64,000 nt of DNA, taken from Prorocentrum cordatum. Lineage: Eukaryota > Sar > Dinophyceae > Prorocentrales > Prorocentraceae. The stretch spans positions 207,001-271,000 of the forward strand of contig CAUYUJ010014627.1 of the NCBI GenBank assembly GCA_963575745.1, given 5' to 3'. The notes beneath the pieces are model-generated. The model was given only the letters and a program-made list of their open reading frames with translations, made no database searches and was not told the origin of the DNA. The translations under genes and the position numbers were made by a program. Shown here one piece after another: positions 1 to 64,000 of the stretch (position 1 is its first letter; each line of letters starts with the position of its first letter).

Positions 1-115
1 GTCGGCGTCGTCGTCGTCGTGGTCGTCGGCGCCCCGATCGTCCACACGGACGACCGCGACGATGACGAACACGGCGACGACGACGACAACGGCGGAGGCG
101 ACGACGAGGGCCCCG
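1..115. repeat. Degenerate GTC/GAC trinucleotide tract at window edge
   Basis: The first 45 bases are mostly GTC triplets and bases 50-115 are mostly GAC/GGC triplets, so the two halves are roughly inverted copies of each other. It continues beyond the window edge. Open frames through it are repeat-encoded. Confidence 0.8.
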
Positions 116-710
116 CCGCCGCGGTCTCTTACCGAAACAATTTTCGTAATCGTCTTTCCCTCCGCGCCGCCACTCTCGTGGCACCTTGAGCGCCTCTGGA
201 GGAGGGAAGCAGGATTGTCGGCCTTCGGCCCACGGCGATCACCACGCTAAGTCGTCAACTGGCGACGCCTTCCCACCCGGGGGCGCCTGGGAGAGCCCCA
301 GGAGGGCCCGGTGGTCGCTAGGGGGGGCCGGCGGGCCTTTGACCAGTCCGAGTTGTCACCCCTCTTTTCGGGCCCCCCCGAGCCTCCCAGACGACCCAGG
401 GGCCAACCCGAATTGTCCGCCGTCCGTGGGCCGAGCTCTGCGGTGCCGCGTGGCCGGCAAAACTATTTTTTGCACCGTCAGCCTAAAATTCTTGCCTTGA
501 TCGTTTGCCTCCATCACGGCGCCTCCTCTGCTCTCTTTTAGCTCCGCGCCCAGGCGCACACCTGCAGCACCTGTCCGCCTGCTTGTGATCCAATGGAGGG
601 GCGGCCACCCCACCGCCCACAGCTGGCGCTTGCCAAGCTGTCCCCCTCGCGCCTGCCAGACAGCCCCTCCTGCCCAGCTCGACTCCTCCTTCGGGCGCGC
701 GTCGCAGCCA
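116..710. other. Non-coding stretch, nothing recognised
   Basis: GC-rich sequence without a credible gene. Short open frames exist in several frames but none resembles a known protein, and no frame stands out by composition. Confidence 0.5.
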
Positions 711-827
711 AGACTTAAGGCGGGCATGTCCTTGTACAGGAAGAATATTCAAAAGTTGCCCTGATATAGTCTGGTGACGTTTTCTCGTGTTCTTAGCGCC
801 GGCAGGAGGACATGCCCCGCCTCAGCC
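711..827. mobile_element. Short inverted-repeat element, family K, copy 1
   Basis: The left arm (711-734) contains GGCGGGCATGTCCT, and the right arm (about 803-827) contains its near complement, AGGACATGCCCCGCC. A second copy with the same arms lies at 51943-52095. Just before the right arm is a pyrimidine-rich stretch ending in GGCAG, so the copy resembles an intron 3' end. No coding capacity. It is best read as a MITE-like or introner-like element. Confidence 0.55.
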
Positions 828-1294
828 GACTTGCTGAAAGCAGGACCACTTTGGGTCCAGGACGGGGCCGCTCCTCGGAGCCAGGACTCTTAGAACACTT
901 CTTGCTGGGACTGTCTTGTCTGAACACACCGGGCTTGTCTTCTGAGCAAGCCGTCAGCGCTGGGTTCTAAGAACCTGTCGTGGTGAGCCTCTTGGGAGTG
1001 CCGGGACGGTCGGTCCCCGCTCACGGGAGGGCGCCGGGCCGCTCGACCCGCCGCCGCGAAGGCGCCGTGTGCGGAGGCCAGGGCCGGGGAGCCTGCCCAC
1101 CGCCAAGGCTCGCCGTGGCCAGGAGAGTCCTCCACCAGGGAGCCAGGGGCGCTCCCGGTGCGGGCGTGGCCGCTTCCGCTCGCGGGCTGGTGGCCGCTCG
1201 CGGGCGTGGCGTGGAGGGCCCCTCCGTGGCTCGCTCCGGCAATCCTCCTGGCAGCACGGCGGCTGTGAGCGAGCGAGCCTGAGATCCCTCGCGT
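828..1294. other. Non-coding; contains a possible family J fragment
   Basis: No gene is supported. Bases 845-890 resemble the family J copies at 48.9 and 57.0 kb (a GGACCACTT start, then GGGCCGCTCCT). A small hairpin around GTTCTAAGAAC is at 963-975. Confidence 0.35.
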
Positions 1295-1452
1295 CGAAAA
1301 CATCGGGAGGCATCGTGAAACATCGCGACTTGAGCCCTGGACCCCATGTTTCTGAGCCATTTTTCGGGCCGGATCCATCTACGCGGGTCCCGGGTCCCGA
1401 ACAAAAGGCGAAAACGCGCGGCTCGAAAAAATTGAGTCGCTGGGATTTCAGG
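1295..1452 (-). repeat. Dispersed repeat family M, copy 1 (inverted)
   Basis: Read on the minus strand, this matches 16530-16695 over about 150 bp. Shared landmarks in order are TTTTTTCGAGCCG, a TTTCGCC block, a GATC block, GAAAAATG, and GATGTTTCACGATG against GATGTTTTACGATG. The two copies are clearly homologous but diverged. No coding capacity. Confidence 0.55.
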
Positions 1453-1826
1453 GGAGCCGAGGTGACCTTGACGGGGAGGGCAGGCGGAGGCCGCTGGATG
1501 CACAGACTGCGCGGCCGTCGCTGCCGCTGAGCGCCAGGGCTCCCGCCGCGCGCCTCGGCCTTTCGGGGGGGCCCTGGAGGCCTCGGGAGCTCTCGGGAGG
1601 CCTCAGGGAGGCGGGAGGATTTTGGAGGCGCGAGCTGTGGGGGGAAGGGTGCGACGGCGACGGTGGCGGCGACGGTGATGTAACGACGACACCGTTGTCA
1701 TACCAGCAGCCGTGGTCGTCATCATCACCAGCGTCGTCGCCACCGCCCTCTTTATAAGCCTGGAACGTGTACTTATCCCCATGATTGGCATCGCCTGATT
1801 TGGGTGCCGATCTTAAGGCTGCCCTT
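1453..1826. other. Non-coding, partly GAC/GTC-like
   Basis: GC-rich sequence with a short CGACGGCGACGG patch near 1648-1690. No gene is supported. Confidence 0.4.
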
Positions 1827-1906
1827 GGTTTCTGAGGGCGCATCCCTGAGATTGTCATCGTATTTTAGCTTGTCAATCTCAGGGGTAGAGAAAAGTTCCT
1901 GGCTGG
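1827..1906 (+). repeat. Dispersed repeat family N, copy 1
   Basis: Shares GGTTTCTGAGGGCGCATCCC, then an ATTGTC-TCGT block and AAGTTC-GGCTGG with 19349-19428. The centre is an inverted repeat (CATCCCTGAGATTG against CAATCTCAGGGGT). It is non-coding and MITE-like. Confidence 0.55.
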
Positions 1907-2336
1907 GTGCCTCCTCGTCATCGTTGTCCGACGTCGTCCAGGCGGGGTTGCTAAAGGTGCCCTTTGTCCAAGGTGCCCCCAGCTTTTCGCTCCATTCTGG
2001 AGCCCCTGGGGCCCTCTGGGGCTCTTGAGGGGTTCTCGGGAGGCCGCGGGGGCCTCCTTGGAGATCCGGGGGGCACCTCGGGCCAGGGGAACTTCTGGCC
2101 ACGTACGACCCTCCTCGTCGTCCTCGTCCGACGCCGTCAAGCCAGCAGGAAGAGCCACCAGCAGCGGAATGCAGCGGGCCCGCAGCGCCGCGCCCGCGCG
2201 CGCGGGCGAGAGCCCCGCGCCAGGCGCCCGTCCTCCGCAGGGGGGGGTTCGGCCGCGGCCTCTCGTTTCGCCTCCCATGATGGATTGGCTGCTGCTGCTG
2301 CGAAGCATCGAAGCCTCATCTCAGAGGAGCAAGAGA
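1907..2336. other. Non-coding stretch
   Basis: No gene is supported. The region holds a few Ser/Arg/Ala-rich open frames on both strands, none recognisable. Confidence 0.4.
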
Positions 2337-2507
2337 GTCAGAGGAGGAAAAACGTACCGATACCGCTGCACTTCCCTCATTTTCTCCTTTTTCGGATCCT
2401 GGAAGGCCTCCGTCGCCATCGTTGGATTCGCCTCGGAATCTTGGTCAGGACGCACCCCTGGAGAGGTCCTGGGAGTGGCGATATCGGTACCTTTTCGGTT
2501 CCCCAAG
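2337..2507 (+). mobile_element. Intron-shaped inverted-repeat element, family C, copy 1
   Basis: The unit begins GTCAGAGGAGG and ends GGTTCCCCAAG. Inside are terminal inverted repeats (GTACCGATACCGCTGCAC at 2354 and TGGCGATATCGGTACC near 2476-2491) around a conserved core with CTCCGTCGCCATCGTTGGAT. Copies at 26258-26430 and 27201-27334 share the GT(C/T)AGAGGAG start and the core. The GT start, pyrimidine-rich tail and AG end are those of an intron. I infer an introner-like element; no flanking exon is established here. Confidence 0.6.
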
Positions 2508-2511
2508 GTTG

Positions 2512-3222
<711 letters not shown>

Positions 3223-3679
3223 TCCAGATTTCCAAGGTCCCCAGGAGCTCCAAGATTCCCGAGTGTTCCACACGTGCCCCAGAAGCGATGGCCGCCAGAT
3301 GCTCTGGAGATCTTGAATCGTACCCTGAGCCAACCCTATCATGACATCATCCTCGTCCAATCAACAACCACTCGAGCGATAAAGAATATTAAATAGTACG
3401 TCGCACCCTGTAGTTGCGGATAAGAGTGATGGGGGCGGGTGCAGGGGTGGTCGCGGGTGGGTTGCGGGACGGGTTCTCGGTGTTGGTTCGCGGGGTGGGT
3501 CGCGGGTGGGTCGTGGGGGCGTCGCGGGGGGGACGACGATAACAACCACTTCACCCTCATGCGCTATGCTTCTATATACCAGACCCAGATCTCCCGCCGA
3601 AGGCGGTCGGGCCAAAACCTTTCCCTGGGCAATTTCCCACTTTCAACTCGCACTTTTTGGGGAGCGCGGTGGAGGTTCG
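3223..3679. other. Non-coding; G-rich patch
   Basis: Bases 3427-3530 are a GGGTCGCGGGTGGG-type G-rich tract that could form quadruplex DNA. No gene is supported. Confidence 0.5.
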
Positions 3680-3886
3680 ACATACGAAGGGTTCGGGCCT
3701 AAGGAGAGGGGCAAGTTGTAGGAACATACGTAAACCAGTAAGGATTCAAGCCCCAGTCGAGGGGCAATCTACAGGAACATAGGCAACACACAAAGGATTC
3801 GAGCCCAAGTCGAGGGACAATCTATAGGAATACACCTAAAGCACGAAGCATTCCAGCCCCAGGAGAGGAGCAATCTCGATCCTCGA
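3680..3886 (+). repeat. Four-copy tandem repeat, about 53 bp
   Basis: Units start near 3686, 3740, 3793 and 3845 and share GGATTCGAGCCC-AGTCGAGG, then GGCAATCTA-AGGAA. Spacing is 53-54 bp, the same length as the unrelated array at 10.9-12.2 kb. Confidence 0.75.
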
Positions 3887-3984
3887 ACCTCGAGGATCGA
3901 GGAAGGAGATACTCCTCGCTCAGGACGGGTCCATGGAACCCCCTCCTGGGGTCAATCCTCGCACTTCTAGCCGCACACGTCGTC

Positions 3985-4540
3985 CTTAGTCGTTGTCGTC
4001 GCCCACCGTAGTCGTCATGATCCTTCGTCGCCGTCGTCCGTCTCCGTCGTCCGTTTTCGTCGTCGTCGAGGTCATCGATGTTGTCGCCAGTCCTCGTCGT
4101 CCTCGCCGTCCGTCGTCGCCGCCCGTCGTTTCCCTCCGTCGTCGTTGTCGTCGTCCGCCCGTCGTGGTTCTCGTCGTCGTTGTCGTCCGCCGTCGCCCGT
4201 CGTCGTCGTCTTCGTCGTCGTCGTCGTCCACCGTCCACCGTCGTCGTTGTTTTCGCCGTCGTCGATGTCCGTCGTCGTCTTCGTCGCCCGTCGTTGTCGT
4301 CCGCCGTCGCCCGTCGTCGTCTTCTTCGTCGTCGTCGTCCGCCCTCGCTCGTCGCCGTTTCCATCGTCGTCGTTGGCACCGCCTGTCGTCCTCGTTCTCG
4401 CCCTCGTCCTCGTCTTCCGTCGTCGTCATCACTAGCGTCGTCATCGTTGTCGTCGTCGTCATCGTCGTCGTTTCTTGCTGTTCTCGTCGTCCGCCGTCGT
4501 TCGTCGTCCTCGTCGTCGCTGCCTCGCCCCCGCCTGCGCC
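3985..4540. repeat. Degenerate TCG/GTC trinucleotide array
   Basis: About 550 bp of GTC/GTT/CGT triplets. It gives long Arg/Ser/Val open frames on the plus strand and Thr/Arg/Asp frames on the minus strand, all repeat products. Confidence 0.9.
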
Positions 4541-5091
4541 TCAGGCCGCCGCGGCGAGGCGGCCAGCGCAGCTCCGGCGGAGCACGGGGCGGCCACCGAG
4601 CAGCTCGGGGCTCTGATGGCCCTGCTCGGGCGGGGGGGCTCAGCTCTGCCGCGGGGGTGTGGGGGGCGTGCTCCCCGTGGGCAGGAGGCCTCTGCAGCGG
4701 CAGGATCCTCCCCAGGGGGAGGAGGAGCAGGAAGAGGAGGATGAGGTGGAGGTGGAGGAGGAGGGGGAGGTGGAGTGGAGGGGGAGAGGGAGGAGGCGGC
4801 TTCCTCCCCGCGGGGGAGGAGGAGGTGGTGGTGGTGGTGGTGGGCGGAGGAGGGGGATGACGCGGAGGGGGATGACGCGGAGGAGGGCGAGGACGAGGAG
4901 GAGGAGGAGGAGGAGGAGGGCGAGGACGAGGGGGGGGTTCAGCCAGAGGTGCATCGCAGTCGGTTGCGTTCGGTGGTTAAGTTTTGTCGGATGTTGTATG
5001 GTTGCTGCGTCGTTGCGCCCGTCGAAGCCGCGTCCGGTCCGTCGGTTTCCATCCGTTTCGGTTTCACTGTAAGCTCGGTCAGTTCGGTCGG
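4541..5091. other. Non-coding upstream flank of LINE A, with a GGA tract
   Basis: 4722-4935 is a purine tract of GGA/GAG triplets. Bases 4936-5091 carry no recognisable feature and lead into the relict spliced leader at 5092. Confidence 0.6.
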
Positions 5092-5113
5092 TCTGTAGCC
5101 ATTTTGGCTCAAG
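5092..5113 (+). other. Relict dinoflagellate spliced leader (DinoSL)
   Basis: The 22 bases match the conserved dinoflagellate spliced leader at 21 positions. The last 20 read TGTAGCCATTTTGGCTCAAG, where DinoSL has a C instead of the first T. That one difference is a CpG to TpG change. DinoSL is added to nuclear mRNAs by trans-splicing, so a genomic copy directly before a coding remnant means an mRNA was copied back into DNA. Confidence 0.9.
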
Positions 5114-6023
5114 TTCGACCCCCGTGTCGCGAGGGCTCGAGCTTGTGGTTCCGCCGCCGTGCCACAACCATCGAGCGGGTGGCCGACGCATCGCGTGTGC
5201 CCTGAGTGTCGAGCAGATGTCCTATCAAATCAGATCTGCTTGCTGCGATGCAGGGACAGCTTCTTGGATATATGGTGCCAGCCCCCGCCGGGATTGCAAG
5301 TTCTGTGGGACGCGCTTTCCTGGGAGATCCAACAGGACAGATGATAAGGAGTCTCGAGTTTGGAAAGATGACGGCGCGAAAAGTGCTGACAAGAAGACGA
5401 CGGAACTAGAGGCGGCTGATTGCGCGCGTGGGGTGGGTCCAGATCCTGCAGCCTCTGCTCATCTTGATGGCGGCGCTTGCCCCGCTCGTAGGCTTGCCGC
5501 TTGCACTTCGAGCTTTAGGAGCGAAACAGGGCCACCTTGAAGGATAAGGATGAGGTGCGTGCTCTCTACGGGGAGTGTTGTATCTGATGAAGATTTATGG
5601 ATTGACAGTGCTGATCCCTTTGCTTCACGTAAGGGCCCTGATGGTTCCACTGAGACAAAGTTTATGGTTGCCCAGCAGGATGACCTCATTCAGGCCCTCC
5701 AGGCCCATCTTTGCAACCTCAAGGGCGTCCGTGCAGCAGTTCCGGGTCGTCGTGACATGGCTCGTGTCCAGGTTCATGTCAACATGGCCAGGGATGCCAG
5801 GAACAAGTTTTTCAGTCCTTCTCAGCACCGTGCTCTTTTGTCTTAGCGGGCCAAGTGTGTTGACAGAACGTTGCAGAAGCTTGATGAGCAGATTGCAGAG
5901 TACACCCAGCATATTGATGATCTCAGAGAGCACCTGGACATCTTGGAGACTGCGCGCAAGAAGCGCCAATCTGAGTTGGAGTCCTGGCACTCTCAGTTGG
6001 AGGCCTTTCCCCAAAGCTCCTGA
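5114..6023 (+). pseudogene. LINE A ORF1-like remnant (zinc ribbon plus coiled coil)
   Basis: One frame runs from the spliced leader to 6023 with only two in-frame stops (5538-5540 and 5844-5846). Its N-terminal part has tryptophan and cysteines ending in CKFCGTRFPG, like the zinc-ribbon start of dinoflagellate LINE ORF1 proteins. The middle has a soluble-looking segment (DEDLWIDSADPFASRKGPDG). The end is a strong coiled coil (LQKLDEQIAEYTQHIDDL, then LREHLDILETARKKRQSE). Such proteins are expected to bind element RNA. There is no obvious ATG near the leader; the first internal Met in this frame, in the segment SVEQMSYQI, is a possible start. Inactive copy. Confidence 0.6.
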
Positions 6024-6582
6024 ACCGGAATAGACCCAGGCAGCCCACCAGGACCATGTTTGTCGGTTTGGCGAACTATCTCCCCGTGGGTGCTCGCGAT
6101 GATCTGTTTTTTCGATGTTGGAATAGTTACCGGAGCATGCAGCAGCTAATGACATTGACCATGATAGGATCCCTCCTCACCTTTCGCCTGTGTGCCCACT
6201 TGAGGGGGGAAGACGAACGGCAGGAAAAGAGAGGAGACAGCAGCTGACATGGAAGTTGAGAGCGCCCCTTGGTCTAAGCTGGGTGTTGCCCCCCCCGCAC
6301 CTGCCAAGGATTCTGCTTGGCTATCGAGCAGACATACGCTAGGGCGGCTCTTGCAGAAGGTCTGGATGATGGCACTTCTTACCCGACTGGGGATTCAGGG
6401 GCAGGGGGGCCGCGGTTTGACACACATTCGCCTTTCTGCCATAATCAGTCATATAGTCATTCATGGGTCTTGTTTTCTGTGAGCGCCACGTCCCATGTGA
6501 ATGCTGACAACTAGATACAGTTCACGCTAGTGCGATGTTGATGCTGTAGCGATACACGAGCTCTGTCGGGCTCCAAACTTTC

Positions 6583-7231
6583 TTGACTCAGCAGGTTTTC
6601 GTGCGCACCGTCTTAGACGGCATGCGCACTTCCTGCAGAACATGTTTTGGATTCGGGGTTTGCCATGCTGCCGCAGTATTCAATGCCTTCTCGGACATGC
6701 CATTTGACAAATGTGTGATATCCCTTCCCTTCGTCGTTGCGTTGTCACGTTGTGGCACGGCATGGTGGGCATGGGCTTCCGTGGGTGAGTCTGCATTGTC
6801 ATGCGGGAGAGGGGGCCGCCGATCGTAACTCCCAGCTGATGGTGCAGGTCGCAGCAGTAGTCACAAGTACCGGGCCTCCTTGCGCTATCGCAGCTGATTG
6901 GGGCATGTCTCTTGGCGATTTGACGGGCACAGGGTTCTTGGAATTTGTGGATGGTATGATCATGGCCCCAGATGGGCACGCGTACGGAAGCGCAGGTGCC
7001 TGCTCCAAAACTGATTACTTCGCGGCCCATCACGCCTCCCAATCTGCAGCATGCAAAGTGCGAGTCCCGCCCCTCATTCCCAAGCACCAGCCAGCGGCCC
7101 CACATGTCCAGGGTTCCGCGGGACGAGATCTGGCCACTGATTCCTGGGAGCTGGTCGTCATCCCAGGCCGCCATCCCCACGGGGTGCAATGCTCAGCCGT
7201 ACCCCTGGGAGTGGTTCCCGAAGCATTCTGA
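6583..7231 (+). pseudogene. LINE A EEP endonuclease fragment
   Basis: The frame 6737-7231 contains ADWGMSLGDLTGTGFLEFVD, then a KTDYFAAHH segment. In dinoflagellate LINE endonucleases the first motif reads (A/G)DWN with a catalytic Asn, and the second is the LDYF block. Here Asn is replaced by Gly, so the active site is broken. The N-terminal half of the fold is scattered over other frames. The enzyme would nick genomic DNA to prime reverse transcription. The DWN-like motif and the ORF order support the call; end coordinates are approximate. Confidence 0.6.
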
Positions 7232-8289
7232 TTGAATCGGCTCACCTGAGATAGCTACTCGACAGTGGCATTCGACGGCTGTTGAAGACTTTGGCTGTGG
7301 AGCCATTTGGAACTCATCAGGTGTCACCGGCATCTCCAGATATGCGGGGAGAGCACCCCACTACCTTGAGTGTATCAGCGTTGTCGTTGCTTCCAGGTGG
7401 AGTTGTTACATCCTTGCAGGAACGCGTTAGCGATTCCTCTCCAACATGGTGGGTGGTCTCTTGTATTCGGCAAAAGCAGTTTAGGGGCTCTCTCGCTGCT
7501 TCTGCAGCCAGCGTCAAGCGCTACTACCCCTCTCGTACAGAATGGAAGCCCGATGATCGCGGTGGCATCAGCGCCTTCGTCGCCTTCCTCCTGACCTGTC
7601 CACCATTGCTTGATTGAGGACTAACTTGCCTGACGTAGCTTCGTTTATGGAGAGGCAGCATCAGTCGACCTCTATCCGAGCGGGTCTTCATGGGTAGCTA
7701 CGTCTGGCAAAGAATTGAGGGGGTGGCAGCTCATTGGTTTGTGAAAGGCAGCATGGATCGGAACGGCTCCGGCGTCGCCCAGAACCCTTCTGCCAGTGGC
7801 CCACCGCGTGGAATTCTTTTGCTCGTCGCGCGAAGGCGACAGAACAGTCCTGGCACGGTATGCGAGGTACCATGTGCCCGCGCGAATCCGCGCGAATTGC
7901 GTGATGTCCTTTGTGAGAATGTGCCCTGGCCTCCTGTCTTGACGGAGCGCCCTGCATCCTGGCCCGCGCCTGCAATGGAAAGATACCGCGGGGCGCGCAG
8001 CAAGATGCGCGGCGCGCCCGCGCGCCTTGATTGGATTCGCCCCCCCACCGCGCCTGATATTCTGGAATATTCGCATCAGACTTGGAGTGCAATGCCTCGT
8101 CTGAGCCGTCTTCTATTCACAAATGCGAGGCTTGCCATTAACCCGCCGCCAACTCCCGACGGAGGAGAACGCGCGGTCGCTGCGTTCACCGCATGCGCCC
8201 GCGCGTTTACACGGCATGTTTGACGCGCGGCGCGCAGCGGGCTCGACTGCATCCTCGCCCATGCATTTAGAGGGTACGCTCAACCATGC

Positions 8290-8760
8290 ATGTCAGCCGC
8301 GAGTATGACGCATGGGCGTCTTGGCTGAGTGCGCAGCGTCTCATGGTCGATCGGCGTTTGCTCTTGTCATGGACATCAAGACAGCATTTGAGCAAGTTCG
8401 CCGCCGGCCCATCTTCCAAAGAGCGGCCGAATTGCTCTGAGCCGCGCGCTGCTCAGAGTGCTTCTTGCTCTGCGTCGTTTTCCGCGAGTTTGCCGCCCCC
8501 CCTCGGGTCGCGGGCGAATGGGCGTCAGCAGCTGTGCCCATCGTCGCGGGGCGTTCGTTTGCAGACTTGCTCGTGCGAGCCATGCGGATCCCAGATCTCG
8601 ACGCAGGTCCGCGTGTCCACCCATCCCTGCGCGCGGGGCCGGTCGCCGATGATCTCCCGTTTCTGAGAGTGGGGGCTGGGTCCCAGGTCGCAAAAATGAG
8701 CCCAAACTCTTCTCGCGTGATAATGAGTTTGCCCGCCTCCCCCTGCCGGGGAAAAAGTTG
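8290..8760 (+). pseudogene. LINE A reverse transcriptase palm fragment
   Basis: One frame carries three RT motifs in order: motif A FALVMDIKTAFEQV (8357-8398), motif B AVPIVAGRSFADLLVRAM (8531-8584) and motif C VADDL (8642-8656). A single TGA at 8438-8440 separates A from B. Beyond 8700 the frame runs into poly-G/C slippage tracts and the thumb is not recognisable. The Asp residues of motifs A and C are intact, so the decay is by stops and frameshifts rather than loss of catalytic residues. Confidence 0.65.
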
Positions 8761-10861
8761 GCGCCGCTCGCGTCGGGCGCCTCGCTGGCGTGGGGGGGGG
8801 GGGGGGCGCTGGCCCCTCTCGTCTTGCAGCTGCCGCGCGTCTCTCTTGAGGGAACTTTGGCATTGCTTCCAGCCGCGTCGAAGCAAGCGAGAGCGGCGCT
8901 CTTCCTGGGTGGATGTCCTTACTTTTTTGGGGGCATCGCTGACGGCGTTCCCATGGAAGCGTCTCGCGCGGTCACTTTGCAGACCTCGTCTGCTGCATTT
9001 CAGGGCCCTGGTCAGATACTCGTGGCTACGTTGCTGCGTCTTGATTAGCCTCTGCCCCCCCCCCCCCGCCGAGTGGAAGACGCCCTGAGGCTTTTCGGCG
9101 GATCTAACGACTACTTCTCCACGCGAAAGAGTGGCCCTAGTGGATCGCGCTGCGAATGCACGGGCCCGGCGGCAGACCTCTGCGAGACATCCGCTGTGGA
9201 GTCGCCGTTCCCCCCCCTCTTCTGGGCCCCATTTGCGCCTCGTAACGCGACGGCTCCAGGGTGGGGCGAGTTCAATTTTCGCGCTCTGGGAGCGTCTCTT
9301 TCGGGGTGCATTGATATTAAGCGCTGGTGCCCCCTGTGCGGTCTTCTCCCTATTACTCACGTTTACCACGCCATGTGGAGGCGTCGCGAAGTGGATGAAT
9401 TCCGAAGGTGCTACGGCGCGACCCTTGCCTTTAGGTTGCGCCTAGCAGCTTGTGCGTACGACTAGCCAGGACTTCCGCGATCGCCTCTGACCCGCGCAGC
9501 GCCGCCGCGGCCGCGGAGCCCGCCCCCCGGCCAGCGCGGTTCTGCGCTCGCGATGGGCCCTTCGGGGGTGGACATAACCCCCCCCCTGAAGCGTCGATTG
9601 GTGAATTGTCTGTCATCGGTTCTCGAGGGGGCGCCGCGGCCATCATTTTCCAAGCTTGCGCCCGCCAGATGTGGACCAGAGGTCGTCCTCACTAAGCCAT
9701 TTTATTTGAGGAGGTTTGTCCATCCCCGATTATTCTCGTCGTCCGCGCACGGGGGTGGCTCGGGAATCTCTGGCCCGTCTCCTCTCGCGACCCTGATTGG
9801 TTGGGGAGTCTGCCTTGCCTCGGGGGCGCGGGCGAACGCTTCCGCGCGTGGCGCTCTCCCCCTGACTGTTCAAGATGTGGCAGGTGCATGGTGGCATGGT
9901 TCTCATTTCTATTGGACGCACGTTGCGCCCAGTCTCGCGCGCGATAACTTCACTGACTGTCTGCGCATAATAGATGCGGGGTGGGGCGGGATGGGGGGGG
10001 GGGGGCAAGTCTTTGCAGCGGCCGCCCGCGGGCGGCTCGGCATTGCATCCTGCTGCGGGAGGTCCACCGCGCACTTTCTGACATTGGCCACCACTTATCA
10101 CGCTCGCAACAGTTCGCTCGCGCAGCCGCATTGCTGCTGGAGGGCGACGCGGGGGTAATCAAGAGGCCCGCGGGCCTGGCCCTTCACTTTAAGAACATGG
10201 TTATGATGGCTCGCGTGATGCGGCCAAGCGTTAGTCACAGCAATTGCTCGGTACATAAGCCATTGTATTGCAAGGATAGTTAAGCATATGCCCAAGGACG
10301 TCAAGCGTTCTGATATGGAACCGCCCTCCTTTCCCTCGGGTCCAACTCATGTCCTGTCTGGAGCTTCCGAAGGTGATCTGCACCAGCATGTGTTGTTCTG
10401 CTGGGGGGGCCTGAGGCGGTCGATTCCGATGCTTTAAATGCTGGGCAGGTGTCGTCTCAAAGCAGCTGCTCTTGCGGTCCAAGTGCGCGAGCCCGCCTGG
10501 CGCTTGGCGGGGTCATAATCTCCGTGTTTGAAAGTGATAGTCTCCTGTATTCGAAGTAGCCGCTACTTTAGAAATTTGGGTAGCCGATCTGAAGCGTCAA
10601 AGCACGGGCAGACCTCGGGCTATTGGGACTGCTTACCGGTTGAATCGTATGCTTGATGAGGCATCCTGGGACTCGCGCGCTAATTGACGAGGTGGGCCCG
10701 ATCGACCGCGCCAGTGTTTTGCATGCGTTCCCCGCCTCTCGTAATGTTCTTACCTTCCAGGCCCTTATTTCGGGCGTAGCCCGAATTTGTTTTTCGCGAG
10801 GTAAACCGACTGAGCTGCACTGAGCTGAACTGAACTGAACTGAACAGACTGGTCGCACCCG
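8761..10861. other. Probable 3' remains of LINE A; no gene supported
   Basis: Several open frames of 70-200 codons lie on the plus strand (the longest at 9553-10158), broken by poly-G or poly-C runs (8792-8809, 9053-9067, 9989-10005). None is recognisable. They may be the thumb and C-terminal part of LINE A. 10812-10850 holds a short CTGAA tandem. Confidence 0.35.
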
Positions 10862-12190
10862 CTACGCGACGGTTTTGTTCTCGGTCGCCAACGGCGCAAC
10901 CTATGGCGCAACCGATCGGAGACGGTTTTATTTTCGGCCGCCGAGGGCGTAACCTATAGCCTATGACAGTAGACGGTTTTATTCTCGGCCGCCGACTGCC
11001 AGACTTCTGGCGCAAACGATAGGAGACGGCTTTATGCTCGGCAAGCGAGGGCGCAACTTATGGCGCAACCGATAGGAGACGGTTGTATTCTCAGCCGCCG
11101 AGGGCGAAACTTACAGCGCACCCGATAGGAGGCGGTTTTATCTTCGGCTGCCGAGGGCGCGACCTATGGCTTAACCGATAGGAGACGGCTGTACGCTCGG
11201 CTGCCCAAGGCGCAAAATATGGCGCAACCGATAGGAGACGGTTTTATTCTCGGCCGCCGAGGGCGCAACCTATGGCGCTCCGATAGGAGGCGTTTTTGTT
11301 CTCGGCCGCCGGGGACGCAACCTATGGAGCAACCGATAGGAGACGGCTTTGAGCTGCCAAGGGCGCGACCTGTGGCGCAACCGATAGGAGACGGTTTTAT
11401 TGTCGGCCGCCGAGGGCGCAACCGATGGCGCAACCGATAGGAGGCGCTTTGATTCTCGGCCGCCGGGGGCGCAACCTATGGCGCAACCGATAGGGGACGT
11501 TTTTTTTTCTCGGCCGCCGAGCGCGCAAGCAATGGCGCAACCGATAGGGGACGGCTATACTCTCAGCCGCCGAGGGCGCAACGTATGGCGCAACCAATAG
11601 GAGACGGCTTGATTCTCAGTCGCCAAGGGCGAAACCTATGGCGCAAAGTATGGGAGACGGTTTTATTTTCGGCCGCCGAGGGCGCAACCTACGGCGCGCA
11701 CGATAGGAGACGGTTTTAGTCTCGGCTGCCGATGACGCAACCTATGGCGCAACCGATCGGAGGCGTTTTTGTTCTCGGCCGCCAAGAGCGCAACTCATGG
11801 CGCAATTGATAGGAGACGGTTTGATTCTCGGCCGCCGAGGGCGCAACATATGGCGCAACCGATAGGAGACGGTTTGATTCTCGGCCGCCGAGAGCGCAAT
11901 TTATGGCGCAATTGATGGGAGACGGTTTGATTCTCGGCCGCCGAGGGCGCAACATATGGCGCAACCGATAGGAGACGGTGTTATTTTCAGCCGCAGCCGA
12001 TCGGAGATTGTTATATTTTCGGCCGCCGAGGGCGAAACCTATGGCGCAACCGATAGGAGACGGTTTTATTCATGGCCGCCGAGGGCGAAACCTATGGCGC
12101 TCCGATAGGAGGCGTTTTTGTTCTCGGCCGCCGGGGACGCAACCTATGGCGCAACCAATAGGAGACGGTTTTATTCTCGGCAGCCGATGT
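10862..12190 (+). repeat. 53-bp minisatellite, about 25 copies
   Basis: The unit reads GGCGCAACCGATAGGAGACG, GTTTTATTCTCGGCCGCCGA, then GGGCGCAACCTAT. Copies are 52-54 bp apart with 5-25% divergence by eye. Each unit holds the near-palindrome CTCGGCCGCCGAG. Because 53 is not a multiple of 3, all three frames cycle through the same peptides on each strand, so there is no coding selection to see. Confidence 0.95.
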
Positions 12191-13739
12191 GCCAGGAGAG
12201 GAAGGGGAGAAACGAGGACGACGTCGTAGACTAGGACGTTGGGGAGGAGTTGGAGCAGAAGGAAGACGAAGAAGACGAAGATGATGAGGAGGACGACAAC
12301 GATGAGGAACACGACGACGATCAGGATGGGGAGGAGGACGGGAAGGAACACGAGTAGTACGAGGACGAATTGTGGGCATTCGAATGCGTGCGGGGCTACG
12401 CCCGATTTATGCTCGCCGTTTGGGCTGGCGGTGGGGCCCAAGCGGCGAGCTGTCTTGTGATTTCACCCTGAATGGTTATTGTCCGCCCCTGGGTTTCACA
12501 CAGAGTGATGACGGCTCTTGGAGAGGAGGATGACGCTGCACCTTTCGCTCAGCCATCTCGTCCCATCTATGTTCTCTGCGACGATGAATATGATTGAGTT
12601 ATTGCCCCTTCCGCCTGTTGCCGCAGGCTCGCCAGGAGGCAAAGAGTCAAAGTTTGACAATGGCATTGTGGTTTGATTGTGCTTGTCTTGTGCTCTCTGT
12701 TTAAACACCAGCTCTCGTCGCCACGTTGGGCTGCGCCGATCGCCAATCCGTGGCGGAACCTGACGCCCGAAGCGTCAGGGTCGAGCGCAGTCCGCTTCTC
12801 CCTATTTTGATGTGGGGTGGGGAGGCATATAAAGATGGTCGCGGTGCTCCTGGTGGCAAGATAGAGACAAAGCTGCTCCGCGGCCTTTGGCCGCCGAAAG
12901 GCTTTGGTCTTTCAAAGCTAGAGACTGTGCCTGCTTGCTTCGTGCCTTACTTGGCGGTCCCTGCGGGTTTCGGGCCTTGGTTTCTCACCTGGTGGCTGTC
13001 CCTCCGCCGCTGTGTTACTCTGGCCCTTGCTCGTTCGCCTGTCGTGCTCTCGCTCGTTCCCACTATTGCCTGGAAGTTAGCTTTTGAGCCTAATCCATGC
13101 AAGAAGCAAACTCGGTTCGGTCGTCTTTCGGTTCAGTTGTCGCCGCGGACTTCTGCGCCAGCTTTGCCGGACGGCTCTGGAGCACGGGGGCAGCAAAAAG
13201 GCATGTGCATATAACCTTCGGGAAATCGCCACGGATCTCCTGGGTCGGTGCTGCCCCCCCCCCCGTCCCCGCGGCGCCTCCCGCGTCCAGCGCCGATCCC
13301 CAGAAGTCCGCGCTGACCTTCGACAGTTTGTGCTGATGCGCGCTTTTGCTCCCCCGGGAAAGCTCTGGGGCGCAGGCGGAGCGTTTCGGGGAGATCTTCG
13401 GCCGTCGAGGCACGCCGAGAAGCTCGCCCTCGGCGGGGGATCGACGGAGGCTCCGCGGAGCGTGGCGGCGGCAGATGTCCCAGCGGCCCGGCGGAGGCCG
13501 GCGGGAGTTCGTTTTGGATGCTTCGGCTTCCCCTGGCAGAGGGCCTCGACCTTGGCCAGGGGGACCCCATGCAGGGCGATCGGGGGCCGGCGGAGGCCAG
13601 CGGGTGTCCGCCCTGCCTGGGAGGGGGGTTCGGTTTTGCCCGGCAAGCCTTGGCCAGGGGTGTCTTGCTGCAGGCGATTTGCACTCGCCCGTAGATGGCG
13701 AACGCAAGCCCAACACCAGTTGCAGGCGCCAGTTCTTCG
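12191..13739. other. Non-coding stretch with a purine tract
   Basis: 12192-12365 is GAC/GAG-rich. The remainder is GC-rich with unsupported frames on both strands. A short duplicated motif (GGCGGAGGCC-GCGGG) occurs near 13491 and 13589. No gene is supported. Confidence 0.4.
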
Positions 13740-13970
13740 TTTGTTGTCATGTTGGCGTCGTGTGCATCGGAGCCAGAAGGTTGAACATGTGCGTCTCCTT
13801 CTGTAATAGTTTGTGTTATGTTGTATGGATTGCTATTATGTTTGTTATTCCCGATCTTATTGTTCTTATTACTAAGATGCATTTTCTCCTTACTAGCATG
13901 TTTAATATGTTCAGGACTACCATGATCATCTGTATGGTTAGACTTGTTATCATTATTCTTGCTCGGACTT
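13740..13970. other. AT-rich island
   Basis: A 230-bp patch of TTATTG/TTGTTA-like sequence in otherwise GC-rich DNA. It looks like a decayed AAT/ATT repeat, related in composition to 15981-16336. It encodes hydrophobic residues on one strand and Asn-rich sequence on the other; both follow from composition. Confidence 0.6.
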
Positions 13971-14825
13971 CCAGAAAAGGAGGCGCTTGCCCAGGAGGGG
14001 GGCCTCCTCCTCAACATCCCTCCTGCCAGGGAGGGTTGCTCAGGCTCTGCCCGGAAGGAGGCCTCCGGGCCCTCTCGCCTGGAAGCTATTCTTCCTTCTC
14101 CTTCCCAGATAGCAAGAAGTAGGTGCCCTCTATTTTTCAAAGCCTGGATTCCCAGAGATGTGGGCCTTCCCCAGGACTGGCTGGTCATCCTGAGTAGTGG
14201 TGTGACGGTCCTGGGGCCTGGCAAAGGGGCCGAAGGTTTGCAGGTATTGTGCGTCGTGTGTTTCCTCGACGCGAGGATGTCAGGGTCCTGGTCCTTCCTG
14301 CCCGGAAGGGGCGCGCAGGTTGCCCAGGAGGCGCCCCAGACGTCCAGGCGTCTCGAATGATTACCTCGCCTGTGTTGGCGGCTTCGGAGAGGGTTCTTGC
14401 GCCTGGCTTTCAAGATAACGACATTCGGTACGAAGTGCCAGCCCCTGGGACAGGGGTCGAGAGTTCCGCAGACCCAGGGTCCTCCCTCTGCATCCCCATC
14501 CTTCCTCCTTCCTCGTTTTCCTCGCCCTCCTCCCTCCTCCTTAGGAGGAGGAAGAGGAGTGAGGGTTCGTTCGAGGTCCGAGGTTCGAGGATCGAGGTCT
14601 TTTACGGCCTCTGGAGGCCTCTTGGGGCGTCCAGGGACTCACTTGCCGGGAGCAAGAGGGCGAAGGAGGAGGAGGAGGAGGAGGAGGAGGAGAAGAACAC
14701 GGAGGATATGGGAAAAGTGACACCCAAAAAGGGTCATGGGGTAAGCGGGGTCCCAGTTTTGGTTCGCACTGCTCGTGTGCGGCGGCGCAGTGAGACTTGT
14801 GCATGCGCCGATACCCATACGCATA
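13971..14825. other. Non-coding stretch
   Basis: GC-rich, with a short GGA tract at 14667-14695. No recognisable protein, RNA gene or element. Confidence 0.4.
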
Positions 14826-15130
14826 CCTCCCTCCCCCCCTCCCCCCCTCTTCCCCCTCTTCCCCCTCTTCCTCCTCCTTCTCCTCCCCCTCTCCCCCGCT
14901 CCTCCTCCCCTCCTTCGCCCCCTCGTCCCCTCCTCCTCCCCCTCTTTCTGTGCCCTCTCCTCGCATCCTCGTGGGCTGCGGCCCCCAAGACGCCACCAGC
15001 CCTTGAACCCCGAAGCCCTCCTCCCCTGCCTTCCCCCACTCGGCCTCTAATCCCACTCCCTCCTTCCTTACCTCTCTTCGTCCCTCCTCCCTCCTCCCTC
15101 CCTCCCTCCTCCCTCCCTCCCTCCTCCCTA
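14826..15130. repeat. CCT/CTC pyrimidine tract
   Basis: About 300 bp of CCT- and CCC-rich pyrimidine sequence on the plus strand. Proline/serine/leucine frames over it are repeat products. Confidence 0.9.
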
Positions 15131-15980
15131 CGCTCGGGAACTGTTGCTTGGCGTGTCTGTCGCGCCGCCGCTTCTGGCCCACCACGCTTCGACGCGACAC
15201 GCTATCCACGTCACCATTTCGAAGCGTCAACGTCCCGATCCGTTCCCAGCCTCCCGGCCCGCGGAGCGGAGCGACACGCTATCCGCTCGCAAGGCATAGC
15301 GTATCGTCGGGGCCGCCGCCGCGACACGCTAAGCAAAAGTTCTTCACTGTGTTTCCTCCCTGGTCCCTTCAAGGACTTCCACTTCGCTGTGCACGTCCCC
15401 CACGCTCGCGCACACCGTGACTGCATGTTCTGAGCGTGGTCCCCCCCCCCCCCCCGCGCCCCCTCCGCCTCCCGCCGCGCTTGCTTTAGCGCCTCGCTTC
15501 GTCTCGGAAGCGCACCTCCGTCGCCCGAGCGCTGCTGGAGCCAAGCGGCCGCAGGCCACAAAGTTCCCTCCCTGGTCCCTGCCACTCCCCCCCCCCCTCC
15601 TTCCTCCCCCCCTCCTCCCGACGGCGGCGCCGTCCCGAGGCCGCGGTACAAGACAGTCTCGCGCGAGCTGCTGCTGGAGCAGGACGCTCCCGGCCGCCCT
15701 CCACCTCCCGCCTCTTCGTCCTCTCCGTCGCCCTCCATCTCGCTGCCAGTCCCTCCTTTCACCGATCTGTTCCCCATCTCCCTGGTCGCCCTCCTCTTCC
15801 TCCTCCGCCTCCTCCGCCCTCGCCTTCGTCGCTCCTGGCGCGCAGGTGGAGGCAGCGGGAGGGGAAGGAGCGTGAGGAGGATAAGGGCGGTGACAAAGTG
15901 GAGAAAGTGAGAAGTCGGGGAGGAGCCAGAGGAAAAAGCGAGGAGGAAGGAGCAGGGTAATGATGAGCGGGACGGAACAG
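15131..15980. other. Non-coding; CGACACGCTA motif cluster
   Basis: The decamer CGACACGCTA occurs at about 15195, 15269 and 15322, and the related inverted form ATAGCGTATCG at 15297. 15440-15453 is poly-C. No gene is supported. Confidence 0.45.
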
Positions 15981-15981
15981 A

Positions 15982-16014
<33 letters not shown>

Positions 16015-16336
16015 GAATAATGATATTAACAATAATAATCATAATGCTAGTAGTAATACTACTAATAATAATACTCCTACTAATGATATTAATACTAATA
16101 ATACGAATCATAATAATAATCATAATAATAATCATAATACTAATAAAACTAATAATCATACTAAGAATAATACTAATACTTATAATCATAGTAATACGAA
16201 TAATAATAAAACTAGTAATGATAAGAAGAATAATAAGAATGATAAGAATACTAATACTAATAATGATAATAATAATAATACTAATACTATTAATAATAAT
16301 AGTATTAATAATACTAACAATAATAATAATAATAAG
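15981..16336. repeat. AAT trinucleotide array
   Basis: About 355 bp of AAT/ACT/AAC/GAT triplets, perfect at 15985-16012 and diverged after that. It is strongly AT-rich against its GC-rich surroundings and opens poly-Ile frames. Confidence 0.95.
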
Positions 16337-16529
16337 GAGGTGGAGGAGGAGGAGGAGGAGGAGGGGAAGGGGGAAGGGAAGGCCTCCGTTCTCTCCCCCG
16401 AGGCGGCCGTGTCCGAGCGCCGCAGCCGCCGGAGACGCGGCACCGCCGCCCCTGAGGACGCCCGTGTGCGCGCGGGAGGGGGTGGCGCGTCGAAGGTCGG
16501 GGGTGGCTGGAGGGGGTTGATCGCTGGGG

Positions 16530-16695
16530 GGACCTTGAGATCTTGGCGTCTCGGTTTTTTCGAGCCGGGCGGTTTCGCCCATTCCGGGCCCCAGGGCCGT
16601 CGCAGTTTGATCGGGGTTGAAAAATGACAGGAACTTATGGCTTCATAGGCTTCAGCTGTGATGTTTTACGATGTTTCATGTTTTGTTGCCGTCTG
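16530..16695 (+). repeat. Dispersed repeat family M, copy 2
   Basis: Homologous, in the opposite orientation, to 1295-1452. Landmarks are GGTTTTTTCGAGCCG, TTTCGCC, GAAAAATGACAG and GATGTTTTACGATGTTTC. Confidence 0.55.
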
Positions 16696-17412
16696 AACTC
16701 TGGTGGCACATCATGGCCGCGGCCATGGTATCTCCCTAGATTTCACGGGCCCTTCGTCTTGAGTCAGCACGTCCCTTGTTCCCCCCTTTGGGCGAGAACG
16801 TGCTTCGGGCCAATGTTTTGCTACCCCCTCTTCTGGTTTGGACGACCACAGAAGAGGGGGGCGATGGGGGGGCTTTAGGAGGAAAGTCAGAACGTTTTCG
16901 TTGGCTCTTGGAGGAGGCTTCTGTTGGTTCTTGGAGATTCTCTTGCCGCGGGACGTGTTCCTGCAGTTGCGCATCGTCGAAAGCTTTTCCGGGGGGCCGA
17001 GCGGCCGCCAGAGGCCCGAGCTATGACCCGAAAGCCGCCACCAGGTGGCGCACAGGTGGTGAGGATTGGGCTTGTGTGCGCACCACGGGCTGGGCTCCGA
17101 GGTTCCTCCTTGATCTCCTGTCCTGCTGTCCTTCTCCACACGCACCCTGCCCCCCACCCCCCGTTGTCCGTGCACGCAGCGGGCCATGATGCGTCAGCCC
17201 CCCCTGGCCCCCCCTCTTCGACGCACCCGAGCGGAGGGGAGTCCGCGAGTCACGGGCCCAGGCCCTTCAACGCTGCAGCGAACTCGTCCGGGGGCCGCTT
17301 CTGGGCACCGGGGCGATACAACACAAAAGCGGCATGGGGCGTCCTGAGGTGAGAAGTGTCGGGCTATATGAGGGCCACGTGATGAGAGAATCGCTCAACA
17401 TTTTGGTCAGCA
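16696..17412. other. Non-coding stretch
   Basis: No gene is supported. Confidence 0.4.
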
Positions 17413-17510
17413 TTTGTGTGCGTGTGTTTGTGTGTGCGTGTCGTGTGTCGTGTGCGTGTGTTTGTGTGTGCCTGTGTGTGTGTGTGTGTCACTGTGTTTG
17501 TGTGTTTTAA
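17413..17510. repeat. GT microsatellite
   Basis: Imperfect GT dinucleotides with TGTGCG and TGTTTG interruptions. Confidence 0.9.
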
Positions 17511-18284
17511 GAGTGAGTGTGGGAGAGAGTCCGTGTGTTCTGCAACGCCGCCACAAAGTCACACCCCCGAAATCTGCATGCTTTGTGATACTGATCTCCT
17601 GGACCTCTCGACCCCGTTTCTCGGCCCAGCCATCCATCCCCAGTCGTTTTCTTGTGTCGGCCTGGAGCCCTCAACCAGTCTCCACAGGCCTGCATTTGAG
17701 AAGAATGCAGTCTCGCTGTTGTTGCCAAGCCGTCGCGTTTTTCCGGAGCCGTCGGATGTCTCAGAATGCTACTGTATGCATCCGCTGGCCGGCCGAGCAA
17801 CACTCCCAAACATAAGCTACCGCGCGGCGATGGCCGACGTTGTGGGGCAGCGCGTGCCTCATCCCCCACCCTCCTCCTTTGCTGACGAGCTCAGGTGAGC
17901 GACGCAGAAAAACAGGGTCGGCATTACCGAAAGTGGCGCGTAAGCTGCCCGCGTGAGCACGCGCGTAAGCGCCCTCGCCTCCACTGCGGCGCTTCGCGTT
18001 GGCGGGCCGCGTAGGCCGCGGCATCAGGTCGCTACGTCATCTCGCGTAGGACCCCTTTTCTTTTCGTCGCCCAGGTGACCTGATCCAGTACTTGTTGTTA
18101 CTGTTTGCGGCTTCGGGCAGCCCTTGATGGTCGAGTCACCCAGGTGGCTTGCAGCGATGAGTTGCACACGCCGAGACCCTGGGGTTTCTGACGAGCGGGA
18201 GCTCCCACGGTGCGCCACACCCGCTCGGTATTGTGTCTTGGCCGTTTCTATTCAGCATCGTCCTTTTCGTTGCCTCTCCCTTTC
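17511..18284. other. Non-coding stretch
   Basis: No gene is supported; several open frames but no recognisable product. Confidence 0.4.
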
Positions 18285-18560
18285 ATTCCCCCCCGTCCAC
18301 CTCTCTCTCTCTCCCGCTCCCCCCCATCCCCCCTTTCCTTCTTCCTCCTGCATGCTCCTCTCCCTCATGCTCTCTGTCTCCATCTTATTTCACCCCACCA
18401 TCCCATGTTTCCTTCAATTTCCCCTCGTCCACTCCCTCCCCTTTTTCCCCCGCCTTAGCCCCAGCCCCATGTTTCGGCAGGCTCCGCATCTTCATACCCA
18501 GTTTCCTCCTCCCTCTGTCACTCCCCACATCCCCTAGCTCCTCCTCTTGCTCTTCCTCCC
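18285..18560. repeat. Pyrimidine-rich tract
   Basis: About 275 bp of CT-rich sequence with CTCTCT runs. It could act as an extended polypyrimidine tract but no exon is identified. Confidence 0.75.
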
Positions 18561-18810
18561 TGTCCCACTCCTGTCCCCTGTCACTTCCTCGTCCGCCTGC
18601 GGCGCCGCCGCCACCAGCGTGGTCTTCGCCGCCGCTGCCGCGAAGGCCGCCGCCGCCGTCGCAGTCGTCAGCGGCCCCGAGCGGCCCGGCCGTGCCGGGA
18701 GGCCGAGAGCCTCACCGACGCGGGCGGCCGCCTGTGGGCGCTGGCCGATACCTCTGCCCCCGCGGCGCAGGACGGCGCACGGTGGCTGCGGTTCTTCATG
18801 TCCTAACAGC

Positions 18811-18978
18811 ACGATGAAGACGTAGCCTCACTGAGGTCTCCGTCTTCGCACTAGAGATAACAGTTCTGGGCGGTGTCGTTCGACACGCCTGCAGAAAAGA
18901 CCCTCTATCCCTGATGTTCCTGGCCCTCCTAACTTACGTCCTCTCCCAAAGGGTTAGGGGTCCTTTAGTTCTGGTCAA
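18811..18978 (+). repeat. Dispersed repeat family D, copy 1
   Basis: Collinear with 24324-24477. Shared blocks in order are ACGATG-AGACGT, GCCTCACTGAG, CCGTCTTCGC, CTGCAGAAAAGACCC, CTGGCCCTCC and CTCCCAAAGGGTT-GGGTCCTTT. The first 40 bp fold on themselves (GAAGACG against CGTCTTC). Function unknown; likely a MITE or introner family. Confidence 0.65.
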
Positions 18979-19348
18979 TGCCAGGAAATGGCGAGGCGAG
19001 GGGCGCGGCAGGTCTCTCGTCGTGCCGTCGCGGCGGCGATCCCGCCGCGGGCGTCCGAGGTTGAGTGCCGCCAGCGGCCCAGCATCGGCCAAGCTGGGGC
19101 GATGCAGCGGTCGAAGAGCCGCCGATCCCCCGAGGCTGCATAGGGCCACGCGGGCTGCCGGAGACCGACGCCGGGGACCCCGTCACGGCACGAGCCTGCC
19201 GTGGTCATGGCGAGTGCCACTGGCGGGGCCACCGCGGGCGAGGAGGCGTCGGGCGCCTCCCCGAGCCACAGGAATACCAGTTTGGAACAGATCCCTACCC
19301 CTGTGCTTAGCATCACCTCACCTCGATATCGATTTTCAGGATTCCCTC

Positions 19349-19428
19349 AGGTTCTGAGGGCACATCCCTAAGATTGTCCTCGTTTTTTGCTCGCCTATCT
19401 TAGGGATGGGGATAAGTTCGAGGCTGGT
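19349..19428 (+). repeat. Dispersed repeat family N, copy 2
   Basis: Homologous to 1827-1906. The central inverted repeat is CATCCCTAAGAT against ATCTTAGGGATG. It sits directly upstream of family F copy 1. Confidence 0.6.
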
Positions 19429-19436
19429 TACAGGAA

Positions 19437-19584
19437 TCGGACGGGGTTAGGAAGAGGATAAATCCGTTCCAGAGCGTTCCCGAACGCTCTCAGAGCTTTC
19501 CGGAACGCTCTGAGAGCGCCGCGTCGCCCGAGACATCCTCTGGAGCCGCCGGCTTTCAGAGATTCTCGATGTGTCCTCGTCCGA
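19437..19584 (+). mobile_element. Foldback element family F, copy 1
   Basis: Shares GAGGATAAATCCGTTCCAGA and the following palindromic blocks (GAGCGTTCCCGAACGCTC) with 45109-45256. Both copies continue with GCCG-G-CGCCCGA and end in CAGAGATTCTCGA followed by an inverted terminal block (TCCTCGTCCGA here). It is strongly hairpin-forming and non-coding. Confidence 0.7.
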
Positions 19585-19795
19585 GAGTTCTCTTAGACCT
19601 GGCTCCGCCTTGAGGAAGGAGCGGCGCCACGCCACCCGTGAGGAGCGTCGTTTGGCCTCTAGCGTGGCTGGTGCCGTCCTGTCTCTCTCTCTTTCTCGGG
19701 GCCACGCCCTCCGACGGCCAGCCCAGATTCTTTGTTTGAGGTGCCCTGCGGCGGAACTCGTCGTCTAACCGGCCGGGCGGCGCGGCCGGGCCGCT

Positions 19796-19886
19796 GCTGT
19801 GCTGCTGCTGCTGGTGCTGCTGCTGCTGGTGCTGCTGCTGGTGCTGCTGCTGCTGGTGCTGCTGCTGCTGGTGCTGCTGCTGGGTG
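19796..19886. repeat. CTG/GCTGGT tandem repeat
   Basis: About eight units of CTGCTGCTGGTG type. One frame would encode a Leu/Val stretch resembling a membrane segment, but no surrounding gene is supported. Confidence 0.85.
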
Positions 19887-21707
19887 CCACGGTCGCCTAC
19901 CGGGTGCGGAAGGGCGCGGAGAAGGTCAGGGTGTGGGCGGCACAGACCTTGCCCGCCGCGCGAGGAGGACGAGGAGGAGGAGGTTCGTGCCGATTATGAG
20001 AGTCAAGCAGTGGCGAAGCGTCCTGGCTTGCCGACAGGCCCACCAGAGAAGGTTCCCAGAACCTCTTACGGTTTGAACGTAGCGTTATTGGAGCATTTGG
20101 CCGTGACCGTCTTGTTCGAATACATCGGTTTTATGTTCGAAGGACATTGTGTTTTCTCATAATATTATGTGGTTCTAGAAGCAGTTCGTGATAGGCCTGT
20201 AGGAATGCCGGACGGTCGGTCCATGCTCAAAACAGGAGTTATGACGTACGTTCTTCCCCCCCTCCACCTTACCGTGTGGCAGGCATATACTCTGTGCCCG
20301 TTAGGCCTGGCATCTTCACCTTGGCCTATTCTGGCTTCCTTGAGCCGCTGCGCCTGTCCAACTTCCGGGAAACGAGGCTAGCGTACGTTTCGAGCTGTTG
20401 AGCCTACTTATGTGTGTTCATCCCTCTTGCCCCCTGGCCGTTCAGTCTTCGACGCTGGCCTCGCCTAATTTGTTCGCGCCTTGCCTAAGTCGACTTCGCG
20501 CATTCTTTTTTCACCCGTGGTGCTCTCCAGCTCCGTGGCTTAAGTTCGCCCAGCGTAGGACAAGAAGGCCCGGGGAAACGCAAGAATCGAGTTTGCCCGG
20601 GCTCGGGTCCGCCGCCGATTTTGTGGTCGGTCCTAGCGTGATTTGCGACGGTCCAGTTTTCATGAAGGGTCTACCGCGGGAGTTCGCGCTTAATTTCAAA
20701 GCAGCACCCGCCGTTTTCTAAGGGCCCCATCAGACAAGTTCGGCTCACACAGCTTGAGTCTTACGTTTCCACGAGAGGAGGGGGAGGAGAAGGAGGAGGA
20801 GGAGGAGGAGGAGGAGGATAAGGAGGGGGAGAAGAGGAGGAGGAGGAGGAGGAGGATCAAGACAAGGAGGAAGCGGCGGCGGCGTCGCCGCCGTCTTCGT
20901 TCACGTCGTCGTCGTGGTCCTGGTCGACGTCGAAGTCTGCGTCGTCAACGGCGGAGGTGGAGGATGTGTCGAGGAGGAGGACGAGGAAAATAAGGACAAG
21001 GGACCCCCTCCCTTCTGTCTTACCTCATCCCTCCCTCTGTCTCACCTATTTCTTTCACTTCAGGGGTAAGGGGGATTCTAAGGGGCTCTTGAGAATCCTT
21101 CTCCTACTCCTTTTTTCCTCTTCCTCCTCCTACTCCTTTCTTTCCCTCATCGTCATGCATGTTTCCTCGCGCATTCGTCCTTCTCATGCCACATCCTCTG
21201 CATGTGGAGCCGCGTCGGCATCGGCAGCGCCCCTGGCGCAGCCGGGGGGTCAGCTGCTGTCCGAGGAAGCGGCCGCGTATCAGATCCCCCCCCCCCCGGG
21301 GCGAAAGCCGGGCCAGAGCTCCCTCCCGTTCTCACACGGACCGCTCCTTCCTCGTGCCTTCCTCCTCCCCACCCCGCGTCCCCGGGAGGAGACCCAGACG
21401 AGTCAGCCCACCGCGGACGAGCGGGAGTTCCGCGACTGGGCGCTCGCCTTGCTCCGGGAGCCCTGCCGGGAAGAGACAGAGGAGGGGGGAAGGGGAGGGC
21501 AGGAGGCGGGGAAGGGGCAGGAGGACGTGGATGAGGGGCAGGAGGCGGGGATGAGGGGCAAGAGACGGGGGTGAGCGGCAGGAGGCGGGGATGAGGGCAT
21601 CCAGAAGAGCCCTACCAGGAGAGTTCTGGGACAGGAGGCGAGGATGAGGGGCGGGAGGACGGGGGTGGGGGGTGGAGGGGGCGGGGGGGCGGGGGGGCAG
21701 GAGGGGT
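19887..21707. other. Non-coding stretch with GGA tract
   Basis: 20774-20860 is a GGA tract. A pyrimidine tract ending in CAG at 21030-21063 looks like an intron acceptor, and the frame 21400-21480 (QPTADEREFRDWALALL) could be an exon, but no homology is recognised. Confidence 0.35.
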
Positions 21708-21840
21708 TGTGTGTGTGTGTGTGTGTCTGTGTGTGTGTGTGTGTGTGTCTGTGTGTGTGTGTGTGTGTGTGTGTCTGTGTGTGTGTGTGTGCATGGGGGT
21801 ATTTGTGCTCCCTGTGTATGTGTGTGTGTGTGTGTTTGTT
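21708..21840. repeat. GT microsatellite
   Basis: About 130 bp of GT dinucleotides with TGTC and ATGG interruptions. Confidence 0.95.
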
Positions 21841-23660
21841 CTGGGCGTCCAGGTCTTTTGGATCTCGCGCCCCAGCGCTGCTCTCGTGAGCACAGGTAGC
21901 GCCCCGGCGTCCTGAGACCGCCCTCAGGCTGGCACGCGCCCTGCTGCCGCGGATGCCGCGATCTCCGTCTCCGTTTCATCCGTGGGGGCCCCAGCGGGGT
22001 GCTGGCGGCCCGCCGCGTGCCTCCTTTCAGGGGTTCGTCGAGGCATCTCCAGACGAGACCGTGTCCGAAATGGGAGCTTTCTATGGCTGGTTCTGGTGTT
22101 CCGCTCCTTCTTGTCGGTTTTGTTGGTGCGCGGCGTGCTGGACTCGCACTCCACTCTTTGCTGCTCGCTGCCGTTTTCGTTGGATTCGGGCGCTTTGGCC
22201 TGATCGGCTCAATCTCCACCAGGGCGGGGGGGTGCCACGGTGAGGCTAGAGAACGAACCCAGCTGGATGCTCGCAGTTCCTTCTTCCAGGGGCCATTTCG
22301 AGCGATTTCACTCCAAGCCCACCTCCCCCCAAGTAAGCCAAACTTTGTGTCCTCCCGATCCTTCCTGCGCTTTTCTGCAGCCCTGGCGCCCCCGCCAGGC
22401 GCAGCTCACTCCTGGCGGAGCGCGGGTTGCTGGCCAGGATCCCAGTGGTGTCCATCTGCCTCTTCGGCGTAGCCGCCGAGCCCAACGTTTCCAGGCTTCT
22501 TCTCTTGCTCCCATCGCTGGTGCTCGGCCGGTCGTGCCGCGGCGCGCTGCTTTTTTTGTTTTGCGACGTGCGCGCTGAGCGGCCGTGGCGACGCGCGGCG
22601 GCGCCCAGCCTCGAGAGGCAGTGCCCGGCTCAGGCGAGTGCACCCCACTGGGTGGGAGGGGGGCCCGCCACACACGACCCGCACGGGGGAGTGCAGGACT
22701 GCGCGTGTGACGGGCAGCTGCCGCGGGCGCGCTGCCGCACCCGCCTCTCACGTTCTGCGCCCCCTGCTGCAGGCTTGTGCGCGCTGGGCCTGCACGTGCA
22801 CGCTCTCTTCCACCACTGCCTGGGCCAGTGGGCCCCGCCTGTGCGCCCTCCTCGCTCTGGCGCCTTCTTCTCCACGCGAGTCGCCTCGCGCAGTGCAGCC
22901 GCCTGCAACGCCAGGTGGAATTGAACGAAGCGTGTCCCGCCTTCGAAATTACTCGCGACGGTGCCGCCACCTCGCCGGTGGAAACACATCTGGTGTGTCT
23001 GTTTCTCTCTGGCTCTGTCTGCTCCATGTCTGCACCGACTACAGTCTGCCGACGGAGAGAGCGTGTTTTCGGCGTCACCCCAACATACTAATATCATGTG
23101 TGCGTCCTCCCCCCGCCCCCAGGGGCGACGCGCGCGCCGAGAAATCTTATAGCACATGCGTCGTGGCGGGCGCTTTCTGGCCACACCGCTTGGGAAAGTA
23201 TATGCTGCAGGATGGGTATACCGTATGTTCGGGTCGGACGCGCCTCCAAGGAGGGCATGTCGTGCCAGTATGTCTATGTGCGTCTCATGTTTATTTGTTT
23301 GAGCTCTCAGTTCCGTTGTTGTTCCGCCCCCCCGCGCGACACCTGCGGCCTGCGCCGTGTGTGGAATTGCCCCGCTGGGCTCTGGACTGCGCCAGGTGGC
23401 GGAGCTGCCGTCTGCGCAGCACCCTCGCCAGAGGGCTCCGCGCCGACGCCGCCATGCCGAGACGCGCAGAGCGTGCGGCGGGTGACGCGCGATCCCTTTT
23501 GTTTGCCCAGGAGGAGGGCGAGCTCGCAGAGAGGGGGGGGGGGGCGGGAGGAAAAGGACGGGGAGGAGGAGGAGGAATAGGGTAATTGAAATTCTCTGAC
23601 CCCTGGCCCATCCTGTCCTCTTCGGTTCCCCGCCTTCGGCGGTCGTGGCCCCTGGAGTGG
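21841..23660. other. Non-coding stretch
   Basis: 1.8 kb without a recognisable gene. Long minus-strand frames (22308-24183) are open because of high GC content. Confidence 0.4.
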
Positions 23661-24046
23661 CCAGGCACCGAGAGGGCGCGCACAAGAGGAACCGGGCGCG
23701 AACATTTCTCCGCCTAGGCTGCTGTGGGGGGGGGCGGGGGGGCGGGGGGGCCCGGTGAAAAAGAGATTGGGCCGCTCCTGCGGCGGCGATGATCCAGGAC
23801 GACCCGATCGACAGCCATGTGCGACGGTGATCGGCTCGATCAACGGTCGGCGCCGACTGGCGACGGCCGAAAATCAGTCGGCGACGGCAATCGACGGCGA
23901 CGACCGACGATCCTGTCGGGGACGACCGACGACCACCGGCGACGAGCGACTGCGACGACCGACGATCCGTCGGCGACGATCGGCCACGGCGACGATCACC
24001 GGCGACGGCCATCGACGAAGATCGCCCTCCGCCGAGCTCCGCCGCC
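23661..24046 (+). repeat. Dispersed repeat family E, copy 1
   Basis: Collinear with 25721-26110. Shared blocks are CACCGAGAGGGCGCGCA, then CTCCTGCGGCGGC, GATCCAGGACGA, and a long tract of CGACGATC-type hexamers in the same order. About 385 bp, the longest duplicated unit in the window apart from satellites. Confidence 0.65.
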
Positions 24047-24323
24047 CCGCGGCGAGGAGGACGCACTGGACGCCGACGCGCGGCGGCACGCCGACGCGGA
24101 GGGCGCCTGCGCGTCGGCGTGCCGAGTCGCGGCGGCCGTGGCGCCCGCGGCGGTGCGCGGCGGCACGGCCGCGGCCCGGGCACCGCCGCGCCTGCAGGCG
24201 GCCGACGGCGCCGTGAGTGCCGTGGACGTGGGCAGGCTCGGGCGGGGATTCGGATTCGGATTCGGAACGATGGCGACGCAACATCTCATCATCGAGCACA
24301 AGAGAACCCCGAACCCGAATAAC

Positions 24324-24477
24324 ACGATGGAGACGTGGCCTCACTGAGTTCCCCGTCTTCGCGTTAGGGGGTTGGGTCTGATACACCTGCAGAAAAGACC
24401 CCCCTATGCCTCATTGTTTTGGCCCTCCGAACTCAGGTCCCCTCCCAAAGGGTTTGAGGTCCTTTTTGGGTTAATCA
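24324..24477 (+). repeat. Dispersed repeat family D, copy 2
   Basis: Homologous to 18811-18978. It lies between two related 40-bp sequences (24262-24302 and 24673-24715, both with GATTCGNAACGAT-GCGACGCAA), so it may have inserted into an older duplication. Confidence 0.65.
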
Positions 24478-24897
24478 TCTTAGCTGCCTCGATGCGCCCG
24501 TTTCGATACGCAGCACGCGCCGTTCTCAGAACGTCCGTGTCAGTGCGTGGCGCGTTGGCTCCACGTACATCGGCTCACGTTTTGGCGAGCGTATCGCGTC
24601 AGGCCGTTTTCGGTCTGCGTGTTAAGCTCCGTGTTAAAACGTTACGGGTTGGGTGTTGCGTATCGGGGCAGCTAAGATTCGTAACGATTGCGACGCAATA
24701 TCTATGTCGAGCATGCGACGCCCCCCTGACCTTGAAGACGCACTGGACGACAAGGAAGACGAAGCTCCACACGCACGGCGCGATGAGCCGCCGAGGCACG
24801 ACATCGAGGCAGCTAGGAGCCAAAAGAAATGGCTGTGGACCCGCCTCGAGTCGCATGTGCTGGGAGTTGGGGCTCACGTAAGGGGTCATCGCTAACA

Positions 24898-25352
24898 GAG
24901 GTCAGCCAACCCCTCTCAGGCTGACGTGGGTTTGGGAAGGGCGGACAGGGAGGGGAATCGGGGCTCGCGTCGGAACGAAAGAAGTGGGTCCGGGAATAAT
25001 GGGTGCGAAGGTCGAATGTCCTGTTCATTTTGAACAGGGCACGCTCTCGATTTTGCCGCGATCGTTGTCCATTCGAGACGGAAGGCCGCCTGCCCAACAG
25101 CGGCCGCTGTCGGCTTCGGACTACATTCGTTGTTTGGCATCACGCCTGTTGTATTGATTTCGGACGTCCATAGTAGCGGAGGTCAGCGCTGATGGGGGTC
25201 AGCCAACCCGCTCTGGCTGACGCGGGTTTTGGGAGCCACGTGGGGCCGATTCCCATTTCTGCCCTCCGCTGGCCTGGGTTTGGGAGCTACCAATCGGCCG
25301 GCCGGGCTTCGCGACATGGCTCTGGCTGACCCGGGTTTGTGTTGACCGGGGT
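24898..25352 (+). repeat. Family P: three copies of a GGTCAGCC...GGCTGAC motif
   Basis: Copies at 24898-24940, 25177-25234 and 25312-25352 share GGTCAGCCAACCC, CTCTGGCTGACG and GGGTTT-GGG. Each is a small hairpin (GTCAGCC pairing with GGCTGAC). Intervening sequence is unrelated by eye. Confidence 0.55.
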
Positions 25353-25720
25353 TGGTGCTTTCCCGAGGGAGGGGGAGGGGGAGGGGGAGGAAGTGAGGAG
25401 TGGGGGTGGAGGAGGAGCGGGAAGGAGGGTGGGGAGGAGGGAGGACGAGGCGGAGGGAGGGGAGGAGCAGGAATTGAAGCAGGAGGACGAGGCGACTGAT
25501 GACGAGGGGGGAAGGGGGGATGATGAGAGGGATAAAGGGGAGGTGTGGGAGGTGGTCACAGGCCACCCCGCCGTGGGAAACCGGGGGGGGGGAAGGTGGA
25601 TGATGACGGCGAGGAGGAGGGAGTTTTTGTTTGGCTGCAGCCGTGCCGAGGCAGGCGCATGGGATCAGTTAGCAAGGGAGCTCAGGCGCGCCATCTCGCA
25701 GACGTGAGGGGTACGGCAGT
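25353..25720. other. Non-coding, GGA-rich
   Basis: 25367-25530 is GGA/GAG-rich. No gene is supported. Confidence 0.5.
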
Positions 25721-26110
25721 GTCCAGACACCGAGAGGGCGCGCAAAAGAAAAGCCCAGCGCGAGCATTCCTTCGCCTCGGCTTCCGTGCGGGGTGGGGCC
25801 CGGCGGGCCCGTGGAAGAGGCTGGGCGACTCCTGCGGCGGCTACGATCCAGGACGATCCGATCGGCAGCGACGATCACGGGCAACGATCGACGACCACAT
25901 CGACGATGCTCGGCGGCGATTGACGATCCGACGCCGACTGGCGACGGCCGACAATCGGTCAGCGACGGCAATCGACGGCAACGACCGACGATCCGTCGGG
26001 GACGACCGACGATCACCGCCGACGAGCGAAGGCGACGACCGACGATGCGTTGGCGACGATCGACCATGGCGACCGAAGCGATCGTCGGCGAGGCCCGAGC
26101 GGCGCCTCCC
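25721..26110 (+). repeat. Dispersed repeat family E, copy 2
   Basis: See 23661-24046. The two copies are 2.06 kb apart in the same orientation. Confidence 0.65.
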
Positions 26111-26257
26111 CCGTCGCGGCCGAGGCCCGCGCGGCACGCGGTGGCCGCCGCCCCGGCAGCCGCGGAGGCGCAGGGGTCGGCCACCGCCGCGGCGGGCCCC
26201 CCGCGGGTAGCTAGGAGCCGCGGCCCCCGGATCCGGGGTGGGTCGGGGGCGGCGATG

Positions 26258-26430
26258 GTCAGAGGAGGGGAGGGTGCCCACACCGCTGCCCCTCTGTCGT
26301 GTCCGCCTTTTGGGGGCATCCTGGGAGGCCCTCGCCACCACCGCTGGGTTCGCTTCGGAGTTCTGGCCAGAACGCTCCCCAGGCGGGGCCTGGGGAGTGG
26401 CGGTATCGGCACCTTCTTTTTCTCCCCAGG
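26258..26430 (+). mobile_element. Intron-shaped inverted-repeat element, family C, copy 2
   Basis: Begins GTCAGAGGAGG, ends CTTTTTCTCCCCAG, and is followed by GTAGG. Terminal inverted repeats are GGTGCCCACACCGCTGCCCC (26273) and GGGGAGTGGCGGTATCGGCA (26392). The core CCTCGCCACCACCGCTGGGT matches copy 1. It has the ends, length (173 bp) and 3' pyrimidine tract of an intron. The bases on either side do not give a recognisable protein. Confidence 0.65.
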
Positions 26431-27200
26431 TAGGGGCACATGCAGCCAAGACGCTGAAGTCAGGACAGCCTTTTGATTCGGATCGGGCTCGCCGTTCCTC
26501 AGGCCATTTCGCGGTTGTTCCTGTGGCCCTCCTCGTGCACCCAGGCGCTGTTGGCGCTAGATGGGCTTGGTTCCTTACTTAGCGTTCCTTATTTCAGCGG
26601 CCCTTCTGTAGCCCAGGGGCGAGCCGATGGTCCATGTGTTCGGCGAGGCTCCCCAGCGGGATACGTGTAAGGCCCGCCCCTGGGCTAGTTGCCCCTATCG
26701 TCGCCGCCGAGTGGGAGGGATCGCTGCGTGAAATCCGACCCCGACCCAGACCTCTGGGTCAGTTTCGGAGGTCGTCACGGCGATCGTGGCGGCCACACTC
26801 TGGGACATTGGTATGCCCCAGGCCATTGGTATTGCCTGGGGCCAATCGGCTTTGGCAAGGAGGGGCTCACCCCTCCCCAGCCCCCCGCCCCCGCTCTGCG
26901 ATGTAGACGCGGCTCGTAATTCACAATAATCTAGTGACAGATAGCTGTCAATGTATGGTCAACATGGCTACACGTCAGTCGTTGGAAGTAGGTACTCCGG
27001 ATTTCCAGATGCCAATCTACTTCAAGCGCCTTCCTATTTCAATAATCGGTATGTTTCTGCTGTAACGTAATACTTCTCTGGGAGAACCTGAAACCAATCT
27101 ACTTGATCCGCCTTCCTACTTCATGCTTTTACCCAATGATTCCGACCAGCGTGTAGTCAGTTTTTTGGGGTGAGGGGTCGATTCTCACACACCTGAGGGA
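26431..27200. other. Non-coding stretch
   Basis: No gene is supported. 26935-27160 is less GC-rich and contains a repeated CCAATCTACTT / CTTCCTA-TTCA motif (near 27010 and 27093). Confidence 0.4.
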
Positions 27201-27334
27201 GTTAGAGGAGAGAATATTCCGATGCTGCTGCTCGTCCTGGATAGCCCTCGCCGCCACGCTTGGACCTGCTTCGAGTCAGGGACACAACCTGGGGGAGGTC
27301 CAGCAGCGGTGCCAGTGGGTGGTTTCGTCTGAAG
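27201..27334 (+). mobile_element. Family C element, copy 3 (shorter)
   Basis: Begins GTTAGAGGAG, then a CCGATGCTGCTGCTCG arm, the core CCTCGCCGCCACGCTTGGAC and a GCAGCGGTGCCAGTGGG arm, ending GTCTGAAG. It is diverged and about 40 bp shorter than copies 1 and 2. Confidence 0.5.
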
Positions 27335-28297
27335 ACTCTATGATGCGTTCCAAGCGAAGAGATGACACAGCACGTTTGGGTTCAGGAGTTCTGGGATCCG
27401 CTGTATGGCCGACAGGAGCCCGGAGCCAGCGGCATTGGTGCCTTTTTTTGTATTCCGTGCACGGAGGGCGGGGCATCGGCATGGGGTCTCGGGCCAGAGG
27501 GACTGGAGGCGATGATAGGGGCGAGCAGCCTCGTGGCGGCCACAGCACGCAATTGCCGGGGAGCCTCGCCGAAGGCGTGGACCGTCGGCGCCCCTGGTTG
27601 CAATGTGTTGCTTCCCCCCTGGGCTATATTCGCCCCTGTCGTCGCTCACGAAGGGAGGGTGAAGCTTCCGGATCGCAGGCCCCCTCCGCCTCCGGGAGGG
27701 GAAATGAGGATGGAGGGAAGGAGAGGGGGGGAACGAGGGGGAGGAGGAAGAGGAGGAGGAGGAGGAGGAGGGTGAGAAGGACGATGAGGACGAGGAGGAG
27801 GAGGACGAATGACGGAGGATATGAAGAAATAGAAAGGCGACGACGACGCTGGTTTGTGTGCTTTTGTACATACTCATTCAGGCTGTTCTGGGGGTGGTGG
27901 GGGGAATCATGGCGGGAAGGGGACACGGAAGAAGGAGATGGCGGGAATGGGGAGGGAATGATAAAGAGGATCTGAGGACTGCACAAGGCCTCGAGGATGG
28001 GAACGGGAGGAAGACGACGGGGAGGAGCGGAGGAGGGAGAGGTGCGGGATGTCCCGGAGGAGGAGCCGGGATGCATCAAGCCAGAAGTGGAGGAAACATG
28101 GTGAGGATAAGGATGGAGGAGGATGAGCAGAAGGCGGATGACGAGGAGAGGAGGAGGAGGACGGTGGATGAGGAGAGAGGGAGGGAGCACGTGACAAAGG
28201 TTGGGAGGGAGGAAAAGGACGGGGATGAGGTCGACTAGAGGAAAGAAGAATACGTGAGCGCCACCTGCAGGCCGCCCTGCCACAGCAACCAGGAAGA
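27335..28297. other. Non-coding, with GGA tract
   Basis: 27715-27810 and 27990-28230 are GGA/GAG-rich. No gene is supported. Confidence 0.45.
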
Positions 28298-28456
28298 GCA
28301 TTGGCGAGGTTTTCTCGGAGTGCGACCCAGGACAATCCTTCAGAACTCCGCTGGGATGCATTAGCGAGGTTTTTTTTTTCCAGAGTGCAACCCAGGAGGA
28401 AACTGCCGAGCTCCCAGGAGAAACAGTAGCGAGGTTTTCTCGGAGTGAAACCCCGG
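28298..28456 (+). repeat. Three copies of the GCGAGG...CTCGGAGTGC motif
   Basis: Copies at 28298-28330, 28358-28395 and 28423-28456. The consensus is GCATTGGCGAGG, TTTTCTCGGAGTGC, then (A/G)ACCC-GG. Copy 2 has a run of 10 T. Five more copies lie at 32.5, 34.0 and 35.6-35.7 kb, all in the same orientation. Confidence 0.8.
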
Positions 28457-28767
28457 AGAAGCTAACGGCAGGGGCAGAATGGAGAGAGCTACAGGAGCGC
28501 CCCACGGCAGACCAGATGTGGAAGAAATGGATTGAGGCAGGCAGGAATGCCATGAACTAAGTGTTCCCCATCAAGAAGAAGCAGGAAGACAAGGGGGTGA
28601 CCGCCTTCCAGTTAGTACGTCCTTCCCTACTGGCCAAACATGAATGGAGTTAAGAGCGGGCATGGTAAAGTCTGACACGCAGGAGAGTCTGGCATGGTGG
28701 AGTTCAGTGGACTGGCTCAAATAACTGGGCAAACACCCCCACGAAAGGGGGGCTGGTAGCCGAACCG

Positions 28768-29254
28768 ATGGACCGGGAAGGGTACGAGCAGGAGCATGAC
28801 GAGATGATAGCAGAGAATATGCCGCTCCCATTGGACATGGAGTTGGGGGCCCAAGTGGAGAGGGATAACAGAAACATGCAGAAGTACTGCAGGAATGCGG
28901 CAAAGACGGGGGGTCCCCCCGTGGGGAGTACCAGCGGAACTAACATGGGTGATACTGGAACCTACAGTCAACCTGGAAGACCCTGAGCAGCTGAGCAATA
29001 AGCTGGAGCAGCAGATAGCACGGGCGGCGGAGAACCGAGATGACTAGGAAGACTTGGACAAGCACAGCTCACTCTACAAGTACAGAGTGGCAGGGCTTGT
29101 ATTCCAGAAAATGGGTTGGACATCAGGCAGAGCGCTGGGCAGGACAGGCAGAGACGACGATGGTGAAGCATTACGGGCGACGGAAAAACAACGTATCACC
29201 CGGGGAGACATGAGAAAGTTGGGATGGGACCGTCGGCGTTGGAGAAAGACGTGA
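28768..29254 (+). pseudogene. G-patch-like ORF remnant upstream of LINE B
   Basis: One frame from about 28960 reads EDPEQLSNKLEQQIARAAEN, a stop at 29045-29047, then LVFQKMGWTSGRALGRTG and on to 29254. The FQKMGWxxGRALG spacing resembles a G-patch (a short glycine-rich RNA-binding motif). A separate frame, 28768-28986, is acidic and Asn/Met-rich. They precede the RT block, so they may belong to its ORF1. Identification is tentative. Confidence 0.35.
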
Positions 29255-30239
29255 GTATGGAGTGCAGGAACAAGCTACAGGACATCCTCATCAAGTGTCG
29301 CCAATATCAAGCTACTCCTTTGTATTGGCACAGGTACGTTTCCTTCTCTGCAGAAAAGGCAATCAAACCAGGGTATTGGAGGAAAAAGAGTCATGCACGC
29401 AGATTGCTCAATGGGAATGGCCCTTCACAAGGGTACCCATTACAGTGGGAAACACCGAGACACCCATGTCGGGCCCGGGGAGGGCTTAGAAATATATCGA
29501 GAGAGAACGCGATTACCTGCGTCGAGGCCACACAGTGGAGAGCAAGGCAGGCAGGAGCGAGCACCATCGCCAGCAACTGCGACTGCACAAACGCCTTCGC
29601 GAGCACGAAACGCAACCTCCTGCTGGCACCAGTCTTCGCCATTTCGAAAGAGGAGGACCTACCATTCGCTGTTGAGTACACTACACTTCAATGGGCATGG
29701 AATGCGCCGGCGACTGGCTGCATGCGCAGACCACGCGAGGGGTGCAAATGGAATGTGCCGTGCGCCCAACAGTCCGATGATTCTTGCAACCTCTACGTGG
29801 GACAGTGGCACCAGGAAGAAATGGAGAGGGGCGAGATGCAGACAGTACGTGGTGCAATGGGCCCAGCCAACGAACAAGAGCACGACCTCTCGCTCAACAC
29901 TTTCATGGGCGACATCATCAAGATCCACGCAGTGGCATCGTCGGGGCCGCCCCCACAGGAGACTGGAGTTAGCGAGGTAATATCGGGCACCATTTGGGGC
30001 TCGGCGAAAGCGAGGATTTCCGGGCTCGCCCTTGCCCCCGTTCCTTTCGGCTCTTGGCGGAAGCTAGGTTATCTCGGATCGCCCCGGAGCCCGCGCGAGA
30101 AGACTTGCAGACCAGATCGACGCCACCACGCAGCGCCTAGAGCGCAAGTTGGAGAAAGGAGGATGGAGCTTGAACCCAGCCAAGACCAACCACCTGGTGA
30201 CTTTTCGAGGGCCAGGGCGAGACGGGACCACGAGGCAGC

Positions 30240-30313
<74 letters not shown>

Positions 30314-31130
30314 GAGAGAGAGAGAGAGAAAGAAAGAAAGAAACAGAGAGAAAGAGACAGAGATATCAAAACAAGAGAAGAAAAACACAAACAAACAAAA
30401 AGAGGATCAAGGGCACGCCGGCGAGGGAGATGAGGGCACTGGGGCCACGCCTACCAGATGATCAAGGATACGCGGGAGAGATCAAGACGAGGTGCGAGGC
30501 CACGCAGGTAGCCTACAGACAATGTGGATGCTTCTGGTCTTCAGATACTACAGACATGATAAAGAAGGAGATGTGCCGGGCGTTTGTTTCGGGGGCAGGC
30601 CCTAGTGGGTCGACGGCGCTTGTGCTGGTGGAAAGTCACTCGAAGGCACTCGACAGTACGATGGCTCTACTTTTGAGGAGAATGGCAGGAGGCAGGATGA
30701 GCTGGGTAGAAGTAGATGGACCGACCAGGTGCTACGCCAACAAGGAGTTTTGTCAGGAGACGGAGGACGCCGCGCTGATCGACAGCACCGAGGATGCGCA
30801 GGCTACGGTGGTGCAGACCATGTGCGAAATCTCAGGGGGACTTTGGCGGTGTGTTGGTAGCAGTTTTTGGCGCGTCGAAGCTGGGCAGCCTCTATCAGAC
30901 CAGGAGATTGGAAATTGGGTGGGCGTGCGAAAGATCTACGCCATGGGCCGGGCAGGCGGTCAGGGACATCCAGGCGCTGGCGGAGGTCAGCGAGGACGCC
31001 AGGAGCAAGTGCCCGACGAGGCAGTCAGACATCTGAATGTTCAAGAAGGGCGCGAGAGATTGGGAAACGTGGATTGGGGCGGACCCCAGTGTCCCACGCC
31101 GCGCTGAAAAAGGCCTGAGACACAACGCTA
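29224..31130 (+). pseudogene. LINE B reverse transcriptase remnant
   Basis: An open frame of 627 codons (29224-31107) contains motif A NCDCTNAFASTKRNLLL (about 29575-29625) and a motif C-like SLNTFMGDIIKIHAV (29893-29937), where the usual (Y/F)xDD reads FMGD. The next piece, ERKLEKGGWSLNPAKTNHLV, is in another frame at about 30140-30200. After an AG microsatellite the thumb returns as LGPRLPDDQGYAGEIKTRCE and then LVLVESHSKALDSTMALLLR. The tail (30794-31118) matches the EVSEDA-type 3' end of dinoflagellate LINEs. Frames change at least twice, and motif C is damaged. Confidence 0.6.
30238..30337. repeat. AG microsatellite inside LINE B
   Basis: About 100 bp of AG dinucleotides, followed by AAAG units to 30355. 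It lies between the RT palm and thumb pieces and coincides with a change of frame. Confidence 0.95.
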
Positions 31131-31779
31131 TTAGAAATTGCGGTGGGAGGAGAAGTGGTGGTTCAGTTTTGGCGTGCCTGGGAAACTGGGACAGAGTGGC
31201 AGGTGCGCGGGGCGCAAGTTATTGCGGCGGCGGCGCTGGCAGGGCGCGGGGGCGTGGCACGCGATTGTCTTCCGCTTGCCCCTAGCCCGGCGATGGCGAC
31301 TCAATGTCCACGGTGATTGAGCTCTTCTGCGCCAGCAGAAACAACGACCGACCATGTGCTGAGGGCGACGGGGGGCCGCAGGATCTGCTACAAAAAAACA
31401 GAAGCTGATGGAAACACCCAGTACAATAACACCCTTCCTTCGTCTGCATCCCCTATGGCTTCCAGGCTCAATCCTTGGAGGGCCTTCAGGTGCGCGCGCG
31501 CGCTGCCATCGTCCTGGGCCGCGCTGCGCGAAAGATGGCGATGGCACCGCGGAGACTATCCCCGCCCAAACGAGGAGCAATCGCGGAGAGGGAAGGAGAG
31601 CCGAAGCACCGCGGGGGCGGCAAGGGAAAAGGAAATGACCAGTGGCACGCAAAAGGGACCAGCGCCAAGGCAGCGGGAAGCTCGCCAACGGCCGCGGCCG
31701 CGGCGACGGGGTGGAGCGGCAAAGGCGGAGGAGGAGGTCGCAGACCCCCCCCCCCCGCGCCCGCCAGTCATGCGCAGCG
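31131..31779. other. Non-coding spacer between LINE B and next ORF remnant
   Basis: GC-rich with no recognised gene or element. Confidence 0.4.
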
Positions 31780-32492
31780 GGCGACTACGAGGAGTTCGTC
31801 CTAAGAGGGCGCACCGACGGACTTCAGAGGCTGGCCTTCCGCTGGGCAGCAGAGATCAGAGATGAACAACAGGTCGGACTTCTTCCCCGCGCCAGTCAGC
31901 AATCGGGCGTTTCGGAAGTCGACGGCAGCGGGGCAGAACTACGGGGGCCCGGTCAGGGAGAAGGGCAAGCGGCTCAAGATGGGGCCGCCAGGCGCCCACG
32001 TGGGGATGGCGCTCATGGAAGGCATCCAAGAGTTGGTGTCGGACTGGCAGAAGGAGGATCAATCAGCAGTACCAGCATCCAAAGATCGAGCAATGGACGC
32101 CCTGAACGACTTCCGGAAGCTGATGGAGGACAACAGCGGGCACAGCCAGGCCATGATCACAGAGGCGATCAAGATGTGCAAGGTCAGCGAGATCTACGTG
32201 GCGCGCACCTAGAAAGAACAGGAACCCGAACGAGGACGAGCAGGATTTCTGGGAGGAGGGCTCGGGCAAGATCCAGATCGGCACCAACGAGCCCCCCAAC
32301 TTCAGAGCGGCGCTTCCGAAAACCACGAAGGAAGCCACCATGGCGAGGCTGGGCCAGTCCGCAGGCCGCAGCCTGAGGATTGCGATGGGGATGCGGATCG
32401 TCTACGTGGGGGGTAAGAAGCCCCAGTCGGCGGCGCCCGAACCGGAGCTGGAGAGGACGGTGGAGCGGGAACTTCAGCGTCGGCGCCGCTGA
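31780..32492 (+). pseudogene. ORF1-like remnant, one frameshift
   Basis: The frame starting ATG 31862 reads MNNRSDFFPAPVSNRAFRKS, then ALMEGIQELVSDWQKEDQSA and an acidic helical segment, with a stop at 32210-32212. Shifting frame there gives RKNRNPNEDEQDFWEEGSGK and LQRRRR, ending at TGA 32490-32492. Both halves have protein-like composition and no other stops, so a single indel near 32205 explains the break. Upstream, DYEEFVLRGRTDGLQRLAFR is in a third frame. It resembles the charged ORF1-type proteins near dinoflagellate LINEs; I cannot name a domain. Confidence 0.5.
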
Positions 32493-32509
32493 GGATGGAG
32501 GAGGTGGTG

Positions 32510-32598
32510 GCATTTGCGAAGTTTTCTCGGAGTGCTGCGCCACAGAGGCCAGAGGGGGCAGTTGCATTGGCGAGGTATTCTCGGAGTGCAAAGGCCCC
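32510..32598 (+). repeat. Two copies of the GCGAGG...CTCGGAGTGC motif
   Basis: Copies at 32510-32541 and 32564-32598, starting 17 bp after the ORF stop at 32492. A decayed third (GGAAGTTTTCCCAGTGCGAC) is at 32750-32769. Confidence 0.8.
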
Positions 32599-32799
32599 AG
32601 GGCAGAGTGCCAGGCCACGGCTGGCGCGGACAAGCACGTGCATTGCACCTCCGACGGCGTCAGCATCGTGCAGTGAGGGTGCCGCCTCAGGGGGGCCACC
32701 CCCTAGGGCAGTTGGCGTAGCTGGCGTGCCCAACAGCGCGCAGACGAGGAGGAAGTTTTCCCAGTGCGACCCTACCTAGGAGTTGGAGCATCTAGGAAA

Positions 32800-32955
32800 G
32801 CAACATCTACATCTACACCGACAGCTACATTAACATCTACACCTTCATCTACATCTACATCAAAATCAACAGCGTGACCCACATCTACACCTACATCTAC
32901 ACCTGCATCTACATCTACATACACATCTACATCTACACCTACACCTACATCTAGG
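32800..32955. repeat. CATCTA hexanucleotide array
   Basis: About 155 bp of ACATCT/ACACCT units. Confidence 0.95.
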
Positions 32956-33410
32956 GTGCGCTCGGCTGCGCTGTGTTGTGCTAGGCTATGCTATGCTATG
33001 CTGCGCTGTGCGATGCTATGCTACGATATGCGGCGCCATGCTATGCTATGCTATGCTGCGCTATCATATGCTAGGCTATGCGATGATATGTTATGCTGCG
33101 CGATGATATGCGCTGCTGTGTTATGATATGAATTGCTGCGCTATGCTATGCGATGTTATGCTGCGCTGCGCTATGCTGCGCTGTGCTATGCTAAGCAATG
33201 CTATGCGATGCTATGCTGTGCTATGCTATGCTATGTTGTGCTCGGCTGTGCTATGCTTTGCTATGTTGTGTTAATGCTGCGCTGCGCTATGCTGCGCTAA
33301 GCTAAGGTAAGGTAAGCTGTGCAGGCTAGGCTAGGCGAAGCTAAGCTAAGCTAAGCTAAGTTAAGCTAGGCTAAGCTAAGATGAGATAAGCAACGCTAAG
33401 CTAAGGGGCC
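32956..33410. repeat. TATGC pentanucleotide array
   Basis: About 455 bp of TATGC, TGCGC and TGTGC units, drifting to AAGCT units after 33290. It abuts the CATCTA array. Confidence 0.95.
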
Positions 33411-33567
33411 GTCACTGGGGGAACTGCGGGGCGGATGCCGGGGGGGCCGCCCGGGGCGGGGAACGCTGCCCGGCCCTCTAAGCACACCGAGTAAGAACCC
33501 TTCTAGGCAGAGCCTAGGTAGGGAAATATGCTTTTCGAATGATCATAGAATTGCATAATCAATCAGC

Positions 33568-33729
33568 ATGGACGTTGAGCGCCCCGCCGAACTCAGACGT
33601 TTTGCCCCGAATGGTAGGATATACGGAATGGCCCTGAAGTTCCGAGCAGAGCGGGAAGCTGAGTTACAGGGAAACGCATTGGGCAAAGGCCTCTGTGGCA
33701 ACAACCAGCCCACCCATCCCAGTCAGTAA
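33568..33729 (+). CDS. Small ORF, unidentified
   Basis: ATG 33568 to TAA 33729 gives 53 residues, MDVERPAELRRFAPNGRIYG and then ALKFRAEREAELQGNALG. Composition is protein-like (charged, no low complexity) and unlike its neighbours. It might be an exon or an element fragment. No homology is recognised. Confidence 0.25.
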   Translation: MDVERPAELRRFAPNGRIYGMALKFRAEREAELQGNALGKGLCGNNQPTHPSQ

Positions 33730-33862
33730 ACGACGCCATCTACCATTGCGACACGATGCGATTATTCCTCCATCTTTCCATTGCATATACGGAGAGATGG
33801 TGGGCGGGGCACCATGCACACTGCGCGGCAATCGCACAATGCAAAGACGGGTTGCGGTCGAG

Positions 33863-33882
33863 GGGGGGGGGGGGGGGGGGGG
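33863..33882. repeat. Poly-G run
   Basis: About 20 consecutive G after GTCGA. Confidence 0.9.
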
Positions 33883-34000
33883 CAGCGTGCGAGGTGCCGC
33901 GAGTTTGCCGGGGCAGATGGGAATACGCTATTATATCCATCGCTCATACTCGGTTGCCACAGCCGATATTGGTCAACGCTGGGCAATGTGCGCAGTGTGG

Positions 34001-34030
34001 CGCACTGGCGGGGTCTCTCGGAGTGCGTCA
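34001..34030 (+). repeat. Single copy of the GCGAGG...CTCGGAGTGC motif
   Basis: GCACTGGCGGGGTCTCTCGG followed by AGTGCGTC. Diverged but collinear with the consensus. Confidence 0.65.
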
Positions 34031-34262
34031 CGCGCGGTGGCCATGGCCATCGCGGGCAGCAGCCAACTACGGCCCTGCGGGCGTGGCAACAAGGGTTTCC
34101 ATAATTAGGAGGTGATCGAGGACCACAGGGGGCACGCGAGAAACGAACCAGGTCATCAAACATACCAGGCAGGGAGGCAAAGGCAGGGAATAGAAAAGAG
34201 AGCGCATCGACTGTGGGCTGGAGCTGAGGCAGGGGGAGAAGGGAGATCGGAGCGATGAAGAA

Positions 34263-34544
34263 ATGACACTGCATGGAGTAGAAAAGTACACTTCGAGAGA
34301 GCAGGTCTGCCGAGAACAAAAGATGACAGCAAAAGGGGCCGCGTGGGCAGCCCAGGCACTAGGGCATATCAAAGCAGCGCAAGCACTACTGGAGGAAGAA
34401 GGAAGACCAAAGCAAACGTCTCGCACGCAAAGGTACACGATGGCCATCGAGAGGTCGATGGAGATGGCAAAGGCGCCGCTGGGGGGGATCAAGATGAATG
34501 AAAGTATATTCGCTGCCTTTCTAGCAAACCAGGAGAAGGCATGA
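34263..34544 (+). CDS. Unidentified ORF, overlaps next ORF
   Basis: ATG 34263 to TGA 34544, 93 residues, rich in Ala, Glu, Lys and Met, predicted helical (AAWAAQALGHIKAAQALLEE, later AIERSMEMAKAPLGG). It ends in ATGA, overlapping the start of the following ORF, so a single indel could join the two. Possibly retroelement ORF1 or a host exon. Function unknown. Confidence 0.4.
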   Translation: MTLHGVEKYTSREQVCREQKMTAKGAAWAAQALGHIKAAQALLEEEGRPKQTSRTQRYTMAIERSMEMAKAPLGGIKMNESIFAAFLANQEKA

Positions 34545-35104
34545 CAGAGGCTCTGCGCTGCGCGGAAGAATTCGGCATCCGACTCAACGAGTACTTGGCC
34601 ATGGGCGTCAACGGCGAAGATGCGCTGAAGGCGGCAAACCAGGAGTTGGAGGAGAAAGACAAAGAGCTGCGAGAAATGGGCGACTACAAGACGGCGAAGA
34701 ACAGGGGGGAGAAGCAGCCGGAGTTCCTCAAGGCGCTGGACTTCGTGGACAAGTGGGGCGACAACATGCCGCTGTTCAACGCATGCAAGAGGGGCGCAGG
34801 ATGGGGCGAGAAGAGGGGGGGGGGGGCATGCTTGCGCGGGCTCGCCTTCCCAGACAAGCCTCGGCGGAGATGCCCCAGCCCCAAGTCGAGAGGGGGCAAC
34901 TGGCAGTTCTGGGGCAAGGCGGACGGGTTGCAGCTCGTCAAAGCGCAGGCGAGCCACCCAGAGGACGTGCTCACGAAGGAGCGGGTGGACAAGATGAAGG
35001 AAACGTTCGGCGCCGACTGCGAGGGGTGGCCAAGGAGCGGGCGCGGGTGCATGTTCCTCCCGTTCAAGAGTGGGCCGTCGATTGTGGCGGAGCTCAAGGT
35101 GTGA
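34541..35104 (+). CDS. Unidentified ORF, coiled-coil N-terminus
   Basis: ATG 34541 to TGA 35104, 187 residues. The first 60 are strongly helical (GEDALKAANQELEEKDKELR), followed by a basic Gly/Cys segment around a poly-G run and a C-terminal part with KERVDKMKETFGADCEGW. Another frame after 35104 reads QLVDAIKECRYRFFDAAQKM and stops at 35222, so the gene may be longer and broken. No named domain; context suggests retroelement ORF1 or a host gene fragment. Confidence 0.4.
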   Translation: MTEALRCAEEFGIRLNEYLAMGVNGEDALKAANQELEEKDKELREMGDYKTAKNRGEKQPEFLKALDFVDKWGDNMPLFNACKRGAGWGEKRGGGACLRGLAFPDKPRRRCPSPKSRGGNWQFWGKADGLQLVKAQASHPEDVLTKERVDKMKETFGADCEGWPRSGRGCMFLPFKSGPSIVAELKV

Positions 35105-35241
35105 AGCAGTTGTGGGACGCTCATTGCAGAAAGGCCACCGCAGCAGCTAGTCGACGCCATCAAGGAGTGCCGCTACCGGTTCTTTGACGCTGCCCAAAAG
35201 ATGAGCCCAGAGGAGCTTTTCTGATCCCCGCGTCCGTTTCG

Positions 35242-35577
35242 ATGACGCACAATATCGAAGGTTGCGACCTCGTCGCAAGGTGCCCTGTCGACACGTGGGC
35301 AAGGTCGGGGAGCGAGGCCTGTGCTGCGCAGAGCTGGTGTGAGCTGGCATTGAATATAGCAGAGGACGACGAAGAGAACCTCCGCAAAGTAACGAAGGTC
35401 GCCAGAAAGGAGCTGAACAACGAGGACAACCTCGACCCAGAGAATGTGTTGGAGCGCCAGAAGCTACGAGACAGCACGCTGACCATGCTGGATCAGCTCC
35501 GAGATCTTCGCGGCAAATTTGGCTGCCCAAGGTCGGAGGTGACAACTGCGGCCAGCTTCTCCAGCGGCCACGAGTGA
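35242..35577 (+). CDS. Unidentified ORF, acidic helical
   Basis: ATG 35242 to TGA 35577, 111 residues. The second half is a charged helix (ALNIAEDDEENLRKVTKVAR, then LDPENVLERQKLRDSTLTML). It is followed 36 bp later by a GCGAGG...CTCGGAGTGC motif, as is the ORF ending at 32492. No known domain. Confidence 0.4.
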   Translation: MTHNIEGCDLVARCPVDTWARSGSEACAAQSWCELALNIAEDDEENLRKVTKVARKELNNEDNLDPENVLERQKLRDSTLTMLDQLRDLRGKFGCPRSEVTTAASFSSGHE

Positions 35578-35612
35578 GCGCACCCACTGGAGCCTGCTTG
35601 TGCGCCATGGGA

Positions 35613-35722
35613 AGCATTGGCGAGGCTTTCTCGGAGCGCCGCTCTTAGGCAAGCTGCACGCTGGACGTGCCCACGGGCAGTAACGAAAAGCATCCGCAAG
35701 GTTTCTCGGAGTGCAACTCAGG
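35613..35722 (+). repeat. Two copies of the GCGAGG...CTCGGAGTGC motif
   Basis: Copies at 35613-35641 and 35690-35722, separated by 48 bp, downstream of the ORF stop at 35577. Confidence 0.8.
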
Positions 35723-36059
35723 ACAGACAGGATGGGCATCACGGAGCGCTCGCACCGTCATCGCAATGGGAAGTTATCTTTGGAGTGCTGACAGGTACAA
35801 TACTGCAGAGTGTCGAAGGGGAAAAAAGTGGTCATCAGGAAAATCACCAGTATGCTTTTCCATGGCCCTACCATGTACCGTGACTGCCAGCATGCTGCGC
35901 CACGCATGCGCTCCCAGGGGGGTCGATGGGATGCGACAACATGGTATCAAAATACAGATGCGACAATACATGGGGCATCTCCTGGACAAACCGAGAAGTG
36001 AGCGGAGCGGGAGAGGGGGGCACATAACATGTGGCACGCGTGCCCTGGCTCTTGCACAA
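35723..36059. other. Non-coding stretch
   Basis: No gene is supported. Confidence 0.4.
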
Positions 36060-37620
36060 AGGTGTCCGAGGTTCAGGGGGGCTGCCCTGGGAAGCCTGGG
36101 CGGGGGGGGGCAGAGGGGGGGGGGGGGGGCAGGGGGGCGAGCGACACGACACGACACGACACGAAAATAAAAGTGGCCCAGGGGGGCTACCCTGGGAAGC
36201 GTGGACAGGGGGGGGGGGGGGGGGGGCGAGGGCACCCTGGGAAGCGCGGCAGGGGGGGGGGGGGGGCGAGGGGGGCGGGGGGGGGGGCGAGGGGGACGAA
36301 CGACACGACGAACGACGAAAATAAAGGGTTCCGTGGCCCAGGGGGGCTGCCCTGGGAAGCCTAGACAGGGGGGGGGGGGGGGGGGGGGGCGAGGGGTACC
36401 TTGGGAAGCGCGGGCAGGGGGGGGGGGGCGAGGGGGAAGGGGGGGGGCGAGGGGGGCGAACGACACGACGAACGACGAAAATAAAGGGTTCCGTGGCCCA
36501 GGGGGGCTACCTTGGGAACGTGGACAGGGGGGGGGGAAGCGTGGACAGGGGGGGGGGCGAGGGGGGCGGGGGGGGGACGACGAACGACGAAATAAAGGGT
36601 TCCGTGGCCAGGGGGAAGCGTGGACAGGGGGGGGGCGAGGGGGACGAACGACACGACGAACGACGAAAATAAAGATGTCCGAGCTCTAGAGCACAGCTGT
36701 GCAAGAGAATAAAGGGTTCCGTGGCCCAGGGGGGCTACCCTGGGAAGCGTGGACAGGGGGGGGGGCGAGGGGGACGAACGACACGACGAACGACGAAAAT
36801 AAAGGGTTCCGTGGCCCAGGGGGGCTACCCTGGGAAGCGTGGACAGGGGGGGGGTTGGGGGGGGGGGCGAGGGGGACGGGGAGGGCGAGGGGGGCGAACG
36901 ACGCGACGAACGACGAAAGTAAAGGGTTCCGTGGCCCAGGGGGGCTACCCTGGGAAGACAGGGGGGGGGGGGGGGAGGGCACCCTGGATGGTGGGGGGGG
37001 GGGAGGGGGAGGGGGGCGAGGGGGACGAACGACACGACGAACGACGAAAATAAAGGGTTCCGTGGCCCAGGGGGGCTACCCTGGGAAGCGTGGACAGGGG
37101 GGGGGGCGAGGGGGACGAACGGACGAACGACGAAAATAAACAGGGGGGACCCGAACGTGGACGAAAATAAAGTAAAGGGTTCCGTGGCCCAGGGGGGCTA
37201 CCCTGGGAAGCGTGGACAGGGGGGGGGGGCGAACGAAACGACGAACGACGAAAATAAAGGTTTCGTGGCCCAGGGGGGCTACCCTGGGAAGCGTGGACAA
37301 GGGGGGGGGGGGCGAGGGGGGCGCGGAGGGGGCGGGGGGACGAACGACACGACGAACGACGAAAGTAAAGGGTTCCGTGGCCCAGGGGGGCTACCCTGGG
37401 AAGCGTGGACAGGGGGGGGGGGCGAGGGGGAGGGGGCGGGGGGGGGCGAGGGGGACGAACGACACGACGAACGACGAAAATAAAGGGTTCCGTGGCCCAG
37501 AGGGGGCTACCCTGGGAAGCGTGGACAGGGGGAGGGGCGAGGGGGACGAACGACACGACGAACGACGAAAATACAGATGTCCGAGCTCTAGAGCACAGCT
37601 GTGCAAGAGAATTAAAGTAG
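36060..37620 (+). repeat. G-tract minisatellite, about 13 copies
   Basis: Each unit has GTGGCCCAGGGGGGCTACCC, TGGGAAGCGTGGACA, a run of 7-20 or more G, CGAGGGGGACGAACGACACG and ACGAACGACGAAAATAAAGG. Cores lie near 36070, 36173, 36333, 36493, 36604, 36721, 36811, 36931, 37062, 37184, 37265, 37377 and 37492, so spacing is 81-160 bp and varies with the G run. A 40-bp flank (GAGCTCTAGAGCACAGCTGT inside) occurs at 36674-36714 and again at 37576-37617. Open frames through the array are repeat-derived. Confidence 0.95.
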
Positions 37621-38340
37621 AATAAGCAGCCCACCCAGCAACAGTTTGGGGTCACGGGCCTTCCGTCCCTCCCCTTCATCCTCCTTTTAGGTCGTGTCGT
37701 CGTCCCCTCCTGCCTGCCTTGGGCGCTCTGCTAAGCCCGCGCGTCCCCTCCCCTTGGGGCACGCGGACGGGCCGGCAGCCGTTCCCCCCGCACTGACCCG
37801 CAGGGACTCGTGATGTAAGGTAGCGAGCCTCTTTTACCGGGCCACTTCGGAGGTCGGTCCTTGAGCTACGCGGCATGCCCCCTCTCGGCCCTAGCGGGAA
37901 GGCAGGGCTGTAGCGCAAGCAATTGCATGGAGTTGTTGACAGAAGTGCGTAAGACACTTGAGAAGGTGCACTGACGTTGCACCCCCTTCTACGGATGTCC
38001 TTGTCCTTGACTTCCTTGCCTGCGGAATCCACCAGCCATGCGCACGCCATCACCAGCCTTGGCCAGGCCCAGGCCCATGGTGGGCCTTGGACTTGTGTGT
38101 CCAGGCAGGGCTCCAGGTCGGCGCCCCCGCCAGATGGGATGGCCGTGGGCGCGCGAACTGGCGCACGCGAGCGCGCGTGGGCAAGCGACCACGCGCGCAC
38201 GGAAACAACACGACGTGGCTCGAGCACAACACGCACGCACGCGCGAACGTACACACTCCAGGGGCCCGCGCGCACGCGAGTGCACGCGATCGCATGGACG
38301 CGCAGCTGAACTCCGCCCGCATCGTTCGGCTGCGAGCCCG
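37621..38340. other. Non-coding stretch
   Basis: No gene is supported. 38150-38300 is rich in CGCGCAC-type dinucleotide repeats. Confidence 0.4.
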
Positions 38341-38507
38341 GGGGGATGTGAAAAGGGGCGGGCCGTCTCAGAAGGCTCAAGAGTCCCCTGGCCTCCTGAG
38401 AAGTTTTCTGAGCCTTCCCCAAGGCACTGGCAAATTTTCACAAGGCGCGAGGGTTTCTGAGAGGTCCCGCCGCCTTCTGAGAAGGCCTTCTCCTTCTCAC
38501 TCTCCCC
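38341..38507 (+). mobile_element. Inverted-repeat element family B, copy 1
   Basis: Arms of 36 bp (38341-38376 and 38472-38507) pair at about 28 of 36 positions, with GTCTCAGAAGGC on the left and GCCTTCTGAGAAGG on the right. A second copy is at 51421-51589, and partial copies occur near 43810-43890 and 57985-58030. Non-coding. Confidence 0.65.
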
Positions 38508-38729
38508 AATGCCGCCGAGCCGAAATGTGACATCACGTCGTGGTAATACTGGGACGTGCTGCGTCGAAGTGAACTGCCAGCCTGCAGCGCGCCCACTGCG
38601 GGGGGGAGGGGGGGCGACCGGCGGAAGGCCAGTGGGACTCGGCGGAAGCAAAGCGGGGGCCGCTTCGCCGGGGGAAACCGGCGGAAGGCAGGAGGGTGGA
38701 TGCGAATAATTGTTTTCCATCGACTACAG

Positions 38730-38850
38730 TCGGGCGGGTGGCAAGGGCGGTGACCCAAATGAAGGGTGAAGAGAAGGGCCTTAAAAGAGCCCTTCAGGGC
38801 TCTTCTCTTCACCCCTCATTTGGGTCACCCCCCATTGCCACCCGCCCGAT
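38730..38850. mobile_element. Perfect-looking foldback hairpin (element T)
   Basis: The left arm (38730-38777) has CGGGCGGGTGGCAAGGGCGG, then TGACCCAAATGAAGGGTGAA. The right arm (38800-38850) is its complement with a few changes (CTCATTTGGGTCACC, TTGCCACCCGCCCG). The centre is GAGCCCTTCAGGGCTC. The whole 121 bp folds into one stem. Confidence 0.85.
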
Positions 38851-38999
38851 ACACGTAAGAGTGACAGTTCGCCGGAGTGATTTCTGGTGCGGGCATACTG
38901 GGGCCCCCAGATCGCCGTACTCAGTGCGATTGCAGTGTCTTGCAGCCCAAAAAGCCAACCACCAAGGGTCACTCTTACCCAGGGTCACTCTTGCGTATA
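38850..38999 (+). mobile_element. Inverted-repeat element family S, copy 1
   Basis: Starts TACACGTAAGAGTGAC, has TTCGCCGGAGTGA, and ends GGGTCACTCTTGCGTATA, the near complement of its start. Copy 2 is at 58925-59111. In both copies a pyrimidine tract then CAG|ACGGT follows (here at 39031). Non-coding; abuts element T. Confidence 0.65.
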
Positions 39000-39108
39000 G
39001 CCGATGGATGCGAATAAGTGTCTTCCCACAGACGGTGACTGTTTTGGATTCAGGTTTCTGGAGCCCGCCACTCAGGGAGAGAGGAGGGCCCAATCACATT
39101 GCCATGGG

Positions 39109-39291
39109 GATGGGGCCTGGTCCCTTGGGGGCAGAGCAGATGGGGTCGGAGGATCGCGCCGCATCGCCGACACATCGGCGATGCGGCGCGATCCAAAGTC
39201 TGATTTTCTAGGTCCCAACGTCGCCGATGCATCGGTGATGCTGTGGCGATGCGGTGTGATCCCCCGACCCCGTCTACTGTGGGGCCCCATC
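39109..39291 (+). mobile_element. Inverted-repeat element family A, copy 2
   Basis: The left arm contains GATGGGGTCGGAGGATCGCG (39139) and the right arm GTGATCCCCCGACCCCGTCT (39255). Between them are CATCGCCGA-CATCGGCGATG palindromes. The same TIR and core make up the PH-gene intron at 57386-57526. It is followed by TTGCAG|GT, an acceptor-like end. Flanks share TTGC only, so a target duplication is not clear. Confidence 0.7.
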
Positions 39292-39901
39292 TTGCAGGTC
39301 TCCAGGTGCACAGTTGCCTGCAACTTCCGACATTTCCTCTGGGGGGTTCCCGGAATCCACCTGTCGGGGTTCGCCGGACCCCTCTGAGTCGCTTGGCGAT
39401 CGAAGATAGGAGCAGGAAGAGGAGGAGGAGGAGGAGGATGAGTCGCATCTGCATACATGTCCCAAGTCAGATATTAAACTATCTGAGCAACTCGTGAGCA
39501 CTGCAGAGGCTGGGTTAAAATACCAGGGGGCTATATCGTTTTGGGAGCGCTGGGCCTGGTGCCGCTGTCGGTGCGCGCGCAGCGCAGACAGTCGCACCTC
39601 GGCGCGGGGTTGCTACAACATTTTCTTTGCGATAATTTCCTTGAAGTTGAATCCGCTGCCTTAGTAGAGCTTCCATCTTATCCTGCCAGGGACGAGGACT
39701 CAACGACCTGAGGAAACGAAGCGAGGGAGGAGGATCCGAGCGAACCGAAGGAGGCTTCGACGAGGGGCGAGACGAAGGCGGTCCCTGGACAAGACTGCTG
39801 GTGGCTGGCCGCTGTGCTGCTGTGCTCTGGGAGAACGACTCCTGATCTGTGTTGCTTCTGTTGCGGGCTTGCCCATAGTGCTCAGTACCTACTGGTTGCC
39901 T
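39292..39901. other. Non-coding stretch
   Basis: No gene is supported. A GGA tract is at 39412-39438. Confidence 0.4.
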
Positions 39902-40582
39902 CTAATGCCATACGCGAGCCCACCTATCGACACCTTGCCAGGCAGCTTCTGGATCCCCGTCGCGCGCAGGCATAGGCTGATGAGACGATTGATATTTGAC
40001 CCACGTGAAGTTCGATGCCGTGTTGATTTCCTGCGGGCGATGCTCGACCGCCGCGATGGCCGTCTCCTGTTCGAGATCGATTCCCACGGGCCAGATGCCG
40101 TCGAGGTTGCATGATAAGCGGGCCGTCGGAGCCACTCCTTGTTTCTGCTGTAGTTCGTTGGCGCGGCAGCTGATGCACCAGTCCTCGAAATCCGCGGGTG
40201 TCGCTGCCTCTCGGGACTCGATCAACCAACGAATGGCCGCGAAGATGCGCTGGATTACTTCGTTCTTGCCCTCCACGCTGGTTCCTGCTGGTGATGCAAG
40301 CAGCGCTCCGCCTGCGTGAAGATTCGGAGATTCGAAAGTGTGTCCTGCGCCCGCCTCCTTGACCTGTCTATCGTAATTGGTCGTCGCCGTCTTGATTTCC
40401 AGAAACACAGGGTGGCCCGTGGGGCCTTTGAAGTGATTATCGCTGGCCTCCTTTCCCCCTCATCCTGGACTCGAGCTGCAGAAGCCAGGTCCCTCGCCAC
40501 CGCCCTTGGCACCCTTGGCCTTCTTGGATGGCTGCTGGTTCTCGCCTGCCCCCGTACGCACTGCACTGAGCCACTGGGACAT
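39902..40582 (-). pseudogene. ORF downstream of LINE C, one in-frame stop
   Basis: ATG at 40582 (minus) opens a frame of 227 codons interrupted only by a TGA at 40460-40462. It begins MSQWLSAVRTGAGENQQPSK, has a Lys/Gly-rich linker (KKAKGAKGGGEG), then VFLEIKTATTNYDRQVKEAG, FEDWCISCRANELQQKQG and a helical tail. The basic Gly/Lys start and its place behind a LINE suggest an ORF1-type protein of another element copy. No domain is recognised. Confidence 0.45.
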
Positions 40583-40649
40583 CAAGTGTGCTGGTGTGAT
40601 TCGCGATACTCGGCAATACGAGTGTTGTTGCTAGATGCTGGTCTAAAAG

Positions 40650-42107
40650 ATCAGGAGCCTGAGCAACAAAAAGACAACGGACACAGCGTTACATTGTGGG
40701 CCTGTCTTTGCGGGGCCCTCACGTCCTGCAGCCAATTCAGCCTCCGAATGTGCAGCTCAGTGAACAACGTTTCTAACTTGAGGTGTCGCCTCACCGCCTG
40801 ATTCGACGGCGCCCTGATCCTATCATTCTGTTTGGCTGTGAACCGTCCTCGTAGCACTATTCCTTGGCTTGTTGGTAGACGACCTGTTGGAGAGGCTCCA
40901 GGGATCTCTCCGTTATGGGGCTCCTCATGTTGAGCACGAAGGCCTCGGGCCCCGAGAGCGCCGCGTTAAGGATGAGCCCCGAGAAGACAATCCTTTTGAG
41001 CCTTGGGGGTGGTCCAGAACTTGCCCATCTTGTGCCAGGCCGTCTTCACGGCCTGCATCCTAAACTTCGTTCCGGCCGAGAACCCGTTGTTGTAGTGTTG
41101 ACGTCTCCCAGGAGACCTAGCCTCCGAGAGAACCTGGCCCTGCAGGGAAACACATTTCTCGTGAGAACTTCTGTCGAGCACTCTTGAAGTTGGCCCTGCC
41201 CCTTGGACTATGTTCATATGCTTGTCCATATTCTGGGCTCCCCGATGTCACGAAGGACCGAACCGATGACGATGTTTTCCCGGTCCGCGACGTCGGGCAG
41301 GTGTTGGATGTTTGTGCCAACGATCTTGCGGGCAATCTCATCTACGAAGACAGACGTGGCCAGGTCCGTGACAGAAGGTAGCATGTGGGCCCATAACCGA
41401 TATGTAGTAACATCTGCCCGGCCAGCAAAACATCATGATGGGTCGCTCTCCTGCCGTGTTGGCTTTGTCGGTGTGCTTCGGCAGCCGGCAGGATTGCGCC
41501 TGATGCCGAATTGCTGGTGCTCATCTAACTTGTCGAATGGTACGGCAAAGTAGGCATATACATATGTCAACATGCGGCGCTGAGAGCTTGTTCTGATCTT
41601 GGGCATCTTTGCCGTCGTCATCAGCATCACCATCATCATCAACATCATCATCATCAGCATCATCAGCAGCATCATCGTCATCTGGTGCATCATAATCTGG
41701 TGCTGGTTGTCTTGGTGATATCTGGTCTTCAGGGTCCTCAGGAGGAGGTGGCGCAGCTGCTCGAACGAAGGCATGTAGCACTCGAGTGCTGTTCCCAGTG
41801 ACGCGTCCAGCGACTCCGAGCGAGGCGACAGCCTCCTGGCAGTATTCCTGTCCAGAACTGTCACTGGGGATAGGCTCATCTGGTCTTCGGAGTCCCCTTC
41901 GCTGTGGTCGCCTACAGTGCCAGTTGGGATCTGACAGTACACGGATAGGTCACCAGCTACATTCCACGCTGGTGATGTCTGCCACGATGGAAATGTGTTG
42001 ATCATTTTCTTCAGCGCGGCCATGTCCAAGAGCGCTTGCTCGTGTGCAGCTCGGTAGTCAATCGGGTCATCCTCGTTCGGGTTGAGCCACTCCAGGTGTG
42101 ACTGCAA
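40650..42107 (-). pseudogene. LINE C reverse transcriptase remnant with internal deletion
   Basis: Reading 5' to 3' on the minus strand: N-terminal RT region (EWLNPNEDDPIDYRAAHEQA, 42090-42030), an ATC microsatellite in frame (41616-41684), the finger motif EHQQFGIRRN (about 41510), then TDLATSVFVDEIARKIVG (about 41375), where motif C should be (F/Y)VDD but reads VDE. Only about 110 bp separate finger and motif C, so motifs A and B are deleted. The thumb follows in other frames: QHYNNGFSAGTKFRMQAVKT, SGLILNAALSGPEAFVLNMR and HLKLETLFTELHIRRLNWLQ (to about 40720). Confidence 0.6.
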
Positions 42108-42159
42108 TGGTGTACTCTGTGCTCCTGGTGTCCGTCATTGAATTGGTACCTCCAGGATA

Positions 42160-42484
42160 CAATGGTCACCTGTAGGGCAAGGCACCGATGAAGTATTCGT
42201 GCTCGTGCGCCTCCCGTGGTGCCGTCCTTCCAGCACTGGCTGATCCACTCCAACGCCGGTGCTCGTGAAGCCGGTGTGCGGCTGTAGTGCCGTCTTCTAG
42301 GTCCGCGACAAGTGCCATCCAGCAGCTTGGCGATTCGGTGCGCGTCGTAGAATTTGCGCTCCTGCCGCGGCTCCCAGGGTGCCTGCACCCGCTCTGCCAT
42401 CCGTCGGTCAGTCTAGTCCCGCTTCTTGGCCTTGAGCTTTCGGTTGATTCTGGCAATCTGCAGGTTGAGATCATCATCATGTTC

Positions 42485-42516
<32 letters not shown>

Positions 42517-42670
42517 TTCTGGCATCTCGTCGTTGTTGGAGTAGAGCTTTCACCTCGTGGCTCAGGTTGAATGTGTCCTTCGCATCATCCACATACCCTG
42601 GCGCCTTGGTGAGCAATTGGGGGGATACGTTGTTGATGCACTGCGTGAGGCCTGTATTTCTCTGGTCCAC
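42160..42670 (-). pseudogene. LINE C linker between EEP and RT
   Basis: The frame to 42413 reads GYVDDAKDTFNLSHEVKALL, then a CT/AG microsatellite coding Arg-Glu repeats (42486-42521) and LNLQIARINRKLKAKKRD. A second frame (42011-42400) continues with PRQERKFYDAHRIAKLLDGT. In dinoflagellate LINEs a basic helical linker lies here. Frames change at least twice. Confidence 0.5.
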
Positions 42671-42698
42671 GTTCCCTTCGCACTCCTACTGCTCGCAG

Positions 42699-43544
42699 TC
42701 ATTCATGTGCGCGGCGAGCTGTGCGGAAGGAGACCGTCAGCGGGTGGTGATCCTTGGGCGCCACACAGCGGATGTGCTGTAGCGTCTCGCCCTTCTTCCA
42801 CGAAGTCATGCGTTCCTGTATGTTGTCGCGGTGGTCGATGCCGCAGTCGGTGACTCTTGTATTGAAGTATGTGTTGATCAGCGCTAGCTCGTGTGTCTTC
42901 AGAACAGGTTTGATGATTCCATAGTTGACGCCGTCCTCAACACACTCGTTGGGTCCTGAAACGTATGGCGCATCTGAGACATCATCGCCACAGGGTTTAT
43001 TGAGATCCGTGCCGATCATGGGGATACATCTCGATGGAAGTCTGAGAAGTTGTTCGTTGAACCACTGTGTCAATTCATTGGCTATGGTGCGCTGATAGGA
43101 GGTTGCCCCTTTGCCCTTGCCACGTGTCGGATAGTAGAGTGATAATGCTGCTGTGTCCTGTCGTCCTCTGCGATATCTTGTCATGATGCCACGACCCTGA
43201 AGACGACCACTTGCTGATGCAAGTCGGGTGATATACTGCGGGCGGAATCGACGAGCATGAAGACTGATGGCTACTACACCACAGGACGGATTGTTGTCTT
43301 TTCCATACCCCGCGTTCACGAACAATTGCTCAGCAGTGGCCGTCTTGTACGGTCCATCCCCTCTGGGCGCTCGGTCGCCGGTGCCCTGCAGGAAGACCAC
43401 GTCGTGGCTCGCGTGCTCGGCGGAGATGTCCCCGAGTCTGCCTGGCGGCGCGGCGGCGTGCGGACGGAAGGAGACCGCTCGCCAGAGTCGCCAGACGCCG
43501 CCGCTCACGCTCCATGGCCCCGCCATCACGCCATCACTAGGCAT
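42699..43544 (-). pseudogene. LINE C EEP endonuclease domain
   Basis: An intact open frame of 281 codons from ATG 43544. Landmarks in order are HDVVFLQGTGDRAP (first strand and metal-binding region), GRGIMTRYRRG, AALSLYYPTRGKGKG, IPMIGTDLNKP (the GDxN-type motif with Asp and Asn) and the C-terminal KDHHPLTVSF, which matches the SDHxP(V/L) catalytic end of the EEP fold. The enzyme nicks target DNA for reverse transcription. The domain looks complete, but the following RT is deleted and frameshifted, so the element is dead. Cleavage-specificity loops cannot be judged. Confidence 0.75.
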
Positions 43545-43697
43545 GAACGTGAAAGGAACAGGAGGGAGCTGAAAAAGGTGGGCGCGTCAGTCGCAGCCAA
43601 CCGCCGCCGCTCCCGCTCCATGACCCTGCCGCCATCCCCAGACATGAAAGTGAAAGGAACAGGAGGGAGCTGGAAAGTGTGCGTTTCAGTCGCAGGG
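43509..43697. repeat. Two-copy tandem duplication, about 102 bp
   Basis: ATGAACGTGAAAGGAACAGG (43543) recurs as ATGAAAGTGAAAGGAACAGG (43645), and both continue AGGGAGCTG and GTCAGTCGCAG or TTCAGTCGCAG. It overlaps the 5' end of the LINE C EEP frame. Confidence 0.8.
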
Positions 43698-45108
43698 GCA
43701 TCCCTCTGGGCCGTGGTGCCACTGAGGAGGAGGAGGAGCAGCAGCAGCAGCAGCAGCAGCAGGATCGAGGAGCGATACTCGTCCACGATGGTTGCCGAGG
43801 GGGTCAGTGAAGGGGGGCAGGCCTTCGCAGAGGGCGGCAGGGCTTCTCAGAAGCCACGGGGCCCTCTGGGAAGCCCTCCGCGTCGTCGGGGAGGGGGCTG
43901 TGGAAGAAAAAGAGATCACCCTGAGACCACCTGTCGCCCAAAGGGCTGGTGGGATTCCTCAATTCCTCCCTCCAAACCGTATCCTATGAGAGTACACATT
44001 CCTATTGATTCTTCTCTTGCATTGCTATCGGAGGAGGAGGAGGAGGTGGAGGAGGAGGAGGCTTCTCAGGCGCCTTCCTGAGAGACGCCGCCTCCTCTCT
44101 GCCTGCCCTCCCGGGCGCGCTGACGATCCAGAGGCTCTTCCAGAGGGGCCTCTGGAGGCCTCCGTGGGCCTCTCCCGCTCGGGCCTCCGTCGGCTCGGGG
44201 GCCTAGGTCTCCTAGATGGGGTCGGAGTACGTCGGGCCCCCGACCAGGGAGGTGTTTCGCGTTTCGCACTTCGGGCCGGGCAGGGCCGTCTGGATCCACG
44301 GGTCCGTAAGCCGTTTTGGCGTGTGCCCGAAAGGCGTCGGGGGTCTCGGTAAGGATTGTCCTTCGTCTGGGCCGCGCCTCCTCTCAGCGGCCCGCCTCTG
44401 CGCTGGCTAGCCGTGAAGCAGGCTCGCGCAAACGATCCCCTCTTTCTCCTAGGGCGGCGTCAATTGACCACCTCAACCAGCCTGGCCGGGCCCATTCCTG
44501 GCCCAGGATGCGTCCACACGCCCCTCTGTTCCGGCCAGGGAGGCGTGGGAGCCGATCCTCGGAGCAGGGCGGTCCAGTTGATGTCCCCCGATTCCTCTCT
44601 TCCCTCCTCCCTCCTCCCTGGCCGTGCCCTTCCCCTCCGAGAGGAACGCTTCGCTCTTCTCCCTCCTCCATCCTTCCTGGCCGCGCCCTTCGCCTCCGAG
44701 AGAGGAACGCTTCGCTCGTCCAGAAGACGTGGACGCAGCGCAGGAGCAGCTGGCCCTCGCTGCCCCGCCCTCTGGAGGGCATGAGCGAGGCGGGGTGAGC
44801 GGAAGGGGGGGGGAGGGGCGGCGGACGGATCAAGGGGCCAAGGCCCATGAGGACGGCCCGCGAGGGGGCATGATCCCCCCCCTTGTCCTCCCGGATCCCG
44901 CCTCGTCCATCCTCGTGCTTCCCTCCTCGTCGTTCCCCCCACCGCCTTCCACATCTCGGCAGGGATGGAGAGCATGGGTTGCACATGCGTCGTTTCTCGA
45001 GCAGTGCGCGCTACACATTCGCACTCGTTAGGCAACGGTCCTAGAACACCTCTTCAGCAGTGGCGCTCTGCTGGGGTCTCGTCCGGCCAGTGTGTGTCAT
45101 TGATGTTG
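43698..45108. other. Non-coding, with small repeats
   Basis: GCA repeat at 43737-43763; GGA tract at 44031-44066; a two-copy 62-bp duplication at 44617-44721 (CCTCCGAGAG-GGAACGCTTCGCTC); a partial family B at 43810-43890. A GATGGGGTCGGAG block at 44215-44227 resembles the family A arm. No gene is supported. Confidence 0.5.
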
Positions 45109-45256
45109 TCGGACGGGGCTAGGACGAGGATAAATCCGTTCCAGAGCGTTCCGGAACGGTCTCAGAGCGTTCTCGAACGCTCTGAGAAGGCCGCGACGCC
45201 CGATATATCTTCCAGAGCCGCCGGATCTCAGAGATTCTCGAGTTATCCTCACCCGA
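45109..45256 (+). mobile_element. Foldback element family F, copy 2
   Basis: Homologous to 19437-19584. Begins TCGGACGGGGCTAGGACGAG and ends GTTATCCTCACCCGA, which is inverted with respect to the start. Central palindromes are built on GAGCGTTCTCGAACGCTC. Confidence 0.7.
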
Positions 45257-47559
45257 ATTGATCCTCGTCCTGGCATCGTCTCATGTTTCCTTTACTCCCT
45301 TACCGTACCTGCTTCTGCTCCTCCACTCCCTCCTACCCCGGCTTTCCCATGCTCCTCCCCTGGACTCAGGACCGCGGACATTCGGCTCCCTCCAAGGGCT
45401 GCGGCCCTCGGCACTCCCTCACTGGGCGACGTCAGGGGGAGGGTACGACAAAAACCTAGCAGTGACGAGAGAGCGGCAGGAACGCCGAACGGCGGACACG
45501 ATGCCTGGTCCTCCCCCCCCTCCTCCTTCCCCTCCTCCTCCTACCCCTCATCTTCCCGCTGTGTCCTCTTGCCCTGGGACGGGCAGGTAGAGGAGCGGCG
45601 GAGGAGGGGGGAGGTCGAGGAGGATGAGCTCGACCTGCTGCTCCCCGCCCAACTCGCTTGTGTTTTCGCGTCCGAATGCGGTCCTGCTCGTCACAGTCGT
45701 CGGCGCCCTGGGTCCTCCTCCGCGCGCCCTGGCCGACCGACGCGGCGCCCGCGCTGCAGGGGGGAGAACCAGAGCGGGGAAGGAGGGGAGGCTCCCCGGA
45801 CCTTCCAGCATCGCGAACCAAAACGCTCGAAGCTGGACGGGCCTCCGCTTCGCACTCCTCGGCGCCGGGCGGGAAGTCCTGGAGCCCCGCGCGGCGCGCG
45901 GCGAGAAGTGGTTCCCGGGAAGTCGGCGCGGGAAGTTGGTAAGTGGCCATCCTTGAGAAGGATTGGTTATTGGTTATTTGCAGTGGTGCGCGGGGGCAAC
46001 GCAGACAGACCAAGGGCGCCCTCGAGGGCGCGAAGTTAATCGCACTTCGCGATGCGGCTCCGATTCCTCATTCTCCTCTTCTCCCCTGGGGGGCGGCGCG
46101 GGGGCGCGAAGCGCGACGATAGGCGCCCTTGTGCAGATAAACTGGCAGCTCCTGTTACGGTGTAGGTCGAACGGCATCCCCTCGCCCAGCGTGGAAGCAT
46201 AGCCGCGCACACGACCTGCAGTGGGTCGGGCGGCTGCCCTTAGTCGAAGGGCCTTCCTTTCCATGCTCACCCCTGTGAATGGCCATTGGTCTCATCAATT
46301 TAGGTCCGCCATTGGATCGGCTGGCGAGCGTCACTAATGGCAGGGCGGGGGTAGATGACAAGGATGGGGATCACTCCTGCTCCAGCAGCCGCCACCGCCA
46401 CCCATCCAGCTCCGCTTTCTTTTGCTATTTGATTGCATTACTCCTCTTGCCTTGGCCAGGAACAGCGAATGCAGAAACGCGATGATCAAGCAGCAGTTGT
46501 TGACCCAAGACCTCATCAAAATCCAGGCGCCATGGGCCAGCCAGGAGTTGGAGCAGAGAGGGAGGAGGAGGAGGAGGAGGAGGAGGAGGAGGAGGAGGAG
46601 GAGGAGGAGGAGGAGGAGGAGGAGGAGTGCCGGGGGGGGAGTGGCGGATGAAGAGAGAGCAACCGTCCCTAGCGCTGCTCTTTTGAGGTCGTCGCGCACG
46701 GACGTGACGTGACTGAGGCAGGCTTATGCGATAGATTAGTTGTTTTATTGATTGGTTGGTTGATTTCGCGTCCCTGTGTCCCTGGGCCAGACTACGTCAG
46801 GCTCGCATCATTTATGTATCTTCTATCCCGACGTTGAGCGTCATGAGTCTGCGCAGTGCGAGTGAGCAAGTTTGCAAGCGAAGCGGATACTCAGTGGGTG
46901 TCGGCTTCCCGATCCAGGCAGTCTTTGTGTGATTGGACGGGCTGGTTCAGGAGTCGCACTGGCAAACATGCTCGCAACCTAGCGCACGTAAGCGCGCGCA
47001 TAGATACAAACATGTACGAGGCTGCTTTGCTCTGAATTGTTTTTTTCGGTGGCTTGGCACCTACACCTCGATTACGCTACGCGGGACGGTGCCGCTCTGA
47101 CACTTAAGCAGACACTGTTCCAAGACCAGCGCAGCTAACGCGGGGAACGGAACGACACGGTACCGCGTCAAGAATTGGCTTGCCGTGTCGCCCCGCCACG
47201 ATTGACCAACACTAAGATTGAGCACAGGCATCGAGAACAGTGAGAGAAGGTTGCAATGAAGTCGTTTTCCGATTCAGTCAGCGTGGAGACAAACATTCTG
47301 GCCGATCCGTTGGCGGACATGTACAGTTGTATGGGGCATTCGTTCAGTTGTGAGATGCCTCTTTTTGGGGGGGAGGCGGGTGGTTGCATGTACGCTCAAG
47401 GGTTACGCCATGAGTTCTTGTCGCGAGTTGTGTCATGGTTTGCCGCTCATCTTTGGGTGCTCAAACTTATGCCAACGGGTCTCGCCGCTGGTAGCGGCTG
47501 TAGATTGCGCCGTGGTTACTACGTCCTGTTAAACGTCAATGGGTCAGAGGTTGCACCAT
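45257..47559. other. Non-coding stretch
   Basis: A perfect GGA tract is at 46552-46627. 46720-47180 is less GC-rich. The plus frame 47256-47561 is open for 101 codons but unrecognised. No gene is supported. Confidence 0.45.
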
Positions 47560-47780
47560 AGATTACGCCATGGGCTGAGGCCATAGGTTGCGCAATTGGC
47601 GCCGCTGATTTGTTGATGGACATGGATTGCGTGCCTCATGGGTGCTACTGTCTTTCGGGGGACCATAGGTTGCGGGCTGCGTCATGGATTGCGCCAACTG
47701 GTTGTGCCATAGGTTGCGCATGATGGTCCATGATTGCTTGATGACAATCGGTTGCGCCATGCGTTGCGCCATGATTTGCA
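47560..47780 (-). repeat. Degenerate GGTTGCGCCAT repeats
   Basis: Motifs CATAGGTTGCGC and GGTTGCGCCATGCG recur every 15-60 bp. Their complement, GCGCAACCTATGGCGCAACC, is part of the 53-bp minisatellite unit at 10.9-12.2 kb. Confidence 0.55.
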
Positions 47781-48345
47781 TTGCGTGCATTGCGTTGCAT
47801 CGCTTCGCAGCGGTTTGCGCCGCTCTACGTTGCATCACATCGTGCTGCGTTGCGTCGCTTTGTGTCGCTTTGCGCTGCTTCGCGTCGCGTTCGCCTGCAG
47901 CGCCGTGCATCGGTCTTCGCTACAGTCGCCGCTCTGCACTGCGCTGCGTTCTTCGCCACGCTTCGTCTCGCGCTGCGTTGCTCTGCGTTGCGTTTGCTTC
48001 GCGTGGCCTCCTCTGGCTTTGCGTCGCTTTGAAAACGCCGCTCTGCACTGCACCTGCGTTGCGTTTGCTTCGCGTGGCCTCCTCTGGCTCTGCGTCGCTC
48101 TGGCAACGCCGCTCTGCATCTGCACCGCGTCGGCTGCACCGCTCTCTGCTCGGGGCCCACGCTGGAACCGGACAGCCAGGGAGGGGGACGGGCGGATTGC
48201 GCGGGGGGGGGGGGGGCAGCCCGCCATCGGCGTGGGTCGAGAACTCGGGCGCGCCAAGGCCGCGGCCGCAGCTGGGACTCCTCCTCCTCCTCCTCCTCCT
48301 CCTCCTCCCTCCTCCTCCTCCTCCTCCCTCCTCCTCCCTCCTCCT
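47781..48345. repeat. TTGCGTCGC-rich degenerate repeats, 68-bp duplication, CCT tract
   Basis: 47781-47980 is built of GCGTCGCTTTGCG-like units. TGCGTTGCGTTTGCTTCGCG at 47987 recurs at 48055 as part of a 68-bp duplication. 48280-48345 is a CCT tract. Confidence 0.75.
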
Positions 48346-48378
48346 TGTCCAGGATGACTGGGGGGGACACGAGCCTGG

Positions 48379-48497
48379 CCTCGCTCGAACGTGGGTACGT
48401 TTCTCGGCAAGGACCACCGAGGATCACTGTTGTGCACCTGGCGAAGAAAGGCACGCACGAAAGCGACAAATGCACAGGGAATGGACGTTCGAGCGGC
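48379..48497 (+). mobile_element. Foldback element family I, copy 1
   Basis: Left end TCGCTCGAACGT, right end ACGTTCGAGCGG, separated by about 95 bp with CGCACGAAAGCGACAAAT. Copies 2 and 3 are at 56360-56602. Here both ends carry CGAACG, whereas copies 2 and 3 have CGGACG, so the arms changed together. Confidence 0.65.
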
Positions 48498-48899
48498 AGG
48501 GCACACTACAGGGGGGGGGGCAATGTGTCGTGGAGGACGCGGCCACCTGGGGCCCTCGTTGACGAAGCTCCGTAGAGGGTTGGCCATGCTGAGCGCGGCC
48601 TCTGGGCGGCGGCTCAATGTGCGGACGCGCTTCACTCGGTGGGGCTGCAGCTTGGGCCCCCTGCTATGTGGGAAGGGGGTGCCCGAGGGAAGCCGCTTAG
48701 TTGGAAGAGGGGGGCATTTACACAGAAGCGACTTGCTGGGGCCCTGGCCGAGGCCACTTAATGCGGGGGAAGATACCGGTGCAGGCCCAGTGCGTGGACG
48801 CGCCCTCTGCGTTGACGCAGTCCGCAGGCCCTCGATCGGGATATCCGTGAGCAAAGAGAAACTTGAACGATACAGCCAAGACGCTAGAACAAGGACCAC
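48498..48899. other. Non-coding stretch
   Basis: No gene is supported. Confidence 0.35.
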
Positions 48900-49010
48900 T
48901 TCGGGCTCAGGAGGGGCTATACTTTTCTGGCCGCTCCTTGGGGTCCAGGCCAGGCAACCTGTTCTTGGCTGAGGCTCGCCGTGGCCAGAGCAGCCCCCTC
49001 GTTCCCGGCT
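48900..49010 (+). repeat. Dispersed repeat family J, copy 2
   Basis: Shares GGGCTCAGGAG, GGCCGCTCC, GGC-GAGGCTCGCCG-GGCCAGA and AGCCCC-TCGTTCC with 57035-57135. Ends are partly inverted (AGGAGGGGCT against AGCCCCCTCGTT). Confidence 0.5.
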
Positions 49011-49989
49011 CGGCTTTCCTTATGGTATCCCGATGATTGTAGACGGGCGATTCTGGGAGCGGGCTCTGCGTGCGGACTCGCTCCACTGCTACGTCGGCTG
49101 GGGCTCCCAACGGGTGCACAGAGGCACGTGAGTGGCGGGCGGCCTTGGGCCTGGGCGCAAGTGCGGCGGCGCGCCCCGCTGGGGCCTTCTCCCGGTGTGG
49201 AGCAACGCCCGCACGGCGTGCACCACTCTGGGCACCGGGCCCTGCGCACGCGGGCGCGCCGCCCCACCGCGGCCTCGGCTCTGGTTCCCGACGGGCGGGG
49301 CAGGCAGTGCGCGGCGGGGCCTACTTTGCCCCCCCCCCCCCCTCCCCCCACCCCTCCTCCGCTGGCAGCTCCCCCTCCCGCCCCTCCTCAGCTGGCCGCT
49401 CCCTGCTTCCGGGCCCGCGCGCCGCCGAGGCGCGCGCGCAGGCCCTGTCCGAGGGGCTCGAGACGATGAGCTCGGCGCTGATCGGGCCCGCCGTTAAGCG
49501 GCAGCCCGTGGTGCTCCCGTTGTCTGCCCTCGGGAAAAGGCGCAGACGTCCATCGGCCCTCCTGGGCGGAGTCTCTGCGAGGCCGCCCTTGCCGATGGCC
49601 TCGGGCGGCTTCCAGAAGCTCTTCGCACGGCTTTCGGATCGCCTCGCAGTTGCTCCGATTCTGGCGCGGGTGGCGAGGCCATGCTGTGATCCCCCCATCG
49701 GAGATTTGACACAGCCTCCCTCCTCTCCGACATGTAGGCGTCGTGGTCACCTCCCAACGGGCGTAGCAACCGCTTTCTGGCTCCCTTTCAGAACCCCAAC
49801 ATCCTGACACATCGGTCCAGCTCGAGAAGCGCAGTATCCAGTTGCACCAGCAGATTCGGCCACCGCGTCGGCGCAGCACTCTGTTCGCCTTTCTTCTCCG
49901 CGGAGCCAAGTTGCCAGAGCCATGTAACAGCTCGCTTCACCAAAGGCAGGGAGGCCGCCCGTAACATGTAGGAGGTACGAGGAGGAGCA
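49011..49989. other. Non-coding stretch
   Basis: Poly-C at 49330-49345. The frame near 49400-49560 (EARAQALSEGLETMSSALIG) is protein-like but unrecognised. No gene is supported. Confidence 0.4.
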
Positions 49990-50320
49990 TAAAGGTGGAC
50001 ACAACGGGGCAGTGGGAGGGGATAGTTATGCAGTGACTGGGGGGTCTTGGGGCCTCCTTGTGGTGTCTCGGGTCTTCTTGGGGCCCTCGGGGTGATTTTT
50101 TGAGGGGCATCTTTGGGCCCTCCTGGACTGTGCTGGGGCGTTTGAGCGCTCTTTGGGGGGCTTCTTGTGCCATGTTGGCGGATACTTGGGCCGTCTTGGG
50201 CTGACCACAGGACACTATTGAGCCTTCTTAGGGCCTTGTTGGGTTCCTCTTGGGCCGTCTTGGGGACTTCTTGTGCCACTCTTCGGCCGTCTTGGGGTCA
50301 ATCCTTCTTGGACCGAACGG
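49990..50320 (-). repeat. Degenerate short tandem repeats (TCTTGGGG/CTTCTTG)
   Basis: Phrases such as GTCTTGGGG and GGGCC-TCTTG-G recur every 25-40 bp. On the minus strand they code a Pro/Gln/Lys-rich frame without known homology. Confidence 0.5.
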
Positions 50321-50577
50321 CGAAGTCAGGATGGATACGGCCCTTGTTCAGGAACGTCAGGGTCTCCCCCATAGGAATGAAGAGGAGGGGTCAGGGCAGT
50401 CTTCCAATACCCTGCCCCCCCCCCGCAATTGAGGACAAGAGTGATGGGGCGCTTGGGCTGCCGTGCCAGGGCTGCGGTGCTCTTGCGCCGACGGAAACAA
50501 GTCAGGCGAGTGTGAATTGAAGGGGGGCAGCCAGGGCAGCGGAAAGTAAACACCGTCGGCAGGAGGAGCAGGAGGCA
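50321..50577. other. Non-coding stretch
   Basis: No gene is supported. Confidence 0.3.
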
Positions 50578-50825
50578 TGGCGAGGAGGCGCAGGAGGGAG
50601 GACGGCAACGAGGAGGAGCACCAGGAGGAGGAAGAGGAGGGGAGGGCCGCGCCGTTCTGGTTTCGAGGCCCGCATCCTTGAATGCCTTGAAGTAGGAGGA
50701 GAGGAGAAGGAAGAGAAGGAGGAGGAGGATGATTATGATGAGGAGGAGGAAGAGGAGGAGGAGGAGGAGGAGGAGGAGGAGGCGGGGAGGAGGAGGAGGA
50801 GGAGGAGGAGGAGGGGATGAGGAGG
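50578..50825. repeat. GGA/GAG tract
   Basis: Purine triplets with small interruptions. Confidence 0.9.
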
Positions 50826-50849
50826 AGCCGAGGAGGAGCCGCAGATGAC

Positions 50850-51124
<275 letters not shown>

Positions 51125-51420
51125 CGCGCGCTGGCGAGGCCCGAGGGGTGGCCCCTTCTGCGGCCGCGCCCCCGGGGGGGCTTGGCGCGGATCGGCCATG
51201 CTCGCCTCGCCGTGGCCTCCGCGCAGGAGGGGGGGCCTCCCCCTCTTTCGGCGACGAGCCCAGGCGCTCTTTCACCGACATGGGCGCTTTCGTGGCTTCT
51301 CGACGGTTGTCCGGCTTCGGGGTGCGCTCCAGCTGCTGCGTCTCTCCGCGGGCGTTCCAGGGGTGCCCGGATCGTCCCGAACGGCCGCCAGAGAGCCGAG
51401 TTATGACCCACACGCAGCCA
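51125..51420. other. Non-coding stretch
   Basis: No gene is supported. Confidence 0.35.
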
Positions 51421-51589
51421 GGTGTCCGAGGAGGGACGGGCCTTCTCCGACGGCTCGGAAGTCCTGCGGCCTTCCGAAGAGTTTGCGGAGCCTTCCCCCC
51501 GGAGACACAGGAAACTTCCTAGAAGGCCAGAGGGCTTCCGAGAAGCCCCGCTGCCTTCTGAGAAGGCCTTTTGCTTCTCATTTTCCCCC
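51421..51589 (+). mobile_element. Inverted-repeat element family B, copy 2
   Basis: Starts after CCAG with GTGTCCGAGGAGGGACGGGC. The right arm has GCCTTCTGAGAAGGCC and TTCTCATTTTCCCCC. Internal phrases (GAGCCTTCCCC, then CTTCC-AGAAG) match copy 1 at 38341-38507. Confidence 0.6.
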
Positions 51590-51942
51590 TTCGCTCGCCG
51601 CCGGCTCCCGTCCCCGTGCTCGTCCTGCTGCCTCCTGCGTGAGCCTTTCCTCGGAGCTGGCTGAGGCAGTGCCTAGGCTGCGCATGACCGCGACCCTGCC
51701 CTTGGTTGTAGCTCAAGGGAGGTTAAATTCGTGGTATATCCGCGGTCGACAGCGTGGCCTCTGCGAAGGTGTTGACCCAGTGCGGTGGGGGAAGCATCGA
51801 CCCCGATCGAACTTTCTCATATCTTCGACGACATGTTTTTGTTTGTCCATCCTGGCGTCTTTCGCAACACGAAGGCTGCTGCTCCTGCCTGAAGAGGCCA
51901 TGGTGTCGAGGCCTTCTCCTGAGGCTGCCCGAGGCAGCGCAT
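51590..51942. other. Non-coding stretch
   Basis: No gene is supported. Confidence 0.35.
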
Positions 51943-52095
51943 AGGCTTGAGTCGGGCATGTCCCTCTACAGAAGGAAAATGCAATAATATCATATGATTA
52001 CCTGGTCACGATGTTTCGCACTCTTTTGACAGCTTTGGGGTCTCCTTTCTGGCTATTCATTTTTCTTTCCAGGAGGACATGCCCGACCTAAGCCT
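51943..52095 (+). mobile_element. Inverted-repeat element family K, copy 2
   Basis: Left arm AGGCTTGAGTCGGGCATGTC, right arm GGACATGCCCGACCTAAGCC: 23-bp ends pairing with two or three mismatches. A pyrimidine tract plus CCAG (52060-52072) comes directly before the right arm. The interior is AT-rich. Confidence 0.75.
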
Positions 52096-52594
52096 GGGCC
52101 CCAGAGCTTGACGGAGGCCGACCGGCGGCCTCCCTTGCTCGGTTCTCGAGAGGACGCGCCGCGGCCGCCGTCTCCGCGGGCCTGCTCCCGCTGGGCGCCT
52201 GGCCCTTTTGCGGGTGCCCCGTTCGCGCGGCGGGGCGCTCCGCTCAAGCAGCCGCCCCCGCCCTCGTTCCGCCTCCGCGGTGCCCCCTTTGCTCGCTCGC
52301 ATCCCGACCTGTGGGCCCTCCAGCGCCGCAGCGCCGCGCGCCCGCCGGCGCCGCGGCAGCGCACGGGGCTGTGCTGCAAGGGGGGCCACGTCCACCCCCG
52401 AGGGCGGCACGTGCCCGCCACCGTGCCGCGGGGTGCCGAGCGGAGCGTGCCGGGGCCCTTTGTCGCCCCGGGGCCCGTGCTCGGTGCTCCCGCGTGCTCC
52501 CGCTCTGCCGCTCCAGGGCGGGCTCCCGTGCCCGCTCCCGCCTGCCCGCTCCAGGGGGTGGCTCGAGCTTCGAGGCTCGCTTCCCAGCGGTCTC
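52096..52594. other. Non-coding, GC-rich
   Basis: Arg/Ala/Pro frames are open on both strands because of GC content. No gene is supported. Confidence 0.4.
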
Positions 52595-52690
52595 GGATCG
52601 TCCTGGGCCGCCCTCGTGGCCACGGCGGGATCCGCACCTGAAATCTGGTAGGAACGCACCCCCGGGTGATTTCCTGGAACCCCTGATGCA
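52595..52690 (+). repeat. Family C fragment, copy 4
   Basis: Core GTCCTGGGCCGCCCTCGTGG, then CCACGGCGGGATCCGC and CTGGTAGGAACGCACCCCCG match the C copies; the GTCAGAGGAGG start is missing. It runs into L copy 1. Confidence 0.5.
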
Positions 52691-52703
52691 GGGCAATCCG
52701 CAG

Positions 52704-52888
52704 GGGGGAAATGGGCTCAGGGTGGAACGCATCGACCCCCCAATCGCCCACTGATCGCCGTCAGGTGCCTGATAGCCCAGCCCGCTGAGGAAGGTGCGGA
52801 TTCTCTATCGGGGGCCTATATCCCCGATCTATCGGCGATGTATCGCCGATTCCAGGTCAATGTTTCACACCCTGAGCCAGTGTCTCCC
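52704..52888 (+). mobile_element. Inverted-repeat element family L, copy 1
   Basis: The left arm GGGGGAAATGGGCTCAGGGT pairs with the right arm ACACCCTGAGCCAGTGTCTC. The core palindrome is TATCGGCGATGTATCGCCGA. A pyrimidine tract ending CAG follows at 52905. Copy 2 is at 58551-58710. Confidence 0.7.
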
Positions 52889-52905
52889 TTAGCGTTCCCT
52901 TTCAG

Positions 52906-53559
52906 ACTGGGGAGAGGGAGATCCCAGACTTCAACGTCTCAAAACACTCAAGGCGGAGATTCTGTGCGTCGTTGCTGGCCTCTGGGGGCCTGTCGGGGAT
53001 CTGGGGCCGGCAAAAGACAGCTCAGGCTGAGAAGCCCGTCCTGGGTAAAGGGTAGGGAATCATGGATGGGGACCCCGTGTATGGAAGAGTAGACCAGGAC
53101 ATCGGATTCACTGGCCAACGCCATTTCCCAGACCTGATTCCATCCGGAGGTTCTGGCCAGGAAACAGGTAAGCAACGCTGACACACATGAAATCCACCGG
53201 GCCTCCCATGCCCTCATTCCTCCTCTTCGGTCCTCCTCGCAGAGGCCTGCGAGGCCTGGGAACCTGGCAGCCAGTGCCTTGGAGAGAAGGGTAATGATTC
53301 GTTTTGCGTGTCATCCTATGGGTGCTCTCAAGTGCTAGCATTCTCCATTGCTTCTCCAGCTCTTCTCCCCCGCCCAGGAGGCTACCATTATGAGGCTTCG
53401 CCTGTCCACCCCGTGGGCCTCCTTCTAGCCTTCGAGCCCCCTCAAGCTCCCCACGCTCTGCCTCCTGCTTCCTACCTGCGAGCCCACGAGTCTCTCTCTG
53501 CTCTTCGGGCCTCAGAAGGTGGACTTCCGGTTCGGCCTGCATGGTGGTGGAGGCCCACG
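52906..53559. other. Non-coding stretch
   Basis: No gene is supported. Confidence 0.4.
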
Positions 53560-53654
53560 TGTGTGTGTGTGTGGTGTGTGTGTGTGTGCGTTTGTGTGTG
53601 AATATGTGTGTGTGGGTGGGTGGGTGGGTGCGTACGTGCGTGCGTGTGTGTGTG

Positions 53655-53688
<34 letters not shown>

Positions 53689-53735
53689 CGTGTCCGTGTG
53701 CCCGTGTGTCCATGTATACGTGTGGTATGCGTGTC
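53560..53735. repeat. GT microsatellite
   Basis: GT dinucleotides interrupted by TGGG and CGTG. Confidence 0.95.
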
Positions 53736-53811
53736 TTCACGTTTGCAGTAGGTTCATCTCGTCGGATGTTATTCCTGCGAGGTCAAATTCTGACTTTGCC
53801 CTGGTCCGAAA

Positions 53812-53895
53812 TCTGGCTTAATCCCGCCAAACACGGCTTAGTCCCGCTGAATCCGGCTTGATCGCTCAGTCCGCAGCCGAATCCGGCGCAGCAGC
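53812..53895. repeat. Short CGGCTTAGTCCCGC tandem
   Basis: About four units of TGGCTTAATCCCGCCAAAC type, 18-20 bp each. Confidence 0.7.
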
Positions 53896-54292
53896 CCCCC
53901 AATGGGACTTCATCCTCCTCAACCCTCCCGACGAAGACCTCGCACCAGTTGCCTCCTGAAAGTGGAAACCCATGCCGAGAAACTACCTGCTTTCCTCTGT
54001 GGTTCCCTGAGTTTCTTGGGTTTCGATGGTTTTGCGATCGAAAGCGTGACGTTCCCACGCCAAAAGACAATGCACGTCCTGGGGTCTCAGTGTTGGGTTT
54101 CTTGTGGACGGCTTCTTGTGGTCGAGCTCCTACTGCAGCACATCCTGTGGATCTCTCCTGCCTCTCCTTCCTCCTCTCCCCGCCTCTGTCTGCCCTCGCG
54201 GCTCGGGAGGACATGCTGTGGCCGCCTCGCCCCTGCTGCCGTCGAGGCCGCCGCCCAACCCCAGTCGCCACGCCGTCGTCGCCGGGGTCGCA
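53896..54292. other. Non-coding stretch
   Basis: No gene is supported. Confidence 0.35.
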
Positions 54293-54500
54293 GTCTTCGT
54301 CGTCGTCGTCGTTTGTCGTCGTCGTCGTCGTCGTCGTCGCTGACCGTTGTCGTCCTCGTCGTTGACCGTCGTTGTCCGTCAGTCGTCGTCGTCGTCGTGG
54401 TTGTCCATCGTCGTCATCGTCGTTCTTCGTTCGCCGTCCGTCCATTATCTTTCCTCGTCGTTGTCCTCGTCGTCCATCGTCGTCGTTCATCGTCGCGTTG
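54293..54500. repeat. GTC trinucleotide array
   Basis: GTC/GTT triplets, about 205 bp. Confidence 0.95.
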
Positions 54501-55043
54501 TCATCGTTCGTCCCACGCCGTCAGAATTGCAAAGAACTCGCGGTCGTCTCCGCCGACCCTGAGAAGTGACCAGATCAAGCGCGCTAGAGGCGGGAGGGAG
54601 CCATGGGCAAGGGGCAGTGGCGGCGTAGACGTGAGGGCGAACATGTAATTTTCCTAGGCTGCCCCTGGACTTGGGGACATTGGAAAGAGCGCGTTTTGTG
54701 AGCGCTTGGAGGGGCGGGGGTCCGGCCCCCCCTCCCTTGGGGTTCGAACCCCCCCCTCCCCCCCTCCCCCTGCCCCCCCCCCCCCGGTTCAAACGCGCCG
54801 CCGAATGTTTCCAAGGCAAGCGCCCGTGAAACGCGCTCCCTCGGACATTGGGGGTTCTTGGGCCTTCATGTGGGCCTGCTGGGGTCTCGGGATACCTGTT
54901 GGATGGGTTGGCCTCCAGCGGTGCGGCGGTTCGCGTGGTGCTTTTGGGCCTCTCTGCTGGGGGCGGTCTCGGCAGCCTCTTGGTCCTCTCTGCAGTGCCT
55001 CTCTGCGACATCGTGGGCGGGCATGGGGGGTGCTCTTGGGCCA

Positions 55044-55096
<53 letters not shown>

Positions 55097-55495
55097 CTTT
55101 CGTCGTCACCCATCTTTTGTCGTCGCCGTTCGCAGTTTCGTCGTTCGTCGTTCCTCGTCGTCGTCGTCGTCGTGGACGCTCTTGCGACCAATGCGGCGAG
55201 AACGCCGAGATCACACAGAGCCCGAGGGATTTGGCCGCCTCGGGCTTCTCGGGCTGGGACCCCCGCAGAGGAGGCGATCAAGAAGGGACGGGTGCTCCCC
55301 CTCGGCTCGGCTACGACCTGTGTCGACTCAACCGGGCCGGGTTGGCGAACTTGGAGAGCCCCGGGGAGGAGGGCTTCGGATTGAAAGGAGTCTCCCAGAA
55401 CTACCTCCGGACAAAACCCCAGGGCTCCCCCTTCAAACGCCGACAGGGTCGGCAGGTTTGTCCTTCGTCCGTCGTCGTTATCCATCCTCGTCGTC
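54501..55495. other. Non-coding; perfect GTC run and poly-C
   Basis: 55044-55094 is a perfect GTC/CGT run of about 17 units, and 54775-54785 is poly-C. Long frames (54487-55584 minus, 54706-56916 plus) are driven by these repeats. No gene is supported. Confidence 0.5.
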
Positions 55496-55512
55496 CATCG
55501 CTGTCGTCGTTG

Positions 55513-55565
<53 letters not shown>

Positions 55566-55765
55566 CGTCGTCGTCCGTCGTCATCGTCGTCGTCTGTCGT
55601 CCGTCGTTGTCAACCGTTTCCGTTCCACGTTATTCCACCACCTTTGTTGGTCGTCGTCGTTTGCCGTCGTCGTCGTCGTCGTCCATCTTTCGTCGTCGTC
55701 GTTCGCCGTTTCGTTTGTCGTCGTCAACGTCGTCGTCAACGTCGTCGTCAACGTCGTCGTCGTCG
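55496..55765. repeat. GTC trinucleotide array
   Basis: About 270 bp of GTC triplets, perfect near 55513-55565, with an AACGTCGTC variant at 55725-55760. Confidence 0.95.
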
Positions 55766-56359
55766 TCGCGGTCAGTGGGTGGGGCCCATGGTACGCCCCC
55801 CCCGATATTCATGAGAGGTTGGAGTCAGGGGGGAGCAGGGTGGCACGCGTGTCCTCCCTTTCCTTTGTCCTGCCCCCCCTGGCCTCCCTCCCTCCCTTTC
55901 TCTGCCTCTCTCTCTCTTGTCCTGTCGGGGCTAACCTCGTGATGTCTCACCCCGGAGATTCAGAAGGAGGCCCCGCCCGAGAGAGTCCAGGTCTGGGCGG
56001 AGCGGGCGTGACGCACGTGGAGGGACGAGAGCGAGGTTGGCTGGGTGGGCAGGGGGCTTCGGCACTGGCGCTGGACGTGCCGGAAGGACGAAAAACGTCG
56101 AGACGGAGCGGGCGGGCTGTCTGCTGGGGGGGAGGGGCGGGGCTTGGTGGGAGGGAGGGGAGCTGCGGCGCCGGTGCCGTGCGTGTGGAGGCAGAGAGGT
56201 CGGGCGGGGGGGGGGGGAGGGGGAGGGCGCTGCCTGCTCGGGGAGGATCGCAGGGGCGGGGTGCGCGGGAGGAGGGCCTGCGGTGCTGGTGCTGCGCGTG
56301 TCGAGCTCAAGGGGCGATCCAGGAGGGGCCTCACCTCGGAGAGATCGCGAGTTTCTTGG
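55766..56359. other. Non-coding stretch
   Basis: G-rich. GGTGCTGGTGCTGCGCGTGT at 56279 recurs at about 56806. No gene is supported. Confidence 0.4.
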
Positions 56360-56602
56360 CATCGCTCGGAGGTGTGCACTTTTCCTCGGCGAAGCCAATC
56401 GAGGAGCATGCTGGATCATCGTGCGAAAACTACACGCGCGAAGCCGACAAATCCAAGGGGAGTGGACGTCCGAGGGCTTGGTATCGCTCGGACGTGTGCA
56501 TTTTTTCTCGGCGGGGATTATTCAGGAGCATCCTGGATCATCCTGCGAAAAAACCACGCACGAAACCGAACAAAAACACAGGGAATGGACGTCCGAGCGA
56601 TG
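56360..56602 (+). mobile_element. Foldback element family I, copies 2 and 3 in tandem
   Basis: Copy 2 (56360-56478) and copy 3 (56482-56602) are 122 bp apart. Copy 3 has perfect 13-bp ends, ATCGCTCGGACGT and ACGTCCGAGCGAT. Internally both have TCTCGGCG-like, GGAGCAT-CTGGATCAT and GCGAAA-CAC blocks. Confidence 0.75.
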
Positions 56603-57034
56603 GCCAGGGCGATGGCAGGGTGTGGCATCTCCTCCTCGGCGGGAGGCTGGGGGGAGCCCGACGGAAGGGCGGTCCGCGGGCGGAGGCTCGCGAATGCAGA
56701 GCATCGCCCCTGCGAGATGTCAAGGTGTGGTCGGGCTCGGGCTCATCGGGGGCCCGCCAGAGAATGCTCGGAGCTCTCGGCACAGGGGGCCTCCAGGCAC
56801 GCGTGCGCTGGTGCTGCGCGTGTCGAAGATCACCCAGGGCGTTCCACTACTCGCAAAGTGCCCACTCGCAGACGTCCGAAGAAAGCACACGTCCGCCTCG
56901 ATGTAATGGATCGTGAATCCCCCATGGCGGATCCAGGCCATTTGCGAGGTCGGAGCTCCAGACCGTGTGCCTGAGGGTGTCTGTGACAATACAGTCCTGC
57001 TGACGCGCTGCCACGCGGGCCTCTTTGGGCTCAG
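56603..57034. other. Non-coding stretch
   Basis: No gene is supported. Confidence 0.35.
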
Positions 57035-57135
57035 GAGAGTCTCGGGTTCCCCGGCCGCTCCCGAGATCTGGGCCGAGCCACCTGCGCTCGTGGCCGAGGC
57101 TCGCCGGCCAGAAGAGCCCCTTCGTTCCTTCTTCC
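57035..57135 (+). repeat. Dispersed repeat family J, copy 3
   Basis: Matches 48900-49010 (GGGCTCAGGAGAG, GGCCGCTCCCGAG, CCGAGGCTCGCCGGCCAGAA, GAGCCCCTTCGTTCC). It ends 23 bp before the spliced-leader remnant. Confidence 0.5.
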
Positions 57136-57158
57136 GCGTCTCTTGCGGTGGCACGGTG

Positions 57159-57180
57159 GCTGTAGCCATTTTGGCACAGG
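57159..57180 (+). other. Probable relict spliced leader upstream of the PH gene
   Basis: Nineteen of 22 positions match DinoSL (CTGTAGCCATTTTGGC, then ACAGG where DinoSL has TCAAG). It shares the CpG to TpG change at position 3 with the copy at 5092. It lies 82 bp before the PH-domain ATG, a normal 5' UTR distance. Weaker than the first copy, but unlikely by chance. Confidence 0.65.
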
Positions 57181-57262
57181 CTCGCGAGCGGGGCCGAGGC
57201 CTCGATCCGTCTCGCGCCGGCACTCGCCCCCGCCCCCCCCCCGGGTGTGAGCGGCGGCCGCC

Positions 57263-57997
57263 ATGCAGGGGCCCCTGGACACGCGCAGCGGCGCCAGGAT
57301 GGGCAGGTGGACGCGGATGCACTGGTGCCTGGACCTCGAGGCGGGAACGCTGCAGTCCAGCTGCCTAGAGGGAGACGGCGGCCAGGTTCTAGGCCTCCCA
57401 GGTGGGGTCCGAGGGGATGGGGTCGGAGGATCGCGCCGCATCGCCGATGCATCAGCGATGCGTTGGCGATGCGTTGGCGATCCTCCGACCCCATCTACTC
57501 GGACCCCATTAGGGAGGCCTCTACAGGTGGACCCGGCGACGGCGGCGGCGGCGCATGAGGTGAGGCTCCTTGAAAAGCTGCAGCTGAATCCCGACAAGTG
57601 CGAGCTAACGTTCCGCAAGGGCTCCTGCGTGTTCCGCCTGAGGGCCCAGTCCGAGGAGGAGGCACGCGAGTGGTTCGAGAAGCTCAAGCTGGGCGGGGCC
57701 GCGCCAGGATCGAGCACGGGGGCCTCCGGCGGAGCGCCGAGAGGGGGTGCGGCGAACGGGACGGCCTTCGAAAGAGGCAGGGGCTCGGGGCTGGATGATG
57801 CGAGCCTCCAGCCACGCGCTTTCTCTTCCTTCCTCCGTCCTCCCTCCTTCCTCCTTCCTCCTTCCTCCTCCTCATTCTCCTCATGCTCCTTTCTCTTCCC
57901 TCCTCGACCACCAGCGCGCTCGACCTCCGATTCTCCCCCTGCCTCTCCCTCCTACTCTAGCCCCCCAGCCTTTGAAGGTGCCTCCGAGCTCTTCTGA
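57263..57997 (+). CDS. PH-domain protein, two exons visible (5' part of gene)
   Basis: ATG 57263 sits in GCCGCCATGC with an in-frame TGA 15 bp upstream. Exon 1 (57263-57385) codes 41 residues: GPLDTRSG, then GRWTRMHWCLDLEAGTLQSS, the first strands of a pleckstrin-homology (PH) domain, with the W and the CLDL strand in place. Exon 2 starts at 57527, in frame, and ends the domain with ELTFRKGSCVFRLRA and SEEEAREWFEKLK, the typical C-terminal helix with its conserved Trp. Removing the 141-bp intron gives a PH domain of about 95 residues. PH domains bind phosphoinositides or proteins at membranes. After residue 95 the frame is Gly/Ala-rich and then runs into a TCC tract (57830-57900), so the true exon probably ends near 57790 and more exons follow outside recognition. 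The partner domain is unknown. Confidence 0.7.
   Translation: MQGPLDTRSGARMGRWTRMHWCLDLEAGTLQSSCLEGDGGQVLGLPGGVRGDGVGGSRRIADASAMRWRCVGDPPTPSTRTPLGRPLQVDPATAAAAHEVRLLEKLQLNPDKCELTFRKGSCVFRLRAQSEEEAREWFEKLKLGGAAPGSSTGASGGAPRGGAANGTAFERGRGSGLDDASLQPRAFSSFLRPPSFLLPPSSSSFSSCSFLFPPRPPARSTSDSPPASPSYSSPPAFEGASELF
57386..57526 (+). mobile_element. Introner: family A inverted-repeat element forming an intron
   Basis: A phase-0 GT-AG intron of 141 bp inside the PH gene. It consists of a 136-bp element (57388-57523) with 44-bp arms: left AGGCCTCCCAGGTGGGGTCC and GATGGGGTCGGAGGATCGC; right GCGATCCTCCGACCCCATC and GGACCCCATTAGGGAGGCCT, about 39 of 44 paired. It is flanked by the direct repeat CAGGT (57383-57387 and 57524-57528). 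The left copy gives CAG|GT and the right copy CAG|GT, so splicing restores the uninterrupted codons exactly. The core repeats GCGATGCGTTG. A second copy of the family is at 39109-39291. Confidence 0.8.
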
Positions 57998-58550
57998 GAG
58001 GCCCCCGTGCCTTTTCAGAAGGCCCCTCCCTTCGCCTCAGCCGCCTTTCTGTGCGCCGCCAAGTTCTGCGCACTCACCCCAGAAATCCAATGTCGCGTGT
58101 GACTTCAGCGACCATGTGGCCCCATAAGCCGTAGCTCTCGATCTTGTCCCCGAGACCGACTTTGTGCCCCACGTGGTTTTTGGTATGGTCCCGGGGCCAG
58201 AACATTACGCCCTGAGCCCGAAGCCAATAAACAATCGCCGTCATTGAAACAATGGACTTTCGTCGCCAGCCGGGCCGCTTCTGCGCCCGCGGTTGGTGAA
58301 CAGAGTCTTCCGGCAGAGGCCAGCCAGGGGGTCGCCGTGAACCCGTCCTGGAGGGCAGGCCGGAAGGGGGCCCGACCAGTGCCATATTGCCAGCGTGTCT
58401 CGGGGACAGCGCCTCCCCCCCCCTCTGCTCTCCTCCCGTTCCGCCGTGCCCCATTTCGCTTCCTGCGCGTCCCGCTCGTAGCCCCACTGGCACCCGCACC
58501 TGTTTCGGCTCGATTGCGCCCGCTGGCTAGAAAATCTCAGGGACAACGCT
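57998..58550. other. Non-coding, probable further intron sequence
   Basis: 57985-58030 resembles the right end of family B (TTTTCAGAAGGCCCC). No further exon of the PH gene is recognised. Confidence 0.4.
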
Positions 58551-58710
58551 GGGGGGGACAGGCTCAGGGGGGGGTGCAGCGACCCGCATTCGCCCATCCA
58601 TCGCCGGCGTAGGAACGCCTGGACTCGCTATCGAGGCCTGTCGCCGAATTATCGGCGATGCATTGCCAATTCAACCTCGATGTCCCCCCCCCATGAGCTG
58701 GTCCCCCCCC
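58551..58710 (+). mobile_element. Inverted-repeat element family L, copy 2
   Basis: Left arm GGGGGGGACAGGCTCAGGGG, right arm CCCCATGAGCTGGTCCCCCC; core TTATCGGCGATGCATTGCCA. A pyrimidine tract and CAG follow at 58724. Homologous to 52704-52888. Confidence 0.65.
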
Positions 58711-58924
58711 TCTTTGCCCTTCAGTGCCGCCCTGCCTAGGCATCCGATGCAATTTTTCTCAATAATTACGGCCCCCCCGCAAGTCGTCCACAAGACTCTT
58801 TCCTCGGGGCCGGCTTTTCGTCGTGGGCCGTTTCTTGACAAGGGCCGCAGAGGAAGCACACTGCGAACACCTCGCTTGGCTGGATTGTTTCGATACGGCG
58901 GAGGTCTCTGTCCCCCCCCTCCTG

Positions 58925-59111
58925 TGGCGCACACCAGGGTGACCTCCGAGACCCTTCGCCGGAGTGACCTTGGGTGCGGACCCAATGCGGTCCCCCGATC
59001 GTTGACCGCGAAGCTGTAGCAGCGGCTTGCGCGCCCAGGTTTGGCCACCCCGCGTCCCCCAAAAATCCGCGCAACAAAAGTCATTCTTACCCTGGGTCAC
59101 TCCTGCGTGTA
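58925..59111 (+). mobile_element. Inverted-repeat element family S, copy 2
   Basis: Starts GCACACCAGGGTGACC, has TTCGCCGGAGTGACCTTGGG, ends GGGTCACTCCTGCGTGTA. CTCCTTTCAG|ACGGT follows at 59134, the same acceptor context as copy 1. Confidence 0.65.
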
Positions 59112-59462
59112 GCCGACCCACCCGCTCCTTTCAGACGGTTTCCCCGAGGTCCCCATGCCCCCCGCGGCCACCCCAGGAGGCCCCCAAGCACCGCTGGAGA
59201 CCTCTGCAGCTCCAGAGCCGTCCCCTCGTCTTCTTCATTGTCCTCCTCCCTCGTCCCTCCTCCTCGTGCCCCTCCTCGTCGTCCTCCTCCTCTTCCTCCT
59301 CATCCCGCTCCACCCCTCCTCTTTCTCGCCCCACCTCCCGTCCCGATCCTCGAAAAGAGAGACGGAGAGAGAAATAGAAAGCAAAAAAAACAAATTAGCT
59401 TAGTAAAGGACGCAGCCGTATGCAGTATGCAGCTGTGCACCGCAGTCGTGAGTATGATCTTC
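59112..59462. other. Non-coding with CCT tract
   Basis: 59215-59340 is CCT/CTC-rich; 59350-59400 is a short A-rich patch. No gene is supported. Confidence 0.5.
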
Positions 59463-59770
59463 GGTGGAGCTCCCTATGGGGCCACGAGACGTGTGAGGGG
59501 TGTGCCGACATGGGTGCCCGTGGGGCCTTTGGTGGAGCTCCCTCTGGAACCACGAAACGTATGAGGGGTGTGCCAACATGGGTGTGGCGGACGCATGTGG
59601 ACGGTGGCACTGGGGTCTTCGGCAGAGCTCCCTATGGGGCCACGAAACGTGTGAGGGGTGTGCCGACATGGGTATAGCGGACGCATGTGGACGGTGCCTC
59701 TGGGGCCTTCGGCGGACCTTCGGTGGAGCTCCCTATGAGGCCACGAAACGTGTGAGGGGTGTGCCGTAGT
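59463..59770 (+). repeat. Tandem repeat V, four copies (67-102 bp)
   Basis: Each copy has GGAGCTCCCTATGGGGCCAC, then GAAACGTGTGAGGGGTGTGC and CGACATGGG. Copies start near 59463, 59530, 59621 and 59723. Longer copies add GCGGACGCATGTGGACGGTG. Confidence 0.9.
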
Positions 59771-60401
59771 GAGGGGGGTGACGGGAGGAGGAGGAGGGGG
59801 AGGAGGTGGAGAGGAGGGACGCGGGGACCGCCACTTCTAAACGAGGACCCAACACCACAGGATGTTTGTGAGAAACCACGACGACGACAATGACCCGATG
59901 CGTTCGGCATCTCTAGACACCGCCCTCCCTCCTCCTCGCCTTCCGACAAACAGTTTTACCGTCGGCGGCGGCGATGTCCCGAAACAATTGCCGCTGGCGC
60001 TCGAGAGTGCCCAGGATGGCCCGATGGAGCCCCAAAGCGGCCCTGGAGGGCACAGCCCTCCCCCCACCCCTAGGAGAGCGTCTTGGGGTCATCTGGGGCT
60101 GTCTTGAGCCCTCCTGTGGCGTTCGCGAATCAGCCTCCCTGGCCGCACACGAAGTTGTACCGGATATTTTTCGACATACCAGACCATCTCTACGTACATA
60201 GATACCAAATGGGTTAATACCATGGCACGCTCAAAAAAACATGTATGTGCAAATGCATACACATATAGTCAAAAACATGTTGTTGGCAGCTGTGTGCGTT
60301 TATATTTGTACAGCATACATGCACGATGATGCCAGGGCTGCGTGTGCAAGAAGCTTGCATTGATTCGAAGCATACACAGCATGGTATCCACTAGTCACGC
60401 T
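59771..60401. other. Non-coding, turning AT-richer
   Basis: No gene is supported. From 60170 the sequence is less GC-rich than the window average. Confidence 0.4.
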
Positions 60402-60648
60402 CTTTGTGGGCCCCGGAAAGGGCAGGGCCGGTTTTTTCACTGTTTCCAAAAAATGTCCCTTCAAAATGGAAGCCGCAAAAAAACGGCGACCGGAAACGGC
60501 AAAAAAACGGCTCCAGGATTGGAACCGGAGCCGGAACCGGTCAAAAAACGGCGACGGAACCGGTAAAACAACGGCGTTGGAACCGGCACAAAAGCTGCAA
60601 AACGGAACCGGTAAAAAAACGGCCCTGTCGTTTTCAGGGCCCACTAAG
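60402..60648. mobile_element. TIR element with 8-bp target duplication (MITE)
   Basis: Flanked by GTCACGCT at 60394-60401 and 60649-60656. The ends are CTTTGTGGGCCCCGGAAAGG and its near complement (GTTTTCAGGGCCCACTAAG), with CAGGGCCG and poly-T/A next, about 33-bp TIRs. The 247-bp interior is a minisatellite of CGGAACCGG and AAAAAACGGC. There is no transposase, so it is non-autonomous. An 8-bp duplication is typical of hAT-type transposons, though the TIR sequence does not prove that family. Confidence 0.8.
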
Positions 60649-60656
60649 GTCACGCT

Positions 60657-62844
60657 GGCTTGTCGCAAGCGCAGGGCGCGAACAGGACGAACCAGATGGA
60701 ACTAAGCATGCGTGCGACACAGCTGCGTGTCATACTATAAAATTGCATGGGCACAGCTTTGCCCGACCACACCGTCACATGGGACAGGCACGACGCATAG
60801 CACATGAACACCCGATCGGACCGCAACGAGAAACCACGGCACGGTTCAGTTCAGCTACACAGCAAGAGGAGCGTGTCCGCGTGCATAATGTATTCTTGCT
60901 GATGAATAATACTGCCAGAAGACGCCGCGTTCTCTACACTTGTACAAATGTCATGTGTTTGTTGTCATGGAGGTTTTCTTACTCCTCCGTGCAACAAGCA
61001 ATCTCTTCTGCACGCGTCCGATTCCCTGCGGCAGCGTGATGAAACAAAATGCCGCCTCGATTGTTGCTGTTTTCCGCGGCGGCCCCCCACGAGTGAAACA
61101 CGCGGCCACGTCCATGTAGCAGCGCGGTGGGACAACGGTGTACCCGCGCACCAGACGTATTAGACTTCGCTATGGTGTTGCGTTGCCTCTGCTTTATGTG
61201 CAATTTCATCTACCGCGCTTTCTTTTTCCATTATCCAGTCGAATAGCCGAATAGCTGGCTGGAAGCCCCTTCAATGTTTTGCGGTGTTTCCTGCTAGGCT
61301 GAATCGGTCGATATGCCTTGGGTGTGGCGGGTCCTTGGTTTCCAATGTTTTTTGGGGGCTAGCGCTTGATCCACCGATAGACCCTTCCTCGGCTAACCCA
61401 TGGCTTCCCGCTTGCTGGAATCCCAAATCCATGGGTCAGCCGAAATAATACAACAAGTGTAAATATCCTGCCTCCTCGGCATTATGTTTAAACTTGTTAG
61501 CTGCACTCACCACTGATTTTATGTTCTCTGCTCAAGTGGATTTCGGAATCCTGTGAGCGGCCGAGGTAGCAACATTGTTAAACTCTTTAAGATGATGGTG
61601 GCAGGCATCTCACGGAAGGAGGAACTGTAGGGACGACACCAAAGTTGAAGCAGATGCGAGACAAGAAGCATTAACACACCACCTGTGAACTCGCCGATTG
61701 GGGGTACGTCCGAAGGGGGTGGGTGGGTGGCTGGGAAGTCGCCCTGGTCGTCTGTTCCCTCCCCTCCATTCTCCCCCTCTTCTCCATCCCCTACGACGAC
61801 GAAGACTTTGACGACGTTGCAGGAGACCAGGGTCCTGTCGACGAGCCCGAGGGCCCGCATGAGCCCGCCCGGGAGCCGGGCTCGCTCTTGGCGGCGCTGA
61901 TGGCTTCCAATTCCTTAAAGAACTGGGAGCCGGGGGAGGATCGGTGGACGAAGAACCAGGGTGGTTCGAGGGTCGAGGTGTCAGGGTGGATCTCTTCGGA
62001 CGTTTTTTTGTATGTTGTTAGTGTTCCCTGGAGCTTTCGTGCCGTCAGCGCTAGGTCCGCCTCGAAATGTTTGGCAGAACGCACCCAGGGAAAGACATAG
62101 AGTGTGTGTGTGTGTTTTGAGGTCGGGGAGGGGCCCTATCTCATGTTTGTTCCCAGTGGCGAACGCTCAGGTGCTCTGGCCACGAGAGGAAAGCCACGAC
62201 GGGCGCTTGCGCCTGAATCTCGAGCCCAAACAGGTAGAATTGGATCGAGGGCTCTGGTCGCACCGTTTTCCCCACCGCTCCCGTGTTGTTGGGCCATCGC
62301 TCCTCAACATCGATTCGCTCAGGGCTCTATCTGTACATGTCTGCCAGCGCAGTTCCCAGACAGTAGGTTCTTCACGCTCGATGTGCACTCGATGAGGTGC
62401 AACATAACTAGGTGGTGTAAGCCATGTGGTGTGATTGAACTTTTGTCAACTCATGAGGTGTCAAGTGCACTGCTCGCGTAATCATCCCACCCTTCCAGAT
62501 GCAACTTGTTTCGCGAAAACCATTCGGCCTCGATTGCGGTTATCGATCAGCACTTGCTAGCGCATCTTTGCGGCCGCGCTGGTGCGCGAGCACTCGCGCG
62601 CAGGGCGACTGGATGGTTTGGCACAACTGATGCGGCCGCGATGGCGCTTACTGATGGGAACTTCGCAGCGCGTCTCAAGGACCGTGCTGGCGCAAGTGGA
62701 TTGTGCGCGGGTGGGCCCGGTGGCGACGCATGGAGCAGGCTGAAATCCAGGAGAGGCGGAAGGATCACATAGCCAGGCGAAGAACCCAATCCTTTGTAAA
62801 CACAGGGCGGCCACATACAGGACCGCTGAATATATGATGACACA
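60657..62844. other. Non-coding stretch
   Basis: 2.2 kb with mixed composition. No gene is recognised; a GTGGTGTAAGCCATGTGGTG motif at 62412-62431 resembles 63660-64000. Confidence 0.4.
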
Positions 62845-63300
62845 GTGATCCCACAAAACGTGCGACGGGGGTGCCGACATCGGGCGGAGTTCTTTGCGGA
62901 CCCAGCCATTGGGGCCCTCGGCGGCGGCCCTTTAGGAGGCCGCGAAGCGTGTGAGTGGTGTGCCGGCATGGGGCGGGCCACCATGCGGATCTTGCCGCTG
63001 GGGCCAGCAACAATGCGGACGCAGCCAGTTGGGCTTTCGGTAAGCGTCATATGGGGCCGCGAAGCATATGAAGGGTGTTTCGAAATGGGGCGGGCTACCG
63101 AGTATGCGGACCTTGCCGCTCAGGCTGTCGGTGGAGCTATGGAGCCACTAAACGTGTGATGGGTGTGCCGAAATGGAGGTGTGAGGGAGAAGGGGGGGGG
63201 GCGAGTCACCATGCGGACGCAGCCACTGGGACGTGTAAGTGGTGTGCCAGAGGAGATGATCCCTATGGGGCCACGAGTCGTGGGAGAGGTGTGCTGACAC
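62845..63300 (+). repeat. Diverged repeat V, five copies
   Basis: Motifs of the form GGCC-CGAA-CGTGTGA-GGTGTGCCG-CATGGGGCGG occur near 62855, 62940, 63057, 63140 and 63267. They match the 59463-59770 unit but are older and interspersed with CATGCGGAC-CAGCCA-TGGG phrases. Confidence 0.7.
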
Positions 63301-63470
63301 GGTGGTGGGGATTATGATGGTGGTAACGATAGAGATGATGGTAATGATGACGATGATGGTGACGACGGCGATGATGACGATGATTTCGATAACGACGGTG
63401 GTGACAACAAGGACAAAGCGGAGGAGGAGGATGAAGAGGAGGGTGAGGATGAGAACGAGGAGAAAGAGAC
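63300..63470. repeat. GAT/GAG trinucleotide array
   Basis: Degenerate GATGAT and GAGGAG triplets. Confidence 0.85.
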
Positions 63471-63659
63471 GCGCAGCGCTGCGGACTCAGCATGGGGACC
63501 CAAATCACATCAGGGGAAAAGCGGATGCGCGCATCCATGCTGACATCCCGATGTGTGCCATTTCGTGGGTTGAATTGTGCGTCCAACGCACATGTAAGAT
63601 GATGCCAATCCCCCAACATCATTACCGCCCGAAGGGTGGTATGATCGAAGATGAATGTG

Positions 63660-64000
63660 GTGCAAGTTATGCGCTGTAAGCGATGCGGTTTATGACATGT
63701 GGTCTAAGCTGTGTGGTGTATGCTATGCGGTGCAGTCTGTGTAATGTAAGCTATGCGGTGAAGGGTATGTTGTGTAATGTTGGTAGCGTGAGCTATGTTG
63801 GGAAAGGTATGTGATGTAAGCTAGGTGGTGCAAACCATGTAGTGCAAACTATGGAAGCTATGTGGTGTAGGGTACGTGGTGCAGGCTACGCGGTCTGAGC
63901 AATGTAGTGCAATCTGCTTCGCCTAATCTGTGGTGCAATCTCTGTGGTGAAAGCTATGTGGTGCAAGCTATGTGGTAGGCAGCGCGTGACGCCCACGAGG
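63660..64000. repeat. Degenerate AAGCTATGTGGTG repeats
   Basis: Units of 12-17 bp such as GTAAGCTATGCGGTG and GTGCAAGCTATGTGG continue to the window end. Confidence 0.8.

Follow-up and report, generated by a model that had tools for sequence, protein, structure and literature searches.

How could a protein-coding sequence acquire an intron that is itself a transposable element? This question is raised by 141 bp that interrupt an open frame in the window, that is, the whole 64 000-nucleotide stretch of DNA analysed here. A sequence-only reading of the stretch had described an insert of 47 codons in phase 0, beginning with GT and ending with CAG, a description that is accurate on direct reading of the sequence. 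The explanation that appears probable is that a non-autonomous foldback element sits in an exon of a gene for a PH-like protein and acts as an introner whose core splice dinucleotides come from the target, the gene itself being a retrogene.

An exon-like sequence split by an insert

The interrupted gene consists of the following parts.

57263..57385, plus strand: exon part before the element, with the presumed start codon and the N-terminal part of the PH-like protein; GC at the third codon position (GC3) in 38 of 41 codons; in-frame stop upstream
57386..57526, plus strand: putative intron, 141 bp, GT...CAG, phase 0, the excision of which would leave one CAGGT and the frame (direct reading)
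57527..57707, plus strand: exon part after the element, with the C-terminal part of the PH-like domain; GC3 in 52 of 58 codons (57527-57700); right end provisional

Counted together, the two flanks have GC3 in 90 of 99 codons; for the insert, taken in the frame of the flanks, the figure is 24 of 47 (Fisher p 1.8e-7). By this measure the flanks, unlike the insert, look protein-coding. Beyond about 57700, the third-position bias declines. A donor-like site CAG/GA (here and below, the slash marks the splice point) at 57708 is of a form compatible with the GA donors of dinoflagellates given in the donor table of PMC10666404.

The encoded protein is best called PH-like. Four Pfam models match it, three of the PH type (PH_8, SOS1_NGEF_PH and PH) and the unrelated Thg1C, each below its cut-off; the best of these, PH_8, reaches 19.7 bits at residues 58-94 (E 0.0011), short of the gathering score of 30. 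The PH domain named in the sequence-only reading is accordingly less firm. The Pfam matches lie mainly downstream of the insert, so that the N-terminal half is called PH-like from reading by eye only. With the insert kept in the translation, the PH_8 score falls from 19.7 to 17.8 bits. A structure search with the insert removed gave a weak, gap-free alignment of 61 residues to the PH domain of GRK2 (1bak; 15.2 bits, E 0.18), which begins 7 residues upstream of the junction, whereas with the insert kept, the GRK2 match drops to 11.8 bits, is confined to the part beyond the insert and is outscored by four unrelated chains (E 0.65-0.97), so that this search carries little weight either way. Searches of a large protein collection yielded no homologue among 748 candidates at E<=0.01 and, in a second search, none among 201 at E<=1. 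Three matches were dismissed as chance: the weak similarity of the insert translation to SelO chains in the structure search with the insert (E about 0.9), the sub-threshold Thg1C match and one sub-threshold match to an NCBIfam phage family.

Anatomy of the foldback element

Almost the whole of the insert is occupied by a foldback structure bounded by two copies of CAGGT, both of which are seen directly in the sequence.

57383..57387, plus strand: left CAGGT, putative target duplication, holding the CAG/GT donor
57388..57523, no strand assigned: MITE-like foldback element, filling the 136 bp from one CAGGT copy to the other
57391..57434, plus strand: left arm of the inverted repeat, pairing with the right arm at 39 of 44 positions
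57437..57473, no strand assigned: inner inverted repeat in the spacer, with 17-nt arms
57477..57520, minus strand: right arm of the inverted repeat, 44 nt, pairing with the left arm at 39 of 44 positions
57524..57528, plus strand: right CAGGT, putative target duplication, holding the CAG acceptor

The 44-nt arms enclose a spacer of 42 nt, within which the second, 17-nt inverted repeat is nested, and at each end, three poorly pairing bases separate the arm from CAGGT. The segment 57388-57523 accordingly has the terminal inverted repeats of a MITE or TIR DNA transposon, with pairing at 39 of 44 positions and poor pairing of the outermost 3 bp. As RNA, the element is predicted to fold into one long hairpin of -133.9 kcal/mol, compared with -75.9 +/- 4.3 for shuffled sequences (z -13.6; none of 200 as stable). 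Of the 48 inverted repeats spanning 40-500 bp that were found in the window, it has the highest ungapped arm score (31.5, followed by 28.5), and the best scores in 20 dinucleotide shuffles of the whole window were 12-16.5. The foldback with 44-bp arms between CAGGT copies, as first described from the sequence alone, is therefore confirmed with pairing far beyond that of shuffled sequences. It could not be upheld as the strongest foldback in the window, because an unrelated one at 38730-38849 is slightly stronger by gapped blastn self-match (E 1.1e-31 vs 5.9e-29 for the element). Likewise abandoned as a firm claim was the earlier proposal that the insertion is recent because the arms pair well: 5 of the 44 arm positions are mismatched and the starting state has no reference, so that good pairing fits, weakly, a young element and provides no clean clock.

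A second member of the same repeat family is directly seen about 18 kb away.

39121..39301, no strand assigned: degraded further member of the family of the element, with internal rearrangement, delimited by similarity (blastn, alignment, fold)

This copy matches the element in two blastn segments, one of 60 bp at 88% identity and one of 71 bp at 82%, with a rearranged middle, and its fold is likewise more stable than expected (z -7.0). The element is accordingly a member of a repeat family, judging from the sequence, and with members at 57.4 kb and 39.1 kb, the family is dispersed, as expected of a MITE. The second copy does not speak for any specialisation of the family in introns. No convincing target duplication was found at its ends, the longest repeat shared by the flanks being 5 bp, a length reached by chance in 64% of trials in which generous limits were placed at random with the same freedom. 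None of 10 open frames around the copy (from 11 frames of at least 180 codons beginning between 36364 and 43218) had a Pfam hit at E<=0.01, and no GC3-biased stretch was found at 35.1-40.8 kb in 40-codon windows, which are blind to exons under 40 codons. The sequence-only reading had set against its own interpretation the case of family members found mostly outside genes and without direct repeats; the single additional copy that the window contains (n=1) leans that way.

Further copies were sought within and beyond the window. A 25-bp likeness at 44203-44227 detected by blastn was too weak to count as a family member. An 18-mer arm pattern had no match in a collection of viral contigs, from which the genome of the window may be left out; in a collection of genome contigs, again possibly without the genome of the window, an arm 18-mer had two matches in bacterial records. 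These were attributed to chance, by which 257 billion bases with equal base frequencies should contain 7.5. Rfam models at gathering thresholds and a tRNA scan found nothing in the window.

Splice signals within the repeated pentamer

The CAGGT repeats could account for both splice sites. Under the introner explanation, a transposase supplied in trans would have inserted the MITE-like foldback into a coding exon of the PH-like gene, duplicating a CAGGT target. Since the target that was duplicated contains AG/G, a donor (CAG/GT) would be offered by the left copy and an acceptor (CAG/) by the right one, and the spliceosome could then excise the element together with exactly one duplicate, restoring the mRNA as it was before the insertion. 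The corresponding claim of the sequence-only reading, namely, that excision at these sites regenerates the pre-insertion sequence, holds: removal of 57386-57526 leaves a single in-frame CAGGT.

How much weight the pentamer can bear depends on the freedom allowed in locating it. In random placements within the window, five matching bases are found by chance in 0.6% of cases with a fixed offset of 3, in 2.2% with symmetric offsets of 0-5, and with free offsets, in 4.1% (any of 0-3), 7.2% (any of 0-5) and 15.4% (any of -3 to 6, the range that the inverted-repeat scan uses when seeking direct repeats). By itself, the 5-bp repeat is modest evidence of target duplication, which nevertheless appears a plausible interpretation of the CAGGT pair. 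Nor is the repeat independent of the splice consensus.

The splice signals add a separate consideration. AGGT is present in 0.6% of all 5-mers in the window, and AGG with T, C or A after it in 3.5%, so that a neutral insertion would be unlikely to gain a duplication with usable splice signals, whereas an insertion that survived by being spliceable would be expected at just such an AGG-bearing target. This argument is partly offset by the reading frame. The insert has a length divisible by 3 and contains no in-frame stop, a combination with a chance of ∼1/3 x 0.44 = 0.15, and given that retention in a working gene requires both properties, retention is favoured by them roughly 7 to 1. The open frame as an argument for coding was judged weak, since 44% of random 47-codon stretches are open. 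With rough likelihoods of ∼30-150 for the splice signals set against ∼7 for retention, the intron reading would be favoured several-fold.

A third CAGGT, at 57399-57403 inside the left arm, provides an alternative CAG/GT donor at 57402; splicing from 57402 to 57526 would remove 125 bp and the frame would be lost. The strong hairpin of the element might hinder splicing.

A probable retrogene marked by a relict spliced leader

The spliced leader of dinoflagellates (DinoSL) is joined to mRNA after transcription, so that a relict leader in the genome marks a retroposed mRNA; relicts located 50-100 nt before the start codon are described in PMC6050394 as better conserved. A search of the window with 21 of the 22 nt of the leader found two matches, compared with none in 100 shuffles.

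5093-5113, plus strand: second relict DinoSL, 1 mismatch in 21, marking another retroposed sequence
57160..57180, plus strand: relict DinoSL upstream of the interrupted gene, 3 mismatches in 21 (leader sequence confirmed in PMC6050394)

These two relicts show the window to be dinoflagellate nuclear DNA. In both of them, the CCG of the leader is replaced by CTG, possibly through a CpG transition. The relict at 57160-57180 spans positions -103 to -83 relative to the ATG at 57263, with 82 nt in between, and overlaps the -50 to -100 zone of the better conserved relicts (PMC6050394). A relict DinoSL upstream of a coding sequence is the feature by which dinoflagellate retrogenes are recognised in that work, and such a relict is present here, with the ATG at 57263 inferred to be the start codon. 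The interrupted gene is thus most likely a retrogene.

If the host gene was copied from a spliced mRNA, an intron within it is most simply a later gain, which would set the order of events as mRNA, then retroposition, then intron gain. The full claim, that a foldback without either core splice dinucleotide of its own gave rise to a clean intron in a retrogene tagged by a spliced leader, with the leader and the duplication together ordering the events, is tentative, its probability falling a little short of even.

Intron gain by transposon insertion, including cases in which both splice sites come from the target, is already published (PMC9860276), and as a single case, the present locus would be one well-ordered example of this known mechanism. 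Among the papers listed by a literature search on retrogenes, intron gain, dinoflagellates and introners, a scope that did not extend to the text of Roy et al. 2023, none combined retrogenes, dinoflagellates and introners, and no report of an introner inside a DinoSL-tagged retrogene was found. The interest of this combination lies in dating: a gene copied from spliced mRNA should begin without cis-introns, so that the gain of any introner found in it can be dated relative to the copying. Were the explanation correct and such cases common, the retrogenes of dinoflagellates would form a genome-wide set of targets that began without introns, each with its own start date, in which introner gain could be measured, and introner counts across DinoSL-tagged retrogenes would yield the rate.

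Alternative explanations

It is unlikely, though well worth weighing, that the element is an ordinary MITE lying in an exon and kept in the mRNA, where it would lengthen the PH-like protein by 47 amino acids; the fit to splice signals would then be a coincidence. The size of 3 x 47 without an in-frame stop would suit such retention, the other family member (39121-39301) shows no sign of being an intron, and the insert falls in a loop between PH-like strands, a placement made by eye where Pfam matches are mainly downstream. The position of AG/GT exactly at the junction, in a class of 5-mers that makes up 0.6% of the total, argues the other way, as do the slightly better PH scores without the insert and its codon composition, which is not coding-like, although a young insertion would look alike. 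That the introner was inherited is a somewhat less probable turn of events: it would have been present already in the parent gene and carried along when a transcript that had been trans-spliced and was not yet cis-spliced was retroposed. This version overlaps the preferred one, from which it differs only in the order of events, and intron retention is reported in dinoflagellate retrogenes in PMC6050394, but it needs an extra step.

Splicing and translation would be irrelevant if the locus were a dead retropseudogene, with the element in sequence that is no longer expressed. The relict leader marks a retrocopy and the protein collection gave no homologue at the thresholds given above, both in favour of a dead copy, but the frame is open, third-position GC is strong in both flanks and the survival of dinoflagellate retrogenes is described as high (PMC6050394), which makes this explanation quite improbable. 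Finally, the CAGGT pair could be no target duplication at all and the hairpin a local palindrome unrelated to transposition. A 5-bp repeat is indeed expected in 0.6% to 15% of cases depending on placement freedom, but a second occurrence of the foldback sequence, 18 kb away, points to a repeat family, and the strength of the hairpin exceeds that of shuffles, so that chance is hardly credible as the source of the entire arrangement. An introner gained in a retrogene is the explanation that appears to fit the locus best.

Relationship to known introners and MITEs

The sequence-only reading stated that introners with TIRs and target duplications occur in dinoflagellates, and the literature bears this out (PMC9860276, PMC7789003, PMC10666404). 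Introner families with target duplications of 3-9 bp and/or TIRs are described in PMC9860276 (Gozashti et al. 2022). According to the legend of Fig. 2 of that paper, the introners of Symbiodinium microadriaticum have a 4-bp TSD and a TIR, with the donor derived from the TSD, and those of Florenciella, which is not a dinoflagellate, carry neither splice site, both being provided by the insertion site. In Amoebophrya A25 and A120, introner elements are described with inverted repeats of 8-20 nt, direct repeats of 3-5 nt over the exon/intron boundaries and a predicted hairpin; these were defined among non-canonical introns, and a similar layout is given for 1% (A25) and 15% (A120) of the canonical ones (PMC7789003, Farhat et al. 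2021). For Prorocentrum cordatum, whose genome has a mean GC content of 59.7%, introner elements are described in which an inverted repeat stands at either end of the intron (PMC10666404, Dougan et al. 2023). The introner work of Roy et al. 2023 (Curr Biol) is summarised in PMC11453091.

The present element shares with the algal and dinoflagellate introners of PMC9860276 its short size, its location in a putative intron, terminal inverted repeats, a putative short duplication and putative splice sites that appear to derive from the target; it differs in that its flanking repeat measures 5 bp and contains both core dinucleotides, and in that there is one candidate intronic copy. The inverted and direct repeats over the boundaries and the hairpin recall Amoebophrya, but the arms are 44 nt, compared with 8-20 nt, and the intron ends are GT-AG instead of non-canonical (PMC7789003). 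With the P. cordatum elements, it has in common the inverted repeats at both ends, and the GC content of the window, 61.0%, would suit a high-GC species of that type (PMC10666404). From these features, the element is probably a further introner of the published kind.

MITEs are non-autonomous elements without coding capacity that have terminal inverted repeats, a target duplication and multiple copies (in part, PMC7789003). The element resembles them in these respects, with a target duplication that is putative, the difference being that a MITE in general need not act as an intron.

Other features of the window

Two more foldbacks were observed. The one at 38730-38849 is a different, near-perfect foldback (86% over 121 bp, fold z -12.8) with TACA at both sides, the left copy being one base off. 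The other, at 60402-60648, has 36-nt arms and the exact 8-bp direct repeat GTCACGCT on either side, a duplication that we take to be reminiscent of hAT-type elements. The AT skew of the window is mostly positive at 24000-38000 and mostly negative elsewhere, which perhaps reflects a change of gene direction.
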